Shown piece by piece: positions 1 through 64,000 of a DNA stretch of 64,000 nt. The DNA lies in the NCBI RefSeq assembly GCF_021728415.1, contig NZ_JAKKDV010000003.1, positions 186,001 through 250,000 of the forward strand, in the 5' to 3' direction. Both the position numbers and the translations under genes were made by a program. The number at the start of each line of letters is the position of its first letter. Position 1 is the first letter of the stretch. The stretch is from Flaviramulus multivorans (GTDB taxonomy: Bacteria; Bacteroidota; Bacteroidia; Flavobacteriales; Flavobacteriaceae). Under the pieces are notes generated by a model that saw only the letters and a program-made list of their open reading frames with translations, was not told the origin of the DNA and did not search any database.

Positions 1-822
1 GATGCAACCTCTGTTTATGGGTATCCCGGGCCGGTTCAAAAAAATATTAGTACTAATTTTAACAACTCTAAATTCTCTAAAGCTTTACAACAATATTTTA
101 TTAAAGAAAATATTATTTCGGTATTCTCTAGATTAAATCCTTACATAGATAATCAATATAACGTACTACAAAACATTGGAGAAGTACAAAATCTTGGCAA
201 GGTTGTAAATATTAATTTAAAACTTAGTTTAGATAAACAATACCAAGCGTACTCAAAAACTACTAAACGCTATATTAATAAGTGTAGAAAACATTGTAAC
301 GTAATTAAAAGTAACTCTCCTGAAGATATTGACAAGTTTATTGAGCTATATTATAGTAATATGGAACGTGTAAATGCCAAAAAGCGTTACTATTTTACTA
401 AAGACTATTTTTTAAAGTTTATCAGTAGCGAAGCCTATAAAACTGACATACTTTTTGCTGTAATGAAAGACACAGGCGAAATAATATCATCTGCATTAAT
501 GGTAAAAAGTGATAACATTGTACAATACCATTTATCTGGTACTAAAGAAGCGTTTTTAAATTTATCACCAATAAGATTATTAATTGATGAAATGAGAATT
601 ATAGCATCTAAAGAAAACAAAACTTACTTTAATTTAGGTGGCGGTTTAGGTAATCTTGAGGATGGATTATTTAAATTTAAATCGTCTTTTTCTAACGATT
701 TTAAACCATTTAAAATATGGAAGTTTATTGCGAATGTAGACGTTTATGATACATTGGTTAAAGAAAATTTATCCGTGAATAACAAAACAAATTTCTTTCC
801 ATTATACAGATATGATTCTTAG
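1..822 (+). CDS. FemAB-like GNAT acyltransferase, 5' end outside window
   Basis: The reading frame is open from base 1 (273 codons visible), so the first ATG at 361 is internal and the true start lies upstream of the window. The visible N-terminal part has a YGYPGP motif, and the C-terminal half has the acyl-CoA N-acyltransferase fold pattern with an NLGGGLG loop. Both are typical of FemAB-like or BioF2-like acetyltransferases found in flavobacterial polysaccharide clusters. These enzymes transfer an acyl or aminoacyl group to cell-wall or surface-glycan precursors in the cytoplasm. It converges tail to tail with the SGNH gene, leaving 4 bases between them. The substrate cannot be told from sequence. 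Confidence 0.75.
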   Translation, partial: DATSVYGYPGPVQKNISTNFNNSKFSKALQQYFIKENIISVFSRLNPYIDNQYNVLQNIGEVQNLGKVVNINLKLSLDKQYQAYSKTTKRYINKCRKHCNVIKSNSPEDIDKFIELYYSNMERVNAKKRYYFTKDYFLKFISSEAYKTDILFAVMKDTGEIISSALMVKSDNIVQYHLSGTKEAFLNLSPIRLLIDEMRIIASKENKTYFNLGGGLGNLEDGLFKFKSSFSNDFKPFKIWKFIANVDVYDTLVKENLSVNNKTNFFPLYRYDS

Positions 823-826
823 CTTT

Positions 827-1780
827 TTAATTACTTTTTTTAATATGTTCAGCAATTAAGTTAGCAATAATTTCTCTTCCATGATTGTTCCAATGTCTAT
901 CGTAAATAAGTGTAGTAGGTTTTTTCGATTGTTTTAATGCATTCCCAAAATCTATGTATTCAAAGTTGTTTTTATTTAAATAATCTAAAAAATGTTGCGG
1001 GGTTACATCTACATTTAAAAGAAGAATAAACCTTGTTTTATCAAATCCGTATTTATCAATCAAACTTTTAAAATTATCAACATAAATGTTCTGTTGATAT
1101 TGAATTTCGGCTTCTGTAACCTCTTTTTCTTCATTGCTATTAGCTTTTTTACCAATGGATGCTATTCTTCCCGCTAGTTTCCATAAAGGTTCTAAAACAC
1201 CTATGTTTTGTGTATATACCAATAGTTTTATTTTTCTTGCATTTCTATAAAGTGGCGACTCTAAATGCATTCTATCGGTCACTACATTATATTCACTTCG
1301 CATTAAATCGTTTTCAAACTTTAAACCTAAAACAACATAATCTATCTTATCAAAAGTTTCTTTATAAGCATGTATTAGATGTAGTTGGTCTGCAAAATCG
1401 TAACCCGCATAACCATATTCGTAAACTTCAAAATCTTGTAATTTATTTTCAATTTTTTTTCCAATGGAGTTATAGTAGTTTTGATGAAAACCCTCTATAA
1501 ATGAATCACCAACTAATGCTAATTCTTTTTTATTTAACGTTGGTGCAAACTCTCTATATGAATTATATCCAGAATTATTAATATAAAATTTGGAAAAATT
1601 TTGTCGTCTGTTTCCAGTAACAGAATATCCTTCTTGATTAGGAACCCATTTTTCAACATTAAACTCATCAACAAAACGAGATGGGTTATCTTTACTTAAA
1701 TGAAATATCCGTACAATAATTTCTAAAGTTATCAGAATTAAAACAACATAAAGGCAACTTTTAAAAAATAACTTTTTCAT
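827..1780 (-). CDS. SGNH/GDSL hydrolase-like membrane-anchored protein
   Basis: This 317-residue protein starts with a membrane anchor or uncleaved signal (about residues 4-25), followed by an SGNH-hydrolase-type domain. The block I motif GDSF sits at residues 91-94 and a block V-like DRHWN at about 294-298 would supply the catalytic Asp/His. It lies 5 bases downstream of the MBOAT gene on the same strand, so the two are almost certainly co-transcribed. That pairing resembles AlgI with AlgJ/AlgX, where the MBOAT moves acetyl across the membrane and the SGNH partner places it on an extracytoplasmic polysaccharide. O-acetylation of a surface glycan is therefore inferred from motif and context; the target glycan is unknown. 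Confidence 0.75.
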   Translation of the reverse strand: MKKLFFKSCLYVVLILITLEIIVRIFHLSKDNPSRFVDEFNVEKWVPNQEGYSVTGNRRQNFSKFYINNSGYNSYREFAPTLNKKELALVGDSFIEGFHQNYYNSIGKKIENKLQDFEVYEYGYAGYDFADQLHLIHAYKETFDKIDYVVLGLKFENDLMRSEYNVVTDRMHLESPLYRNARKIKLLVYTQNIGVLEPLWKLAGRIASIGKKANSNEEKEVTEAEIQYQQNIYVDNFKSLIDKYGFDKTRFILLLNVDVTPQHFLDYLNKNNFEYIDFGNALKQSKKPTTLIYDRHWNNHGREIIANLIAEHIKKSN

Positions 1781-1785
1781 ATCGT

Positions 1786-3240
1786 TTAAAATTGGAAATA
1801 GATAAATGATCTATCAATATTGCTATCGAAAAATAAAAGCATCAATAATATAACTATTGTATACACAATAAACCTAATTATTTTAGATTTAAACTTAAAG
1901 GGTGCACGCTCATCTTTTCTAATTCTATATTCATATAAAATAAAAACACCTATAAGAATATAATAATCTATCATTCTATAGCCCATAGGATGATTGTAAA
2001 TTTCATAAGAGAAATTAGATGTGATTCGCTTAATAAAATTAAATGCATCGGTAATAGACTCTGACCTAAAAAATATTCTAGAAAAAGTAACTATTGAAAA
2101 CGTTAATAAAACTTGTCCAATTTCTATTAATGAAGGAAAAATAGAGTTCTCTCCTACAACACTATTTTTATAAATAGTATTTCTACCCATTAAAAAAACT
2201 GGAATAAACGCTAATGCGTGAAATGCACCCCAGAAAATAAATGTCCAATTAGCACCATGCCAAAAACCACTAACTAAAAATATAATTATTATGTTTCTTA
2301 CTGACTTTAATTTGCTTACTCTAGAACCACCTAATGGAATATATACATAGTGCCTAAACCACGTAGATAATGACACATGCCACCGTTGCCAGTACTCCGC
2401 TACATTTCTAGAGAAATTAGGGAATTTAAAATTTGACATTAACTCTATTCCAAAAAGTTTTGCTGTTCCTATTGCTATATCTGAATATCCACTAAAATCG
2501 CCATAAACCTGAAAACTAAACATAGTAACTCCCAAAATAAGTGTTGAAGCAGGATACGTCGAGTAATTCGCAAAAATATCATCAACTATAGGTGCTAAAG
2601 AGTCAGCTATAACTACTTTTTTGAATAGTCCCCATAAAATTAATTTTATACCGCTAACCGACTGCTCATAAGAAAACGACCGCTTATTTGTAATTTGGGA
2701 TAATAGATTTGATGCCCTTTCTATAGGACCAGCTACTAGTTGTGGAAAAAAGCTAACAAAAGCAGCAAATGATAAAAAATCTTTAGTCGGTTCTTTTAGT
2801 TTTTTATAATATAAATCAAACGAATACGACATTGTTTGAAATGTATAAAACGATATCCCTACTGGTAATATAACTTGCAATGTCCAAGTACTTTTTATTT
2901 CATAGCCAAACATTGTAAACATATCGATCCAAGAATCAACAAAAAAGTTGAAATATTTAAAGAAACCTAAAAGGCCAACATTAAATATTACACTAACCCA
3001 CAACCACCGTTTTCTTTTAGATTGGGATTCGCTAGAGTGAATCATTATTCCAACAAAATAATCAACAATTGTACTTAATAAAATTAAAGAGAGAAATCTC
3101 CAATCCCACCAGCCATAAAATATATAACTTGAAATAAGAAGTAAGATGTTTTGAAGCTTAACGCTCTTTTTAAAAAGAAACCAATAAAGTATAAAGACTA
3201 TTGCTAGAAAAATAAAAAAGTCTAATGAGTTAAATACCAT
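1786..3240 (-). CDS. MBOAT family O-acyltransferase (AlgI-like)
   Basis: This is a 484-residue polytopic membrane protein of the membrane-bound O-acyltransferase family. Family marks are PQLVAGPIER at about residues 166-175, a YWQRWHVSLS segment at about 283-292, and the FWHGANW motif at 326-332 whose His is the presumed active site. About ten hydrophobic segments are visible, and the length matches AlgI/DltB-type enzymes. It is the promoter-proximal gene of a two-gene unit with the SGNH protein. The expected role is moving acetyl groups from cytoplasmic acetyl-CoA to the outer face of the inner membrane for polysaccharide O-acetylation. I cannot tell alginate-like from other acceptors. Confidence 0.88.
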   Translation of the reverse strand: MVFNSLDFFIFLAIVFILYWFLFKKSVKLQNILLLISSYIFYGWWDWRFLSLILLSTIVDYFVGIMIHSSESQSKRKRWLWVSVIFNVGLLGFFKYFNFFVDSWIDMFTMFGYEIKSTWTLQVILPVGISFYTFQTMSYSFDLYYKKLKEPTKDFLSFAAFVSFFPQLVAGPIERASNLLSQITNKRSFSYEQSVSGIKLILWGLFKKVVIADSLAPIVDDIFANYSTYPASTLILGVTMFSFQVYGDFSGYSDIAIGTAKLFGIELMSNFKFPNFSRNVAEYWQRWHVSLSTWFRHYVYIPLGGSRVSKLKSVRNIIIIFLVSGFWHGANWTFIFWGAFHALAFIPVFLMGRNTIYKNSVVGENSIFPSLIEIGQVLLTFSIVTFSRIFFRSESITDAFNFIKRITSNFSYEIYNHPMGYRMIDYYILIGVFILYEYRIRKDERAPFKFKSKIIRFIVYTIVILLMLLFFDSNIDRSFIYFQF

Positions 3241-3500
3241 AAAGAAATCTGGTTTTTTAGCTTAAAAATTTAACTAAATGTCCTATAATGCTTTTATAAA
3301 AGCAAAATAATTCTTTGAATTGCAATTATATCTTTTAATCAACATAATTTAAAACCTATTTCTTAAATAAGATAAATTTCAACTAGTATATACATCGAAT
3401 TATTTGGTAAGTTAACTAATATCAATATGCTACAGATTATATTATAAATTTTGTTGCTACTTTTACAATAGCCTATTAAATCAATATAGACTTCACTTAA

Positions 3501-4346
3501 ATGAACTTAGTATCTGAGATAGTTGAAAATAGCAAGCCTATAGATGTAATAAATGAAATTGATTCTATTACATTTAAAAAGGATTATATTAATAAGCAAA
3601 AACCTTTATTAATTAAAGGGTTTGCTAAAAATTGGGGAGCTACAAGAAAATGGAGTTTAGATTTTTTTCTAAATTTTGAAGAAGACAAAGACATTTTATT
3701 ATTAGATAACAATTATATTCAAGACAGCCATGGTTTTAAAAAAGGTTCTTTCAAAGATTATATATTAAAATTAAAAGAAGCTGAAAAAAACAATGGTACG
3801 GTAAAAGATTATTTAACTACCCTAAATATTTTTCACTATTTCCCGGAATTAAAGGAAGATTTAGATTTTTCTTTTTACGAAAAGCATACGAAACTTAATG
3901 ATGTTTCTGCTTGGATAGGGCCTTCTGGAACCATATCAGACTTTCATGCGGATACCGCAAATAATGTTTATGCTCAAATAAAAGGGCGAAAAATGTTTAT
4001 TATTTGTTCTCCAGAATTCAATAAGAACATGTACCCAAGTAACAAACACATATATGGAGCCATTGCATGTAGCGTAAATATTAATAATTTTGACCATACT
4101 AGGTTTCCTAACTTTAAAAACACTGTATTTAACACTATTATTTTAGAACCAGGAGATGTGCTATTTATCCCAAAAAAATGGTGGCATTATGTTCAGGCTT
4201 TAGATTCTTCTATCAGTGTTAGTAACTTTGGCTACACGAAAAAAGAAATGTACACTTTAATACTTAAAGAAAGAATTTTTCAATCATTACATAAAAGAGG
4301 TTATTACAAACGCAATAATTGCTTTTGTTGTGAAGAAAAGAAATAA
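3501..4346 (+). CDS. JmjC/cupin_8-type Fe(II)/2-oxoglutarate oxygenase-like protein
   Basis: This 281-residue protein matches cupin_8 (JmjC-like) proteins. A His-x-Asp pair (HAD, residues 149-151) plus a distal His (WWHYV, His229) form the usual facial triad for iron. The GDVLFIPKKWWHY strand is typical of FIH-like hydroxylases. Such enzymes use 2-oxoglutarate and O2 to hydroxylate a protein or small molecule. The C-terminus has a small Cys cluster (CFCC) next to lysines, which may bind metal. The gene is monocistronic: 260 bases of A/T-rich upstream DNA without another gene, and a bidirectional hairpin after the stop. The substrate is unknown. Confidence 0.75.
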   Translation: MNLVSEIVENSKPIDVINEIDSITFKKDYINKQKPLLIKGFAKNWGATRKWSLDFFLNFEEDKDILLLDNNYIQDSHGFKKGSFKDYILKLKEAEKNNGTVKDYLTTLNIFHYFPELKEDLDFSFYEKHTKLNDVSAWIGPSGTISDFHADTANNVYAQIKGRKMFIICSPEFNKNMYPSNKHIYGAIACSVNINNFDHTRFPNFKNTVFNTIILEPGDVLFIPKKWWHYVQALDSSISVSNFGYTKKEMYTLILKERIFQSLHKRGYYKRNNCFCCEEKK

Positions 4347-4349
4347 AAA

Positions 4350-4371
4350 AAAGCCCTTAAAAGGGCTCTTT
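4350..4371. terminator. Bidirectional intrinsic terminator
   Basis: A six-base stem (AGCCCT/AGGGCT) with a TAAA loop is flanked by an A-run on the left and a T-rich stretch on the right. It lies between the convergent cupin_8 gene and the Lrp-type regulator and can serve both. Confidence 0.75.
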
Positions 4372-4389
4372 ATTTATAGTTTAGGTTTT

Positions 4390-4869
4390 CTACATTTCAT
4401 TAAAAATGGTATGCATCAAACGCTTTTTATCATTTATGCTTTCTTCTAAAGAAATCATGGTTTCTGTTCTATAAACGCCTTCAATATCATCCAACATAAA
4501 AATTACTTCTTTTGCATGCTCTGTACTTCTGGCTCTTATTTTACAAAAAATATTAAACTTGCCTGTTGTTATATGAGCTACCGTTACGTATGGAATTTCA
4601 TTAATACGCTCTAAAACAAATTTAGTTTGTGAGGTGTTATTTAAAAATACACCTACATAAGCAATAAAAGAATACCCAAGTTTCTTATAATCAAGCATCA
4701 AAGAAGAACCTCTAATAATCCCCGCTTCCTCCATTTTTTTAACACGCACATGAACCGTACCAGCAGAAATTAATAATTTTTTTGCAATGTCTGTAAACGG
4801 AATTCTTGTATTGTCGATTAACATATCAAGAATTTGATGATCGATTTCGTCTAATTTAATTTTCCCCAT
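4390..4869 (-). CDS. Lrp/AsnC family transcriptional regulator
   Basis: This 159-residue protein has an N-terminal winged helix-turn-helix (about residues 5-55, beginning LDEIDHQILDML) and a C-terminal RAM/AsnC ligand domain (about 70-150). Length and layout are standard for Lrp/AsnC proteins, which bind amino acids and form octamers on DNA. It follows the M14 carboxypeptidase gene on the same strand after 70 bases, so a link to peptide or amino-acid supply is plausible. A second, different Lrp-type gene is present at 31928. The target regulon is not visible from sequence. Confidence 0.9.
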   Translation of the reverse strand: MGKIKLDEIDHQILDMLIDNTRIPFTDIAKKLLISAGTVHVRVKKMEEAGIIRGSSLMLDYKKLGYSFIAYVGVFLNNTSQTKFVLERINEIPYVTVAHITTGKFNIFCKIRARSTEHAKEVIFMLDDIEGVYRTETMISLEESINDKKRLMHTIFNEM

Positions 4870-4939
4870 AATTAATTATTCTTAAATAAAAATCAAAATT
4901 AATACATTTTTATCAAAAATAACACATTATTGGTACGTT

Positions 4940-6082
4940 TTATTTTGAAAATAATGAGATTTTCTCATTATTTATCATTACGAAAACGTTTTCGTAATCA
5001 ACTTTTAGCTTTTGGCCATCAAAACTCAGAACGCTCGTACCATTTGCATCAATTTCTCTATGTCCGAAAAACGCATCTAATTTCTCGATTTTTTCTATTT
5101 TAGGTACAAATTCAATATGTCCATCTACCAGTTTTTCTTGAAATAAAAAACCTATATCTAGTAAGGAGTTTTCAATTTTTGCGTTTCTAATTATCACATC
5201 ATAAAAAAGTTTTTCATTCTCTGGGATTTTAAAGTAAGAATTAAAGTTATCCCCGATTATTGTATTATTAGAGATGTAATTTAAAGCTATAAGGTATGAA
5301 GTGTATATAAATTCACGCGTTATATCTCGTGCATAATCATTTTTAAAGTGACCAGCTTCAAACAATATGGTTGGTACATTTTCGCTTTGAAACGTATCTC
5401 CAACGCAGTTCAAATTAAATGCATCGTCATAGACTCCAACTTGATTCGGAATAACCTCCTGTAATGCATTATTCATAGCCCCAATAACTTCCATGGCTAC
5501 TTTTCTATTCGCTGTTACAGTGCAAGCTTTATCTTGTGCCGGCGCTAAAAACGACACTGTTGCTGGCTTATTAAAACTACCTGCACTAAAAATAGTTCGC
5601 TGACCATGAAGATTAAAACAATAATGAGGTTTAAAAGTTTCGAAAGCCTTTCTTAAAACTTTACTTTCTGGTTGCGATAAATCTTGAGCATCTCTATTTA
5701 AATCAATTTCGTTTCCATTTACTCTTGTATATGCTTGAGCACCATCTGGATTTAGTATAGGTATAACATATAGCGAACAATTATCCAAAATATTTAGTGC
5801 TTCATGTTTGCTTGAAAGTGTGTTAAAAAGATCGAAAAGTGCTTTTGTAGTTGTAGACTCATTTCCATGCATTTGTGACCACATTAAAATTCGCTTCTCA
5901 CCATTACCTAGGTTCAATCCATAAATTGGAGCGTTTAAAACCGACTTACCTATAATTTCAATATTTAAGAATTCATTAAAATTATTCAATAAAGGTTCTA
6001 TATGGTTATTGGTTATATACCGATGGAAAAGACTCGGCTCTTTATGCTTTAAATACAATGATTTTATTTCGTCTAATTGCAT
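4940..6082 (-). CDS. M14 family zinc carboxypeptidase
   Basis: This 380-residue protein has the M14 zinc site: HGNE (His72, Glu75) and the third ligand His159 in NLHGQ. The substrate-binding stretches NPDGA (about 111-115) and IDLNRD (about 126-131) are present, and a FEAGH motif further on contains the probable catalytic Glu. No signal peptide is evident, so it is probably cytoplasmic. M14 members cleave C-terminal residues from peptides or act on peptidoglycan-type peptides. Its promoter region is shared with the divergent XRE regulator gene and holds two copies of a TTACA-N2-TGTAA dyad close to this start, suggesting repression by that regulator. Confidence 0.85.
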   Translation of the reverse strand: MQLDEIKSLYLKHKEPSLFHRYITNNHIEPLLNNFNEFLNIEIIGKSVLNAPIYGLNLGNGEKRILMWSQMHGNESTTTKALFDLFNTLSSKHEALNILDNCSLYVIPILNPDGAQAYTRVNGNEIDLNRDAQDLSQPESKVLRKAFETFKPHYCFNLHGQRTIFSAGSFNKPATVSFLAPAQDKACTVTANRKVAMEVIGAMNNALQEVIPNQVGVYDDAFNLNCVGDTFQSENVPTILFEAGHFKNDYARDITREFIYTSYLIALNYISNNTIIGDNFNSYFKIPENEKLFYDVIIRNAKIENSLLDIGFLFQEKLVDGHIEFVPKIEKIEKLDAFFGHREIDANGTSVLSFDGQKLKVDYENVFVMINNEKISLFSK

Positions 6083-6097
6083 GCTAATTTATTATGT

Positions 6098-6132
6098 CAC
6101 AAATGTAAACATTTACTAATTTACATTTGTAA
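6098..6132. promoter_or_regulatory. Paired dyad operators upstream of the M14 peptidase gene
   Basis: TTACATTTGTAA at 6121-6132 is a perfect TTACA-N2-TGTAA dyad. 6098-6109 (TCACAAATGTAA) matches the reverse complement of the same site with one mismatch. The centres are 23 bases apart, about two helical turns. Further GTAAACA/TGTTTAC words follow up to 6246. The dyad recurs just before the XRE gene. Confidence 0.6.
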
Positions 6133-6333
6133 ACATAATTATTGAATGATTTGTTTACATTTATATACAGTTTTAGTGCTAAATATGTATATCTGTAAAC
6201 AAAAATATTTAAAACAGGGTATAATCAACATATATTATTGTTTACTAGTTACTTATATACTTTTATATAATGTTTAAGTTTATATTTAATTTAATAATAA
6301 ATATAATAATAGATTATATTTTGAGTTATATTA

Positions 6334-6345
6334 TTACATTTGTAA
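6334..6345. promoter_or_regulatory. Dyad operator directly upstream of the XRE gene
   Basis: This perfect TTACA-N2-TGTAA dyad is identical to the one at 6121-6132. It ends 28 bases before the preferred start codon (6374), a position expected for autorepression. Confidence 0.6.
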
Positions 6346-6373
6346 CACATAAATGCTCCAAGAACGATTTACA

Positions 6374-6757
6374 ATGATAAACACTGATGATTTTGTAAAA
6401 AGACTTCAAAAAGTAATTGATTATTACGGTGAATCTGCATCTTCTTTTGCTGAAAAAATTGGCGTTCAACGTTCAAGTATTTCACATATTTTATCTGGAA
6501 GAAATAAGCCCAGTTTAGATTTTATTTTAAAAGTGCTATCGGCTTTCCCTGAAGTTGATTTGTATTGGTTATTTAATGGTAAAGGAGAATTCCCTTCAGA
6601 AGGTAAAGTGAAACAAATTGATTCTGACGAAAAACAAGAAGCTTCTCCTCTACTTGAAAACAATACATTCAATAAAGATCTGGTGGAAAACAAAAAATCA
6701 ATTGAAAGAATTGTTATTTTTTATTCAGACGGAACTTTTAAAAACTTTAATAATTAA
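6374..6757 (+). CDS. XRE family (Cro/CI-type) transcriptional regulator
   Basis: A helix-turn-helix of the HTH_3/XRE type covers about residues 1-65, with the recognition stretch VQRSSISHILSGRNKP. It is followed by a polar C-terminal tail without a recognisable effector domain. I chose the ATG at 6374 (127 residues, MINTDDFVKRL) over the ATG at 6353, because the family normally begins there and the longer start adds only MLQERFT. Dyad sites lie upstream of this gene and upstream of the divergent carboxypeptidase, suggesting local autoregulation. Small XRE proteins of this kind are common in flavobacteria and mostly uncharacterised. Confidence 0.85.
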   Translation: MINTDDFVKRLQKVIDYYGESASSFAEKIGVQRSSISHILSGRNKPSLDFILKVLSAFPEVDLYWLFNGKGEFPSEGKVKQIDSDEKQEASPLLENNTFNKDLVENKKSIERIVIFYSDGTFKNFNN

Positions 6758-6795
6758 GCATTTTGTTTACTAGCTTTGTTGTTTTAAAATTTTAT

Positions 6796-7164
6796 ATGAG
6801 ATTTTTTTATTTATTACTGTTTCTGCTATTTTTTAATTGTTATCAAACAACACGTAACTGTCAGGACTATAAAATAGGTGATTTTTATAGCGAAATAGTT
6901 ATAGATGATGTGTTATACAAATCAACTTTTAAAAGAACAAAAAACCTTCAGATAGAAACCTATAATAATAAAACTGATTCGTCGCAAATACGGTGGATAA
7001 ATGATTGTGAAGTCATATTTAAAACCATAAATCCTAAAAATATGGCTGAACAAAAGGATATTCATTTAAAAATTTTAACAACTACAGACTCATCCTATAC
7101 CTATGAATATTCTTATGTAGGTGAAACTAAGAAGCAAAAAGGTGTTGCTTATAAAGCTAATTAA
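6796..7164 (+). CDS. Small lipoprotein of the family often mislabelled DNA topoisomerase IV
   Basis: With the start at 6796 the protein is 122 residues. It opens with a short lipoprotein signal (MRFFYLLLFLLFFNC) whose Cys follows a hydrophobic run. The ATG at 6763 would add eleven residues before the signal and fits less well. The rest is a small beta-rich domain with paired Cys residues. From memory, flavobacterial relatives carry the automatic label DNA topoisomerase IV, but nothing here supports topoisomerase function. It sits right after the XRE gene on the same strand and may be its operon partner. The last four bases overlap the end of the opposite-strand gene at 7161. Confidence 0.65.
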   Translation: MRFFYLLLFLLFFNCYQTTRNCQDYKIGDFYSEIVIDDVLYKSTFKRTKNLQIETYNNKTDSSQIRWINDCEVIFKTINPKNMAEQKDIHLKILTTTDSSYTYEYSYVGETKKQKGVAYKAN

Positions 7165-7661
7165 TCAAACGGGTATAAAAACGATTCAGAAAGCTCAAAA
7201 TCTACCGTTTTATCTTCATTAACGTAGTATCTTAAAAATATTTCTCCCCAATATTCACCATCTGAAAAATCAGCAATAATCCATTTATGGTTTAATAACT
7301 TCACAGTATTAATAAGCATTTTTCTGCCTTCACTTGACACATAAGGGATTACCGGATGCTCTCCCTTCTTTTCATTTAATGCATAAAGTTGATCTTTGAT
7401 TAAAGGAATTAATTCATCTACTTTATAACCATCTTTTTCAAAGTATGAAATAGCATCTTCATTTCTTTCAAAATTAAAATGCGATACTTCTAAAACTTCA
7501 TTTTGCAAAACAAGCACCGAATCTTTATATTTTTCAAATTGTTCTTTATAGCTAGTTAATTTAGTATCCATATCTTCAAATACCCGTTTAGAGTTAACAT
7601 ACTGAAAGATGATTAATAGAACTGAAAAAACGAATAGATACATGAAAATTCTTTGTTTCAT
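7161..7661 (-). CDS. Uncharacterised protein with N-terminal membrane anchor and coiled coil
   Basis: This 166-residue protein has one N-terminal membrane segment (about residues 5-23). A heptad-like charged stretch (about 27-60) probably forms a coiled coil, and a mixed alpha/beta C-terminal domain contains HKWIIADFSDGEYWGEI. I do not recognise a named family. It starts 9 bases after the end of the metallo-hydrolase gene on the same strand, so it is the second gene of that unit. A periplasm-facing domain anchored in the inner membrane is the likely topology. Confidence 0.6.
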   Translation of the reverse strand: MKQRIFMYLFVFSVLLIIFQYVNSKRVFEDMDTKLTSYKEQFEKYKDSVLVLQNEVLEVSHFNFERNEDAISYFEKDGYKVDELIPLIKDQLYALNEKKGEHPVIPYVSSEGRKMLINTVKLLNHKWIIADFSDGEYWGEIFLRYYVNEDKTVDFELSESFLYPFD

Positions 7662-7670
7662 AATGAAAAT

Positions 7671-8432
7671 TTAAATAGTTATTTGCAAGTTGTCATAAGC
7701 CAGAAAGACATTTTCTGGTAGAGTTTTCTCAACGTCTTCATGAAAACCCAATAAATGACTAATGTGTGTTAAATAGGCTGTTTCTGGTTTTACTTTTTTT
7801 ATAAAATGAAGTGCTTCTTCTAAGTTAAAATGTGATCGATGAGGTTCAATTCGTAGTGCATTTACAACCAACACCTTTACTCCTTCAAGCTTTTTAACTT
7901 CTTTTTCCTTAACCGTTTTCATATCGGTTAAATATGCAAAGTCCTTAAACCTAAAGCCAAAAACTTGAATACCATCATGATCCCCTTTAACCGGAATTAC
8001 TTCCAGATTATTTAATTGAAATGGTTTGTTTTTAATTTTATTCGTAATAACCGAAGGTGCTCCTGGATATTTGTTTTCAATTTTAAAAACATAATCAAAC
8101 CGCTTTTTTAAAGCTTTTAAGACGCGTTTGTGCGCATATATAGGGATTTCTCCTTGTTTGAAATAAAAAGGCCTTATATCATCAAAACCTAAAACATGAT
8201 CGGAATGTTCATGAGTAAATAAAATACCATCAATCCTACTACATCCCGATCTTAACATTTGATATCTAAAATCAGGTCCGCAATCAACTACATAACTGTA
8301 ATTATCCCATTCTACTAAAATAGAGACACGTAATCTTTTATCTTTTTTATCTTTACTTAAACAAACTGGGTGATTGCTCCCTATTACAGGGATACCTTGA
8401 GAAGTGCCAGTACCAAGAAAAGTGATTTTCAA
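7671..8432 (-). CDS. MBL-fold metallo-hydrolase, PhnP-like
   Basis: This 253-residue metallo-beta-lactamase-fold protein has the metal motif HEHSDH at residues 74-79, an early GTGTSQGIP loop and the CGPDFR stretch. These are typical of the PhnP/phosphodiesterase branch of the superfamily. PhnP itself hydrolyses cyclic ribose phosphates from phosphonate breakdown, but no phn genes are nearby, so the substrate here remains open. The last histidine-bearing segment (TAYLTHISH) is present, so the active site looks complete. It heads a two-gene minus-strand unit, divergent from the gene at 8528. Confidence 0.82.
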   Translation of the reverse strand: MKITFLGTGTSQGIPVIGSNHPVCLSKDKKDKRLRVSILVEWDNYSYVVDCGPDFRYQMLRSGCSRIDGILFTHEHSDHVLGFDDIRPFYFKQGEIPIYAHKRVLKALKKRFDYVFKIENKYPGAPSVITNKIKNKPFQLNNLEVIPVKGDHDGIQVFGFRFKDFAYLTDMKTVKEKEVKKLEGVKVLVVNALRIEPHRSHFNLEEALHFIKKVKPETAYLTHISHLLGFHEDVEKTLPENVFLAYDNLQITI

Positions 8433-8469
8433 ATTTTAGTTAAGTTTAATACAAAAATAAGTTTATTTT

Positions 8470-8499
8470 TTTGTTTGCTCTACTTATTTAATACCTTTG
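8470..8499 (+). promoter_or_regulatory. Bacteroidota-type promoter for the 8528 gene
   Basis: TTTG at 8470-8473 and TACCTTTG at 8492-8499 match the -33/-7 consensus with an 18-base spacer. The -7 box ends 28 bases before the start codon. Confidence 0.6.
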
Positions 8500-8527
8500 T
8501 ATTATATTGCTATAACCTAAAAAAGAT

Positions 8528-10000
8528 ATGGAAATTACCATAAAAGGCGACAAAGAGTTTGATGATATTCCTTCCTTAAAATCAAAAGCGCTTCGCATAA
8601 ATTTAAACGAAAATATTTACGGAACATTTGCTGAAATTGGTGCAGGACAAGAAACTTGTAGACATTTTTTTAGAGCTGGAGGCGCCTCTGGTACTATTGC
8701 TAAGGCAATGTCAGCTTATGATAAAGATTTTAGTGATGCCATTTATGGTGCTGAAGATGACGGGCGCTATGTTACAGAAGCGCGTTTACGCAAAATGCTT
8801 TCTCATGAAATGAACCTCATGGAAACAAGGCTTACGCGTGAAAAAAATCCGAATAAAATATTCTTTACTTACGCCAACACCGTTGCAACAATTGACTTTG
8901 CTAAGCAATTTAAAGGACATGGATGGGTTGGTATTAAATATCAAATTGATGCAAAAGGGGATTATAACGAAATTATTTTGCACTTACGTTTCAAGGAAAC
9001 TGATGCTAGATTACAACAAGAAACCCTTGGTATATTAGGAACTAATCTTATTTATGGTGCATTTTATAAATATAATGAACCAAAGAAATTATTACGTTAC
9101 CTATATGATCACCTAGATAAAGATCAAATAGAAATTGATACCATAAATTTTTCTGGTCCTGTATTTAGTAATGTGGATAATCGTTTAATGAGTCTGCAAC
9201 TAGTGAAAAATGGTATGACAGATGCCGTAATGTTTGGTCCTGACGGCACCAACGTTTTACCTGCTAGAGTTTTTTATAAGAAAAACATATTAGCCTTACG
9301 TGGTAGTTTTAGACCCGTAACGAAGGTAAACATGGCCATGTTTGAGAAATCATACAACATGTTTATTAAAGAAAATAAGGTAGATGAAAATAAAACAGTT
9401 GTAGTTTTTGAAATTACTTTATCAAACTTGAGAGCTGAAGGCGAAATTGATGAGCAAGATTTTATTGATAGAGCAGATTTATTATGCTCACTGGGGCAAT
9501 CAGTAATGATTTCAAATTTTCAGGAATATTATAAGGTAGTTGAATATTTTTCAAATTATACCAAAGCTAGAATGGGCTTGGTTATGGGTGTTAACAACCT
9601 GATTGATATTTTCGATGAGAAATACTATCGCCATATTAGCGGTGGAATTCTTGAAGCTTTCGGAAAGTTATTCTTTAAAGATTTAAAAGTTTACCTATAC
9701 CCTATGCTTGATCATAAAACGGGTGAGTTAATTACTAGTGAGAACTTAAAGGTCTATCCTAGAATGAAGGAACTATACAAGTTCTTTAAATACAATGGGA
9801 AAGTTATAGATATTGAAGAATACGACACGAGCATAATGAATATCTTCTCAAGAGAAATACTTCAGATGATTTCTAGCGGAGAGCATGGTTGGGAAGATAT
9901 GGTACCTGATGGAACTGCTGATTTAATAAAGGATTATCGTTTATTTGGTTACACCCGTAGACCACTAACCTTGGTTAGAAAAAGGAAAGCAACAAAATAG
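8528..10000 (+). CDS. Large conserved cytoplasmic protein of unknown function
   Basis: This 490-residue soluble protein has no signal peptide or membrane segment. Distinctive stretches are FAEIGAGQETCRHFFRAGGA near the N-terminus, an RLxREKNPNKIFFTYANTVAT region, GPDGTNVLPARVFYKKN in the middle and MLDHKTGELITSENL near the end. From memory, homologues carry conflicting automatic labels (nicotinate-nucleotide adenylyltransferase, TonB receptor). I see neither an adenylyltransferase HxGH motif nor a beta barrel, so I reject both. It has its own promoter and a strong terminator, hence is monocistronic. The sequence looks like that of an enzyme, but I assign no reaction. Confidence 0.7.
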   Translation: MEITIKGDKEFDDIPSLKSKALRINLNENIYGTFAEIGAGQETCRHFFRAGGASGTIAKAMSAYDKDFSDAIYGAEDDGRYVTEARLRKMLSHEMNLMETRLTREKNPNKIFFTYANTVATIDFAKQFKGHGWVGIKYQIDAKGDYNEIILHLRFKETDARLQQETLGILGTNLIYGAFYKYNEPKKLLRYLYDHLDKDQIEIDTINFSGPVFSNVDNRLMSLQLVKNGMTDAVMFGPDGTNVLPARVFYKKNILALRGSFRPVTKVNMAMFEKSYNMFIKENKVDENKTVVVFEITLSNLRAEGEIDEQDFIDRADLLCSLGQSVMISNFQEYYKVVEYFSNYTKARMGLVMGVNNLIDIFDEKYYRHISGGILEAFGKLFFKDLKVYLYPMLDHKTGELITSENLKVYPRMKELYKFFKYNGKVIDIEEYDTSIMNIFSREILQMISSGEHGWEDMVPDGTADLIKDYRLFGYTRRPLTLVRKRKATK

Positions 10001-10004
10001 AAAC

Positions 10005-10036
10005 AAAAAAGCGACTTTAAATAAGTCGCTTTTTTG
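10005..10036. terminator. Bidirectional intrinsic terminator
   Basis: The GCGACTT/AAGTCGC stem is flanked by an A6 run on the left and a T6 run on the right. It lies between the convergent 8528 gene and bcp. Confidence 0.85.
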
Positions 10037-10037
10037 T

Positions 10038-10490
10038 TTATTCTAGTATTTGGTCCGTATGAACTTTTGCTTTGACATTGTCAATAACACGTTCTACAAC
10101 ACCGTTTTCATCTATCACAAAAGTTATACGATGAATTCCATCAAAAGTGCGTCCCATAAATTTTTTAGGTCCCCAAACTCCAAATGTATTAATCATAATT
10201 TTATCAACATCTGCAATTAATGGATATTGAAAATTAAATTTCTTTTTAAAATTTGATTGCTTTCGTTGAGTATCCGCACTGACTCCTAAAATTTCATAAC
10301 CAGCATCGGCTAAAACCTTGTAATTATCTCTTAAATTACAAGCTTCAACAGTACAAGTTGGCGTATTTGCTGCAGGATAAAAGAAAACAACTAACTTCTT
10401 TCCTTTGTAATCAGACAATTTAACAACATTACCTTGTTCATCAAATACTTCAAAATTTGGAACTGTATCTCCTTGTTTAAGTGTTTTCAT
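10038..10490 (-). CDS. bcp: Thioredoxin-dependent thiol peroxidase (peroxiredoxin Q/Bcp)
   Basis: From the ATG at 10490 the protein is 150 residues, the usual Bcp length. The longer start at 10514 would add SKIKFKI-type residues not seen in the family and would crowd the divergent nth gene. The active site PAANTPTCT holds the peroxidatic Cys46 in the P-x3-T-x2-C pattern, and Cys51 is the expected resolving Cys of atypical 2-Cys Bcp enzymes. It reduces H2O2 and organic hydroperoxides in the cytoplasm with electrons from thioredoxin. The start is only 33 bases from the divergent nth start, so the two promoters overlap. Confidence 0.93.
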   Translation of the reverse strand: MKTLKQGDTVPNFEVFDEQGNVVKLSDYKGKKLVVFFYPAANTPTCTVEACNLRDNYKVLADAGYEILGVSADTQRKQSNFKKKFNFQYPLIADVDKIMINTFGVWGPKKFMGRTFDGIHRITFVIDENGVVERVIDNVKAKVHTDQILE

Positions 10491-10523
10491 AATCTTAAAT
10501 TTGATTTTTGACAAAAATACAAT

Positions 10524-11183
10524 ATGACTAAGGAAGAAAAGGTAGAATTTGTAATAAAAACTTTAAAAGAACTATATCCAACAATTCCTATTCCTTTAAA
10601 CCATAAAGATCCTTATACTTTATTAATTGCAGTTCTTATGTCTGCTCAAAGTACCGATGTTAGAGTAAACCAAATTACGCCTTTGCTGTTTGAAAAAGCA
10701 GATAATCCACATGACATGGTAAAGTTAACAGTTGATGAAATTAGGGACATCATCAAACCAGTTGGTTTATCACCAATGAAGAGTAAAGGGATTTATGGAT
10801 TATCCAAAATTCTCATTGAAAAATATGATGGAAAAGTTCCTCAAAGTTTTGAAGCTCTGGAATCATTGCCAGCTGTAGGTCACAAAACGGCTAGTGTTGT
10901 GATGTCTCAAGCATTTGGTGTACCTGCGTTTCCTGTTGACACCCATATACACCGCTTAATGTATCGTTGGAATTTAAGTAATGGTAAAAATGTAGTACAA
11001 ACTGAAAAAGATGCTAAACGTTTATTCCCAAAAGATTTGTGGAATGATTTGCATCTTCAAATTATATGGTATGGTCGAGAATATTCTCCTGCTCGAGGTT
11101 GGGATTTAGAAAAGGACATTATAACAAAAACTATTGGGAGAAAATCTGTAATTGATGACTACAACAAATTAAAAAAGTCCTAA
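10524..11183 (+). CDS. nth: Endonuclease III, cysteine-free form without the Fe-S cluster
   Basis: This 219-residue DNA glycosylase/AP lyase has the helix-hairpin-helix LPAVGHKTASV with catalytic Lys121 and the catalytic Asp139 in FPVDTHIHR. It excises oxidised pyrimidines and nicks at the resulting abasic site. Escherichia coli Nth carries a C-terminal [4Fe-4S] loop with four Cys, whereas this protein has no Cys at all. The C-terminus instead reads WYGREYSPARGWDLEKD followed by a short basic tail. Length and both catalytic residues are intact, so activity is expected. It is transcribed divergently from bcp, giving an oxidative-damage pair. Confidence 0.92.
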   Translation: MTKEEKVEFVIKTLKELYPTIPIPLNHKDPYTLLIAVLMSAQSTDVRVNQITPLLFEKADNPHDMVKLTVDEIRDIIKPVGLSPMKSKGIYGLSKILIEKYDGKVPQSFEALESLPAVGHKTASVVMSQAFGVPAFPVDTHIHRLMYRWNLSNGKNVVQTEKDAKRLFPKDLWNDLHLQIIWYGREYSPARGWDLEKDIITKTIGRKSVIDDYNKLKKS

Positions 11184-11206
11184 CAAACAATTTATTAGGA
11201 CTTTCA
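11171..11206 (+). terminator. Terminator-like hairpin overlapping the nth stop codon
   Basis: AAAGTCCTAA (11174-11183) pairs with TTAGGACTTT (11195-11204). The nth stop codon is part of the left arm. The T-tract is short, so this may act in part as an mRNA 3' end stabiliser. It also precedes the end of the small minus-strand ORF. Confidence 0.5.
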
Positions 11207-11210
11207 AAAC

Positions 11211-11354
11211 TTAGTTTAGAAGTGCTTCAAACTTCAATTTATTACAATTTATAACACTTAAAGCCTTTGAGTAATTTAGAAGAAAATTAACCGTTTCCTC
11301 TTTCGGTTCAAGTTCATTTTTAATAGAATTTTTTTCAGAGTAAAGTTTTGCCAT
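11211..11354 (-). CDS. Small conserved protein downstream of the ECF sigma gene, 47 residues
   Basis: A 48-codon ORF reads MAKLYSEKNSIKNELEPKEE and continues to a stop at 11211. It encodes a small soluble, charged protein without Cys motifs or a membrane segment; the single Cys is near the C-terminus. It lies 57 bases downstream of the ECF sigma factor on the same strand. From memory, short ORFs beginning MAKLYSEK and continuing with ELEPK recur next to this sigma gene in flavobacteria, which supports it being real. A role as a sigma-associated modulator is only an inference from position. Confidence 0.7.
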   Translation of the reverse strand: MAKLYSEKNSIKNELEPKEETVNFLLNYSKALSVINCNKLKFEALLN

Positions 11355-11411
11355 TTTATAAAGTTAAGGGTTTATTTAAACCAATAACGTAGCAAAATTT
11401 ACTTTATTGCA

Positions 11412-11996
11412 TCAGTTTGTTAAAACAATATTATGTTTATCAATTATCTTACGTAAATTAATTAATGCATAGCGCATTCTACCTAGCGCTGTATTAATGC
11501 TAACACCTGTTTTATCAGATATCTCTTTAAAACTCATATCACTGTAAATACGCATCATAAGTACTTCTTTTTGATCCTCAGGTAATTCATCAACCAAACG
11601 TCTTACATCATTCTCAACCTGTTCTTTAATAATGGTTTTTTCTGCATTCAAACTGGTATCGCTTAAAACTGAAAAAATACTAAACTCACCTGTGTTATCA
11701 AACTTAGGCATTCTGTTATTTTTTCTGAAATAATCAATAACTAGGTTATGAGAAATACGCATTACCCAAGGTAAAAATTTACCTTCTTCGTTATAAGCAC
11801 CTCGTTTTAAAGTACGAATTACTTTAATAAATGTGTCCTGAAAAACATCTTCAGCAACATCCCTATCGTATACTTTTGAATAAATAAAACTGTAAATTTT
11901 TTGTTTGTGCCTTTTAATCAGAATTTCCAAGGCGCTTTCATCGCCTTTAATATAGTTGCTAACAAGCGTAGCATCTGAGATAAGTTCGTATTGCAT
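11412..11996 (-). CDS. ECF-subfamily RNA polymerase sigma factor
   Basis: This 194-residue sigma-70 family protein has region 2 at about residues 25-95 (including DVAEDVFQDTFIKV) and region 4 at about 135-185 (ELPEDQKEVLMMRIYSDMSF, then a helix-turn-helix). There is no sigma-1.1 or region 3, which defines the ECF type. No anti-sigma factor with a membrane segment follows. The only same-strand neighbour downstream is the 47-residue ORF. Bacteroidota carry many ECF factors, and this one, lacking a FecR-like partner, resembles the general SigW/RpoE type next to uvrA. The stimulus is unknown. Confidence 0.9.
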   Translation of the reverse strand: MQYELISDATLVSNYIKGDESALEILIKRHKQKIYSFIYSKVYDRDVAEDVFQDTFIKVIRTLKRGAYNEEGKFLPWVMRISHNLVIDYFRKNNRMPKFDNTGEFSIFSVLSDTSLNAEKTIIKEQVENDVRRLVDELPEDQKEVLMMRIYSDMSFKEISDKTGVSINTALGRMRYALINLRKIIDKHNIVLTN

Positions 11997-12203
11997 AATA
12001 ATTACTTTTTGTGCACAGAAGAAGGCTTCTTTGCTTGGGGTTAAATGTTTAAAAAGTAATTTTCTGCTATAGGCTAGATATTGATTAAATTGCTAATTAT
12101 AAATCAAATATAACAACAATCATTCCTAAAAAACAAAAATTAACAACTTTTTTTAACAATATTCTTATAATAGAATACATTTTTTAAGATGAACGACTTA
12201 TAG

Positions 12204-12211
12204 TATCTTTG
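12204..12211 (+). promoter_or_regulatory. -7 box of the uvrA promoter
   Basis: TATCTTTG is an exact TAnnTTTG match ending 24 bases before the uvrA start codon. The -33 element is weak (a T-run at 12181). Confidence 0.6.
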
Positions 12212-12235
12212 TCACTTTATTTTCTATAAAAGCAT

Positions 12236-15019
12236 ATGAACACTAGTCTTTCCGAAGTAAATCCAAAAGAAAACATCATCATTAAGGGTGCAAAACTTCA
12301 TAATTTAAAAAATATCGATGTTGTCATTCCTCGAAACAAGCTTGTGGTTATTACTGGTTTGTCTGGTTCTGGTAAGTCTAGTCTCGCTTTTGACACACTT
12401 TATGCGGAAGGACAGCGACGCTACGTAGAAAGCTTGTCAAGTTATGCACGTCAGTTTTTAGGAAGGCTAAACAAGCCAAAAGTAGATTATATTAAAGGCA
12501 TTGCACCAGCCATAGCCATTGAGCAAAAGGTGAATTCAACAAACCCACGTTCAACAGTCGGTACAACTACCGAAATTTATGATTATTTAAAATTATTATT
12601 TGCAAGAATTGGTAAAACCTACTCGCCTATTTCTGGCAACGAGGTTAAAAAAGATACGGTAACCGATGTTTTAAACTTTTTAAAATCATTTCCTGAAGGT
12701 GAAAAACTATTGCTCCTCGCTCCTATTTATTTAGAAGAAGGTAGAACTATAGAGGACAAACTTAAAACTTTGCAGCAGCAAGGGTATGCCAGAATACAGG
12801 CAAATAGCGAGGTTTTTAGGATTGATGAAATAGAATCCGTAAACACGAATTCCTCAATTCAATTAGTGGTAGATAGGGTTATTATTAAAAAAGAAGAAGA
12901 TTTTTTCAATCGATTAGCCGATGCTGTTCAAACCGCTTTTTTTGAAGGGAAAGGAACATGTACTATTGAAACATTAGCAGATAAAAAACAACAAACTTTC
13001 AGTAATAAGTTTGAGTTAGATGGTATCACTTTTTTAGAGCCTAATATTCATTTATTCAGTTTTAACAATCCTTATGGTGCTTGCCCAAAATGTGAAGGTT
13101 ATGGGGATATAATTGGAATTGATGACGATTTAGTAATTCCTAACACAGGACTATCTGTTTATGAAAACGCTATATTTCCCTGGCGCGGAGAAAGCATGAG
13201 CTGGTATCGTGACCAGTTAGTTAATAATTCGCATAAATTCGATTTTCCAATTCATAAACCTTATTTCGAGTTAAGTGATGCTCAAAAACAACTTATTTGG
13301 GATGGCAATCAGTATTTTGAAGGTTTGAATTCCTTTTTTGCTGAGTTAGAGGCTAAAGCTTATAAGATTCAGAATCGGGTTATGTTATCGCGTTACCGTG
13401 GCAAAACAAAGTGCAAAACTTGTAATGGTAAAAGACTGCGAGTTGAAGCCAATTATGTAAAAGTTGGAGGTGCAACTATAACTGATTTGGTAGAAATGCC
13501 GTTAGATAAGTTAGCTAACTTCTTTAAACAACTAGAGTTAAATGATAATGATACACAAATAGCTAGTAGGCTACTAAAGGAAATTAACAACCGTTTATCA
13601 TTCCTCGCAAATGTAGGTTTAGATTATTTAACGCTTAACAGAAAATCGAACACATTATCAGGTGGTGAGAGCCAACGTATAAATTTGGCAACATCTCTAG
13701 GGAGCAGTTTAGTAGGCTCAATGTATATTTTAGATGAACCTAGTATTGGTTTACATCCTAAAGATACCGAGCGTTTAATTTTAGTTTTAAAACAATTACG
13801 CGATTTAGGAAACACTGTGATAGTTGTTGAGCATGACGAAGATATAATGAAAGCTGCCGATGAAATTATAGATATAGGTCCTGAAGCAGGTACTTTTGGA
13901 GGTCATGTAGTTGCTAATGGAACTTATCATGATATTCTAGATTCAAATTCGCTAACTGCACAATATTTAAATGGAGCTTTGGAGATTGAGGTTCCTAAAA
14001 AGCGTAGAGAATCTAAATATTACGTTGAAATAAAAGGCGCTAGAGAAAACAATCTTAAAAATATTGATGTTCACTTTCCATTAGGAGTGCTAACAGTGAT
14101 TACGGGCGTTTCTGGAAGTGGAAAAAGCACCTTAGTTAAGAAGATTTTATACCCGGCATTACAAAAAAAATTAACTGATTTTGGAGATAAACCAGGGCAA
14201 TTTACCTCTTTAGAAGGGAGTTTTAGCAACATTAAGCATATAGAGTTTGTTGATCAAAACCCCATTGGTCGTTCGTCGCGCTCAAATCCCGTTACCTATA
14301 TAAAAGCCTATGATGATATTCGTGCTTTATTCTCAAAACAAAAACTTAGCGCTATAAGAAATTATCAAGCAAAACATTTTAGTTTTAATGTTGATGGTGG
14401 ACGTTGTGAAACTTGTAAAGGTGAAGGAGAAGTCACTATTGAAATGCAATTTATGGCAGATGTTCACTTAGAGTGCGAAACCTGTAAGGGTAAACGCTTT
14501 AAAAAAGAAGTTCTGGAAGTTACTTTTGCAGATAAAAATATTGATGACATTTTAAATTTAACCATTGATGATGCAATTACGTTTTTTGAAGCAACCCATC
14601 AAACTAAAATTAAAACTAAATTACAACCTTTACAAGACGTTGGCTTGGGCTATGTAACATTAGGGCAAAGTTCTTCTACCCTATCTGGTGGTGAAGCTCA
14701 GCGTATAAAATTAGCGTCGTTTTTAGGAAAAGGCAATAATAAAGATAAAGCACTTTTTATTTTTGACGAACCCACTACAGGCTTACACTTTCATGATATT
14801 CAAAAGTTATTAAAATCCTTTAATGCTTTAATAGAAAAAGGGCATTCTATAATTGTTGTTGAACACAATTTAGATTTAATCAAATGTGCTGATTATATTA
14901 TTGATTTAGGTCCTAGCGGTGGTGAAAACGGTGGAAATTTAGTTGCCTCAGGAACTCCTGAAGTAATCGTAAAAGTAGAAATTTCCGAAACTGGAAAATA
15001 CTTAAAAGAGAAGCTTTAA
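12236..15019 (+). CDS. uvrA: Excinuclease ABC subunit A
   Basis: This 927-residue UvrA is full length. It has two ABC ATPase modules, with Walker A GLSGSGKSS at 41-49 and GVSGSGKST at about 624-632. Zinc-binding CxxC pairs are CPKC/CKTC at about 283 and 392, and CETC/CETC at about 724 and 748. ABC signatures LSGGE occur in both halves. UvrA dimers detect helix-distorting DNA damage and load UvrB in nucleotide excision repair. It is preceded by its own TAnnTTTG box and followed by a strong hairpin terminator, so it is a single-gene unit. No LexA-like operator was recognised. Confidence 0.97.
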   Translation: MNTSLSEVNPKENIIIKGAKLHNLKNIDVVIPRNKLVVITGLSGSGKSSLAFDTLYAEGQRRYVESLSSYARQFLGRLNKPKVDYIKGIAPAIAIEQKVNSTNPRSTVGTTTEIYDYLKLLFARIGKTYSPISGNEVKKDTVTDVLNFLKSFPEGEKLLLLAPIYLEEGRTIEDKLKTLQQQGYARIQANSEVFRIDEIESVNTNSSIQLVVDRVIIKKEEDFFNRLADAVQTAFFEGKGTCTIETLADKKQQTFSNKFELDGITFLEPNIHLFSFNNPYGACPKCEGYGDIIGIDDDLVIPNTGLSVYENAIFPWRGESMSWYRDQLVNNSHKFDFPIHKPYFELSDAQKQLIWDGNQYFEGLNSFFAELEAKAYKIQNRVMLSRYRGKTKCKTCNGKRLRVEANYVKVGGATITDLVEMPLDKLANFFKQLELNDNDTQIASRLLKEINNRLSFLANVGLDYLTLNRKSNTLSGGESQRINLATSLGSSLVGSMYILDEPSIGLHPKDTERLILVLKQLRDLGNTVIVVEHDEDIMKAADEIIDIGPEAGTFGGHVVANGTYHDILDSNSLTAQYLNGALEIEVPKKRRESKYYVEIKGARENNLKNIDVHFPLGVLTVITGVSGSGKSTLVKKILYPALQKKLTDFGDKPGQFTSLEGSFSNIKHIEFVDQNPIGRSSRSNPVTYIKAYDDIRALFSKQKLSAIRNYQAKHFSFNVDGGRCETCKGEGEVTIEMQFMADVHLECETCKGKRFKKEVLEVTFADKNIDDILNLTIDDAITFFEATHQTKIKTKLQPLQDVGLGYVTLGQSSSTLSGGEAQRIKLASFLGKGNNKDKALFIFDEPTTGLHFHDIQKLLKSFNALIEKGHSIIVVEHNLDLIKCADYIIDLGPSGGENGGNLVASGTPEVIVKVEISETGKYLKEKL

Positions 15020-15023
15020 ACAT

Positions 15024-15053
15024 AAAAACGGAGGCAATAACCTCCGTTTTTTA
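15024..15053 (+). terminator. Intrinsic terminator of uvrA
   Basis: The AACGGAGG/CCTCCGTT stem with a CAATAA loop is followed by a T6 run. A-residues on the left allow use by the convergent gene as well. Confidence 0.85.
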
Positions 15054-15071
15054 CTTTTAAAACAGTTTTTT

Positions 15072-15644
15072 TTAAAATTTGTAACCGATACCAATTTGGA
15101 AACCGCTTAGCTTAGAAGATGCATCACCCGCTGTATTTTCTAAAAGATTGGTTAGACCAAATCCATATCTTGCGTTCAAATTGAAATTTTCTACAAATTC
15201 ATACGCAGCACCTACATCAACCCCAAGATTGAATGATTTTATTCCGTCTGGTGCATCTAAAAGATATCCGAAATTTGGTCCAGCTAGCACGTCAAATTTC
15301 TCTGCAACACCATATTTAACTAATACAGGAGCTTGTAGTTGGTTTAAATCTTTTATACCAACAAAATCAATTTCTGGTTGGAGTTCTAATTTTTCACTTA
15401 ACTCAATATCAGTAAAATAAATGCCAATAAAAAATCCAGATTCAGATGTGGTATTCTTTATTTGCTGGAAAGCACTAGACGATTTGCTTGAAGTAGCAGA
15501 TTTTTGAGTTGGACCAACCACAGATGATATTCCACCAGAATAACGGTATGTTTCATTTCCTGCATGATAGCCTCCTCTAACGGCACATGACGAAATTAAA
15601 GTAACAATAAAGCATAATGAAATGAGGGAATTGATTTTTTTCAT
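15072..15644 (-). CDS. Outer-membrane beta-barrel protein with lipoprotein-type signal
   Basis: This 190-residue exported protein begins with a signal ending in LISSCAVRGG, a lipobox-like Cys at about residue 20. After a Ser/Thr-rich linker come alternating beta strands (about 70-190) and a C-terminal strand GFQIGIGYKF ending in Phe, the usual outer-membrane-barrel end. This fits the OMP_b-brl_2/porin-family small eight-stranded barrels common in Bacteroidota. A combined lipobox and barrel is slightly unusual, and the Cys might instead be an ordinary signal-peptide residue. The function is unknown, probably structural or adhesive. Confidence 0.75.
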   Translation of the reverse strand: MKKINSLISLCFIVTLISSCAVRGGYHAGNETYRYSGGISSVVGPTQKSATSSKSSSAFQQIKNTTSESGFFIGIYFTDIELSEKLELQPEIDFVGIKDLNQLQAPVLVKYGVAEKFDVLAGPNFGYLLDAPDGIKSFNLGVDVGAAYEFVENFNLNARYGFGLTNLLENTAGDASSKLSGFQIGIGYKF

Positions 15645-15733
15645 GATTAATAGTTTTTGATTAGCTTTTTAAATTTACTAAACAATTGCCTAAAAACCAA
15701 ATAGTTAGATGTTTTAGAAACAGACTTTTTATT

Positions 15734-16834
15734 TCAATAAAATAAAAAAGCAAACATACCGAGGATTAAAACTGCCAAAGGCGCAACGAATGATAAAAAG
15801 AAAAAACTAACAACGCTCGCTTTAAAAAAACTAAAAAACCACCCTTGTTGATAAAACCGTTTTAAAGCTAAAAATAGGTAAACAAACGTAGAAAGTGCTA
15901 TAAGAAAATCTATCCAATCTGGAATATCAATTATAAAATTCACTCCAATTATAATACTAAAAACAGTAAATAGAAACGAAAAATAATAAAAACTAAACAC
16001 CAAATGATGAGCATATAAACCCCTTCTCCAATAGAATATTTTTAAAATCAAAGCAAATATTGGAAGTAAAAAAAACATAGCTATAGGTATAGTATCATAA
16101 AACGCTTGTAAAATACTTCCACCTTGTCGTGACTTATAGAACTTTAGTGCTTGTGCATACAATCGTCTTGTAAAAGACCCCGCATCATCACTCATTCCCA
16201 TTTGCTTATAAATTTCCTGATCTGAAGCTCCGCTAGCTATCAATGAATCAACGGATGCTTCATTAAAATCAAAATTTAACCCATCATTTTTTTTAAAGTT
16301 ATCTGATTTTACAATTGAATCTATTTGATTATCTGAAAAACCATGAAATATCTTATTGTTTTCTAAAGTTTTTCTAACGTTTGCTCTAGCTATAGAATCT
16401 TCTTTTTTCTTTTTAGATAATTTAACGGCGTATATAGAGTCTTTTATCCGCGAATCTTTAATTGTATCTAAAGCCTTTTCTTGTTTTAAGGTTTTGGCAA
16501 GTGTTTCATCTAAACTTTGTACTTGTTTACGCTGAATAAACGAGAACAAAAAGAAAAACACTACAGTTATAAACAAATACATTTGTGCCGGATGTAAATA
16601 CAATAAACGCTTTCCTTCTACAAAGCGTCTTGCCAAATACCCTGGTTTTAGTAATAAAGGAAAAAAACTCTTAAAAAATCGCGCATCAAAAGAAAAATAG
16701 TTACTTATAGTATTATAAAATAATACCTTAACAGTTAGTTCTTCTTTGGCTTGTTGCCCGCAATGCGGACAAAACTTAAAGCCTTCTTCAAATTGTTGCT
16801 CGCAATTTTTACAGGTTTCTAATTGGTTTTCCAT
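15734..16834 (-). CDS. DUF3667-type membrane protein with N-terminal zinc ribbon
   Basis: This 366-residue protein has an N-terminal zinc ribbon (Cys8/Cys11 and Cys22/Cys25). The conserved block GYLARRFVEGKRLLYLHPAQ precedes the first membrane helix and is typical of DUF3667. A long charged, probably extracytoplasmic loop (about residues 120-235) separates the first helix from a cluster of four or five C-terminal helices. DUF3667 proteins are widespread in Bacteroidota and uncharacterised. It is monocistronic and divergent from the sigma-54-linked gene at 16995. Confidence 0.82.
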   Translation of the reverse strand: MENQLETCKNCEQQFEEGFKFCPHCGQQAKEELTVKVLFYNTISNYFSFDARFFKSFFPLLLKPGYLARRFVEGKRLLYLHPAQMYLFITVVFFFLFSFIQRKQVQSLDETLAKTLKQEKALDTIKDSRIKDSIYAVKLSKKKKEDSIARANVRKTLENNKIFHGFSDNQIDSIVKSDNFKKNDGLNFDFNEASVDSLIASGASDQEIYKQMGMSDDAGSFTRRLYAQALKFYKSRQGGSILQAFYDTIPIAMFFLLPIFALILKIFYWRRGLYAHHLVFSFYYFSFLFTVFSIIIGVNFIIDIPDWIDFLIALSTFVYLFLALKRFYQQGWFFSFFKASVVSFFFLSFVAPLAVLILGMFAFLFY

Positions 16835-16920
16835 TAAACTGATTGGTTTATATAAAAGTAAAAAAAAAGATTAAACAAATATGAATTTCTATAATTTTGA
16901 TTATCAAATAATTACAATTT

Positions 16921-16936
16921 TGGCACGCATATTGAA
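16921..16936 (+). promoter_or_regulatory. Sigma-54 (-24/-12) promoter
   Basis: TGGCACG-N4-TTGA has the exact spacing of the RpoN consensus TGGCACG-N4-TTGC and differs from it only at the last base. It lies 59 bases before the downstream start codon, on the correct strand. Confidence 0.7.
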
Positions 16937-16994
16937 AAGTATTGAGTAATAGCGAAAGCCGAAAAGCTAAAGAGTAGGCAAAATGTAAAATCCT

Positions 16995-17669
16995 ATGATT
17001 ATGAAAAGATTAGTACTATTATTTGCAGGTTTGTTAATAGGATTAACAACCGCATCAGCAACACAACAAGACCATCACATATTTGATGAACAATTAGATA
17101 TTACAAAACGTTATCGTTATGCTCAACCTATTATGTTTATGGAACGCGGCATTGAGTTTTTAATTTTTCCTGATGGAAGTTTTGATTTTAATACGCATAT
17201 AAATGATGGTTTTTATGATGACATGTATTATAAAAATAATTCTCGAAGAAATAGTGTAAACGCTTCTTACCGTGGTCCTAATGTTAATATCCAATTTAGT
17301 TCAAGAAATAGTAACCGTGGTGTTTCTATTATAAGAGATAGGTATGGAAAAGTAAGACGTATTGGTAATGTGTTTTTAAATTATGATAGATATGGAAATA
17401 TTACTCGCGTAGGATCTGTTTACATACGATATGGTAGAGGCCGAAACGCAACGGTATCACAAGTTGGAGGATTAAGAGTTAATTACAACCGTTGGGGAGA
17501 AATTGTAAATACCAGAGGGTATGTAAATTGGAACAATCGTGATGTATGTTATGATAATCTAGAACAGCATGATAGAGACGATTATCATAATGATTATGAT
17601 TATGATGATAACTATTACTATTACAAACAGAATGGTAAAGTAAAAAAGCAAAAGAAAAACAAAAGATAA
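16995..17669 (+). CDS. Secreted Tyr/Asn/Arg-rich protein behind a sigma-54 promoter
   Basis: This 224-residue exported protein has a signal peptide (about residues 1-22, cleavage near ASA-TQ). A second ATG at 17001 is an equally good start. The mature part contains two repeat-like blocks reading RYGKVRRIGNVFLNYDRYG and RVGSVYIRYGRG, then an Asp/Tyr-rich segment and a Lys-rich C-terminus. The repeated RxGxVxxxYxRxG pattern suggests a small beta-solenoid or YD-like sheet. I recognise it as a recurring flavobacterial hypothetical without assigned function. Sigma-54 control suggests a stress or surface role. Confidence 0.7.
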   Translation: MIMKRLVLLFAGLLIGLTTASATQQDHHIFDEQLDITKRYRYAQPIMFMERGIEFLIFPDGSFDFNTHINDGFYDDMYYKNNSRRNSVNASYRGPNVNIQFSSRNSNRGVSIIRDRYGKVRRIGNVFLNYDRYGNITRVGSVYIRYGRGRNATVSQVGGLRVNYNRWGEIVNTRGYVNWNNRDVCYDNLEQHDRDDYHNDYDYDDNYYYYKQNGKVKKQKKNKR

Positions 17670-17699
17670 TCATTAATAGAATAAGTTATTTGTTATAGC

Positions 17700-17732
17700 A
17701 AAACCCTTAAGGTGTACACCTTAAGGGTTTTT
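17700..17732. terminator. Perfect 32-base palindrome, terminator
   Basis: 17700-17731 is a perfect inverted repeat with the centre at TGTACA. Its outer arms, AAAACCC and GGGTTTT, supply the A and T runs. It follows the 16995 gene. Confidence 0.75.
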
Positions 17733-17847
17733 GAATTCTACAAACTATCATCTAATCCAAAAAAAAAGCATTTTGGCAATTATTTTATGAATAGCATATA
17801 TAATTTCCTTATAATTATGTTCAAATAACTGCAAACCAATCATTTAA

Positions 17848-18201
17848 ATGAAAATCACATTTTTACTTTTGGCGTTATCATTTACAAGCTTAAGTTCTGC
17901 TCAATTCATTTCAGGCGATGATAAATTACATTTAGCTGCTGGAGCATTAATCTCAGGAACAACCTATACAATAGTTTATACTAGTACTAAAAACAAGAAA
18001 AAGGCCTTCTGGTATAGTTTGGGCGCATCGGCATTAGCGGGTGTTACTAAAGAGGTTATTGATGCTGGTCAAAACGAAAGGTTTGATACTGGTGAAATAT
18101 TTGCTGCTACAGTTGGCGGATTAGTAGTAAGTACATCCTTAAGTTTGTTTGTTGGTAAAAACAAGGCTAAAAAAAGAAAACAAATTGCTTTAGTTAACTA
18201 A
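17848..18201 (+). CDS. YfiM-like small exported protein
   Basis: This 117-residue protein has a signal peptide (about residues 1-18). Its mature domain starts DDKLHLAAGALISG, continues with a hydrophobic stretch containing ASALAGVTKEVID, and ends FDTGEIFAATVGGL followed by a basic tail. The DKLxHxxAG start and the GxxKEixD block resemble the YfiM/DUF2279 family of small envelope proteins with two or three hydrophobic helices. The role is unknown. It is monocistronic, with terminator-like DNA before it. Family assignment is moderate because it rests on short motifs. Confidence 0.55.
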   Translation: MKITFLLLALSFTSLSSAQFISGDDKLHLAAGALISGTTYTIVYTSTKNKKKAFWYSLGASALAGVTKEVIDAGQNERFDTGEIFAATVGGLVVSTSLSLFVGKNKAKKRKQIALVN

Positions 18202-18291
18202 TTAATTTTTAGACTATTTATAAACAGTTTTGCTTTAAGTATTATCTGTTTTGTATAATGAGGTTAAATATAATTTTAGAAAAGAATTATA

Positions 18292-19326
18292 TCATAAATC
18301 TTTATTTGATTTTTCAAAGTTGTATTTTTGCGCTCCTCTTGTGTACTCAATTTTAGTGACATTGTTGTCATTGTCATAAATCAATTTACCAAAATTATTT
18401 CTATCCGTAAAATAGGACTTGGAATCAAGGTATAGTATGCTATTCTTAACCGTTGTAGAATTATCAGTATCCTCATTAGCAATGATTGTTTGTATTAAAC
18501 CTTCAGCTTCTTCTTTAATATAAAGTGTTAAATTATCTCTTTTGTAGGTTCCCAAATAATGTCTGTAGTTAGTTAAATCTTTTACAATCGCTGTGTCGGG
18601 AGTAATGTTTAAATGATTACTTAATTCTGTATAAGTTATTATGGCATTATCTCTGAATCTCTTTACGCTACTATTTTGCTGAGCAGCACCCAATGAATAA
18701 AAGTATGATGCATCATTAATATATTCAGGATCATTTAAAAAATAATCAATCATATCGTCACTTATAGAACTGTTACTAATAAAATTAGGGTACCACGATT
18801 GTTCGTCCTTATATTTTTTGTGTAGGTCAAAAATGAAATCCACAATTTTAGTGTCTAAGAAGTCTACTTCTCCTTTGTAATTATTGTAGACTAGCTTTAA
18901 TTTAGAGAGAAGGTCATCCTGCTCTTGAGTTAATTTTTCATGAGAACTTAATAATTTTTGAAATGTATTATCAGAAAGTTCTACTTCATAACCACTAAAT
19001 AATAAATATGCCAATCCATTGATTTTGAAATTCTGTCTTGTTGCTTTTTTATTAATAATAACATAATACGCAGAATTTTGGCTTCTGAAATAGGCAACCT
19101 TGGCATTTGCTTTTTCAATGTTGAATTTTAGTTCCTCTAATGTATTTTTAAATAGGAGTTTTGTATATTCTGCAGCTTTTCGTTCTTCATTCCAATTGTT
19201 AATAGATAGCGCAATTAAAATACCTATAACCACAAGAATTATTTCACCAATGGCATAAAGTAGATACTTACTGAATTTGTTTTTTGAAAGTAATCCTTGG
19301 CGGATTTTACGGAAAAATTTTATCAT
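18292..19326 (-). CDS. DUF6090 family membrane-anchored protein
   Basis: With the start at 19326 the protein is 344 residues and begins MIKFFRKIRQGLLSKNKFSK. This basic block leads into a membrane helix YAIGEIILVVIGILIALSI and the NNWNEERK sequence that marks DUF6090. The remaining part is an extracytoplasmic alpha-rich domain ending in a small beta segment. The ATG at 19359 would add eleven residues not seen in the family. DUF6090 genes are often present in many copies in flavobacteria, but this window has only this one. The function is unknown. Confidence 0.82.
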   Translation of the reverse strand: MIKFFRKIRQGLLSKNKFSKYLLYAIGEIILVVIGILIALSINNWNEERKAAEYTKLLFKNTLEELKFNIEKANAKVAYFRSQNSAYYVIINKKATRQNFKINGLAYLLFSGYEVELSDNTFQKLLSSHEKLTQEQDDLLSKLKLVYNNYKGEVDFLDTKIVDFIFDLHKKYKDEQSWYPNFISNSSISDDMIDYFLNDPEYINDASYFYSLGAAQQNSSVKRFRDNAIITYTELSNHLNITPDTAIVKDLTNYRHYLGTYKRDNLTLYIKEEAEGLIQTIIANEDTDNSTTVKNSILYLDSKSYFTDRNNFGKLIYDNDNNVTKIEYTRGAQKYNFEKSNKDL

Positions 19327-19406
19327 GTTTCGACCTAATATTAGCCGTAGGTCGATCAAATAAAAAAGAGGTAAGTACCAAAGTAGTTAAATTAAATGAT
19401 AAAAAA

Positions 19407-20354
19407 TTAATTAATCAATTTATTTATGATTTCTTTGGTAGGAAGTATTTCTGTAGTGTGCTCAATACTAGGGCCTGCAACCCAAACAGTTTTATATGTG
19501 GCTTTTGTTGCCGCATTTTTTGTAGCATTCATCCCAATGGAAAACCGAATCATTTTTACCCATTTTTTTAGTTTCCTGTTTTTGTTCAAGATGGATTCTA
19601 ACCAAGTTTGTTTGGTGCCTATTTTTTGAACATAAGGTGTATTTATCACTGTACATGGAGTTCCTGAAATACGCTCTGTCATTACAATATCGTCGGCACC
19701 ATAATCAACACATGCCTGTTTGTATTCCTCAGTCACATTGGCTTCAATAGAGGCTATAAATGGACTTCCTACCGAAACACCATCAGCCCCATAACTTAGC
19801 ATCTTATCAATATCGGCCTTACACCCTACACCTCCTGCAGAAATAACTGGAATATTCAATTGGCTTTTTAATTCTTTTATCAAAGCTTCTGGAGACAAAT
19901 TTCCTCGATGCCCACCTGCTTCATTATTTACTGCAATTGCAGCATCTGCACCTAAAGATTCCACTTTTTTTGCAAACTTTAAATCCACTACATCGCAAAA
20001 CACTTTAATACCAACTTTATGCGCCTGATTTATGGTTTCTTCAGGGCTTCCTAGGGATGTAATTATAAAATCGCACCCTTCTTCACAAATAACACGTAAT
20101 TGCTCTTTATATTTTAAGTTTGATTTATTAACAATTAAATTAAATCCAAACGAACCACCTTTCACTTTTGCCAATTTTAGTTCCTTGGCAGCAGCTCTTA
20201 ACTCGTCAAGGGTTCTATAATTTAAGGCAGGAATACAACCTGCTATACCGCCTTTCATAGCTTCAATTACCATAGCTGTATTAGACACTAAAAACATAGG
20301 GGCTTGGATAATTGGGTATTTAATATTTAGTAATTGACAAAGTTTGGTTTCCAT
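19407..20354 (-). CDS. NAD(P)H-dependent flavin oxidoreductase, nitronate monooxygenase-like
   Basis: This is a 315-residue TIM-barrel FMN protein of the 2-nitropropane dioxygenase/nitronate monooxygenase family. Family marks are YPIIQAPM at the N-terminus, NNEAGGHRG in the middle (His is the usual catalytic base in AGGH) and the FMN phosphate loop ISAGGVG followed by GADGVSVGSPF. It oxidises nitronates or related substrates with O2 in the cytoplasm, though many members are quinone reductases. The ATG at 20354 (METKLCQLLNI) is preferred over 20375 because the family starts there. It is monocistronic between DUF6090 and dnaK. Confidence 0.87.
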   Translation of the reverse strand: METKLCQLLNIKYPIIQAPMFLVSNTAMVIEAMKGGIAGCIPALNYRTLDELRAAAKELKLAKVKGGSFGFNLIVNKSNLKYKEQLRVICEEGCDFIITSLGSPEETINQAHKVGIKVFCDVVDLKFAKKVESLGADAAIAVNNEAGGHRGNLSPEALIKELKSQLNIPVISAGGVGCKADIDKMLSYGADGVSVGSPFIASIEANVTEEYKQACVDYGADDIVMTERISGTPCTVINTPYVQKIGTKQTWLESILNKNRKLKKWVKMIRFSIGMNATKNAATKATYKTVWVAGPSIEHTTEILPTKEIINKLIN

Positions 20355-20430
20355 ATTATAAACTGATTTCAGCAAATATAATAAATATTATGCATGCATA
20401 GTAAAATTTATGGTTTATCAGAATTAAATA

Positions 20431-20463
20431 AAAAAGCGCAACCATTTCTAGTTGCGCTTTTTT
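20431..20463. terminator. Intrinsic terminator downstream of dnaK
   Basis: The AGCGCAAC/GTTGCGCT stem with an eight-base loop has A5 on the left and T6 on the right. On the minus strand it ends dnaK. Confidence 0.85.
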
Positions 20464-20501
20464 AATGTTATGTGATTCTGAAATAAGTTCAGAATGATGT
20501 T

Positions 20502-22409
20502 TTATTTTACTTCTTCGAAATCTACATCTTCCACATCACTACCTTCTGCTTGACCGTTTTGGCTAGCATCAGATCCTGGCGTTTCTGCCCCACCTTGTTG
20601 TGCTTCAGCTTGTGCTTTATACATTTCTTCAGAAGCTACTTTCCAAGCTTCGTTTATTTTATCTAAAGCTGGTGTAATAACCTCTAAATCTTTAGTTTCA
20701 TAAGCCTTTTTCAATTCTTCTAAAGCATCAACAATTGGTTGTTTTTTATCAGCTGATAATTTATCACCAAATTCTTCTAATTGTTTTTCCGTTTGGAAAA
20801 TCATAGAATCTGCTTCATTTAATTTTTGAGCTTGTTCAGCAGCTTTTTTATCAGCTTCAGCATTTGCTTCAGCATCCGCTTTCATCTTTTGGATTTCTTC
20901 TTCAGTTAATCCAGACGATGCTTCAATTCTGATATCTTGTTTCTTACCAGTCGCTTTATCTTCTGCAGATACTTTTATAATACCATTGGCATCAATATCA
21001 AACGTTACTTCAATTTGTGGTGTACCACGTCTTGCTGGTGGAATTCCATCTAAATGGAAACGTCCAATCGTTTTGTTATCCGCTGCCATCGCTCTTTCTC
21101 CTTGTAATACATGAATCTCAACAGAAGGTTGATTATCTGCAGCCGTAGAGAATACTTGCGATTTTTTGGTAGGAATGGTTGTATTCGCTTCAATTAACTT
21201 TGTAAATACATTACCCATAGTTTCAATACCAAGTGATAATGGTGTTACGTCTAAAAGCAATACATCTTTTACATCTCCCGTTAAAACACCACCTTGTATA
21301 CCAGCACCTAACGATACTACTTCATCTGGGTTTACACCTTTACTTGGTGCTTTTCCAAAGAATTTCTCAACTGCCGCTTGTACTGCAGGAATACGTGTAG
21401 AACCACCTACTAAAATAATTTCATCAATATCACTTTTACTTAAACCAGCAGCCTTTAAAGCAGACTCACATGGCTCGATAGTACGTTTTACTAAATCGTC
21501 AATTAATTGTTCGAATTTAGAACGCGTTAACGTACGCACTAAGTGTTTTGGTCCACTAGCTGTAGCTGTTATGTATGGTAAATTGATTTCTGTTTGAGCT
21601 GAAGATGATAACTCAATCTTAGCTTTTTCTGCAGCTTCTTTTAAACGCTGTAAAGACATAGGATCTTTTCTTAAATCCATACCTTCTTCAGCATTAAACT
21701 CGTCAGCTAACCAGTTGATGATTTTTTCATCAACATCATCACCACCTAAGTGTGTATCACCGTCTGTAGAAAGTACTTCAAAAACACCATCTCCTAATTC
21801 TAAAATAGAAACGTCATGTGTACCTCCACCAAAATCAAAAACAACTATTTTTTGGTCTTTACCTCTTTTATCTAGTCCGTAAGCCAATGCCGCAGCAGTA
21901 GGCTCGTTTATAATACGTTCTACTTTTAAACCAGCAATTTCACCAGCCTCTTTTGTAGCTTGACGCTGACTATCATTAAAATAAGCAGGTACTGTAATAA
22001 CTGCACGACTTACTGATGTTCCTAAATAATCCTCAGCCGTTTTCTTCATCTTTTGAAGAATCATAGCCGATAATTCTTGTGGTGTATACAAACGCCCTTC
22101 AATATCAACTCTAGGCGTGTCATTATCACCTTTTACTACTTTATATGGTACGCGTTCTGCTTCTTTTTTAGACTCAGAATATTTATTCCCCATAAAACGC
22201 TTGATAGAATAAACAGTTTTAGTAGGGTTTGTTACCGCTTGTCTTTTTGCCGGATCACCAACCTTTATTTCACCACCTTCTACAAAAGCAATCACCGATG
22301 GTGTTGTACGTTTACCTTCTGCGTTTGGGATTACCACAGGTTCGTTACCTTCCATTACAGAAACGCAAGAGTTGGTTGTTCCTAAATCGATTCCAATAAT
22401 TTTACTCAT
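20502..22409 (-). CDS. dnaK: Chaperone protein DnaK (Hsp70)
   Basis: This 635-residue Hsp70 starts [17 protein letters not shown], which sets the start at 22409. The longer ORF up to 22502 covers promoter DNA. The ATPase domain (about 1-380) has the phosphate loops and [13 protein letters not shown], followed by the linker [13 protein letters not shown], the substrate-binding domain, and an acidic C-terminus ending [10 protein letters not shown], typical of bacterial DnaK. It folds nascent and stress-denatured proteins with DnaJ and GrpE, which are not adjacent here. A perfect TGACAC-A-GTGTCA dyad about 80 bases upstream may be its heat-shock control site. Confidence 0.97.
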
Positions 22410-22479
22410 AATATATTTTTTATTGTGTTGAATGTTCATTTTTAAATTCGGAATGTATAAGTCAATGATTATGCCAACA

Positions 22480-22501
22480 CAAATAAACTGACACAGTGTC
22501 A
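22480..22501 (-). promoter_or_regulatory. Candidate dnaK promoter with 13-base dyad
   Basis: TGACACAGTGTCA (22489-22501) is a perfect inverted repeat. One base downstream on the minus strand is TTTATTTG (22487-22480), a -7-like box. The dyad would occupy the -33 to -7 spacer, a position suited to a repressor or to an alternative sigma element. Confidence 0.5.
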
Positions 22502-22515
22502 TATTTTTATCAAAT

Positions 22516-22578
22516 GGGCGTTACCACAAGTGGTCAGGCTTTCCGCGCTACACGGTAGCGTGCTGCAATCCCTAACGC
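22516..22578 (+). repeat. GCGTTA...TAACGC structured repeat, copy 1
   Basis: This GC-rich 63-base element stands out in A/T-rich intergenic DNA. The outer arms GCGTTA (22518-22523) and TAACGC (22573-22578) pair. Inside are two hairpins, ACCAC/GTGGT (22523-22534) and CGCTAC/GTAGCG (22546-22560). The ends match a shorter second copy at 48528-48562. Confidence 0.6.
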
Positions 22579-22634
22579 AAATACATTTAAAATTAATATC
22601 CAAATTACTACTCATTTTTTCAATTTAATCACTT

Positions 22635-22642
22635 TATATTTG
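22635..22642 (+). promoter_or_regulatory. -7 box of the sdaA promoter
   Basis: TATATTTG matches TAnnTTTG and ends 21 bases before the sdaA start codon. Confidence 0.55.
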
Positions 22643-22663
22643 TCAAACTAAAGCATATGTTAC

Positions 22664-24088
22664 ATGGAGTGTATTTCTGTTTTCGACATGTTAAAAATTG
22701 GTGTTGGTCCTTCAAGTTCTCATACATTGGGACCTTGGCGAGCTGCAGAGCGCTGGATTAAAGAGCTAAAGGAAACTAATAAATTCAACAAGGTAGAAAG
22801 CATTTCTGTGGACTTGTTCGGATCCTTGTCTTTAACAGGCAAAGGACATGCTACAGATTATGCCATTATGCTAGGTTTAAGTGGTGCTAACCCAGAAACT
22901 ATTCCAACAGAAACGATTGGTGATATTATCTCTAAAATTAAAAGTACAAACTCTATTAGTTTTAATGGCGAAAAAGATTTACCATTTACTCCAGAAACAA
23001 ATATTGTTTTTAACAGAAAGTTTTTGCCGTTTCATGCTAATGCACTGCAATTTTCAGCCACAATCAATGGTAGAAAATCAAAATCTACCTACTACTCCAT
23101 TGGCGGTGGATTTGTTGTACAGGAAGAACGAAAAATTTCAAAAGCCAACAAAATTATATTTTATTGCACGTTTCCATATCCCATTGAAACGGGTAACGAT
23201 TTATTAAAATATTGTAATCAATTAAACAAATCTATTTCAGAAGTAGTTTTAGAAAACGAAAAATCCATTAGACCTATTGAAACTATCGATTTTGAATTGA
23301 ATAGGGTTTGGAACACCATGTTAGAGTGCATGTATATTGGCTGTCATACCGAAGGTAATTTACCTGGTGGCTTAAATGTAAGACGACGTGCTTTTGATAC
23401 TTATCAAACTTTAAAAGGGGATTTACCATACAACTCACCACAAGAATGGCTTGAAACTATTAGAAAAACCGAAGTCAAATTTCGGCAAATATTAAAATGG
23501 GTAAGTTGTTTTGCTTTATCAGTTAACGAAGTCAATGCCTCTTTAGGTCGTGTTGTTACGGCACCTACAAATGGTAGCGCTGGTGTTATCCCAGCGGTTT
23601 TAATGTATTATATGGTAATTGAAAACCATGAAGCTAACTTTAGCCATATTAAACAATTTTTGTTAGTCGCTGGCGAGATAGGTAGTATCTTTAAAAAAGG
23701 TGCGACCATAAGTGCAGCAATGGGTGGTTGTCAAGCTGAAATTGGTGTATCTTCTGCAATGGCGGCTGCAGCCTTATGCGAATTAATGGGTGGTTCACCC
23801 GAGCAGGTTTTAGTAGCTGCTGAAATTGCGATGGAACATCATTTAGGATTGACCTGTGATCCTATTGGTGGTTTGGTACAAATACCATGTATTGAACGTA
23901 ATGCCATGGGCGCTATCAAAGCTATAAATGCTGCAGAGTTAGCGTTGGATACTAATCCCGAAAACGTAAAGGTACCCTTAGATAAGGTTGTCGCAACTAT
24001 GTGGGAAACGGCAAAAGATATGAATACTAAGTATAAAGAAACTAGCGAAGGTGGCTTAGCTGTTGGCGTGCATCTATCAGATTGTTAA
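22664..24088 (+). CDS. sdaA: L-serine ammonia-lyase (iron-sulfur type)
   Basis: This 474-residue single-chain L-serine dehydratase fuses the beta-like N-terminal domain (about 1-150, with [14 protein letters not shown]) and the alpha-like catalytic domain (about 190-474). The Cys residues that ligate the [4Fe-4S] cluster are in the alpha part, for example near [13 protein letters not shown] and [14 protein letters not shown]. It converts L-serine to pyruvate and ammonia. The stop overlaps the opposite-strand gene at 24085 by four bases. A TAnnTTTG box precedes it, and it is probably a single-gene unit. Confidence 0.93.
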
Positions 24089-24552
24089 TCGCTATTTGTA
24101 CCACAACCTACTTTTCTTCTAGTATCTATTAAATAGATTATTTTCCATTGTCCGCCATCTTTAAATAGCTGAAATGAATTTACACCACAATGGCTAAACG
24201 TATCATTATACCAAAACTCATAAGGTGTCCAAGCATTGGCCATGTTACCATCAACCTGAATACTATAATCGAGCAACCGTTCGTCCCATTTTTGGTCAGC
24301 AGTTCTTGTTGCAATGGCATTTAGCATTTTTCCTGGTTCATCTGTAACCAAAATATCTTTTCCTTCTTTATTTTTATATGCGGTTTGCATAAGAATTTTA
24401 TCCATCATAACAGATTTCATAAGAGTCGTATCACCTTTATGGAATCCATCAAAAAAAGTATCAACAGCAGACTTTACCTTGAACTCTTCTTCATTCTGAC
24501 CAAAAACTGCTGCTGTAATCAAAAAAACTAAATAGAATACTAAACGTGCCAT
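24085..24552 (-). CDS. Exported NTF2-like (SnoaL/DUF4440-type) protein
   Basis: This 155-residue protein has a signal peptide (about residues 1-18, ending VFGQN). The alpha+beta domain begins with helices EEEFKVKSAVDTFFDGFHKGD, followed by strands containing NAWTPYEFWYND and WKIIYLIDTRRK. This is the cone-shaped NTF2-like fold. The exported form is common in Bacteroidota as nuclear transport factor 2 family protein. No catalytic residues can be assigned; it may bind a small ligand in the periplasm. It is convergent with sdaA with a four-base overlap. Confidence 0.75.
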   Translation of the reverse strand: MARLVFYLVFLITAAVFGQNEEEFKVKSAVDTFFDGFHKGDTTLMKSVMMDKILMQTAYKNKEGKDILVTDEPGKMLNAIATRTADQKWDERLLDYSIQVDGNMANAWTPYEFWYNDTFSHCGVNSFQLFKDGGQWKIIYLIDTRRKVGCGTNSD

Positions 24553-24673
24553 AATAAAAGTTTTAACTAAATTAAAACATCATTCTCAGGTATTGATCCC
24601 TTTAAAGAAAAGTTTAACAGTATCTACTTAATTTATTATTTTTACGAGCAATCTAATAAACTAAACTATAAAT

Positions 24674-25492
24674 ATGTCTGTAGCTAAAAAAGAATACAAA
24701 CGCATAACAGTAAAAACATTGGTTGACATGAAAGCTAATGGTGAAAAAATATCCATGTTAACTGCTTATGATTATACCATGGCGAAAATTGTTGATGGTG
24801 CTGGCATTGATGTTGTTTTAGTTGGTGATTCTGCAAGTAATGTTATGGCGGGGCATGAAACGACCTTACCTATTACTTTAGATCAAATGATATATCATGC
24901 ATCTTCAGTAATTAGAGCTATCGAACGCGCTTTAGTAGTGGTCGATTTACCTTTTGGAAGCTACCAAAGCGACCCAAAAGAAGCATTACGTTCTGCTATT
25001 CGAATTATGAAAGAAAGCGGTGCTCACTCTGTAAAATTAGAAGGCGGTCGTGAAATAAAGGACTCTATAAAACGTATACTAAACGCTGGTATCCCTGTAA
25101 TGGGGCATTTAGGGTTAACACCACAGTCTATTTATAAGTTTGGAACTTATACCGTTCGGGCCAAAGAAGAACAAGAAGCAGCTGATTTAATTGAAGACGC
25201 AAAAACGCTTGAACGTATTGGTTGTTTTGCAATAGTTTTAGAAAAAATTCCTGCTAAACTAGCTAAAGAAGTTGCTGAAAGCGTTAGCATTCCTATTATT
25301 GGCATTGGTGCCGGAAATGGTGTGGACGGTCAGGTTTTAGTTTTACATGATATGTTAGGAATGACACATGAATTCAATCCTCGTTTTTTACGCCGTTATT
25401 TGCACTTATATGAAGAAATGACCAAAGCAATATCTCAATATGTTAATGATGTAAAGATGTTAGATTTTCCCAATGATTCGGAGCAATATTAA
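24674..25492 (+). CDS. panB: 3-methyl-2-oxobutanoate hydroxymethyltransferase
   Basis: This 272-residue PanB contains [18 protein letters not shown] at the N-terminus, [18 protein letters not shown] with the Mg-binding Asp, the KLEGG catalytic region and [18 protein letters not shown] near the end. It transfers a hydroxymethyl group from methylenetetrahydrofolate to 2-oxoisovalerate, the first step of pantothenate and CoA synthesis. Length and all motifs are normal. panC is not adjacent. The next gene, an RluA-type synthase, begins 30 bases later on the same strand and is likely co-transcribed, a pairing that seems accidental in function. Confidence 0.96.
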
Positions 25493-25522
25493 TCACTTTT
25501 AACGAAAATAATTTGGCAATTA

Positions 25523-26227
25523 GTGACCGAAAAAACACTTTCAGATAAAAACAATCTTCAAGTTCTATATGAAGACAATCACATCATCATTGTAAACAAG
25601 CGTGCTGGGGATATTGTTCAAGGTGACAAAACAGGTGATAAACCATTAAGCGAAGTTGTTAAAAGCTATATAAAAGATAAATATAATAAACCAGGAAACG
25701 TTTACTTAGGTGTTGTTCACCGGTTAGATAGACCCACTACTGGTCTTGTTATTTTTGCTAAAACAAGCAAGGTATTACCGAGATTAAATAAACTCTTTGC
25801 TGAAAAAGACGCAAAAAAAACATATTGGGCTCTTGTAAAAAACGAACCACCAAAGCATGAAGACACTTTAATACACTGGTTAAAAAAGAATCCAAAAAAC
25901 AACAAATCATACACGCATTTGAATGAAATTAAGGATAGTAAAAAAGCTATTCTTCATTATAAATTATTAAAAAAATTAGACCATTATTTTTTACTGGAAA
26001 TTGATTTGGAAACTGGTAGACATCATCAAATCCGTACGCAACTATCAACTATTGGTTGTCCAATAAAAGGTGATTTAAAATATGGTTTTAATAGAAGTAA
26101 TTCGGATGCGAGTATTCATTTACATGCCCGATATATTAGTTTTATTCATCCTGTAAAAAAAGAACCTCTTCATATAACTGCTCCTTTACCCAATGATCCT
26201 GTTTGGGATGCCTGTTTACTTAATTAA
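25523..26227 (+). CDS. RluA family pseudouridine synthase
   Basis: This 234-residue RNA pseudouridine synthase has the active-site motif HRLDRPTTG with catalytic Asp69 and the family stretch LLEIDLETGRHHQIR. It lacks the N-terminal S4 domain of RluC/RluD, so it resembles the short RluA or TruC types. It isomerises uridine in rRNA or tRNA; the target position cannot be told. The start codon is GTG at 25523, and no ATG is available upstream in frame. It lies between panB and the aldehyde dehydrogenase gene (9-base gap), forming a three-gene run. Confidence 0.9.
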   Translation: MTEKTLSDKNNLQVLYEDNHIIIVNKRAGDIVQGDKTGDKPLSEVVKSYIKDKYNKPGNVYLGVVHRLDRPTTGLVIFAKTSKVLPRLNKLFAEKDAKKTYWALVKNEPPKHEDTLIHWLKKNPKNNKSYTHLNEIKDSKKAILHYKLLKKLDHYFLLEIDLETGRHHQIRTQLSTIGCPIKGDLKYGFNRSNSDASIHLHARYISFIHPVKKEPLHITAPLPNDPVWDACLLN

Positions 26228-26236
26228 GAATATTTA

Positions 26237-27616
26237 ATGTACAACATACCAAAAATATTATCAGATCAGAAAGCGTTTTTTGAGTCACAAAAAACTAAAG
26301 AAGTGTCTTTTCGTTTGTCACTTTTGAAAAAGCTAAAAAGTGAAATTATATCAAATGAGAAAGATATAATGGATGCACTATATAAAGATTTTAAAAAATC
26401 GAAATTTGAAACTTTTTTAAGCGAATACGCATTAGTTAAGTCATCCTTAAGTTTGACCATAAAAAATTTAAAAAAATGGTCAAAACCTAAACGTATATGG
26501 CCATCAATCTTAACATTTCCTTCCTCAGATTATATATATAAAGAACCATATGGCAATGTATTAATAATTGCTCCTTGGAATTATCCTTTTTTATTAGCCC
26601 TAGAGCCCCTAGTTATGGCGGTGGCAGCGGGAAACACGGTAGTTTTAAAACCAAGTGAACTCACTTCGAATACCTCAAAAATTTTAACTAAAATTATTAG
26701 CAATACATTTCCAAAAGAGTACGTAAAAACTGTTGAAGGTGGTGTTGAAGTTTCAACTGAATTACTCGCACAAAAGTGGGACTACATATTTTTTACTGGA
26801 AGCACCAAAGTTGGTAAAATTGTAGCTGAGGCAGCAGCCAAAAACCTAACACCTATTACTTTAGAATTAGGAGGTAAATCTCCTTGTATTATTGATGACA
26901 CCGTCGATTTAACACTTGTTACAAAAAGACTTGTTTGGGGTAAGTTTTTAAATGGAGGGCAAACTTGCATTGCACCTGATTATATCATAGCAAAATCTGA
27001 AATAAAAGAGCAATTGATTAATGCATTAAAATCTGAGATAATTAGAAGCTATGGTGAAAATCCAAAAAAATCTCCAGATTTAGCAAGAATCATTGATAAA
27101 AAAAACACCATAAGATTGCAAGGGTTAATTGAAAATGAAACCGTTGTTTTTGGAGGTGATATTGATGAAAACGACCATTACATTTCACCAACTATAGTTG
27201 ATGAACCTAAGTTAGATAGTGGTATTATGTCTGAAGAGATTTTCGGACCCCTATTACCAATATTAACTTATAATGCTTTTGAGGATATTGAAAATATTGT
27301 TTCATACAATAAAAACCCTTTATCGCTTTATGTGTTTTCAAACAATAAAAGGTTTGTAAAAAATTGCATTGAAAAATTTAGTTTTGGTGGTGGCGTAATT
27401 AATGATTTATTAATTCAGTTTGGAAATCATCGTTTACCTTTTGGAGGTGTTGGGGCGAGTGGAATGGGTAGATATCACGGAAAGCATGGCTTTGATACAT
27501 TTACTCATCACAAACCTATAATTAAACGTGGAAACTGGATGGATCCTCCATTTCGATATGCTCCTTACAAAGGAAAACTGGGAATACTAAAAAAACTATT
27601 TAAATACTTTGGCTAA
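26237..27616 (+). CDS. Aldehyde dehydrogenase, class 3-like
   Basis: This 459-residue NAD(P)+-dependent aldehyde dehydrogenase has catalytic Cys244 in GGQTC, general base Glu210 in ELGGKSP, and the FTGSTKVGK cofactor loop. The shorter length and the C-terminal SGMGRYHGKHGFDTFTHHKP match class 3 / fatty or aromatic aldehyde dehydrogenases, as opposed to the longer class 1/2. It oxidises medium- or long-chain aldehydes to acids. A C-terminal KKLFKYFG tail could be membrane-associating. It ends exactly where the opposite-strand kinase gene ends. Confidence 0.9.
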   Translation: MYNIPKILSDQKAFFESQKTKEVSFRLSLLKKLKSEIISNEKDIMDALYKDFKKSKFETFLSEYALVKSSLSLTIKNLKKWSKPKRIWPSILTFPSSDYIYKEPYGNVLIIAPWNYPFLLALEPLVMAVAAGNTVVLKPSELTSNTSKILTKIISNTFPKEYVKTVEGGVEVSTELLAQKWDYIFFTGSTKVGKIVAEAAAKNLTPITLELGGKSPCIIDDTVDLTLVTKRLVWGKFLNGGQTCIAPDYIIAKSEIKEQLINALKSEIIRSYGENPKKSPDLARIIDKKNTIRLQGLIENETVVFGGDIDENDHYISPTIVDEPKLDSGIMSEEIFGPLLPILTYNAFEDIENIVSYNKNPLSLYVFSNNKRFVKNCIEKFSFGGGVINDLLIQFGNHRLPFGGVGASGMGRYHGKHGFDTFTHHKPIIKRGNWMDPPFRYAPYKGKLGILKKLFKYFG

Positions 27617-28420
27617 CTAATCTGGAAAGGGATAAATAATAGTTAGTTTTACACCTTCATTTGGTTTAGAGGCTAATTGAAAATCCGAATGAATTAAAGC
27701 CGCTCTACTCTTCATATTTATTAGGCCCGAACCTTTTTCAATGCTATTAGCATCGAATCCTTTGCCATCATCCGTTGCAATAATGATTAGCTTTTTGGGT
27801 TGGTAATCTAAAGTGATGGCTAAGTTTTTTGCTTCGGAATATTTAACAGAATTGGACAAAAATTCTTGAATAATCCTAAATAAAATTATCTCATGCTTTC
27901 TGTCTTTAAACTCAACCTTTTCCCCTATTATTTTTAGTTCTGCTGAAGTAAACTTCATCTTCTTTAATCTATTCAATTCATTATTGATAGACTTCTCAAA
28001 GCCAATGTTTAAAACTACTTCATTGTTAAGGGTTTTAGATAACGCACGAACTTCAGTTAAACTTTCCTTAAGAGCTTCGGATGTGTCTTTAAATTTCTCT
28101 TTTACATCGTCCGTTACTTGCATCTTTAAAATACTAAGTTGCATGCTTGCAAATGACAGTAATTGACCAATATTATCATGCAATTCCCAACCAATATTCT
28201 TCAAAGTCTGCTCTTGGGTTTCTGTTTGGGCTTGGGTTATTTCCTCTTCAAAGGCCTGTTGTTGCTTAATTCTGTCTAAAAGTAATTTGTTTTTACGTTT
28301 TTGAAAAACCACAAAAAATATTATTACCAGCGAGGTTACAATTACCAAAACAGCAATCATATATATAAGTAAATAGCGCTCTGAGGCTGTACTTGTTAAT
28401 CGTTCTGCGGTTTGCACCAT
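27617..28420 (-). CDS. HisKA_3-type sensor histidine kinase with one membrane helix
   Basis: This 267-residue kinase has one N-terminal membrane helix (about residues 18-42) followed by a coiled coil. The HisKA_3 dimerisation region carries the phosphoacceptor His in NIGWELHDNIGQ, and a HATPase_c domain has DDGKGFD and GSGLINMKSRA. It has no sensory domain of its own. Its first 25 bases overlap the end of the upstream 7-TM gene on the same strand, implying translational coupling, and three such 7-TM genes precede it. The partner response regulator (NarL/LuxR class expected) is not in the neighbourhood. Confidence 0.88.
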   Translation of the reverse strand: MVQTAERLTSTASERYLLIYMIAVLVIVTSLVIIFFVVFQKRKNKLLLDRIKQQQAFEEEITQAQTETQEQTLKNIGWELHDNIGQLLSFASMQLSILKMQVTDDVKEKFKDTSEALKESLTEVRALSKTLNNEVVLNIGFEKSINNELNRLKKMKFTSAELKIIGEKVEFKDRKHEIILFRIIQEFLSNSVKYSEAKNLAITLDYQPKKLIIIATDDGKGFDANSIEKGSGLINMKSRAALIHSDFQLASKPNEGVKLTIIYPFPD

Positions 28421-29100
28421 ATTAAAGCGAATGTAAAGGTTAAATACATAAAAATATTAGCAACTAAAAAAATCATCCATTTGAGGTGAATAAAATTCCA
28501 ATCTATATTTCTGTAATAAATATGAAAAAATACAATGGGAGTTATAATGAGCCACCAAATAAATATTGTAGCTGCAATATAAAAATTTATAGATTTATAA
28601 AAGGATAAAATGGTATTGCTTTCTAAAATTTCTAAAAAATAGAATATGGAGCACATGAAAATGATTATGGCTCCAAGAATACTAATTACAGGAAAAGGTC
28701 TTATAAAATAGTCACCCCAATTTATTATTATATATAAGAAGAAGAAAACTAGAAATGAATAACGACTTACGTTTAGTATGACCCTAAAGCGCTTTGTCTT
28801 TATAATTTTTAAGAAAAAAAATGAATAAAACATAACGCTACCTAGACTCCAAAACAAGGTTCCCCACCAATAATTTCTTTGAAATACAGTGCCGTCTAAA
28901 AAGCTTAATAATCCCCCTTCTTTAACCAAATAGGTATATCTTGAAACTAGCTCCGACAGGGTTATAAACACTAAAAAATAAATAAAATACTTGGTGCTTG
29001 ATCCTTTATATTTATTAAATAACAAAAGACCCGTAACCGCTGCCAAAATCTCCACAAAATGGGTTATCAAACTATAATGCTCTATAAGGAAGTTGTTCAA
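28396..29100 (-). CDS. 7-TM putative sensor-type membrane protein, paralogue 3
   Basis: This 234-residue integral membrane protein has about seven hydrophobic segments. It shares with its two upstream neighbours the pattern LITHFVEILAAVTGLL at the start, RNYWW before helix 3, SFYKSINFYI...FIWWLIITPIVF in helix 6, and the C-terminal TFTFALIWCKP motif. This copy is the most diverged and ends with WCKPQND. Its end overlaps the start of the HisKA_3 kinase gene, suggesting it is the kinase's membrane input module. I do not recognise a named family; 7TM receptor-like domains are a possibility. Confidence 0.7.
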   Translation of the reverse strand: MNNFLIEHYSLITHFVEILAAVTGLLLFNKYKGSSTKYFIYFLVFITLSELVSRYTYLVKEGGLLSFLDGTVFQRNYWWGTLFWSLGSVMFYSFFFLKIIKTKRFRVILNVSRYSFLVFFFLYIIINWGDYFIRPFPVISILGAIIIFMCSIFYFLEILESNTILSFYKSINFYIAATIFIWWLIITPIVFFHIYYRNIDWNFIHLKWMIFLVANIFMYLTFTFALIWCKPQND

Positions 29101-29178
29101 ATTATTAGTCTAAATTCATATTATTGTCAGATTTACATGATATTAATGTAAAAGTGAAGGTGAATGTTGATTAAAGCC

Positions 29179-29907
29179 TTAATATTCATCGTTTTCAGGC
29201 TTACACCAAATTAAAGCAAAGGTAAAGGTTGAATACATTAGTATGTTTGCAAATAAATAAATTTGCCATCTTAAAAACATGAAATCCCAATCTCGATTAG
29301 GGTTTCCAATTTCGTAAGTAAAATAAACATCATAGAAGTCGATTGGAGTAATTATTAGCCACCAAATAAAAATAGCAGACGTTATATAAAAATCTAGAGA
29401 TTTATAAAACGACAATATTTTATTACTATTTAAGGTTTCGATAAAATATAAAACCGCACATAAAAAAATAACTAAAGCTCCTAGAATACTTATTGTTTGG
29501 AAAAAAGTATAAAAAAATCTATTCCAATTAAAAAGAATATAAATGATTGATATAACTAAAAACGAATAACTCGATAACTCAATAATTTTTTTAAAAATTC
29601 TAGTTTTTAAAATTTTCCTATAATAAAAAGCAAAAAACATTATGGCTCCTATACTCCAGCCAGAAGTAAACAGCCAATGATTCTTTTCAATACGAGTTCC
29701 TACTAAAAAACTGAGGCTCCTGTTAGGGTGCACAAACTTTGAATAATCACCAATAAACTCTAAGATAACTACATAAACTAAGAAAAAAATAAAGTATCTA
29801 TTGTGCTTACTTTTATATTTTTTTAATAACACAACACCCGTAAAAGCTGCAATAACTTCTACTGAGTGTGTTAATAAGGTGTAGTTTTTTAATAAAAACT
29901 CTTTCAT
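29179..29907 (-). CDS. 7-TM putative sensor-type membrane protein, paralogue 2
   Basis: This 242-residue paralogue has the same seven-helix plan, starting LLTHSVEVIAAFTGVVLLKK and ending FTFALIWCKPENDEY. It differs mainly in the loop after helix 2 (YSKFVHPNRSLSFLVGTR) and by a longer loop before the last helix (FTYEIGNPNRD). The last ten residues equal those of paralogue 1, and the DNA of the two 3' ends is also nearly the same, which points to recent duplication or gene conversion. Function unknown; membrane-embedded signal input is inferred from the neighbouring kinase. Confidence 0.7.
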   Translation of the reverse strand: MKEFLLKNYTLLTHSVEVIAAFTGVVLLKKYKSKHNRYFIFFLVYVVILEFIGDYSKFVHPNRSLSFLVGTRIEKNHWLFTSGWSIGAIMFFAFYYRKILKTRIFKKIIELSSYSFLVISIIYILFNWNRFFYTFFQTISILGALVIFLCAVLYFIETLNSNKILSFYKSLDFYITSAIFIWWLIITPIDFYDVYFTYEIGNPNRDWDFMFLRWQIYLFANILMYSTFTFALIWCKPENDEY

Positions 29908-29990
29908 GAATTATTAAAGATTCTATTTTCTACTCATTTAATTATGTTTTACGAAGTTTTTAAAATAAGAAAAGAATACCAACTCAAGTT

Positions 29991-30701
29991 CTAATATTCA
30001 TCGTTTTCAGGCTTGCACCATATTAAAGCAAAGGTAAATGTTAGATACATACATATATTGGCAAATAGGTAAATATAGCGCCTCAACTCGATATAAACGA
30101 GATCTCGATACTCTCCATAAATATCATAAAATACTATTGGAGTAATTATTAACCACCAAATAAAAATAGCTACACTTATATAGAAATTAATAGATTTATA
30201 AAAACTTAAAATTCTGTCACTTTGTAATACTTCGAAAAAGTAAAAAGCGGTACACAAAAATATTATTATGGCGCCCATAATGCTTATTACTGGAAAAAAT
30301 CTTGAGAAAAAATATTCCCAATTTTGAATAATGTGAGTTACAGAAACAATTAAAAAAATAATACCCGCATATTTTAGTATCCGTTTAAATATTTCATTTT
30401 TTAAAATAAGACGATAATAAAAAACAAAAAATAATATGGCTCCAACTTTCCAAAAAGAAGTTGACCACCAATAGTTTTTTTCGAAAACTGTTCCCTCTAA
30501 AAAACTTAGAACACCATTGTTTTTTATTAGCCTAGTGTAGTTGTTTAATGAATCGCAAATAAATAAGTATACAAGAAAGCAAATAAAATACTTTACTGAA
30601 TTATTTTTGTACTTTTTTAGCACCAATAATCCAGTTATTGCAGCTAAAAATTCCACTAAATGAGTCAGTAAAGTATAATTCTTTAATATAAATTGTTCCA
30701 A
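29991..30701 (-). CDS. 7-TM putative sensor-type membrane protein, paralogue 1
   Basis: This 236-residue paralogue is first in the tandem set. It has seven predicted helices, the start LLTHLVEFLAAITGLLVLKK, the KNYWW motif and the end FTFALIWCKPENDEY. It lies 5 bases downstream of the anchored hypothetical gene at 30707, so the whole series from there to the kinase may be one transcript. No catalytic motif is present. The conserved WWLIITPI helix and WCKP tail should be useful as search seeds. Confidence 0.7.
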   Translation of the reverse strand: MEQFILKNYTLLTHLVEFLAAITGLLVLKKYKNNSVKYFICFLVYLFICDSLNNYTRLIKNNGVLSFLEGTVFEKNYWWSTSFWKVGAILFFVFYYRLILKNEIFKRILKYAGIIFLIVSVTHIIQNWEYFFSRFFPVISIMGAIIIFLCTAFYFFEVLQSDRILSFYKSINFYISVAIFIWWLIITPIVFYDIYGEYRDLVYIELRRYIYLFANICMYLTFTFALIWCKPENDEY

Positions 30702-30706
30702 AATTA

Positions 30707-31222
30707 TTAATTAGGATATCCGTTCGGTCCTCCACTACCGTTATTTAAAGGCGGAACAAGAATATCCTCGTCATCGCCTTGAAAATTAAGCGGATTCATA
30801 CTAGCTTCTGATTTCTTCTTTTTACCAGTAGGCACTATAAACATGGTATTTCTGTTCTTTTTAGATGGTTCAGCATTTTCACCATAGTTGCCTAAGTACA
30901 CGCGTACACCTGTCATATTATAGCCTAAAGTATCAGATTTTGCCTTAGCATATATTAAATAATCATTAATCTCTTCTAAAGGCCACTTAACTGAACGGGT
31001 CACTTTTCTAGCACCCTCTACTTCTATTGTAGAATCAATCTCGATAGGATTGCGTTCTTCCCAATTTTTACTAAATTGTTTAGCCTCTGCTACAGAAATG
31101 GTGTCTTTTGGGATTTTAACTTTGGAGTCCATAGCATTCAAATTGTCAGGCCGTGGACAGAAATAGTAAGTCAATACAGCTCCAATAATAAATCCTAAAA
31201 TAATGTACGTTAGTTTTTTCAT
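30707..31222 (-). CDS. Uncharacterised membrane-anchored protein
   Basis: This 171-residue protein has one N-terminal membrane segment (about residues 4-22, with a single Cys just after it). A soluble region of about 150 residues follows, containing ISVAEAKQFSKNWEERNP and a Gly/Pro/Asn-rich C-terminus. I recognise no family. It begins the minus-strand series that continues with the three 7-TM paralogues and the kinase; the 5-base gap to the next gene favours co-transcription. It could be an extracytoplasmic accessory to that signalling set, which is only an inference. Confidence 0.6.
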   Translation of the reverse strand: MKKLTYIILGFIIGAVLTYYFCPRPDNLNAMDSKVKIPKDTISVAEAKQFSKNWEERNPIEIDSTIEVEGARKVTRSVKWPLEEINDYLIYAKAKSDTLGYNMTGVRVYLGNYGENAEPSKKNRNTMFIVPTGKKKKSEASMNPLNFQGDDEDILVPPLNNGSGGPNGYPN

Positions 31223-31300
31223 GTTTTTAATTTAATTGATTAATAATAGCTCCTCTAAAATAGCAAAAAGAATCAATTAAGTAGGATTTTATGTAATAAT

Positions 31301-31926
31301 TTATGCAGGAAAACCTAACATGTCTCCCATACCAACGGTGAACAACCAACAACCATAAACAGCATGTTCAATAGACACTAATACAGTAGATTTTGTTTTG
31401 TTGTATGTGATTGCAAATAGTACGCCTCCTAAAAAAGTTAGCCCTAAAATTAACGCATTTTTAAAGAACAAATGTGCTAAAGAGAAAACAATAGCATTTA
31501 CAAAAATTAATACTGCTTTGTTATTAATAAGTTTTAAATAGCGTTTAAAGAAAAAGGTTCTATAAATTAGTTCTTGAGGATATACCGAGAATATGCTATA
31601 AATAAACAATATAAAAAACCACAGTTTTGGTTTGTTTAGTACTACATTAAAAAGAGCATCATTATCAGTTAAGTACACAAAAATAGTAGTAATAACAGCT
31701 ATTGCAATAAGTTTTGCTAATGTTTCCAACCAAAATAGTCTCCAATTTAAATTAGGCAAAATTTTAAATTTTTCTCCTTCAACACTTAATAAAACATAGA
31801 TAATATAAACGAATCCAACACCTCCTATTCCCAACTTTACCCAAACCGAAAAATCAATAACATAACTAATCGGTATTAAAATAAAAATGAAAAAAACTCA
31901 ATGTATTTATAAGCTATAGAATTCAT
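31301..31926 (-). pseudogene. CPBP-family intramembrane protease gene with a one-base frameshift
   Basis: The ATG at 31926 gives MNSIAYKYIEFFS and then hits a stop after 16 codons. Adding one T to the minus-strand T7 run at 31896-31890 restores one frame of 208 residues through to 31301. The repaired N-terminus is a normal hydrophobic CPBP start. Downstream are the CPBP/Abi motifs: PQELIYR (family consensus EExxxR, first Glu replaced by Gln here), FSLAHLFF and EHAVYGCW. Without the base, only a TTG-initiated 178-residue form (from 31834) could be made. It starts 1 base after the Lrp gene stop. Sequencing slip, phase variation or a dead gene are all possible. Confidence 0.75.
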
Positions 31927-31927
31927 T

Positions 31928-32386
31928 TTAAAAGTTAATTGTAGTAGTATGCTTTACCTCATTTATTACAAACATACTTTGGGTACTTCCAATATGATTG
32001 ATCGTGGTTAATTTTTTTACCATAAACTCTCTATAAGCAGCCATATCCTTTACCAAAACTTTTAATAAATAATCATAATCACCGCTAATATGGTAGCACT
32101 CCAATACTTCATTTAAATTCGCCACTTCTTTCTCAAACTTTATAACATAATCTTGAGTATGCTGAACTAGTTTTACATGACAAAATACTACAAAGTTTTT
32201 ATCAATTTTTTCCTTGTTAAGCAGGGCAACATAATTATTAATAACCGCTTCCCTTTCAAGTTTTTTAACACGCTCATACACAGCTGTAACTGATAAATTG
32301 AGTTTATTTGACAGTTCTTTAGTTGTTTTCTTACTATCGGCTTGTAAATACTCTAACAGTTTTTTGTCAATTTCATCTAAAAGCAT
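31928..32386 (-). CDS. Lrp/AsnC family transcriptional regulator
   Basis: This 152-residue regulator has an N-terminal winged helix (about 3-55, LLDEIDKKLLEYLQADSK) and a C-terminal AsnC ligand domain with the GDYDYLLKVLV strand. It is divergent from the PLP-dependent sulfur-amino-acid lyase gene, with 159 bases of very A/T-rich DNA containing dyads between them. That arrangement is the classic one for a local Lrp-type activator of an amino-acid catabolic gene. The CPBP gene follows it with a 1-base gap. The likely ligand is methionine or a related amino acid, by inference from the neighbour. Confidence 0.9.
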   Translation of the reverse strand: MLLDEIDKKLLEYLQADSKKTTKELSNKLNLSVTAVYERVKKLEREAVINNYVALLNKEKIDKNFVVFCHVKLVQHTQDYVIKFEKEVANLNEVLECYHISGDYDYLLKVLVKDMAAYREFMVKKLTTINHIGSTQSMFVINEVKHTTTINF

Positions 32387-32410
32387 AATCGAAAATTTTT
32401 CATTAAAATC

Positions 32411-32450
32411 ATAAATATTTATAAATATAAAGAAAATATATCTATATTTT
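32411..32450. promoter_or_regulatory. A/T-rich dyads between the Lrp gene and the PLP lyase gene
   Basis: ATAAATATTTAT (32411-32422) is a perfect palindrome. AAAATATA-TC-TATATTTT (32433-32450) is an 18-base inverted repeat. Both are plausible Lrp-type binding sites in the divergent promoter region. Confidence 0.45.
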
Positions 32451-32545
32451 TATTTAAATATAGTTTTATAGTCTTTAATAACATATTTATGTTGTATTAT
32501 AATCTATTTATATAGAAATTTGATTTAAATATAAAAAACAATACT

Positions 32546-33775
32546 ATGTCTTTTAAACCCGCAAACAATATACAGGACTTACAATATTTTGGAGAATTTG
32601 GAGGTGTTAATCCTTCTATTTCAGATTCGTCAACATATACCTTTTTATCAGCAAAAACCATGTTTGATACTTTCGAGGGTAATGCAGATGGTTGTTATTT
32701 ATATTCACGTCACTCCTCTCCTTCCAATCTGTATTTAGGTGAAGCTTTAGCTGCTATGGAAGGAACCGAAACTGCTAATGTTTCAGCTTCAGGAATGGGA
32801 GCTATTACCCCAGTTTTAATGCAATTATGTGGTGCTAGTGATCATATTATTTCAAGCAGAACTATATATGGGGGAACCTATGCTTTTTTAAAAAATTTTA
32901 TGCCTCGATTTGATATAAAAACATCATTTGTCGATATAACAAAACTTGACGCAGTTGAAGCAGCCATAACAAAAACCACGAAAGTAATATTCTGTGAATC
33001 TGTTAGTAATCCACTTTTAGAAGTTGCTGATATAAAAGGATTAGCAGATATTGCCAAAAGACATAACTTAAAACTAGTTGTGGATAATACCTTTTCACCT
33101 TTATCAATTTCGCCTGCTATTTTGGGCGCTGATATTGTAATACATAGTTTAACCAAGTTTATTAATGGTTCTAGCGATACTGTTGGTGGGGTTGTTTGTG
33201 GTACGCAAGAGTTTATAAATAATCTAAGAAATGTAAACGATGGAGCTTCGATGCTTTTGGGTTCTACTATGGATAGTATGAGAGCTGCATCTATTTTGAA
33301 GAACTTAAGAACACTTCATATTAGAATGCAACAACATAGTAAAAACGGTTTATTCTTAGCCAATAAATTTGAAGCCGATGGTTTAAAAACGGTCTACCCT
33401 GGTTTAAAATCACATCCGTCGCATGATTTATTCAAAAGTATGATGAATATACAATATGGTTTTGGCGGAATGCTTACCATTGATGTTGGTTCTAGTGAAA
33501 AGGCTAATCAACTCATGGAACTTATGCAAAATAGAAATTTGGGGTATTTAGCAGTAAGCTTAGGGTTTTATAAAACCTTGTTTAGCGCACCGGGAAGTTC
33601 GACATCTTCAGAAATTCCTGAAGATGAACAAAAAGAAATGGGTTTAAGTGATGGCTTAATTCGTTTCTCAATTGGTTTAGATGCCGATATTGAACGCACT
33701 TATCAAATGATGCGTCAATGTATGGAAGAACTTAATATTCTAAATACAAAAAAGGAAATTTCTAAATCCCTTTGA
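32546..33775 (+). CDS. Cys/Met-metabolism PLP-dependent enzyme (methionine gamma-lyase-like)
   Basis: This 409-residue enzyme of the trans-sulfuration fold-type I family has YSRHSSPSNLYLGEALAAME near the N-terminus, VDNTFSPL with the PLP-ring Asp, and the Schiff-base Lys in HSLTKFINGSSD. Members cleave or exchange the gamma substituent of methionine, cystathionine or O-acylhomoserine. The divergent Lrp regulator favours a catabolic methionine gamma-lyase role, giving methanethiol, ammonia and 2-oxobutanoate. Exact specificity cannot be fixed from motifs. The last 14 bases overlap the end of the opposite-strand YdjM-like gene. Confidence 0.85.
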   Translation: MSFKPANNIQDLQYFGEFGGVNPSISDSSTYTFLSAKTMFDTFEGNADGCYLYSRHSSPSNLYLGEALAAMEGTETANVSASGMGAITPVLMQLCGASDHIISSRTIYGGTYAFLKNFMPRFDIKTSFVDITKLDAVEAAITKTTKVIFCESVSNPLLEVADIKGLADIAKRHNLKLVVDNTFSPLSISPAILGADIVIHSLTKFINGSSDTVGGVVCGTQEFINNLRNVNDGASMLLGSTMDSMRAASILKNLRTLHIRMQQHSKNGLFLANKFEADGLKTVYPGLKSHPSHDLFKSMMNIQYGFGGMLTIDVGSSEKANQLMELMQNRNLGYLAVSLGFYKTLFSAPGSSTSSEIPEDEQKEMGLSDGLIRFSIGLDADIERTYQMMRQCMEELNILNTKKEISKSL

Positions 33776-34784
33776 TGCGTTCCCATAAATCTGACATTAC
33801 ATTTTCCATATCATCAAATTTAGGTTCAAAAGGTTTTGTATTAAGTCTACCGTTATCTTTATATAATATCAATCTAAACACCGAAGAGTTAGGATTATTT
33901 TGGTCTAAAATAGGATAACGTAAATCGTTGTATTGATATTCGCTTTCGTTTATTTTATAAACCGAATAATACTGATTGCTAAACCATGCTAAATCTTTGA
34001 TGTCTTTATATTCAGAAGGGTTTAAATCTCGTTGTTTGGGCAATTCTATAAATTCTAAAAATTCACTTTTGGAATCAAAAAGTGAATAATCAGCTATAAA
34101 ATAGGCGCTTTCCGTTTCTGCTATTCCATACCACAAAATATTATTAAATATGGCGGGTTGTGTGCTATATCGCACATGGTTAATGTTGTTTACTTTCAAA
34201 GATTTTCTAAAAACTGAATCTATATAGATCTTATTACCTAAAGTAAATAACATATATAAAGTGCTTATTCCAAAGCCCAATTTCAACCATAATTTCCTTT
34301 TGTTTGAAGTTCTTTTAAAAAACATTAAAACAATTAAACAAATTAAAAAAGGTAGCGTATAAATTGGATCGACCACCGCAATATTATTAAGTGCTACTCG
34401 GACGTTGCTAAAAGGTGCGAATAATTGTGTGCCATAAGGTGTAAAACAATCTAATATTGGATGTGTGAATAATGACAGAAACCATAAACATATCCAATCT
34501 TTCTGGCTTGTAATATGTAATCGTTTACCCCTATTAAAGACCTTATATGATATCCACCCCAAAATTAGTGATGCCATTATTGAGAATAGTATAGAATGCA
34601 TAAAACCCCTATGAAAAAGCATCGCATCAATATCATTACTATACAGCAAATTGGCTACAAACACATCTAAATCAGGAATTGTACCTCCAATCGTACCAAA
34701 CAATAAGGCTTTATTCCCAATTTTTTTTCCTAAAGCAGCTTCTCCACATGCAGCCCCTAAAACAATTTGAGTTAATGAATCCAT
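33762..34784 (-). CDS. YdjM-type metal-dependent hydrolase, inner membrane
   Basis: This 340-residue membrane protein begins MDSLTQIVLGAACGEAALG, the hallmark of the YdjM/DUF457 family. It has GGTIPDLDVF and HRGFMHS motifs carrying His and Asp residues thought to bind metal, then HPILDCFTPYG. Four or five membrane helices are followed by a C-terminal soluble part (about 210-340). In Escherichia coli YdjM is LexA-controlled, but the biochemical role is unproven; I see no LexA-like box here. It is convergent with the PLP lyase gene. Confidence 0.82.
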   Translation of the reverse strand: MDSLTQIVLGAACGEAALGKKIGNKALLFGTIGGTIPDLDVFVANLLYSNDIDAMLFHRGFMHSILFSIMASLILGWISYKVFNRGKRLHITSQKDWICLWFLSLFTHPILDCFTPYGTQLFAPFSNVRVALNNIAVVDPIYTLPFLICLIVLMFFKRTSNKRKLWLKLGFGISTLYMLFTLGNKIYIDSVFRKSLKVNNINHVRYSTQPAIFNNILWYGIAETESAYFIADYSLFDSKSEFLEFIELPKQRDLNPSEYKDIKDLAWFSNQYYSVYKINESEYQYNDLRYPILDQNNPNSSVFRLILYKDNGRLNTKPFEPKFDDMENVMSDLWERIKGI

Positions 34785-34877
34785 TCTTAATTTTAAAAAA
34801 CAAGCAAATGTACATAACTCTTTCCATTTGCATAACTTCTCTTAAAATCGTAACATTACACGACTAAAAACTAATAC

Positions 34878-36347
34878 ATGCAAGACGACAAGAACCTCTC
34901 GGAGTTTAAAGCGGACAACCAAACTATAATTGAAAATACTGAGTTAAATATTTGGGAAGCCTTAATTCCTGTAATTATTTTAATGGGACTTTTAGCTTAC
35001 AACATATTTTTTGCTGATGGTGAAATGCTTGGAGCATATTCTAATCAAATCATTCTATTAATAGGCGGACTCGTGGCGGCTGTTGTTGGTTTTTTTAACA
35101 AAGTACCGATAAGCAGGATGCTTAAAGAAATTTGGGAAAACCTAAGAAGTGTTTTTGTCCCCGTTTTAATATTATTATTAGTTGGTGCATTAGCTGGAAC
35201 CTGGTTAATTAGTGGTGTTATTCCAGCCATGGTATATTATGGGTTACAAGTATTAAGTCCGAGTATATTTTTGCCAGCATGTGTTATTATTTGTGCTTTG
35301 ATTTCTATTTCAACGGGTAGTTCATGGACAACATCAGCCACTGTAGGTATTGCATTAGTAGGCATTGGCACTGCCTTAGGAATACATACTGGCATGATTG
35401 CGGGTGCTGTAATTTCTGGTGCTTATTTTGGAGATAAAATGTCACCTTTAAGCGACACAACAAACCTAGCTCCTGCTGTGGCTGGAACAGATTTGTTTAC
35501 ACATATACGCTATATGTCCATTACCACTGTACCAACCGTATTAGTAACACTAGTTATATTTAGCGTTATAAGTACTACTATTGAAACATCTGGAGAAACT
35601 AATTTAGAAAACCTTTTATCTACTATTGGCTCTACTTTTAATATTACACCATGGCTCTTTTTAGTTCCAGTAGCTGTAATTGTCCTAATTCTTATGAAAA
35701 CCAAACCTCTAGTTGCATTAAGTGCTGGAGTTTTAATTGCAGTAGTATTTGCTTTTATTTTTCAACCTGATATTTTAAATAGTATAAGCGATTCAAAATT
35801 AGCGTCTGTTTTCAATGCTATTTTAACAGACACTCAAATTACAACTGACAATGAGAAGCTTAATGATTTATTTTCTGCAGGTGGGATGAATGGTATGCTT
35901 TGGACCATATTTCTTATTATTTGCGCCATGATTTTTGGTGGTGTTATGGATGGAATAGGTGCATTGGCAAGAATAACGAAAGTATTACTATCAATTGCAA
36001 CTACAATTTTCGGATTATTTGCTAGTACGGTTATAAGTTGTTTAGGACTAAATGCTATTGCTTCCGATCAGTATTTAGCAATTGTAATTCCAGGCAAAAT
36101 GTTCAAAAAAGCATTCGATGACAAAGGTCTCGCTCCTCAAAACTTAAGTAGAACACTAGAAGACTCTGGAACCGTCACTTCTGTTTTAATACCTTGGAAT
36201 ACATGTGGTGCCTATCAAAGCGGTGTTTTAGGTGTAGATACACTTCATTACGCAGGCTACGCATTTTTTAATTGGTTGAGCCCGTTTACCACTTTGCTTT
36301 TTGCTGCTTTAAGATTTAAGATAAAAATGATGGTAGAAAAAAAGTAA
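34878..36347 (+). CDS. nhaC: Na+/H+ antiporter, NhaC family
   Basis: This 489-residue polytopic membrane protein has around twelve helices and the NhaC signatures GSSWTTSATVGIALVGIG and YFGDKMSPLSDTTNLAPAVAG. It exports Na+ in exchange for H+ across the inner membrane, consistent with a marine or brackish habitat. Some NhaC-type proteins instead exchange malate and lactate (MleN), which cannot be excluded. It is monocistronic. The neighbouring YdjM-like gene is divergent, and the ankyrin gene converges 3 bases after the stop. Confidence 0.9.
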   Translation: MQDDKNLSEFKADNQTIIENTELNIWEALIPVIILMGLLAYNIFFADGEMLGAYSNQIILLIGGLVAAVVGFFNKVPISRMLKEIWENLRSVFVPVLILLLVGALAGTWLISGVIPAMVYYGLQVLSPSIFLPACVIICALISISTGSSWTTSATVGIALVGIGTALGIHTGMIAGAVISGAYFGDKMSPLSDTTNLAPAVAGTDLFTHIRYMSITTVPTVLVTLVIFSVISTTIETSGETNLENLLSTIGSTFNITPWLFLVPVAVIVLILMKTKPLVALSAGVLIAVVFAFIFQPDILNSISDSKLASVFNAILTDTQITTDNEKLNDLFSAGGMNGMLWTIFLIICAMIFGGVMDGIGALARITKVLLSIATTIFGLFASTVISCLGLNAIASDQYLAIVIPGKMFKKAFDDKGLAPQNLSRTLEDSGTVTSVLIPWNTCGAYQSGVLGVDTLHYAGYAFFNWLSPFTTLLFAALRFKIKMMVEKK

Positions 36348-36350
36348 GTT

Positions 36351-36821
36351 CTACTCTAAAATCTTTAACACTTCTTCAAATCCTTTGGTTTTTGCATAAT
36401 CTAAAGCCGTTTTACCTTCGTTATCAATAACCGTTTTATCCGCGTTATTGTTTAACAATAGTTTTACAATATTGGGTTTATTATACATTGATGCAAATAT
36501 TAAAGGAGTAGCTCCAGTTGAGTTTTTGGCATTAATATTTGCACCTTGTTTTATTAAATAGTCAGCTAACGGCTCATTACCCTTAAAAGAAACACCAATT
36601 AACGCAGTATTTCCAGTACTATCACGATTATCAATTTGAGCATTATGTTCAATCAATAATTTCACAATAGCTTCTTTATCAAAATAAGAAGCAAAAATTA
36701 AAGGCGTAAATCCTCGAGCATCTTGAGTGTTTACTAATTCTGGATTCCTTTTAATTTGCGCCTTGAGGTTCTCGATATTGTTATTTTGAATAGCGCTAAA
36801 AAAGATTTCAATTTCATTCAT
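36351..36821 (-). CDS. Ankyrin-repeat protein next to katG
   Basis: This 156-residue protein (start at 36821, MNEIEIFFSAIQ) consists of four ankyrin repeats, each with the G-TPLIFAS or GNTALIGVS type of helix start. There is no signal peptide. It lies 75 bases downstream of katG on the same strand. In Pseudomonas aeruginosa the ankyrin protein AnkB is encoded next to catalase katB and is needed for full catalase activity. By analogy it may support KatG, although AnkB is periplasm-linked and this protein appears cytoplasmic. The ATG at 36833 would add MLCK only. Confidence 0.88.
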   Translation of the reverse strand: MNEIEIFFSAIQNNNIENLKAQIKRNPELVNTQDARGFTPLIFASYFDKEAIVKLLIEHNAQIDNRDSTGNTALIGVSFKGNEPLADYLIKQGANINAKNSTGATPLIFASMYNKPNIVKLLLNNNADKTVIDNEGKTALDYAKTKGFEEVLKILE

Positions 36822-36895
36822 TTTACAAAGCATTAAAATAAAATTGGGATAAGTTTATATAAACCTATCCCAATTAACTTATCAATCAAATCATA

Positions 36896-39103
<2,208 letters not shown>

Positions 39104-39249
39104 CTATTGTTTTAATATATTTTTTAGAAAATCTTTATTCTATAAAATTAATAATTAGATAGCAAAAAATAAATAAAATCAATTTTTATAAATTATATTA
39201 AAATTGATAAAACTTATACAAAGGATAAAAAACTATAGTTTTGATTTAT

Positions 39250-39285
39250 AAAAAAAGGCAACCTCAAAAATATGATGTCGCCTTT
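39250..39285 (-). terminator. Intrinsic terminator of the fasciclin gene
   Basis: On the minus strand, AAAGGC pairs with GCCTTT and is followed by T-residues. It lies between the fasciclin gene end and the katG start. Confidence 0.65.
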
Positions 39286-39314
39286 CTAACTAACTAAACA
39301 AAACAATATATTTA

Positions 39315-39893
39315 CTAAGATTTTGGTAATAGAACCGTATCAATTACGTGTATCACACCATTTGACTGATTAACATCTGCTATTGTTACCATCGCAGAGT
39401 TTCCGTTTTCGTCGGTAACATAAACATCTTTACCCTTTAACCAAGCTGTAATAGTTCCTCCACTAACCGTTTTAATTTCGGCTTTACCGTTACCGTTTTT
39501 AATAAGTTTTAAAATATCTTTTGCGTTCCATCTTCCAGAAACTACGTGGTAGGTTAAAACAGTTTGTAATGTTTTTTTGTTTTCTGGTTTCAATAAATTA
39601 TCCACAGTGCCAGATGGCAATTTGTCAAATGCAGAATTTACTGGAGCAAATACCGTAAAAGGTCCATCACTCATTAATGTATCAACTAATTCTGCGGCTT
39701 TAACAGCAGCAACTAATGTTGTATGGTCTTTTGAGTTTATTGCATTCTCAACAATATTCTTACTCGGATACATAGCTGCTCCACCTACCATTTTTGTTTC
39801 TTCTTTCTTCATGCCGTTTTGAGCAATTACGTTTTGCCCAATAAAAAGTGCCATGATTAAAATAACTGCGCTCAATAAATTTGTTTTCTTCAT
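39315..39893 (-). CDS. Fasciclin (FAS1) domain protein, exported
   Basis: This 192-residue protein has a signal peptide (about residues 1-24, ending VIAQN) and a single FAS1 domain (about 50-190). The FAS1 blocks are present: H1 FTVFAPVNSAFDKLPSGTV, the central TYHVVSGRW, and H2 VNQSNGVIHVIDTVLLP. FAS1 proteins mediate adhesion or act as secreted surface proteins. The Met-rich stretch after the signal (GMKKEETKMVGG) is unremarkable. It has its own terminator and an upstream gap of 170 bases, so it is monocistronic. Confidence 0.93.
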   Translation of the reverse strand: MKKTNLLSAVILIMALFIGQNVIAQNGMKKEETKMVGGAAMYPSKNIVENAINSKDHTTLVAAVKAAELVDTLMSDGPFTVFAPVNSAFDKLPSGTVDNLLKPENKKTLQTVLTYHVVSGRWNAKDILKLIKNGNGKAEIKTVSGGTITAWLKGKDVYVTDENGNSAMVTIADVNQSNGVIHVIDTVLLPKS

Positions 39894-40063
39894 AATGCTA
39901 ATCTTTTATTTGTTTCTACACTACTAACGAATATTGTTAAGAGTAGGTTTTTAAAAAATAAGGCTTTAACATTTTATTAACAAATAGACTTATAAATTTA
40001 TAATCGCTTTTAAAACATGACATTTATTTATTATTACTTTTATAAAAAATTAAAAAGAAAATA

Positions 40064-40570
40064 ATGGCAAATATTACTTTGGGTGGAAATCCAATAAAAA
40101 CTTCTGGCAGTCTACCTAGTATAAATAATCAACTATTTGATTTTGAACTTGTAGCTACTGACCTCTCAACTAAAACTTTAAATGATTTTATAGGTACTAG
40201 GTTGATTTTAAATATTTTTCCAAGTGTCAATACCAGAGTTTGTGCTACTTCAGTTAGACAATTTAATACAGAAGCTAGTGAATTAGAAAACACAAAAATA
40301 TTATGCATATCGAGAGATTTACCTTTTAGCCAAGACCAATTTTGTGCTGCAGAAGGCTTAAACAATGTAGTTATGTTATCTGATTTTAAAACAGGAAAAT
40401 TTGGTAAAGACTATGGATTAATGATAGTTAATGGAGCTTTTGAAGGTTTACTATCCAGAAGTATTATTGTAGCTGATGAAAAAGGTAAAATTATATATAC
40501 CGAACAAGTTCCTGAAATTGGACAAGAACCTAATTATAAAGCAGCATTAGACGTTTTATATAATGAATAA
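40064..40570 (+). CDS. tpx: Thiol peroxidase (atypical 2-Cys peroxiredoxin)
   Basis: This 168-residue Tpx has the N-terminal TLGGNPIKTSG, the peroxidatic Cys in NTRVCATSVRQFN and the resolving Cys in DQFCAAEG, both at usual spacing. It reduces hydroperoxides with thioredoxin. Length and motifs match the family. The last eight bases overlap the start of dgkA, so the two are translationally coupled, although the link between peroxide defence and lipid recycling is probably only positional. Confidence 0.95.
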   Translation: MANITLGGNPIKTSGSLPSINNQLFDFELVATDLSTKTLNDFIGTRLILNIFPSVNTRVCATSVRQFNTEASELENTKILCISRDLPFSQDQFCAAEGLNNVVMLSDFKTGKFGKDYGLMIVNGAFEGLLSRSIIVADEKGKIIYTEQVPEIGQEPNYKAALDVLYNE

Positions 40571-40931
40571 AAAAGAACCATTTTATATTAATAGACTAAA
40601 AAGTGTAGGTTATGCCTGCAAGGGCGCATTCTTACTTTTAAAAACTGAGGCTAGTATAAAAATACAATTTGCAATAGCTATTTTGGTAACAATTGCTGGG
40701 TTTTACTATAATATTTCAACGGTAGAATGGATTTTGCAAGTTTTAGCTATTGGTTTAGTAATGAGTATTGAAGGTATAAATACTGCTATTGAGGAAATAG
40801 CAAACTTTATTCACCCAGAACATAACAGCAAAATCGGTTTAATAAAAGATATTGCGGCTGGAGCCGTTTTTATTGCTTCTGTTTTTGCGTCAATTGTAGG
40901 GTTAATAATCTATCTTCCTAAGATTTTTTAA
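40563..40931 (+). CDS. dgkA: Diacylglycerol kinase family protein
   Basis: This 122-residue, three-helix membrane protein of the DgkA/undecaprenol kinase family has the conserved GINTAIEEIANFI active-site helix (consensus ExxNTAIExxxD) and an N-terminal amphipathic segment with RLKSVGYACKGA. It phosphorylates diacylglycerol or undecaprenol at the membrane with ATP. In DgkA the usual second motif ends in D; here the corresponding region reads IHPEHNSKIGLIKDIAAGAV, which keeps KDxxAGAV. It overlaps tpx by eight bases and precedes ftsK. Confidence 0.9.
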   Translation: MNKKEPFYINRLKSVGYACKGAFLLLKTEASIKIQFAIAILVTIAGFYYNISTVEWILQVLAIGLVMSIEGINTAIEEIANFIHPEHNSKIGLIKDIAAGAVFIASVFASIVGLIIYLPKIF

Positions 40932-40967
40932 AATACTATTCCCACTAGGATAAACGTTAGTAATTTG

Positions 40968-40975
40968 TATTTTTG
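40968..40975 (+). promoter_or_regulatory. -7 box of the ftsK promoter
   Basis: TATTTTTG matches TAnnTTTG and ends 19 bases before the ftsK start codon. Confidence 0.5.
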
Positions 40976-40994
40976 TTCAAACTAAAAACCATTA

Positions 40995-43370
40995 ATGGCT
41001 AAAAGCAAACCCAAAACTAAAAAATCACCTAGAAAAAAAATAAAAATGCCTAGTTCTAAGTTATCTAGCCAGCAAAAGTTGGTCTTAGGTAGCTTTCTAG
41101 TAATTTTCGGAATAATACTTTGCATTGCCTTTATTTCTTTCTTTTTCACAGGTGAAGCAGACCAGAGTAGTTTATCAAATTTTACGTCGCGTGAAGCAGA
41201 TGCTCAAAATTGGTTAAGCAAATCTGGAGCTTGGTTAAGCGATTTTTTTATTCAACGTGGTTTTGGTATTGCTTCCTTTATTTTCTCTGGGTTAATTTTC
41301 TTATCCGGAGTTTATGTTTTGATGAACCTTAAAAGATCAAAATTAAGAAAACATTGGTTTTGGGGCATTTTAATTGTTATTTGGTTATCTATTTTCTTTG
41401 GTTTTTTTAATGACAAAAGCGACGTTCTTGGTGGCACCATTGGCTATGAAATCAATACTTTTTTACAAGATTATATAGGAATAATAGGAACTTCTCTCCT
41501 ATTATTGTTTGGATTAATATCCTATCTAGCTATTCGTTTTAAAGTAACTTTTGAGAATTTTACCAGCATTTTTAAATCTGCTAAAAGAGAAATTAAAGAT
41601 GATTTTTCAGATTTAAAAGATGATACTTATGTTTCTTTAGATAATAATTTATCTGATGAAGCCGAAGCTATTAAATCAGCATTTGATTTATCAGTAGACG
41701 ATAATAAAGATAACCATGCTCCAAAGGTTGAGTCGACACCTTTAAAGGTTAACGTTTCAAAACCAGAAAAAATTGAAGAAGAAGAACTAGAAATAAAAGT
41801 TGAAGATATAAAAGAGGAAAGCTCTGAAACAGATAATTTAGCCAACAAGTTAGTTGAAGATTTTGGGCAATTTGATCCAACTCTTGAATTAGCTAAATAC
41901 CAATTTCCTCCATTAGATTTATTAAAGAAGTATGATAGTGAAGGTATTACAATAAATCAAGAAGAACTTGAAGAGAACAAAAACAAAATTGTAGAAACTT
42001 TAAAAAACTATAGCATTGGAATTGCCAGTATAAAAGCGACTATTGGACCAACTGTAACACTTTATGAAATTGTTCCAGATGCTGGAATAAGAATTTCAAA
42101 AATTAAAAATTTAGAAGATGATATTGCGTTATCCTTAGCTGCACTAGGTATTCGTATTATTGCCCCTATCCCTGGAAAAGGAACTATTGGTATTGAAGTG
42201 CCCAATAAAAATTCAACCATTGTTTCAATGCGTTCAGTAATAGCTTCAAAGAAATTTCAAACTTCCGAGATGCAACTTCCAATTGCTTTAGGAAAAACTA
42301 TTAGTAATGAAACTTTTGTTGTTGATTTAGCAAAAATGCCTCACTTACTAATGGCTGGAGCTACAGGTCAAGGAAAATCAGTAGGATTGAATGCTGTTTT
42401 AACATCTCTTCTTTACAAAAAACATCCAGCTGAAGTAAAGTTTATTTTAGTCGACCCTAAAAAAGTAGAACTAACACTTTTCAACAAAATTGAACGCCAT
42501 TACTTAGCAAAGTTACCAGATAGTGAAGAGGCCATTATTACAGATAACACCAAAGTTATACATACGTTAAACTCCCTTTGTATTGAAATGGATAATCGCT
42601 ATGAACTACTTAAAAATGCTATGTGTAGAAATATTGCAGAGTACAATGTAAAGTTTAAGGCGAGAAAATTAAACCCCAATGAAGGACATCAATTCTTGCC
42701 CTATATAGTTTTGGTGGTTGATGAGTTTGCTGATTTGATTATGACTGCTGGCAAGGAGGTAGAAACCCCTATTGCACGATTAGCACAATTAGCGCGTGCC
42801 ATTGGAATTCATTTAATTATTGCTACGCAGCGTCCATCAGTAAATGTTATTACTGGTATCATCAAAGCCAATTTCCCAGCGCGTATAGCTTTTAGAGTAA
42901 CTTCAAAAATTGACTCACGTACTATTTTAGACGGATCTGGTGCCGACCAACTTATTGGTCGTGGGGATATGCTATTTACACAAGGGAATGATGTAATTAG
43001 GGTGCAATGTGCCTTTGTTGACACACCTGAAGTTGAGAAAATAACCGATTATATTGGCTCTCAAAAAGCCTATCCAGAAGCCTATATGTTGCCCGAATAT
43101 GTTGGAGAAGAAAGTGGCACAAGTCTTGATATAGATATATCTGACAGAGATAAATTGTTTAGAGAAGCTGCCGAAGTTATAGTCACAGCGCAACAAGGTT
43201 CAGCGTCATTATTGCAACGTAAATTAAAGCTAGGTTACAACAGAGCTGGTAGATTAATTGATCAATTGGAAGCTGCTGGTATTGTTGGTCCTTTTGAAGG
43301 TAGTAAAGCACGACAAGTGTTGGTTTCAGATTTAACAGCATTAGATAAACTTTTAGAAAATGAAAATTAA
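40995..43370 (+). CDS. ftsK: DNA translocase FtsK/SpoIIIE
   Basis: This 791-residue septal DNA pump has four N-terminal membrane helices (about 30-180), an acidic linker (about 195-290) and a motor domain with Walker A GATGQGKS at 455-462 and Walker B VLVVDEFADL. The RecA-like core is complete, and the C-terminal winged-helix gamma domain (SASLLQRKLKLGYNRAGRLI) binds KOPS-like sequences. It clears chromosome termini during division. The 3' end overlaps the region in front of lolA, and lolA follows at once, an order repeated widely in Bacteroidota. Confidence 0.96.
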   Translation: MAKSKPKTKKSPRKKIKMPSSKLSSQQKLVLGSFLVIFGIILCIAFISFFFTGEADQSSLSNFTSREADAQNWLSKSGAWLSDFFIQRGFGIASFIFSGLIFLSGVYVLMNLKRSKLRKHWFWGILIVIWLSIFFGFFNDKSDVLGGTIGYEINTFLQDYIGIIGTSLLLLFGLISYLAIRFKVTFENFTSIFKSAKREIKDDFSDLKDDTYVSLDNNLSDEAEAIKSAFDLSVDDNKDNHAPKVESTPLKVNVSKPEKIEEEELEIKVEDIKEESSETDNLANKLVEDFGQFDPTLELAKYQFPPLDLLKKYDSEGITINQEELEENKNKIVETLKNYSIGIASIKATIGPTVTLYEIVPDAGIRISKIKNLEDDIALSLAALGIRIIAPIPGKGTIGIEVPNKNSTIVSMRSVIASKKFQTSEMQLPIALGKTISNETFVVDLAKMPHLLMAGATGQGKSVGLNAVLTSLLYKKHPAEVKFILVDPKKVELTLFNKIERHYLAKLPDSEEAIITDNTKVIHTLNSLCIEMDNRYELLKNAMCRNIAEYNVKFKARKLNPNEGHQFLPYIVLVVDEFADLIMTAGKEVETPIARLAQLARAIGIHLIIATQRPSVNVITGIIKANFPARIAFRVTSKIDSRTILDGSGADQLIGRGDMLFTQGNDVIRVQCAFVDTPEVEKITDYIGSQKAYPEAYMLPEYVGEESGTSLDIDISDRDKLFREAAEVIVTAQQGSASLLQRKLKLGYNRAGRLIDQLEAAGIVGPFEGSKARQVLVSDLTALDKLLENEN

Positions 43371-43383
43371 TTTTAAATATAAA

Positions 43384-44019
43384 ATGAGAAAAATTATAGC
43401 CGTATTGTTATTAGTATTTTCAGTCAATTCATTTGCTCAGAATAAAGCAAAAACATTATTGAATGAAGTGTCTCAAAAAGTAAAAAGCTATGAAAATATT
43501 TCTATCGATTTTAAATATACTTTAGAAAATATTTCTGAAAATATTAAACAAGAAACTAAAGGAGATGTTGTGATGCAAGGAGACAAATACAGGTTGAATA
43601 TTTTAGGCGTTACACGATTATTCGATGGTAAAACTCTATACAGTATTAGTACGGAAGATGAAGAAGTTACAATATCATCTGAAAATGATGATGAAAATGA
43701 TGCTATAACACCAAGTAAAATGTTATCTTTTTATGAGGATGGCTATACTTACGCTATGGATATTGAGCAAAATATAAATGGAAGAAAAATTCAATATGTA
43801 AAGTTAACACCTATTGATTCTAACTCTGAAATTAAAAATATTCTTTTAGGAATTGATGCGCAGACCAAGCATATTTATAATTTAATTCAAGTTGGAAAAA
43901 ACGGTACAAAAACAACGTTGACTGTTAATTCTTTTAAAACCAATGAGCTATTATCAAAATCCTTATTTACCTTTGATGCTAATAAATACAAAGATTATTA
44001 CATCAATAAATTAGATTAG
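43384..44019 (+). CDS. lolA: Outer-membrane lipoprotein carrier protein LolA
   Basis: From ATG 43384 the protein is 211 residues with a clear signal peptide (MRKIIAVLLLVFSVNSFAQN). The ATG at 43360, inside ftsK, would put eight polar residues before it. The mature part is the half-open LolA beta barrel (KVKSYENISIDFKYTLEN at its start). It takes lipoproteins from the Lol ABC transporter across the periplasm to the outer membrane. No LolB is expected in Bacteroidota. The gene follows ftsK closely and is followed by hairpins and the LptF/G-type permease. Confidence 0.9.
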   Translation: MRKIIAVLLLVFSVNSFAQNKAKTLLNEVSQKVKSYENISIDFKYTLENISENIKQETKGDVVMQGDKYRLNILGVTRLFDGKTLYSISTEDEEVTISSENDDENDAITPSKMLSFYEDGYTYAMDIEQNINGRKIQYVKLTPIDSNSEIKNILLGIDAQTKHIYNLIQVGKNGTKTTLTVNSFKTNELLSKSLFTFDANKYKDYYINKLD

Positions 44020-44054
44020 GTCCTTTGAAACAAATATTAACTAATTTTAAAAAT

Positions 44055-44110
44055 ATCTTTTTAAAGATTTTTAATAAGAGAACGCAGTGGTTACACACGT
44101 TCTTAATTTT
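44055..44110 (+). terminator. Two weak hairpins downstream of lolA
   Basis: ATCTTT/AAAGAT at 44055-44068 and AGAACG/CGTTCT at 44079-44103 are each followed by T-rich DNA. They may end the ftsK-lolA transcript before the permease gene. Confidence 0.4.
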
Positions 44111-44152
44111 ATAATTAATTTGATTTTCAAATAATTAGAAAAATTTAAACGT

Positions 44153-46135
44153 GTGAAAATATTAGACCGTTACATATTAACCACATATCTTAAAACTTTT
44201 ATCAGCGTGTTTGTTATTCTCATGCTGATATTTATTTTGCAAACTATTTGGCTTTATATAAAAGAGTTAGCTGGTAAAGATTTAGATATTATGGTAATAG
44301 TAAAATTCTTGGTCTATTTCATGCCAAAACTTATACCGCTAGTTTTACCTTTAACCATTCTTTTATCCTCTATTATGGTATTTGGTAGTTTTGCCGAAAA
44401 CTACGAATTCGCAGCAATGAAATCTACGGGGATATCACTACAACGGGCTATGTCTGGTTTAAGCATATTCATTGTTTTTCTTGCTATTGTTACTTTTTTC
44501 TTCTCTAATAATGTCATTCCTTGGGCAGAACTTAACTCCTATAATTTGCGAAGGAATATTGCTAAATTAAAACCTGCAATGCTTTTAGCGGAAGGTCAAT
44601 TTAATGAAGTGGGTAATTACAATATTAAATTTGCTGATAAAAGTGGCGAAAGAGACCAATACCTTGAAGATGTAACTATACACATAAAAGGGAATGATGG
44701 TAGAACCAATGCAACAACTATAAAATCTAAAACGGGAGAACTTGCAAGCGAAAAAGACTCTAATGTTTTAAAACTTATTTTATTAGATGGTCATTATTAT
44801 AGTGATGTTTCTCCAAAAGATTTAAAAGCTAGAAACAAAAAGCCATTTGCTAAAAGTAGCTTCGAAAAGAAGATTATCAATATTGATTTGTCTCAACTTA
44901 ATAATGTAGATTTTGATGAAAAGTCTCAGACAGATAAATACAATATGCTAAATGTTGTTGGACTAAATAAAACTATAGACTCTTTAGTAGATAAAAATAA
45001 AGATGAGCATGAAATATTTGCAAAAAATTTACATCAACGTTCACATCTGTTAAATTCTTCCTTTCCAACGTCAATTAATTCTGGGAGCCCTCCTGTTAAT
45101 GATTCTATTTTCATAGGCAATCTGTTGGATGTTTTTAATACTAAAAAAAAGGTTGAGTTAACTGATGCTGCGACAAGAGGAATGTCGAGCTCAAAACAAG
45201 TAATAACTGCAAAAAAGGATTCCTTAAAAATATCACAAGAGTGGCTTAATAGACATATTATTTCTTTACATGAAAAATTTGCATTAGGCTTTGCATGTAT
45301 CATCTTATTTTTTGTTGGCGCACCTTTAGGTGCTTTAATTCGTAAAGGTGGAATAGGCTTACCTATGGTAATAGCCATACTGCTATTCTTAACCTATCAT
45401 TTCATAGGTATTTTTGCTACAAACAGTGCTAAAAAAGGCGGCTTTAATCCTGTACTTGCTAGTTGGTTTTCTACATTAGTTATGTTACCTCTTGGTGTTT
45501 TTTTAACAAGGAGAGCTACTGCTGATAAAGGGCTATTTGATTTTGACGGTGTCATAGAACCTTTAAGAAAAGCTCTCAAAATTAAAGAGAAAAATAGCGT
45601 TGACTATAGGTTTTTAACTTCTTATAGCAATGAAGAATTAATCAATATAGCTAATAATTATAAGAACCAAGAACACGATGAAGCAACCACCTATGAAGCC
45701 TTAAAAGTTTTGATTACACGTGGAAATAGCATTAAGGAATTACGCAAAATGGGATTAACAATCAGTAATAATTACGACATATCTGAAACCATTATAAAAT
45801 CAGATTATAAACCACATTCTAAGTTTGCTATTACCTTATATGTTATCGGGATTGCTCTACTTGTTCTCCATTTTATATTTAAAAATAACAAAATGCCTTC
45901 GTTAGCATCGGCCTCAATTCAATTAAGTTTAATTTCATTAGTTCTATTTATTATTTATTACATTAAATCTTTACTAAATACTTTAAAGTTTTACACCCAT
46001 ATAGGTAAGCCACAAAAAAAGCCAAACCCCCTTTTAATTATTATAGGTTTTCCACTTTATATGATTACATATATGTTCCTTAACGAGAAAATAAAGGAAG
46101 ACTTAAAACTAAATTGTTTAGAATCTTTAAAATAA
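44153..46135 (+). CDS. LptF/LptG family lipopolysaccharide-export permease with C-terminal extension
   Basis: This 660-residue protein starts at a GTG (MKILDRYILTTYLKTF). It has the usual LptF/G plan: three N-terminal helices, a periplasmic jelly-roll (about 130-380) and three further helices (about 380-450). An unusual extra cytoplasmic segment and about three more helices follow (about 560-650). Escherichia coli LptF and LptG are about 360 residues, so some 200 residues are added here. It moves lipid A-containing lipopolysaccharide from the inner membrane to the Lpt bridge. The next gene, ribBA, starts only 16 bases after its stop. Confidence 0.88.
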   Translation: MKILDRYILTTYLKTFISVFVILMLIFILQTIWLYIKELAGKDLDIMVIVKFLVYFMPKLIPLVLPLTILLSSIMVFGSFAENYEFAAMKSTGISLQRAMSGLSIFIVFLAIVTFFFSNNVIPWAELNSYNLRRNIAKLKPAMLLAEGQFNEVGNYNIKFADKSGERDQYLEDVTIHIKGNDGRTNATTIKSKTGELASEKDSNVLKLILLDGHYYSDVSPKDLKARNKKPFAKSSFEKKIINIDLSQLNNVDFDEKSQTDKYNMLNVVGLNKTIDSLVDKNKDEHEIFAKNLHQRSHLLNSSFPTSINSGSPPVNDSIFIGNLLDVFNTKKKVELTDAATRGMSSSKQVITAKKDSLKISQEWLNRHIISLHEKFALGFACIILFFVGAPLGALIRKGGIGLPMVIAILLFLTYHFIGIFATNSAKKGGFNPVLASWFSTLVMLPLGVFLTRRATADKGLFDFDGVIEPLRKALKIKEKNSVDYRFLTSYSNEELINIANNYKNQEHDEATTYEALKVLITRGNSIKELRKMGLTISNNYDISETIIKSDYKPHSKFAITLYVIGIALLVLHFIFKNNKMPSLASASIQLSLISLVLFIIYYIKSLLNTLKFYTHIGKPQKKPNPLLIIIGFPLYMITYMFLNEKIKEDLKLNCLESLK

Positions 46136-46139
46136 GCAA

Positions 46140-46147
46140 TATCTTTG
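46140..46147 (+). promoter_or_regulatory. -7 box in front of ribBA
   Basis: TATCTTTG is an exact TAnnTTTG match only 4 bases before the ATG at 46152. Transcription would begin at or after that ATG, favouring the in-frame ATG at 46167 as start. Confidence 0.5.
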
Positions 46148-46151
46148 TAAA

Positions 46152-47312
46152 ATGATTGCAGACACTATGACAAAAAAAGAAGCTTCAAAATTCAAGTTAA
46201 ACACTATAAGTGAAGCTATTGAAGATATTAGAAACGGAAAGGTTATCATTGTTGTAGACGATGAGAATCGAGAAAATGAAGGCGATTTTGTTGCTGCTGC
46301 TGAAATGGTGACACCAGAAATGATAAACTTTATGGCAACCCATGGCAGAGGGCTTATTTGTACTCCATTAACTGAAACTAGGTGCAAAGAGTTGGAATTG
46401 GGAATGATGGTTAATAATAACACCGACCCTATGGAAACTGCTTTTACCGTTTCGGTAGATTTAAGAGGTCATGGTGTTACTACAGGTATTTCTGCAAAAG
46501 ACCGTGCAAAAACAGTTAAGGCACTAATAAATAATGAAATAAAACCATTTGACTTAGCACGTCCGGGGCATATTTTTCCATTGGTGGCCAAAGAAGGTGG
46601 AGTATTGCGAAGAACTGGACATACTGAAGCTGCTATAGATTTTGCCCGTTTAGCGGGTTTAAAACCTGCTGGAGTTATAGTGGAAATAATGAACGAAGAT
46701 GGTTCTATGGCACGCTTGCCGGAACTTATTAAAGTTGCAAAAAGGCAAGATTTAAAAATCGTTTCTATTGAAGATTTAGTCGCTTACAGAATGCAACACG
46801 ACTCTTTAATTGAGAAAAAGGAAGATTTTCAAATAGAAACTCGTTTTGGAAGTTATAGATTAAGAGCTTACAAACAAACTACGAATAATCAAGTGCATAT
46901 AGCTTTGACAAAAGGCGTTTGGAACGATAATGAAAAGGTTTTAACCCGAATAAACTCTACGCTTATTAACAATGATATTTTAGGAACACTTACAAACAAT
47001 GTGGATAAGCAACTAGGTAATATGTTCGAGGTTATTAATAAAGAAGAAAAGGGTGCTATCATCTTTATTAATCAAGAAGCACAGTCAATGAGAATATTAA
47101 ACCGGTTATCTATTTTAAAGGAGAATCAGACTAAGGGTAAAATTTCAAAAGCTCCTAGAATAAACATGGATGCCCGTGATTTCGGTATTGGTGCTCAAAT
47201 ACTTCACGATTTAAATATTCATAAACTACGATTAATTTCTAACACTGAACAAACCAAACGTGTAGGACTTATTGGTTATGGTTTAGAAATTGTGGAATAT
47301 GTAAAATATTAA
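46152..47312 (+). CDS. ribBA: RibBA: DHBP synthase with a degenerate GTP cyclohydrolase II domain
   Basis: This 386-residue protein fuses RibB (about 10-215) and a RibA-like domain (about 220-386). RibB is intact, with VVDDENRENEGDFV and THGRGL. It makes 3,4-dihydroxy-2-butanone 4-phosphate for riboflavin synthesis. The RibA-like half keeps the family's start and the DFGIGAQILHDL region but lacks the zinc-binding cysteines (consensus HSxCxTGDxFGSxRCDCG). In their place stands NSTLINNDILGTLTNNVDK, so GTP cyclohydrolase II activity is unlikely. A promoter box at 46140 suggests that the ATG at 46167 may be the real start. Confidence 0.9.
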   Translation: MIADTMTKKEASKFKLNTISEAIEDIRNGKVIIVVDDENRENEGDFVAAAEMVTPEMINFMATHGRGLICTPLTETRCKELELGMMVNNNTDPMETAFTVSVDLRGHGVTTGISAKDRAKTVKALINNEIKPFDLARPGHIFPLVAKEGGVLRRTGHTEAAIDFARLAGLKPAGVIVEIMNEDGSMARLPELIKVAKRQDLKIVSIEDLVAYRMQHDSLIEKKEDFQIETRFGSYRLRAYKQTTNNQVHIALTKGVWNDNEKVLTRINSTLINNDILGTLTNNVDKQLGNMFEVINKEEKGAIIFINQEAQSMRILNRLSILKENQTKGKISKAPRINMDARDFGIGAQILHDLNIHKLRLISNTEQTKRVGLIGYGLEIVEYVKY

Positions 47313-48508
47313 GATTTTAAGGACTTTTTTATAACTTCAGCCATCTTTAAAGCTCGCTCTTTAACTTGTTCCTCTGTCCAAGATAACTTTATTAAACAAG
47401 AAATATTTCTAGAAATATATAAATCAGATTTTGAAAAATCTTTAGTTTTTAGATATTCCAAACCATCTCTTACTTCTTTAGGAACTGGAAACAACGACTT
47501 TAAATCTTTAAGGTGATTCCATTCTTTAATATAATGCCAGTTGTTATTATAATAATTCCAACAAGCATCTATTCCATTTTCACTAAAGCCTTTTAATACT
47601 TTATTGACGGTTTCTAAATCTGGCAAAAAGTAATTAAAAAAGGCACCACTTTCTTCTCCTCCTTTTGGAACAGTTCTGAATGTTACTTCTGGGACCTCTG
47701 ATAAAGCTTCTTTAAATAAGTTCAAGTTTCTTCTTTGAATTTCTAAGAACTCTGGTAAACGCCTTACTTGCCCTAAACCAACGGCTGCATGCAATTCCGA
47801 TATTCTGAAATTATAACCCAAAAATGGGTGGGTTTCTGCACCACGATCATTACCAATGTGGTCGTGACCATGATCGCTATAATGGTCAGCATTTAAATAA
47901 TAATCTTTATTGTTTGTTATGACTGCACCTCCTTCTCCACAAGTAATTGTTTTTACAAAATCGAAAGAAAAACAACCCAAATCGCCAATACTTCCTAATG
48001 GCTTGTCCTGATATGTTCCACCAATAGCTTGACAAGCATCTTCTACCAAAAGTAAATTGTGTTTGTTACAAACAGTCTGTAAAGCATCCATATGCGCCAT
48101 ACTACCACACATTTGCACTACCATTACAGCCTTTGTTTTAGATGTTATGGCTTGTTCCACGGCTTCTGGATTTAATCCTAAAGTATCATCAATATCGACT
48201 AACACAGGAATTGCCCCTAGCATCATAATAGCTTCAAAACTTGCTACAAACGTGAATGTCGGCATAATAACCTCGTCACCTGCTCCTACACCTGCTGATG
48301 CCAAAGCTACCGACACAGCTGCTGTTCCGCTTGATACAAGTTGCACGTATTTAGACTGAAAAGTATTTTGCAATTCAGCTTCAAGCTCTTTAGCTTTCCA
48401 ATGCCCTTTTCTCATGCCATCAAACCCATAACGCATTAATACACCATTGTCTAATACATCGTTTACTTCTTTTCTTTCTAAATCTCCAAATAATTCAAAT
48501 CCAGGCAT
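47309..48508 (-). CDS. DegT/DnrJ/EryC1/StrS family PLP aminotransferase
   Basis: This 399-residue sugar-nucleotide aminotransferase of fold type I has the PLP Lys in SFDFVKTITCGEGG, the VQMCGSMA and VEDACQAIG motifs, and the C-terminal domain expected for the family. It moves an amino group from glutamate to a keto sugar during synthesis of lipopolysaccharide, capsule or antibiotic sugars. No sugar-nucleotide genes are adjacent, so the sugar is unknown. It overlaps the ribBA stop by four bases tail to tail, and a structured repeat lies upstream of its start. Confidence 0.88.
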   Translation of the reverse strand: MPGFELFGDLERKEVNDVLDNGVLMRYGFDGMRKGHWKAKELEAELQNTFQSKYVQLVSSGTAAVSVALASAGVGAGDEVIMPTFTFVASFEAIMMLGAIPVLVDIDDTLGLNPEAVEQAITSKTKAVMVVQMCGSMAHMDALQTVCNKHNLLLVEDACQAIGGTYQDKPLGSIGDLGCFSFDFVKTITCGEGGAVITNNKDYYLNADHYSDHGHDHIGNDRGAETHPFLGYNFRISELHAAVGLGQVRRLPEFLEIQRRNLNLFKEALSEVPEVTFRTVPKGGEESGAFFNYFLPDLETVNKVLKGFSENGIDACWNYYNNNWHYIKEWNHLKDLKSLFPVPKEVRDGLEYLKTKDFSKSDLYISRNISCLIKLSWTEEQVKERALKMAEVIKKSLKS

Positions 48509-48527
48509 AACTATTTTGTTTTTGTTT

Positions 48528-48562
48528 GCGTTAAGGGTTGGAACTAGTTACCATGTAACGCC
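48528..48562 (-). repeat. GCGTTA...TAACGC structured repeat, copy 2 (short)
   Basis: On the minus strand this 35-base element starts GGCGTTAC and ends CCAACCCTTAACGC. Its ends match those of the longer element at 22516-22578 (GGGCGTTAC and GCAATCCCTAACGC), while its interior is reduced to the small hairpin GTTAC/GTAAC. Confidence 0.5.
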
Positions 48563-48570
48563 GAAATATT

Positions 48571-49200
48571 TTATATTTCTATTATCGTATCTTTTAATGA
48601 TTTTCTTACTTTTTTAAAATCTGAAAACATATCGTCTTTAGCTCTAAATCCAACTGGAAGAAGCAAAACCGAGGATAAACCTAAGGTATTTAAACCTAAT
48701 ATTTCATCAAACTTATCGGGTAGAAAACCTTCCATCGGACACGAATCTATCCCTTCAACAGCGCATACTGCCATTAAATTACCAAGCGCTATGTAGGCTT
48801 GGTTAGTAGACCACCGCTGGCGCTCTGAAACTGACATCTCTTCTATAGTTGTTATTAAACTCTCTCTGTAAGGTTTTAAAATAGTTTCTGAGGTGTTTCG
48901 TATATCTTTGATATTATTATAATAGGTAACAACATCCTCCTTTAATATGTCCTTTTGTATACAAATAGCCAATAAATGTGACGCATCTACAACTTGCTTT
49001 TGATTAAATGAATACTTTACTAAACTACTTCTTATATCTTTATTTTCAATGATTAATAATTTTATTGTTTGTAATCCAAAAGATGTAGCTGTAAGATTGA
49101 AAGCTTCTTTTAAAATGTTTATTTGATTACTTGATAACTTTTTTGAAGCATCAAATTTTTTGGTAGCATACCGCCACTTTAATTGTTTAATTATACTCAT
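48571..49200 (-). CDS. Nitroreductase family NAD(P)H:FMN oxidoreductase
   Basis: This 209-residue FMN enzyme of the NfsB/nitroreductase type starts with KWRYATKKFDASKKL and contains SFGLQTIKLLIIENKD and the typical SCPMEGFLPDKFDEILGL stretch. It works as a dimer in the cytoplasm, using NAD(P)H to reduce nitroaromatics or quinones. Length is normal. It stands between the structured repeat and tRNA-Ser and seems to be monocistronic. Exact substrate is unknown. Confidence 0.9.
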   Translation of the reverse strand: MSIIKQLKWRYATKKFDASKKLSSNQINILKEAFNLTATSFGLQTIKLLIIENKDIRSSLVKYSFNQKQVVDASHLLAICIQKDILKEDVVTYYNNIKDIRNTSETILKPYRESLITTIEEMSVSERQRWSTNQAYIALGNLMAVCAVEGIDSCPMEGFLPDKFDEILGLNTLGLSSVLLLPVGFRAKDDMFSDFKKVRKSLKDTIIEI

Positions 49201-49316
49201 AAAACCTTATAATAACTTTGCAAAAATAACACTTGACATCCGTTTTGAAGTAAAAAATTAGCAAAATATGACGGGTTATTAAATATTAAATTTATTATTA
49301 AAAAATTTGGTTTTTA

Positions 49317-49348
49317 TTTGAAAGAAATAAAAAAGGGTTCTATATTTG
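49317..49348 (+). promoter_or_regulatory. Strong Bacteroidota promoter for tRNA-Ser
   Basis: TTTG (49317-49320), a 20-base spacer and TATATTTG (49341-49348) match the -33/-7 consensus. The -7 box lies 39 bases before the mature tRNA. Confidence 0.75.
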
Positions 49349-49387
49349 CACCCGCATTCAGGCAGATAGCTTGATGAGACACTTAAA

Positions 49388-49472
49388 GGAGAAATGGCAG
49401 AGTGGTCGAATGCGGCAGTCTTGAAAACTGTTGAGGGTCACACCTCCGGGGGTTCGAATCCCTCTTTCTCCG
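49388..49472 (+). tRNA. tRNA-Ser(TGA)
   Basis: This 85-base tRNA has acceptor arms GGAGAAA and TTTCTCC with discriminator G. The anticodon loop TTGAAAA contains TGA, and the T-loop is GGTTCGAATC. The long variable arm (GTTGAGGGTCACACCTCCGG region) is that of a class II tRNA. CCA is not encoded. Confidence 0.95.
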
Positions 49473-49474
49473 CT

Positions 49475-49505
49475 AAAAAACCATAACAAAAGTTATGGTT
49501 TTTTT
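49475..49505 (+). terminator. Terminator of tRNA-Ser(TGA)
   Basis: The ACCATAAC/GTTATGGT stem with an AAAA loop is followed by a T7 run two bases after the tRNA. Confidence 0.85.
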
Positions 49506-49574
49506 ATTTCATAATTACACTTAAACAAAATTTTATCAAAAAATAGTATCTTAGAAAGCAATCCAAACTAACTC

Positions 49575-49859
49575 ATGCCTGAAACAAAATCTTGGTTACG
49601 CGTATTAATAGAATTGCTAGAAGCTTTTTTTGAGAGTTCAAGAACTATCAATAAAAAACGCACATGGCATCAACATGTTGTGCCATATGAGGAAGATTGG
49701 GCTGTTCGTCGTGAAGGAAATAAGCGTATTACATCAAAACATCGCAAACAAAGTACCGCGATACGTAAAGCTAAAACTTTAGCAAAAAAACATAAGGCAG
49801 ATGTCGTTATACATAGAGCTGATGGCACTATCAGAGATCGTATAAATTATGATGACTAA
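49575..49859 (+). CDS. DUF2188 domain protein
   Basis: This 94-residue basic protein has a C-terminal DUF2188 domain (about residues 45-92). The pattern is WAVRREGNKRITSKHRKQSTAIRKA, followed by an Ala/Lys-rich helix and HKADVVIHRADGTIRDRINY. DUF2188 proteins are small and uncharacterised. It lies between tRNA-Ser and the Crp/Fnr gene on the same strand, 33 bases before the latter, and could be co-transcribed with it. No function is assigned. Confidence 0.8.
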   Translation: MPETKSWLRVLIELLEAFFESSRTINKKRTWHQHVVPYEEDWAVRREGNKRITSKHRKQSTAIRKAKTLAKKHKADVVIHRADGTIRDRINYDD

Positions 49860-49892
49860 TTTACATATAGTTATAAATATGCCCGCTAAATA

Positions 49893-50525
49893 ATGATACA
49901 GGAACTTAAAAGCAATTACGGACATTTATTTGAAGAAGCACTTTTAAATGAAATTAATCAGGTTGGTACTTATAAAGAAGTGAGTGAAGGTTCTAAATTA
50001 ATGGATATTGGGGACTATATTAAAGCAATGCCCCTCTTAGTGTCGGGTGCTGTAAAAATTTTAAGGGAAGATAATGATGGTGATGAACTCCTACTCTATT
50101 TTTTAGAAAAAGGTGATACTTGCGCCATGACATTAACTTGCTGTATAGGTCAAACAAAAAGCGAAATAAGAGCTATTGCTGAAAAAGACACAAAGCTTAT
50201 CATGATACCCATTCAAAAAATGGAAGAATGGTCTTCTAAATATAAAAGTTGGAGGAATTTTGTATTTAACAGCTATCATAACAGGCTAAATGAAATGCTT
50301 GAAACTATAGATAGTATTGCCTTTTTAAAGATGGATGAACGTCTTTTAAAATACCTTAATGAAAAAGCCCGAGTTTCTGATAATAACATTATTAATAATA
50401 CGCATCAGGAAATAGCTTACGAACTACATACATCCAGGGTTGTTATCTCTCGGTTACTTAAAAAACTGGAAAATTTAGGTGAAATCGAACTGCACAGAAG
50501 TCATATTGTGATTAAAAATATATAG
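49893..50525 (+). CDS. Crp/Fnr family regulator with a cysteine cluster, likely sulfur-responsive
   Basis: This 210-residue protein has a cyclic-nucleotide-type beta-barrel domain (about 25-120), a dimer helix (about 125-150) and a C-terminal winged helix-turn-helix with TSRVVISRLLKKLE as recognition helix. Three Cys (Cys77, Cys83, Cys84 in GDTCAMTLTCC) sit where cAMP would bind, and no Arg-Ser phosphate cassette is seen. Thiol or persulfide sensing is therefore more likely than cAMP. It is the only transcription factor in the sulfur block, and Crp-like dyads stand before each following plus-strand transcription unit. No copy of the dyad precedes its own start. Confidence 0.88.
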   Translation: MIQELKSNYGHLFEEALLNEINQVGTYKEVSEGSKLMDIGDYIKAMPLLVSGAVKILREDNDGDELLLYFLEKGDTCAMTLTCCIGQTKSEIRAIAEKDTKLIMIPIQKMEEWSSKYKSWRNFVFNSYHNRLNEMLETIDSIAFLKMDERLLKYLNEKARVSDNNIINNTHQEIAYELHTSRVVISRLLKKLENLGEIELHRSHIVIKNI

Positions 50526-50533
50526 CTTTTGTT

Positions 50534-50578
50534 TGTAACCTATGTTACTGTACAGACAACACCAACAACTTAATTTTG
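50534..50578 (+). promoter_or_regulatory. Crp/Fnr-type operator plus -7 box, site 1 (TauE gene)
   Basis: GTAAC-CTAT-GTTAC (50535-50548) is a perfect dyad with centre 50541.5. TAATTTTG (50571-50578) is an exact TAnnTTTG box beginning 29.5 bases from the centre. This puts the dyad near -41.5, a class II activation position. Confidence 0.75.
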
Positions 50579-50602
50579 CCATAAATAAAGAAGATTTATT
50601 TT

Positions 50603-51400
50603 ATGGAAATTATAGAAATTGTAGGTTTTATTGGTGCCTTCGTTATTGGTACGGTGCTTGGACTTTTGGGTGGCGGCGGATCCATTTTAACCGTACCCTT
50701 ATTGGTATATCTATTAAGCTACAATCCTATAATTGCTACTTCATATTCACTATTTGTAGTCGGCTCATCTTCTGTCGTTGGAGTTATTCAAAAACAGCGT
50801 GAAAAACTAGTAGATTTTAAAACTGGATTAGCCTTTTCATTTCCATCCTTTTTAGCTGTTTATGCTTCCAGAAGATACTTGGTTCCTAATATTCCAAACG
50901 AAATTTTTACGCTATTTGATTTTACTCTTACTAAAAACATGGCTATCATGGTGTTTTTTGCAATTATCATGCTTGTTGCAGCGGCTTCGATGATAAACAA
51001 TAATAAAACACATGAAACCCCATTTACAAAGCAACCCTATTACAAAACTTTTATACAAGGACTTATAATAGGAACAACAACAGGTTTAATTGGCGCGGGT
51101 GGTGGATTTTTATATGTTCCTGCATTAGTACTTTGGGCAGGATTAACAATGAAAAAAGCAGTAGCAACCTCCTTAGTTATAATAGCTATTAACTCAATTA
51201 TTGGGTTTATTGGTGATTTACATACCTTGGATATTGAGTGGGTATTTCTCCTTTCATTTTCAGGTTTAACCATTTTTGGAATATTGGTTGGTGGCTATTT
51301 TTCAAAGTTTATTTCAAATAAAGAATTAAAGAAATGGTTTGGTTTCTTTATACTAGTTATGGCTATTTATATTATTATTAAAGAAGTGTCGCAAAAATAA
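50603..51400 (+). CDS. TauE/SafE family sulfite/sulfur-anion exporter
   Basis: This 265-residue membrane protein of the TauE/SafE family has about eight helices. The two family loops VLGLLGGGGSILTVPLLVYLL and TGLIGAGGGFLYVPALVLWAG, in the N- and C-terminal halves, show the internal duplication. Members export sulfite, sulfoacetate or similar anions. It is the first structural gene of the sulfur block and has its own dyad operator. The likely cargo is sulfite made by the downstream persulfide dioxygenase, as in comparable BigR-type operons. Confidence 0.88.
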   Translation: MEIIEIVGFIGAFVIGTVLGLLGGGGSILTVPLLVYLLSYNPIIATSYSLFVVGSSSVVGVIQKQREKLVDFKTGLAFSFPSFLAVYASRRYLVPNIPNEIFTLFDFTLTKNMAIMVFFAIIMLVAAASMINNNKTHETPFTKQPYYKTFIQGLIIGTTTGLIGAGGGFLYVPALVLWAGLTMKKAVATSLVIIAINSIIGFIGDLHTLDIEWVFLLSFSGLTIFGILVGGYFSKFISNKELKKWFGFFILVMAIYIIIKEVSQK

Positions 51401-51402
51401 AT

Positions 51403-51447
51403 AGTAACTTTTGTTACTGATTATTTTTTATATATAAATTATATTTA
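51403..51447 (+). promoter_or_regulatory. Crp/Fnr-type operator plus -7 box, site 2 (persulfide dioxygenase gene)
   Basis: AGTAAC-TTTT-GTTACT (51403-51418) is a perfect 16-base dyad with centre 51410.5. TATATTTA (51440-51447), TAnnTTTG with one mismatch, begins 29.5 bases from the centre, exactly as at site 1. Confidence 0.72.
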
Positions 51448-51466
51448 CTAAAATTTTACTATCGTT

Positions 51467-52876
51467 ATGAAAATCGAACAAATATATACTGGTTGTTTAG
51501 CACAGGGAGCTTATTATATAGAAAGCAAGGGTGAAGTTGCTATTATAGATCCTTTAAGAGAAGTGAAGCCATATATTAATAGAGCCAAATTAGATGATGC
51601 AAAAATTAAATATATTTTTGAGACTCATTTTCATGCTGATTTTGTAAGTGGTCATGTAACACTTTCCAAAAAAACAGGCGCTCCAATTATATTTGGTCCA
51701 AATGCTGAAACCAACTTTGATGCTATTATTGCTAAAGATGATCAAGAATTTAAACTAGGTGATGTTACTATAAAAGTACTTCATACGCCTGGGCATACTA
51801 TGGAAAGTTCTGTGTTTTTATTAAAAGATGAAAACGGAAAAGACCATGCTATTTTTAGTGGTGACACCTTGTTTTTAGGTGATGTTGGTCGTCCAGATTT
51901 GGCACAAAAAATGGGAGAACTTACAGAAAAAGATTTGGCTGGATTTCTATTTGATAGTTTAAGGACCAAAATAATGCCTTTGGCAGACGATGTAATTGTA
52001 TATCCGGCTCATGGCGCGGGTTCTGCTTGTGGTAAAAACTTAAGCAAAGAAACTGTTGATACTCTAGGAAACCAAAAGAAAACCAACTATGCACTTCGTG
52101 CAGATATGACTAAAGAGGAGTTCATAGATGAAGTCACCGAAGGTTTGTTACCTCCTCCACAATACTTTCCATTAAATGTAAAAATGAACAAGGAAGGTTA
52201 TGATGATTTTGATAAAGTATTACAGCGAAGTGCACAAGCACTAACACCAGAAGCATTTGAAACTGCTGCAAATGAAACCGAAGCCGTAGTATTAGATGTT
52301 CGCCATCAAGATGATTTTGCCAAAGGCCACATACCACGTTCTATTTTTATTGGATTAGAAGGAGGTTTTGCACCGTGGGTTGGAGCATTAATTGCTGATG
52401 TAAAACAACCTATTTTATTAGTAACACCAGAAGGTCGTGAAGAAGAGACCATAACACGTTTATCTAGAGTTGGTTTTGATTATGTAATAGGATATTTAAA
52501 AGGTGGTTTTGAAGCTTGGAAAAATACTTCGAAAGAATATGATACAGTTAGTTCTCTTCCTGCATCAGCATTAAAAAAGGCAAAAGATGATGGTGAGGTT
52601 TCTGTATTCGATGTTAGAAAGAATGGTGAATATTTATCTGAGCATGTTATTAATGCAAATAACACACCTCTTGATTATATTAATGATTATTTAGCTGAAT
52701 TTCCAGATAATAAAACATTTTTTATACACTGTGCTGGAGGCTATAGAAGTATGATAGCTGCATCTATTCTGAAAAGCAGAGGTATTCATAACTTAATTGA
52801 TATAAAAGGGGGATTTAAAGCTATAAAGGAAGCTGGTGTTGAGGTATCAAATTATGTTTGTCCATCAACATTATAA
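51467..52876 (+). CDS. CstB-like persulfide dioxygenase fused to two rhodanese domains
   Basis: This 469-residue fusion has a metallo-beta-lactamase persulfide-dioxygenase domain (about 1-235; THFHADFVSGH at 53-63 and the LHTPGHTMES and GDTLFLGDVGRPD stretches). An inactive rhodanese domain follows (about 260-360; the Cys loop reads LVTPEGR) and then an active one (about 370-465; Cys422 in HCAGGYRS). The same order is known from Staphylococcus aureus CstB, which oxidises persulfides to thiosulfate with non-haem iron. Cytoplasmic. It is preceded by its own dyad operator and followed at once by a rhodanese lipoprotein gene. Confidence 0.9.
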   Translation: MKIEQIYTGCLAQGAYYIESKGEVAIIDPLREVKPYINRAKLDDAKIKYIFETHFHADFVSGHVTLSKKTGAPIIFGPNAETNFDAIIAKDDQEFKLGDVTIKVLHTPGHTMESSVFLLKDENGKDHAIFSGDTLFLGDVGRPDLAQKMGELTEKDLAGFLFDSLRTKIMPLADDVIVYPAHGAGSACGKNLSKETVDTLGNQKKTNYALRADMTKEEFIDEVTEGLLPPPQYFPLNVKMNKEGYDDFDKVLQRSAQALTPEAFETAANETEAVVLDVRHQDDFAKGHIPRSIFIGLEGGFAPWVGALIADVKQPILLVTPEGREEETITRLSRVGFDYVIGYLKGGFEAWKNTSKEYDTVSSLPASALKKAKDDGEVSVFDVRKNGEYLSEHVINANNTPLDYINDYLAEFPDNKTFFIHCAGGYRSMIAASILKSRGIHNLIDIKGGFKAIKEAGVEVSNYVCPSTL

Positions 52877-52886
52877 ATTTAAACAG

Positions 52887-53249
52887 ATGAAATATATTTT
52901 AATGATGTCTATATTCTCTTTCTTGTTTAGTTGTAATACACAGCAATCCGATAATATTGTCACACTTGACAAAAACACTTTTAAATCTGAAATAGAAGAG
53001 AGAAAAGTTGTTTTAGTAGATGTTAGAACGCCAAAAGAGTTTGAATCTGGTCATATAACAGATGCTATTAATATTAATTTTTATGACACTAAAAAATTTG
53101 TATCGTCTTTTAATAAGCTAAACAAAGAAGAGCCGGTTTATTTATACTGCCGTTCTGGAAAACGAAGCTTAAAAGCAGCAAAACGATTAGATAGTCTTGG
53201 GTTTAAAAAAATATATGATCTTAAAGGTGGGTATTTAGACTGGAACTAA
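52887..53249 (+). CDS. Rhodanese-domain lipoprotein
   Basis: From ATG 52887 the protein is 120 residues with a lipoprotein signal (MKYILMMSIFSFLFSCN; the Cys follows LFS). The ATG at 52836 lies inside the previous gene and would spoil the signal. One rhodanese domain follows, with VDVRTPKEFESGHI and the active-site Cys in LYCRSGKRS. It transfers sulfane sulfur, here probably on the periplasmic side of a membrane. It starts 10 bases after the CstB-like gene and is surely in the same transcript, so sulfur handling would occur on both sides of the membrane. Confidence 0.88.
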   Translation: MKYILMMSIFSFLFSCNTQQSDNIVTLDKNTFKSEIEERKVVLVDVRTPKEFESGHITDAININFYDTKKFVSSFNKLNKEEPVYLYCRSGKRSLKAAKRLDSLGFKKIYDLKGGYLDWN

Positions 53250-53252
53250 AAT

Positions 53253-54137
53253 TTAATTAATGTCTTTTTTTCTTTTAAAAAACCCATACGTATTTTGACT
53301 CAAAAAATCTTTTGGAAACTTCTCGTCTCCTGAAAATCCTAACTCTATTTTTCCACTGTCTTCAGGAATGTAATTAGTTTTAAAAATATAGTCCCATAGG
53401 CTTAAACTGATACCAAAATTCACTCCATATTTTCCTTCCGGTAAATTATAAGCATGATGATACAAATGCATCACAGGATTATTTATAATATATTTAAGTG
53501 GTCCCCAAGTTATTTTTATGTTGGAATGATTGAAATGTCCTATTGCTATGGCTAAAAAATGAATAATATAGGCTTGTTCGGGTTCGAATCCAAACAATAT
53601 CATAACCCCAAAAGTTTTCAATGGCTTGTATAAAATATTTTCCATCCAATGGTAACGTAAATGAGCAGCAAAACCCATTTCTTTTACACTGTGGTGTACT
53701 TTATGAAATCTCCAAAAAAGCGGAAACTTATGTAAAAGTATATGTGTAAACCATTGCACAAAATCGAGCACAATAAAGAAAACTAATAATTGTATCCACA
53801 TAGACCATTCAGAAGGGTCGAAAAGCGCTATGGTTTTATTTGTTATTCCAATATTTTCAAAAATTTCTTGTAATACTTTATAAAAACCACTTATTGCAAT
53901 TGAAAAAATGAAAAAATTAAAGAACATATAAAACCCATCCAGCCAAAAATCTTTTCTAAAAATAGACTGCTCCTTCCTCCAAGGAAACAATATTTCTAAA
54001 ACCCAAACGAATAATGAAATCAAAATCAAGCCCCAAAAATAATTAGTATACCAAGGCACCTCAAAAGCAATAGATTTCCAAGTCCAATCTATTGTTCCAT
54101 AAAAAGCATTAACAAAAGCATTAATATATTTTTCCAT
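53253..54137 (-). CDS. Sterol desaturase/fatty acid hydroxylase superfamily protein
   Basis: This 294-residue membrane protein has four or five helices and the histidine boxes of the di-iron hydroxylase superfamily: HILLHK, FHKVHHS, and HLYHH. Members hydroxylate or desaturate lipids or carotenoids with O2; bacterial ones rarely act on sterols. It is the only gene on the minus strand within the sulfur block, converges with the rhodanese gene 3 bases away, and is divergent from the YeeE gene, sharing the region with dyad site 3. The substrate is unknown. Confidence 0.88.
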   Translation of the reverse strand: MEKYINAFVNAFYGTIDWTWKSIAFEVPWYTNYFWGLILISLFVWVLEILFPWRKEQSIFRKDFWLDGFYMFFNFFIFSIAISGFYKVLQEIFENIGITNKTIALFDPSEWSMWIQLLVFFIVLDFVQWFTHILLHKFPLFWRFHKVHHSVKEMGFAAHLRYHWMENILYKPLKTFGVMILFGFEPEQAYIIHFLAIAIGHFNHSNIKITWGPLKYIINNPVMHLYHHAYNLPEGKYGVNFGISLSLWDYIFKTNYIPEDSGKIELGFSGDEKFPKDFLSQNTYGFFKRKKDIN

Positions 54138-54186
54138 ACTAAAATGTAATAGGGAGTAATTATTCTATAAAATTCAATATTATTGT

Positions 54187-54230
54187 GTAACATATGTTAC
54201 TGCATGAATTATAAAAAACAATTTTATTTG
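54187..54230 (+). promoter_or_regulatory. Crp/Fnr-type operator plus -7 box, site 3 (YeeE/YedE gene)
   Basis: GTAAC-ATAT-GTTAC (54187-54200) is a perfect dyad with centre 54193.5. TTTATTTG (54223-54230) begins 29.5 bases from the centre with an exact TTTG in the same register as sites 1 and 2. No matching box is seen towards the desaturase gene. Confidence 0.72.
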
Positions 54231-54250
54231 CAAACTTAAATATAAAAATA

Positions 54251-54808
54251 ATGAATTGGATATTTGAACCTTGGCCATGGTATGTTTCTGGCCCTATGAT
54301 AGCATTAATCATGTTTTTACTTATTATGGTTGGTAAAAATTTTGGAATGTCGTCTAACCTAAGAACCATGTGTGCTCTCTGCGGTGCAGGAAAACATTCT
54401 GATTTTTTTAAGTTCGATTGGAAATCTCAAAAATGGAATTTAATGGTTGTGCTTGGTGCCATTATTGGTGGTTTTATTGCTTCTCATTACTTAACTAATG
54501 ATTTCGCGGTCAATATTAATCCTGATACCATTACAGAATTAAACACCTTAGGCTTTAAAAGTGCTGGTAAATCTTATTTACCAATTGAATTGTTTGATGC
54601 CGATGCGTTTACAGATATTAAAAGCTTACTTATATTATCAATAGGTGGTCTTTTAGTTGGTTTCGGAACGAGGTATGCTGGTGGTTGTACCTCTGGTCAT
54701 GCTATATCAGGTTTAAGTAATCTACAATTACCATCATTAATTGCTGTAATGGGGTTTTTTATAGGTGGCTTGGTGATGATTCATTTTATTTTCCCTTTAA
54801 TTTTTTAA
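54251..54808 (+). CDS. YeeE/YedE family sulfur-transport protein, N-terminal half-type
   Basis: This 185-residue membrane protein with four or five helices contains the YeeE/YedE hallmark RYAGGCTSGHAISG, whose Cys is of the kind used to relay thiosulfate in the YeeE (TsuA) channel. It is half the size of full YeeE and is followed 3 bases later by a second half-type gene, so the two probably form one transporter, as PmpA/PmpB-type pairs do. It likely carries thiosulfate or another sulfur species across the inner membrane. Dyad site 3 stands 50 bases before its start. Confidence 0.88.
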   Translation: MNWIFEPWPWYVSGPMIALIMFLLIMVGKNFGMSSNLRTMCALCGAGKHSDFFKFDWKSQKWNLMVVLGAIIGGFIASHYLTNDFAVNINPDTITELNTLGFKSAGKSYLPIELFDADAFTDIKSLLILSIGGLLVGFGTRYAGGCTSGHAISGLSNLQLPSLIAVMGFFIGGLVMIHFIFPLIF

Positions 54809-54811
54809 GCT

Positions 54812-55228
54812 ATGGCAAGAACAGTTATTTATTTATTGATAGGAATTGTATTCGGGATAACCATGTTTAAATCTGAAGCTGCATCTTGGTTTCGAATTTA
54901 TGAAATGTTTAAATTTCAATCCTTCCACATGTATGGCATCATAGGCTCAGCTTTAGTAATAGGAATTATCGTTATTCAAGCAATAAAACGTTTTAAAATT
55001 AAGTCAATTTACAATGAAGACATTAAGTTCATTCCAAAGGATAAAGGAATTACTCGGTATTTAGCAGGCGGGATAATTTTTGGCCTAGGTTGGGCGTTAG
55101 CAGGTGCATGTCCAGGTCCCATGTTCACTCTATTGGGCGCAGGCTTTTTGCCTATTTTAATAGTGATATTCTTTGCGATAGTTGGCACTTATATATATGG
55201 AGTAATTAAAGATAAACTACCTCATTAA
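54812..55228 (+). CDS. YeeE/YedE family sulfur-transport protein, C-terminal half-type (DUF6691)
   Basis: This 138-residue membrane protein with four helices has the signature GWALAGACPGPMFTLLGAG, the second half-type YeeE/YedE motif with a conserved Cys before PGP. It follows its partner after 3 bases, the tightest coupling in the block. Together the two give a split YeeE-like carrier for sulfur compounds. The stop is followed by a strong bidirectional hairpin that closes the sulfur block before the tRNA genes. Confidence 0.87.
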   Translation: MARTVIYLLIGIVFGITMFKSEAASWFRIYEMFKFQSFHMYGIIGSALVIGIIVIQAIKRFKIKSIYNEDIKFIPKDKGITRYLAGGIIFGLGWALAGACPGPMFTLLGAGFLPILIVIFFAIVGTYIYGVIKDKLPH

Positions 55229-55249
55229 TGTTCTAGAATGAATTCAATA

Positions 55250-55288
55250 AAAAAAGCCTGAGAACTAATATTCTCAGGCTTTTTTTTC
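55250..55288. terminator. Bidirectional terminator between the sulfur block and tRNA genes
   Basis: The AGCCTGAGAA/TTCTCAGGCT ten-base stem with a six-base loop has A5 on the left and T8 on the right. Confidence 0.9.
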
Positions 55289-55289
55289 G

Positions 55290-55364
55290 TCGGGGTGGCA
55301 GGATTCGAACCTGCGACCTCCGCGTCCCAAACGCGGCGCGATAACCGGGCTACGCTACACCCCG
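55290..55364 (-). tRNA. tRNA-Pro(TGG)
   Basis: On the minus strand the acceptor arms are CGGGGTG and CACCCCG, and the discriminator is A. The anticodon loop contains TGG between CGCGT and ACGCG, and the T-loop is GGTTCGAATC. It is the second gene of a two-tRNA transcript. CCA is not encoded. Confidence 0.95.
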
Positions 55365-55383
55365 AATTGGTTATCAAAAATTG

Positions 55384-55467
55384 CGGAGAGACGGGGATTC
55401 GAACCCCGGCGACAGTTACCCGTCGACAGATTAGCAATCTGCTCCATTACCACTCTGGCACCTCTCC
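55384..55467 (-). tRNA. tRNA-Ser(GCT)
   Basis: This 84-base class II tRNA on the minus strand has acceptor arms GGAGAGG/TCTCTCC, anticodon loop TTGCTAA with GCT, a long variable arm, and discriminator G. It lies 19 bases upstream of tRNA-Pro. Confidence 0.95.
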
Positions 55468-55502
55468 TTTTTTAAAAGAACTCAGCAATAAAATTGCGGT
55501 TG

Positions 55503-55510
55503 CAAATGTA
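55503..55510 (-). promoter_or_regulatory. -7 box of the tRNA-Ser/tRNA-Pro transcript
   Basis: TACATTTG on the minus strand matches TAnnTTTG and lies 35 bases before the mature tRNA-Ser(GCT). No clear -33 TTTG was found. Confidence 0.5.
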
Positions 55511-55559
55511 ATTCATCCTATACTAGAACGCAACTATTTTATTTATTTTTTTAGAAATT

Positions 55560-57608
55560 TTATTCAGGGTATTCTATTCGCAAATGATAAATATTTGCTA
55601 GTTTGTATTTTAGGACTTTTTTTATAGACTGAATTTCTTTGAAAGTTATATTAGCATTTAAAAATTGGTTTTCTTCAATTTGTTTATTAATAATATTTTC
55701 AACAAAAGCTTCTATTTTAGTTGTTGTGGGCTCCTTTAAACTTTTAGATGCTGCTTCAATACTATCACACATCATTAAAATAGCTGTTTCTTTACTAAAT
55801 GGTTTTGGTCCTGGGTATTTAAAATCACCTTTATCAACCTCCGGAAAATCTTTCAATTCTTTCGTGTAAAAATAATAGACCAAACTCGTGCCATGATGTG
55901 TTCTTATAAAATCAATAACTCTATCGGGTAAATTATTTTTCTTAGCTATTTCAATACCTTCAATAACATGGTTTATTATAATACTAGCACTTTCTTTTGA
56001 GGATAATTCATCATGCGGGTTAATTCCTGTGGATTGATTCTCAGTAAAATATGTTGGGTTTTTCATTTTACCAATATCATGATATAATGCACCTACTCTA
56101 ACCAACATAGCATTGGCTCCTATTTCATTGGCGCTTGCTTCAGCTAAATTAGCTACGTTAAGTGAATGATGAAATGTTCCTGGTGCTTTGTTTGATAGCT
56201 CTTTAAGTAATTTACTGTTAGTATCTGATAACTCCAAAAGAGATACATCAGAAACTAATCCAAATAATTTTTCATAAGCATAAATTAAAGGCTGTACAAA
56301 AAGCGTTGCTAATCCACATAAAATAAACCAAATAAAGGTCTCCCATTTAAGCTCATCTATACTTCCTTCATGAATCACAAAAAATGCGAAATATGCTATA
56401 ATGTAAATAAGAGTTATCTGCCCAACCGAAATAAATAAATTAGCCCGTTTATATAATTCAGAAACGGTTAATATCGTTACTATTCCCGCAATAATTTGAA
56501 GAAACATATACTCATAACTATTTGGTACAATAAAACCCAATAAAAGCACTGTAAGCACATGTGCAAACAGACCTAATCTAGCATCAAAAAAGGCTTTAAA
56601 CACTAATGGCAAAATACAAATAGGCACAATGTAAATGTATTTCGAGTTATAATTAACCACCAAAGTAGTTATGAATATCATTAAGGAAAGGTTGAAAAAT
56701 ATAAAGGTAACTTTGGTGTTATTTTCAAAAACAACTGGTCTATATTTTCGCAAAAATAATAGCAACATGAGTAATGCTAAAGCTACTAGCAAGGTATAAG
56801 CAAACAATACCCAGTTATAGTTTGATTTACTCCAAACTTGCGACTCATATTCAGATTGCAAAGACTTTAAAATCTGGTACTTTTCTAAATCAACAACTTC
56901 GCCTTTTGAAACTATTAAAGTTTCTTTAGCTATACTCCCTCTTGTGTAGGCTATTTTAGCTAGTTCATCTTCTAAAGCTTTATCAGTAAATGATTTGTTA
57001 AACGTTACATTAGGCTCAATAATATCAAAAAACAAAGCAACAAAGTCAGTTTTATAGCTTAAGTAATTGTTTTCTGATAATACTTTATCAATGGCTGGAG
57101 TTAATTCGTCTTGTTTAATTAAATTCGAATAAAAGCCTTCATTAATTTTTTCTCGTCCGTCAAGAATCGTAATTGCTCTATCATCCAAAAAATCATAGTT
57201 TTCACCTAAAACACCATATTTGTACAATTCTGAAATAATAGATTTACCAACAACATACAAATTATTTGCAATACGCGTAGGTAGAGAATCTGCTAACTGT
57301 ATTTTAAACTGTTTATCATACTCACTTTCAACCTTGATTTTAACACTATTATCTATATCAAAATATAGTTGTGCATTTTCTGAAATTACTTTCTTATCGG
57401 CGTCAATTTCTGCATCGGTTTTTTTAATAGCAAAATCAAATGGCGCATATAAGTTTTCCGATTGCCAAGGCTTACCCTTTTCAAAGCTGTATTTAAACTT
57501 TCCACTTTTTGGAAATAAATAAACAATTAAAAATGTAGTAGCAATAAACAGTAAACCTTTATAAATTAAGGAGTGGTTTCGGTATAGTCTATTTATAAAG
57601 TCTTTCAT
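55560..57608 (-). CDS. pgpH: 7TMR-HD family c-di-AMP phosphodiesterase, PgpH-like
   Basis: This 682-residue membrane protein has an N-terminal helix and an extracytoplasmic 7TMR-HDED-type domain (about 45-260). Seven helices (about 265-450) and a cytoplasmic HD domain (about 470-650) follow, the latter with GTFHHSLNVANLAE, GALYHDIGKM and RTHHGTSL metal motifs. PgpH proteins hydrolyse cyclic di-AMP to pApA and affect osmotic and cell-wall homeostasis. All HD ligands are present, so activity is expected. It is monocistronic and divergent from the thiolase gene. Confidence 0.9.
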   Translation of the reverse strand: MKDFINRLYRNHSLIYKGLLFIATTFLIVYLFPKSGKFKYSFEKGKPWQSENLYAPFDFAIKKTDAEIDADKKVISENAQLYFDIDNSVKIKVESEYDKQFKIQLADSLPTRIANNLYVVGKSIISELYKYGVLGENYDFLDDRAITILDGREKINEGFYSNLIKQDELTPAIDKVLSENNYLSYKTDFVALFFDIIEPNVTFNKSFTDKALEDELAKIAYTRGSIAKETLIVSKGEVVDLEKYQILKSLQSEYESQVWSKSNYNWVLFAYTLLVALALLMLLLFLRKYRPVVFENNTKVTFIFFNLSLMIFITTLVVNYNSKYIYIVPICILPLVFKAFFDARLGLFAHVLTVLLLGFIVPNSYEYMFLQIIAGIVTILTVSELYKRANLFISVGQITLIYIIAYFAFFVIHEGSIDELKWETFIWFILCGLATLFVQPLIYAYEKLFGLVSDVSLLELSDTNSKLLKELSNKAPGTFHHSLNVANLAEASANEIGANAMLVRVGALYHDIGKMKNPTYFTENQSTGINPHDELSSKESASIIINHVIEGIEIAKKNNLPDRVIDFIRTHHGTSLVYYFYTKELKDFPEVDKGDFKYPGPKPFSKETAILMMCDSIEAASKSLKEPTTTKIEAFVENIINKQIEENQFLNANITFKEIQSIKKVLKYKLANIYHLRIEYPE

Positions 57609-57736
57609 TTAAAAGAATAATGAAATCAAATGTAATAAAATTCTAAGCTTTAACCATTTTTTATAATAAAGGAATACTTTAAAATTCTACTAAAAAATCA
57701 TTATTTTCGCAACTACTAAACTAAAGTATTAAATAC

Positions 57737-58915
57737 ATGAATAACGAAGTAGTCATCGTTTCTGCTGCAAGAACCCCAATTGGCAGCTTTCTAGGAGCTT
57801 TATCAACTATTCCTGCACCTAATTTGGGTGCCATTGCTATAAAAGGCGCACTAAATAAAATTAATTTAAAACCTGAATTAGTTGAAGAAGTGTTAATGGG
57901 GAATGTTGTTCAGGCAGGAACTGGACAAGCACCTGCAAGACAAGCGGCTATTTATGCTGGTATTCCTAATACAGTTCCATGTACGACAGTAAATAAGGTA
58001 TGTGCTTCTGGTATGAAAGCAGTTATGCAAGCAGCACAATCAATCGCTTTAGGTGATACTAATATTGTTGTTGCTGGCGGTATGGAAAACATGAGTTTAA
58101 TACCTCATTATTTACACGCTCGTACAGGGACAAAATTTGGTCCGTCTACGTTAGTTGATGGCATGCAAAAAGATGGATTGGTAGATGCTTATAACCAAAA
58201 TGCTATGGGAGTTTGTGCTGATGCATGTGCGGTAAAATATAATTTCTCAAGAGAAGAACAGGATGCTTATGCTATTCAGTCATATAAACGTTCTGCTAGC
58301 GCTTGGGAAGCAGGTAAATTTGATAATGAAGTGGTGCCAGTTGAAGTGCCTCAACGTCGTGGAGAACCTATTATTGTGTCTAAAGATGAAGAATTCACAA
58401 ACGTTAGAATGGATAAAATTCCTCAATTACGACCTGCTTTTACGAAGGATGGTACCGTAACTGCAGCCAATGCATCTACTATAAATGATGGTGCCGGTGC
58501 TATGGTGTTAATGAGCAAATCTAAAGCAGATGAGTTGGGTTTAAAACCATTAGCTACTTTAAAAAGTTATGCGGATGCTGCACACGAACCTGAATGGTTT
58601 ACTACTGCACCAGCAAAAGCATTACCAAAGGCTTTAGAAAAAGCAGGTATAAAGATTAATGATGTTGATTTTTTTGAGTTTAATGAAGCTTTTTCTGTAG
58701 TTGGTTTAGCCAATATGAAAATTTTAGGGTTAAATGATAGTAATGTGAATGTAAATGGTGGCGCTGTATCACTTGGACATCCGCTTGGTTGTTCTGGTGT
58801 TAGAATTTTAATTACGCTTTTAAATGTTTTAGAACAGAATAATGCAAAAATCGGTGCTGCAGCTATTTGTAATGGTGGTGGTGGTGCTTCGGCAATGATT
58901 ATTGAACGAAATTAA
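57737..58915 (+). CDS. Acetyl-CoA C-acetyltransferase (thiolase)
   Basis: This 392-residue thiolase has all catalytic residues: nucleophile Cys in VNKVCASGMKA, His in NGGAVSLGHPLGCSG, and the second Cys in AAICNGGGGAS. Length and motifs best fit the biosynthetic AtoB/PhaA type, condensing two acetyl-CoA to acetoacetyl-CoA or running in reverse, though 3-ketoacyl-CoA thiolases look alike. It is followed by the NlpC/P60 gene after 9 bases, so the two are co-transcribed; this order is common in flavobacteria but functionally unexplained. Confidence 0.93.
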   Translation: MNNEVVIVSAARTPIGSFLGALSTIPAPNLGAIAIKGALNKINLKPELVEEVLMGNVVQAGTGQAPARQAAIYAGIPNTVPCTTVNKVCASGMKAVMQAAQSIALGDTNIVVAGGMENMSLIPHYLHARTGTKFGPSTLVDGMQKDGLVDAYNQNAMGVCADACAVKYNFSREEQDAYAIQSYKRSASAWEAGKFDNEVVPVEVPQRRGEPIIVSKDEEFTNVRMDKIPQLRPAFTKDGTVTAANASTINDGAGAMVLMSKSKADELGLKPLATLKSYADAAHEPEWFTTAPAKALPKALEKAGIKINDVDFFEFNEAFSVVGLANMKILGLNDSNVNVNGGAVSLGHPLGCSGVRILITLLNVLEQNNAKIGAAAICNGGGGASAMIIERN

Positions 58916-58924
58916 GGGTATTTA

Positions 58925-59674
58925 ATGCAATACGGAATTTGTAATTTAAGCATTGTTCCTCTCAGAAATGAACCTGCAGACACAAGTGAATTGGTATCAC
59001 AAGTGCTTTATGGTGAGATTTTTAAAATATTAGAACAGCGCAAAAATTGGTTTAGAATAAGACTTGCTTTCGATAAATATGAGGGTTGGATTGATAACAA
59101 ACAATACTTCGAAATATCTCAAGATCAATATAAAGACTTAAATTCAGAAATTCCTAAATTGTCATTAGACTTAGTTGAGTTTGTTGAGGACGATAACGTT
59201 CAATTAAAACCCATACTTCTTGGTTCTACGTTGAATGGACTATCAATTTTAAATCAAAAATACGATGGCATTACAACAATAAAAAAGGAACCAAAAGACT
59301 ATCTTTTAAAAACGGCATTCCTATATTTAAATACCCCTTACCTTTGGGGAGGAAAAACTCCATTTGGGATAGATTGTTCTGGTTTCACCCAAATGGTTTA
59401 TAAGTTGAACGGCTATAAATTATTACGTGATGCATCGCAACAAGCAACACAAGGTGAAGCTTTAAGTTTTATTGAGGAAAGTGAACCTGGAGATTTAGCT
59501 TTTTTTGATAATGATGAAGGTATCATAACCCATGTTGGTATCATAATGCCCGATAACTATATTATCCATGCACACGGCAAGGTAAGAATAGACAGGTTAG
59601 ACCACTCTGGGATATATAATGTAGATAAAAGAGCGCACACTCATAAACTACGTGTCATTAAAAAAATCATATAA
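58925..59674 (+). CDS. C40 (NlpC/P60) peptidase with N-terminal SH3-like domains
   Basis: This 249-residue protein has an SH3-type domain (about 10-65) and a C-terminal NlpC/P60 domain (about 125-249). Catalytic Cys is in GIDCSGFTQMVY, His in THVGIIM, and the third polar residue is probably His in YIIHAHG. There is no signal peptide, so it may act on recycled murein peptides in the cytoplasm as YkfC-type gamma-D-glutamyl-L-diamino acid endopeptidases do. It shares a transcript with the thiolase gene. A strong terminator follows the stop. Confidence 0.9.
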   Translation: MQYGICNLSIVPLRNEPADTSELVSQVLYGEIFKILEQRKNWFRIRLAFDKYEGWIDNKQYFEISQDQYKDLNSEIPKLSLDLVEFVEDDNVQLKPILLGSTLNGLSILNQKYDGITTIKKEPKDYLLKTAFLYLNTPYLWGGKTPFGIDCSGFTQMVYKLNGYKLLRDASQQATQGEALSFIEESEPGDLAFFDNDEGIITHVGIIMPDNYIIHAHGKVRIDRLDHSGIYNVDKRAHTHKLRVIKKII

Positions 59675-59702
59675 AAAAAGCCGCAAATTGCGGCTTTTTT
59701 AT
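59673..59702. terminator. Bidirectional intrinsic terminator
   Basis: The AGCCGC/GCGGCT stem with an AAATT loop has A-residues on the left and T6 on the right. It lies between the convergent peptidase and TPR genes and overlaps the peptidase stop codon. Confidence 0.85.
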
Positions 59703-59718
59703 TTTGATCTCTTAAGAA

Positions 59719-60966
59719 TTATTGTCCACCTTCAATAGCATCAACTTTTACTTTCATTTCTTTATATTTATCGGTCTCACCAACAATACTATAAATATTC
59801 ATTAAAGTTTTAGCTGCACTTAAGTTTTCACTGTCTAAGTCTAAAGCTTTTTTCAAGTAAGGAATAGCATCTCTGTATAGGCCTTGTCTTTTTTCTCTTA
59901 ATTCGTCATAACGCTTATCATCAGCTTTTGAAGTTCCTAATCCATTCATTTCATCAATAATAGGCTGTTCTTGACTTAATATTAACGCTGAAATATTAAT
60001 ATATGCGTTTACATAATCAGGATCTAATTCAATCGCCTTTTCATAATAAGCCTTTGCTTCGTCAAATTCATTGGATTCAGCAGATATAACACCTAAGTTA
60101 TATTGTAATTCTGGGTTTGTAGGGTCCATTTTAGTTGCTTGTTGTAACAAGTTTTTAAACTCCTCTGTATTACCCATTTTATAGTAAACATTAGCTTCAG
60201 ATAATATCAAATTAATATCCTCAGGACTTTCGGCTCTTGCTTCTTTCATCGCTGCGAGTGCTTTTTCATTATCACCTTGACTCACATAGATTAAAGCAAT
60301 ATTCTTAACAATTTCTGGTAATTTAGACTCCGTTAAACGTTCTCCCGGTTTTATGTGACTACCTGATTTTACATATATGTCTCTGGTATTCTTATCTAAA
60401 ACCTCCTCTTTTCCGGTTTCTTTATCAATAGCATAGTATTCTTTTTCAATACCAGTATAGCCTAAATCTTTAAGTTTACCGTAAAGCTCAAGAGCCCTAT
60501 CATAATCTTTAATATTAACAGATGTTGCCGCTGCATAATATAAAAATACGGTGTCCGTTTTTCTTACATTGTAGGCAGACTCAAAATAATTAGATGCTAT
60601 CTTATAATTTTTCTCTTCATAGGCTTTGTTTCCTTTAGATAAAAAACTATTTAGCATATCGTTTTGAAGTAAACCAACTTCTTCCGTATTACCTGTTACG
60701 TTTTTTAAACTAGATAAAGCTTGTTCTATATCTTGCATGCTTGCATTTCCCTTAGCAAATAAAGCCTCAGCATTTAATAGATAATAAGTAGATTTTAATT
60801 TCTCGTCTAAAGATGCTAACATAGGCTCCACTTGTTTAAGAGCTTGTTTTGCTTCTGAGAAGTTAGCATTTTTAATTGCTTTTTCTGCAGCTTTTAATTC
60901 CTTTTTTTGTGCAAATGAAAATGCACTAATTGAAAGCGCTAAAGCAATGATAATTCGTTTTTTCAT
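59719..60966 (-). CDS. Exported tetratricopeptide-repeat protein
   Basis: This 415-residue protein has a signal peptide (about residues 1-19, ending FSFAQK), followed by at least six TPR-type helical repeats. Clear copies are NKAYEEKNYKIASNYFESAY, GDNEKALAAMKEARAESPED, and FDEAKAYYEKAIELDPDYVN. TPR solenoids bind other proteins, and this one would act in the periplasm or at the outer membrane. It lies 17 bases downstream of gyrA on the same strand and is probably its operon partner, an arrangement I recall as widespread in Bacteroidota. Partner proteins are unknown. Confidence 0.9.
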   Translation of the reverse strand: MKKRIIIALALSISAFSFAQKKELKAAEKAIKNANFSEAKQALKQVEPMLASLDEKLKSTYYLLNAEALFAKGNASMQDIEQALSSLKNVTGNTEEVGLLQNDMLNSFLSKGNKAYEEKNYKIASNYFESAYNVRKTDTVFLYYAAATSVNIKDYDRALELYGKLKDLGYTGIEKEYYAIDKETGKEEVLDKNTRDIYVKSGSHIKPGERLTESKLPEIVKNIALIYVSQGDNEKALAAMKEARAESPEDINLILSEANVYYKMGNTEEFKNLLQQATKMDPTNPELQYNLGVISAESNEFDEAKAYYEKAIELDPDYVNAYINISALILSQEQPIIDEMNGLGTSKADDKRYDELREKRQGLYRDAIPYLKKALDLDSENLSAAKTLMNIYSIVGETDKYKEMKVKVDAIEGGQ

Positions 60967-60983
60967 TTTGTAATAAATTTAGT

Positions 60984-63545
60984 TTAATTTTCAGTATTAT
61001 TTTCTTCTATAGAGTTATCAAGAGTTGTGCCATCTTGTAAATCGTTAGTGTTTTCAACAGTTTCAGATCCTTCAACATCATCTTCATCATGCATTACTTT
61101 TGCAACTGCTGCAATAGAATCGTTACCTTTTAAATTGATTAGCTTAACACCTTGAGTTGCTCTACCCATAGTTCTTAAATTCTCAACTGCAAGCCTAATA
61201 GCAATACCAGATTTATTAATTATCATTAAATCGTCGCTATCAGTCACTGTTTTAATTGCTACTAAGTTACCAGTTTTTTCGGTAATAGAAATAGTTTTAA
61301 CACCTTTTCCGCCACGGTTTGTAATTCTATAAACAGCTTCACCATCTTCAGGGTCATCAATATAGGTGCGCTTACCATAACCGTTTTCAGAAACAACTAA
61401 AACAGTTTCTTCTAAAGGGTTTTCAACCGTTACCATTCCAATAACTTCATCCTTCGCATTTGCTAAAGTAATACCTCTAACACCTGAAGCATTTCTACCC
61501 ATTGGTCTTGTTTTAGCCTCTTCAAAACGAATGGCTTTACCAGATTTAAGTGCTAACATAACTTGGCTAGAACCCGTTGTTAATTTAGCCTCTAAAAGTA
61601 CATCGTCTTCTTTAATAGTAATAGCATTAATACCATTAGTTCTAGGACGCGAATACTGCTCTAAAGAAGTCTTTTTAACTTGGCCGTTTTTAGTAGCCAT
61701 AATTACGTAATGACTATTAATGTAATCCTCATCTTTTAAATCTTGAGTACAAATAAATGCCATTACTTTATCATCTTGCTCGATGTTTATAAGGTTTTGT
61801 ATAGCACGCCCTTTGGATGTTTTACTACCTTCTGGAATTTCATAAACACGCATCCAGAAACATTTTCCTTTTTGAGTGAAAAACAGCATATATTGGTGAT
61901 TTGTACCAACAAATAAATGCTCTAAGAAATCTTCATTTCTTGTAGTTGATGCTTTTTGACCAACTCCTCCTCTATTCTGCGTTTTGTATTCTGTTAATGA
62001 TGTACGCTTAATATATCCTGCATGCGAAATAGTAATAACAACTTTTTCATCTGGAATCATATCTTCAATACTCAAATCACCACCAGCGTATTCAATAGTA
62101 GAACGACGTTCGTCACCGTATTTATCACGAATTACTTCTAATTCTGATTTTATGATGTCCATTCTGCGCTCTTTCTTATCCAAGATATCTTTTAAATCTT
62201 CAATGGTTTTCATCAATTCATCATATTCAGAGCGTAATTTGTCTTGCTCTAAACCTGTTAATTGACGTAATCGCATTTCAACTATAGCTTTTGCTTGAAT
62301 TTCTGAAAGCTTGAAACGTTCTATTAATTTCTCTCGTGCTTCATCAGCATTTGAAGAGGCTCTAATTAAAGCTATAACTTCATCGATATTATCGGAAGCA
62401 ATAATTAAACCTTCTAAAATATGTGCGCGCTCTTCTGCTTTTCTTAATTCATAAGTAGTTCGCCTTACTACAACTTCGTGTCTGTGTTCAACAAAATAAT
62501 GAATAAGCTCTTTAAGGTTTAAAAGCTGTGGACGCCCTTTAACTAATGCAATGTTATTTACACTAAATGAGGATTGTAGCGCCGTATATTTGTATAATTT
62601 GTTTAATACAATATTTGGTATTGCATCACGCTTTAAAACGTAAACGATGCGCATCCCGTTTCTATCTGATTCATCACGAATAGTAGCAATACCTTCCAGC
62701 TTCTTATCGTTAACCAAATCTGCCGTTTTTTTTATCATTTCAGCTTTGTTAATCTGGTATGGAATCTCAGTTACAATGATGCACTCACGTCCTTGAACTT
62801 CTTCAATAATTGCTTTACCGCGAATAACAATACGCCCGCGACCTGTATGGAATGCTTCTTTTACTCCATCATATCCGTAAATTGTTCCTCCCGTCGGAAA
62901 ATCTGGCGCTTTTACATGCTTAATTAATTCATCAATTTCAATCTCACTGTTGTCAATATAAGCTATCGTACCATTAACCACCTCAGTCAAATTATGAGGA
63001 GGCATATTGGTTGCCATACCTACCGCTATACCTGATGCACCATTCACTAAAAGTCCTGGAATACGAGTAGGTAATACTGTAGGTTCTTGTAAAGTGTCAT
63101 CAAAATTTAATTTATGATCAACGGTTTCCTTTTCAATATCTGCCAACATATCTTCAGATATCTTTCGCATGCGTGCTTCTGTATAACGCATTGCTGCTGG
63201 ACTATCACCATCAATAGAACCAAAATTTCCTTGACCATCTACAAGCATATAACGCAAACTCCATTCTTGAGCCATACGTACCATAGCATCATATACTGAT
63301 GTATCTCCATGTGGGTGATATTTTCCTAAAACTTCTCCAACTATTCTTGCTGATTTTTTATGTGCTGTATTCGATCTAACACCCAATTCGTGCATACCAT
63401 AAAGTACACGTCTATGAACCGGTTTTAAACCATCTCTTACATCTGGTAAAGCACGTGACACAATGACCGACATTGAATAATCAATGTATGCCGATTTCAT
63501 CTCATCCTCAATGTTAATAGGGATCAATTTTTCTCCTTCTGCCAT
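60984..63545 (-). CDS. gyrA: DNA gyrase subunit A
   Basis: This 853-residue GyrA has the winged-helix/tower breakage-reunion domain (about 1-500) and the C-terminal beta-pinwheel (about 505-830). The catalytic Tyr121 lies in [10 protein letters not shown] GyrA-box-like motif appears as [10 protein letters not shown]. The quinolone region reads [11 protein letters not shown], with Thr82 and Asp86 at the positions where wild-type flavobacteria carry Thr and Asp, so no resistance change is evident. The protein ends with an acidic tail. It introduces negative supercoils with GyrB, not nearby. The TPR gene follows in the same unit. Confidence 0.97.
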
Positions 63546-63806
63546 ATATAATTTAATTTAATTTTTATCTGTATTTCCAAACATGCTAATATAAGTATTT
63601 CGATAGTTACGGTAGGTCTTTTAATCGTATTTTTAGGTTTTTTTTATTAACAATTTCACTCTACTTTTTAGTTAATAAGTATCCCCCAAAAAGTTTTGAT
63701 TTTATAAAGATTTTTTCGTCAATTAGCACCAAACAGACATTTTTAGGTATAGTTTTTGCCTTAAGTAAAATGTTTTAGTATTTTTAATGCAGAAAGGACA
63801 CTATTT

Positions 63807-64000
63807 ATGGATGATAATTTTTCCCCAAGAGTAAAAGATGTTATTGCTTTTAGTAAAGAAGAAGCATTACGCTTAGGCCATGATTTTATTGGCACTGAGC
63901 ATTTAATGCTTGGGCTTTTGCGTGATGGAAACGGAAAGGCAATTAATATATTAAACGCTCTGGATATTGATTTAAATCATTTACGACGTAAAGTTGAAAT
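63807..64000 (+). CDS. clpC: ClpC-type ATP-dependent Clp protease ATPase, 3' end outside window
   Basis: Only the first 64 codons are visible. They read MDDNFSPRVKDVIAFSKEEA, followed by GHDFIGTEHLMLGLLRDGNG, the first Clp_N repeat of ClpC/ClpA-type chaperones. A purine-rich AGAAAGGA stands 13 bases before the ATG and is one of the best ribosome-binding sites in the window. ClpC unfolds proteins and feeds them to ClpP. The ATPase domains lie beyond the window, so integrity cannot be judged. It is divergent from gyrA, with 261 bases between them in which I see no further gene. Confidence 0.9.
   Translation, partial: MDDNFSPRVKDVIAFSKEEALRLGHDFIGTEHLMLGLLRDGNGKAINILNALDIDLNHLRRKVE

Follow-up and report, generated by a model that had tools for sequence, protein, structure and literature searches.

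A gene block of Flaviramulus multivorans, situated in a 64,000-nucleotide stretch of contig NZ_JAKKDV010000003.1 (hereafter the window; Table 1), very probably represents a sulfur-detoxification regulon controlled by a Crp/Fnr class II activator that acts at GTAAC-N4-GTTAC. According to the proposed mechanism, the block would serve sulfide and sulfane-sulfur detoxification under one Crp/Fnr-type activator, whose dimer would bind T-GTAAC-N4-GTTAC-TG centred at −41.5 and promote sigma-A transcription by class II activation, with the operator overlapping the region where a −33 element would lie. Three units would be driven in this way, namely the TauE exporter, the CstB-like persulfide dioxygenase with a rhodanese, and the YeeE/YedE sulfur transporter pair. 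Computation gives good support to the regulator, its operator, the geometry and the regulon; activation rather than repression is suggested by the position of the sites, and Cys77, together with Cys83/Cys84 in the cAMP-site loop, may sense persulfide, polysulfide or sulfide as the signal.

Table 1. Genes and regulatory elements of the block, in positions of the window.
Feature	Position	Strand	Pfam evidence
Crp/Fnr-family regulator, 210 aa	49893..50525	+	cNMP_binding and HTH_Crp_2, both above gathering cut-offs
Codons of Cys77 (50121-50123), Cys83 (50139-50141) and Cys84 (50142-50144)	50121..50144	+	
Operator 1, GTAACCTATGTTAC, ahead of TauE; regulator stop codon 9 bases earlier	50535..50548	+	
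−7 box TAATTTTG, 6/6; gap to operator 1, 22 bases	50571..50578	+	
TauE/SafE-family exporter, 265 aa	50603..51400	+	TauE, 4.4e-41
Operator 2, GTAACTTTTGTTAC, ahead of CstB-like gene	51404..51417	+	
−7 box TATATTTA, 5/6; gap to operator 2, 22 bases	51440..51447	+	
CstB-like metallo-beta-lactamase / rhodanese-like / rhodanese protein, 469 aa	51467..52876	+	Lactamase_B and two Rhodanese stretches
Rhodanese protein, 120 aa, downstream in CstB-like unit	52887..53249	+	Rhodanese, 5.5e-22
Fatty-acid-hydroxylase-family gene, within block	53253..54137	-	FA_hydroxylase
Operator 3, GTAACATATGTTAC, ahead of YeeE/YedE pair	54187..54200	+	
−7 box TTTATTTG, 5/6; gap to operator 3, 22 bases	54223..54230	+	
YeeE-like half transporter, 185 aa	54251..54808	+	Sulf_transp, 7.4e-18
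YedE-like half transporter, 138 aa	54812..55228	+	DUF6691, 2.2e-10; Sulf_transp, 5.4e-10

The sequence-only reading of this DNA had pointed to three perfect dyads, each followed by TG and by a −7-type box at a common distance, and both statements hold: the three dyads are exact with TG after each, and in all three cases the box starts 22 bases past the dyad, 29.5 bases from its centre, one of the boxes being perfect. In the 3.28 Mb genome, the exact pattern occurs at three places, all within 3.7 kb, compared with seven occurrences of the reversed control pattern. Boxes scoring at least 5/6 fill ∼1.3% of positions in the window, so that three dyads would agree by chance on any of 61 offsets with a probability of ∼1.4 × 10−4.

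The same register was found among relatives. Across 80 named loci, i.e. the neighbourhoods of related regulators, 207 exact dyads were spread over 78 loci (2/80 had none), and a −7 box stood at the 22-base offset in 189 of these dyads (18 lacked it), with about five at each other offset; counted by orientation the total at this offset is 192, because three dyads carry boxes on both sides. A first locus set (40 loci plus part of the window) gave a fixed-offset box at 42 of 50 distinct dyads, with 12/41 loci lacking a dyad. Changing the half-site spacer from 4 to 2, 3, 5 or 6 left at most three dyads in the 80 named loci, and reordering the half-site letters left a median of 0 and a maximum of 9; when every 5-bp inverted repeat accompanied by the box was tallied by orientation, GTAAC reached 192 and the runner-up 10. 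The TG after the dyad is a preference in relatives (63%/60%) rather than an invariant. Class II activator sites are centred at −41.5. Since the sigma-A box TAnnTTTG spans −12 to −5 in F. psychrophilum (accessible text of PMC9723704) and the box lies 29.5 bases from the dyad centre, the centre falls at −41.5, on a scale borrowed from the F. psychrophilum box position; the conserved offset strongly supports the class II geometry that had been claimed.

A search for co-occurrence of the site with the Crp/Fnr orthologue, which had been put forward as a check, gave a clear positive result. Of 36 genomes that encode a close orthologue (E ≤ 4e-61), 35 contained full sites (137 sites against 13 for the reversed control), as did 3/11 genomes with a weaker match and 1/13 without a match (35/36 versus 1/13, Fisher P=1.8 × 10−9, a value that overstates independence because the loci share descent); genome G059 has the orthologue and no site. 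Exact dyads irrespective of the box numbered 0 to 11 per relative genome, and the reversed control was often as frequent or more so; the GTAAC dyad without the −7 box is thus a poor genome-wide marker. The dyad with the box is specific within the family, and outside the window's class it was found in 27 of 223 genomes, which is chance level (reversed control ∼36).

Genes for handling sulfide, persulfide, sulfite or thiosulfate are those most frequently found behind the sites. Upstream full sites were found for 15/18 YeeE, 35/44 TauE and 51/65 CstB genes and for 7/538 other open reading frames, with partial coverage of rhodanese (17/43), CydA (2/7), HMA (3/21) and cytochrome c (2/14) genes; these Pfam/NCBIfam families favour the sulfide/persulfide function that had been assigned to the block. 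DUF983, outer-membrane efflux and HMA genes also bear sites and have no clear sulfur role. HemN, with an exact dyad upstream in 5/6 cases, was not counted as regulated because the full site was present in 0/6. General autoregulation was rejected: the regulator gene itself has an upstream full site in 15 of the 80 named loci, and no dyad lies ahead of it in the window. Within the block, the predicted product of the CstB-like gene has the metallo-beta-lactamase and rhodanese domains of CstB according to Pfam, and its top PDB sequence matches, 3tp9 and 3r2u, extend over almost its full length.

The regulator belongs to the Crp/Fnr superfamily (PF00027, 35.2 bits, cut-off 27.5; PF13545, 35.5 bits, cut-off 27), and fold searches confirmed the Crp/Fnr fold and nothing beyond. 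Its AlphaFold2 model has a mean pLDDT of 89, lowest at residues 71–90, which include the cysteine loop. As previously noted from the translation, the protein has exactly three cysteines, Cys77, Cys83 and Cys84, located in the loop that corresponds to the cAMP-binding loop of CRP. It shares with Escherichia coli CRP the fold, the helix-turn-helix and a −41.5-centred site, but with 24% identity, a GTAAC-N4-GTTAC operator and the Bacteroidota −7 box; the residues aligned to the cAMP contacts Gly71, Glu72 and Arg82 of CRP differ, and the score of 57.9 bits against NCBIfam PRK11753 (cut-off 266) excludes a CRP equivalog. FNR has four cysteines including an N-terminal cluster; the regulator, with cysteines at 77, 83 and 84 only, reaches 22.6 bits against PRK11161 (cut-off 228) and was rejected as FNR. 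The cyanobacterial regulator NtcA, which senses 2-oxoglutarate and controls nitrogen genes, shares the recognition-helix pattern Arg-Val..(Ser/Thr)-Arg in the alignment, and its operator GTA-N8-TAC is contained in GTAAC-N4-GTTAC; the score against TIGR03697 was 37.1 bits (cut-off 244.95), and this identity was likewise dismissed. BigR is an ArsR-type protein, and a BigR-type regulator in the block was discarded, since the regulator encoded there has no Pfam match beyond cNMP_binding and HTH_Crp_2.

The cysteine trio had been tied as a whole to the regulon, and this link was corrected. Cys77 was present in all 141 aligned homologues, including paralogues that go with another operator, and is therefore not specific to the GTAAC regulon; the search peptides of the 80-locus set included SRVV[VI]SRLLK and ..G[DE]TC, which tilts that sample towards Val183 and Cys77. 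The Cys83-Cys84 pair did follow the GTAAC-type recognition helix (SRVVISR, residues 181–187, in the window's regulator), being found in 115/126 Val183 proteins versus 1/15 Glu183 proteins; some of the 11 Val183 proteins without the pair adjoin sulfur genes. The operator varies together with residue 183, GTAAC accompanying Val and GTGAC accompanying Glu: a dyad adjoining the regulator gene was GTAAC in 73 of 126 Val183 loci and GTGAC in none (40 had no such dyad), and GTGAC in 3 of 15 Glu183 loci and GTAAC in none (P=1.4 × 10−5 for 73 versus 3, again overstating independence through common descent). Together with conservation and co-occurrence, this covariation strongly supports the proposed link between the dyad and the Crp/Fnr protein of the block.

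The same activator and regulon could conceivably respond to a signal other than cysteine persulfide, and we regard this tentatively as a possible reading; a small molecule, be it thiosulfate, a low-molecular-weight thiol or the persulfide of such a thiol, might occupy the pocket without a covalent bond, or the cysteines might serve as ligands of an Fe-S cluster or of copper or another metal. The universality of Cys77, which extends to paralogues with another operator, fits such a signal, as do the HMA and outer-membrane efflux genes of the wider regulon, which could belong to copper handling, and the fact that Vfr and PrfA, both of the Crp family, are acted on by glutathione (accessible text of PMC7315123). 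On the other side, the commonest families after the sites handle reactive sulfur, and the three cysteines per subunit include none in the N-terminal arrangement of FNR.

That the regulator is instead a repressor leaving its operators once persulfidated, in the manner of CstR or BigR, both of which are repressors in the available sections of PMC7315123 and PMC9774590, is unlikely because a repressor would tolerate varied spacing, whereas the register is fixed and, with the −41.5 centring, suits a class II activator; FisR, another reactive-sulfur regulator, is also an activator in those sections. We consider it very unlikely that the linked regulator gene is a bystander and that another Crp/Fnr paralogue binds the dyads: relatives carry several such paralogues and a first look at the source genome gave 13 candidate regions, but only one match there has E ≤ 1e-20, and co-occurrence, adjacency and the helix/operator pairing beside each regulator gene all designate the linked protein. 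A chance origin of the dyads in AT-rich intergenic DNA, with which the control-like counts of dyads regardless of the box would agree, is contradicted by clustering, register and conservation, and its probability is negligible.

None of CstR, BigR, SqrR and FisR is known to be a Crp/Fnr protein. All four are named as dedicated sulfane-sulfur regulators in the accessible text of PMC7315123 and PMC9774590. In Acinetobacter baumannii, FisR controls PDO1, SQR and TauE, BigR controls yeeE/yedE/pdo2 and sulfide upregulates CydAB (PMC7315123, in part), and genes of these same kinds lie behind the flavobacterial sites; FisR is, however, a sigma-54 activator and BigR a repressor, whereas in flavobacteria the combined set appears to be under a single Crp/Fnr protein that acts at sigma-A promoters. 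The cst operon of Staphylococcus aureus likewise places persulfide dioxygenase, SQR and TauE under one reactive-sulfur regulator (PMC7315123, in part), but CstR, a repressor of the CsoR family, carries a dithiol site (PMC9774590, in part), in contrast to the Crp/Fnr protein with its Cys-X5-Cys-Cys loop. The Crp-like A. baumannii protein A1S_1182 is highly persulfidated in sulfide-treated cells, which speaks for the thiol reading of the signal, and control by persulfidation was suggested as possible; the protein is closely related to Crp/Vfr, has a cysteine opposite the ligand pocket and is of uncharacterised role, and the accessible text reports neither a sulfide regulon nor an operator for it (PMC7315123).

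We see an even chance that a new class of sulfane-sulfur sensor is represented here, in which the cyclic-nucleotide pocket of a Crp/Fnr activator has turned into a Cys-X5-Cys-Cys persulfide switch and, from −41.5, directly activates a full set of sulfide-oxidation genes in Flavobacteriaceae, while a Glu183 sister branch (GTGAC-N4-GTCAC) controls YgaP-like membrane proteins; searches of an open-access library turned up no report of a Crp/Fnr-run sulfide regulon of Flavobacteriaceae. A single regulon that covers sulfide oxidation, persulfide/sulfite handling and sulfur transport under a Crp/Fnr activator would account for the way in which many flavobacteria deal with sulfide. The sites also supply a precise, testable promoter rule (operator, 22 bases, TAnnTTTG) for bacteria about whose transcription activators little is known.

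The fatty-acid-hydroxylase-family gene of the window has no full site (≤1 mismatch) facing it, operator 3 read in reverse having three mismatches, and is probably a bystander here; among its homologues in the named loci, 4 of 11 genes have an upstream full site. The N-terminus of the 120-aa rhodanese, read by eye from the sequence, looks lipoprotein-like.

Exact copies of the dyad GTAAC-N4-GTTAC occur at three places in the 3,278,864-base genome, all of them the window dyads listed below, and a reversed control pattern occurs at seven. As the sequence-only reading had described, each of the three is followed by TG and has a −7-type box (TAnnTTTG, scored out of 6) in identical register, the gap being exactly 22 bases in every case; the boxes are TAATTTTG (6/6), TATATTTA (5/6) and TTTATTTG (5/6), and the chance of a common box offset for three dyads, computed on the window alone, is about 1.4e-4. 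The dyad centre lies 29.5 bases from the first base of the downstream box. Since the available part of a study of F. psychrophilum places its sigma-A box TAnnTTTG at −12 to −5 (PMC9723704), the dyad centre would fall at −41.5, and the class II position proposed earlier holds provided that the start-to-box spacing here matches that of F. psychrophilum.

Coordinates of the regulator, its probable operators, the intervening gene and the Glu183 sister loci (L283 and L291 numbered within the locus)
Feature	Position	Strand or remark
Crp/Fnr regulator	49893-50525	+
Operator 1, exact GTAAC-N4-GTTAC then TG	50535-50548	
Operator 2, exact GTAAC-N4-GTTAC then TG	51404-51417	
Operator 3, exact GTAAC-N4-GTTAC then TG	54187-54200	
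Fatty-acid-hydroxylase-family gene, between sulfur genes	53253-54137	opposite strand to the sulfur genes
Glu183 sister locus L283	1984-2027	
Glu183 sister locus L291	2366-2409	
Glu183 sister locus L297		minus strand
Glu183 sister locus L289		minus strand; mixed GTGAC/GTAAC dyad

The register was compared in two sets of loci, each having one locus that overlaps the other set (L209 and L039). The first comprised 40 loci around homologues in 35 other genomes of the order (five with two loci each); with the window added, exact dyads were present in 29 of 41 loci and numbered 50, and 42 dyads had a box of at least 5/6 at the 22-base gap. Among the 80 named loci of the second, 207 exact dyads were spread over 78 loci, and 189 had the box at this gap, in 3 cases on both sides. 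Counted by orientation (n=414), this gives 192 at the 22-base gap, with other gaps averaging 5 (maximum 17); alternative dyad spacers of 2, 3, 5 or 6 gave at most 3 dyads, and other letter orders of the half-site a median of 0 (maximum 9). When every 5-bp inverted repeat with a spacer of 4 bases was scanned by orientation, GTAAC came top (192) and ATGAT second (10). In the profile of the 192 sites, T precedes the dyad in 90% and the TG after it reaches 63% and 60%; this TG lies 20 bases upstream of the −7 box, where a −33 element would be. A −7 box at the same 22-base distance also accompanies dyads of the form ATGAC-N4-GTCAT and ATGAT (L144:13815, L144:13970, L034:84, L034:241 and others). 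Some of these dyads lie no more than about 150 bases from a GTAAC one, and they are perhaps operators of further Crp/Fnr activators.

Site and regulator orthologue were found to co-occur, in line with the earlier proposal. Defining a full site as a dyad and box that together carry no more than one mismatch, we found at least one in 35 of the 36 genomes with a regulator match at E <= 4e-61 (the exception being genome G059) within a 60-genome sample including the own genome, whereas 3 of 11 genomes with weaker matches had a site, one apiece, and 1 of 13 without a match. The 36 genomes held 137 full sites (reversed control, 13). Across 296 genomes of the phylum, 79 had a site match: 30/30 in Flavobacteriaceae, 1/6 in the rest of the order, 21/37 in the rest of the class and 27/223 in other classes, the last with a single match in all but one and not above the reversed control.

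The regulator was assigned to Crp/Fnr by Pfam search and scored below the CRP, NtcA and FNR cut-offs of NCBIfam. Residue 183 of its recognition helix covaries with the dyad adjoining the regulator gene. For 126 Val183 proteins, a count inflated by collecting the 80 named loci partly with an SRVV-containing peptide (neighbouring operators were unselected), the adjoining dyad was GTAAC in 73, mixed in 3, other in 10, absent in 40 and GTGAC in 0; for 15 Glu183 proteins it was GTGAC in 3, mixed in 2, other (GTGAT/GTGAC) in 1, absent in 9 and GTAAC in 0. Cys77, Cys83 and Cys84 sit in a loop that, in an alignment to CRP, matches the one binding cAMP. Cys77 is present in 141/141 homologues, the search peptide having favoured it in the 80 named loci and not in the other 61, and the Cys83-Cys84 pair in 115/126 Val183 proteins versus 1/15 Glu183 proteins. 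This conservation pattern is consistent with a putative thiol sensor; sensing may instead depend on a metal or cluster, or on a small molecule that binds to the protein.

At the four sister loci tabulated, GTGAC-N4-GTCAC dyads (mixed in L289) in the same −7 register lie just downstream of Glu183 paralogues lacking Cys83-Cys84 and precede YgaP-like transmembrane genes. The first gene encodes a YgaP-like membrane protein in 4 of the 6 Glu183 loci with an adjoining dyad (a heme protein in 1, no family match in 1), and therefore this sister branch may also serve sulfur.

In the window, the operators precede genes for an exporter of the TauE/SafE family, a metallo-beta-lactamase/rhodanese protein resembling CstB and followed by a rhodanese, and a YeeE/YedE pair. 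Homologues of the intervening fatty-acid-hydroxylase-family gene are present in 15/80 named loci, with a full site in 4/11 scored genes. Relaxed criteria gave 320 sites in 120 loci plus the window, 289 with an ORF, the first genes being CstB (69), TauE (49), YeeE (25), rhodanese (22), DUF983 (19), the regulator itself (17), peroxiredoxin (15), SulP (11), outer-membrane efflux (8), SQR-like (6), CydA (5) and smaller groups. Among genes of the 80 named loci, those with an upstream full site numbered 51/65 for CstB, 35/44 for TauE, 15/18 for YeeE, 17/43 for rhodanese, 15/80 for the regulator gene, 0/17 for YedE, which follows YeeE, and 7/538 for other ORFs. Further counts, partly circular as these families were defined via site-bearing members, were peroxiredoxin 14/14, DUF983 17/19, SulP 7/13, outer-membrane efflux 5/5, SQR-like 3/4, SorA-like 1/3, CydA 2/7, HMA 3/21, cytochrome c 2/14 and HemN 0/6; the SQR-like and SorA-like proteins scored under their respective NCBIfam cut-offs.

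According to the available parts of the cited papers, A. baumannii divides a comparable gene set between two regulators, FisR (sigma-54) and BigR, induces CydAB with sulfide, and has a highly persulfidated Crp-like protein to which no function is assigned there (PMC7315123), while CstR of S. aureus is a repressor (PMC9774590). Here, in contrast, one regulator of the Crp/Fnr family appears to act, with an activating promoter geometry. Because no Crp/Fnr regulator of these genes was found in the published literature searched, and given these precedents, the regulon appears to be a variant of known sulfide/persulfide systems: its kind is already known, and what appears to be new is the regulator family and the activating geometry.

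Beyond the regulator locus, the genes behind 46 sites, in 40 stretches hand-picked from the full sites of the 60-genome sample, were labelled via BLAST to earlier representatives or Pfam. Of the 46 sites, 20 preceded one set of genes (rhodanese-bearing 6, CstB 3, DsrE 2, thioredoxin 2, and YeeE, SorA-like, TauE, SulP, SQR-like, DUF302 and YgaP-like 1 each); the others preceded outer-membrane efflux (8), DUF983 (3), HMA (2), fatty-acid hydroxylase, Mrp-type, MFS and heme protein HTHP (1 each) genes or lacked a family label or ORF (9). At L259:1496-5327, a GTAAC site lies ahead of a stretch with two SoxB-like proteins, which score under the SoxB cut-off (its first gene has no family label), and a thioredoxin-like protein; at the other end, an HMA and a Tll0287-like gene stand behind a second site. 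TolC-like outer-membrane efflux genes, whose product may export copper, a sulfur compound or another substrate, carry a full site repeatedly (L243, L257, L263, L264, L271, L275, L277 and L281). The DUF983 protein, whose full-site count is given among the named-locus genes, is small with CxxC motifs and occurs at L200:2793-3185 and 18 other loci.
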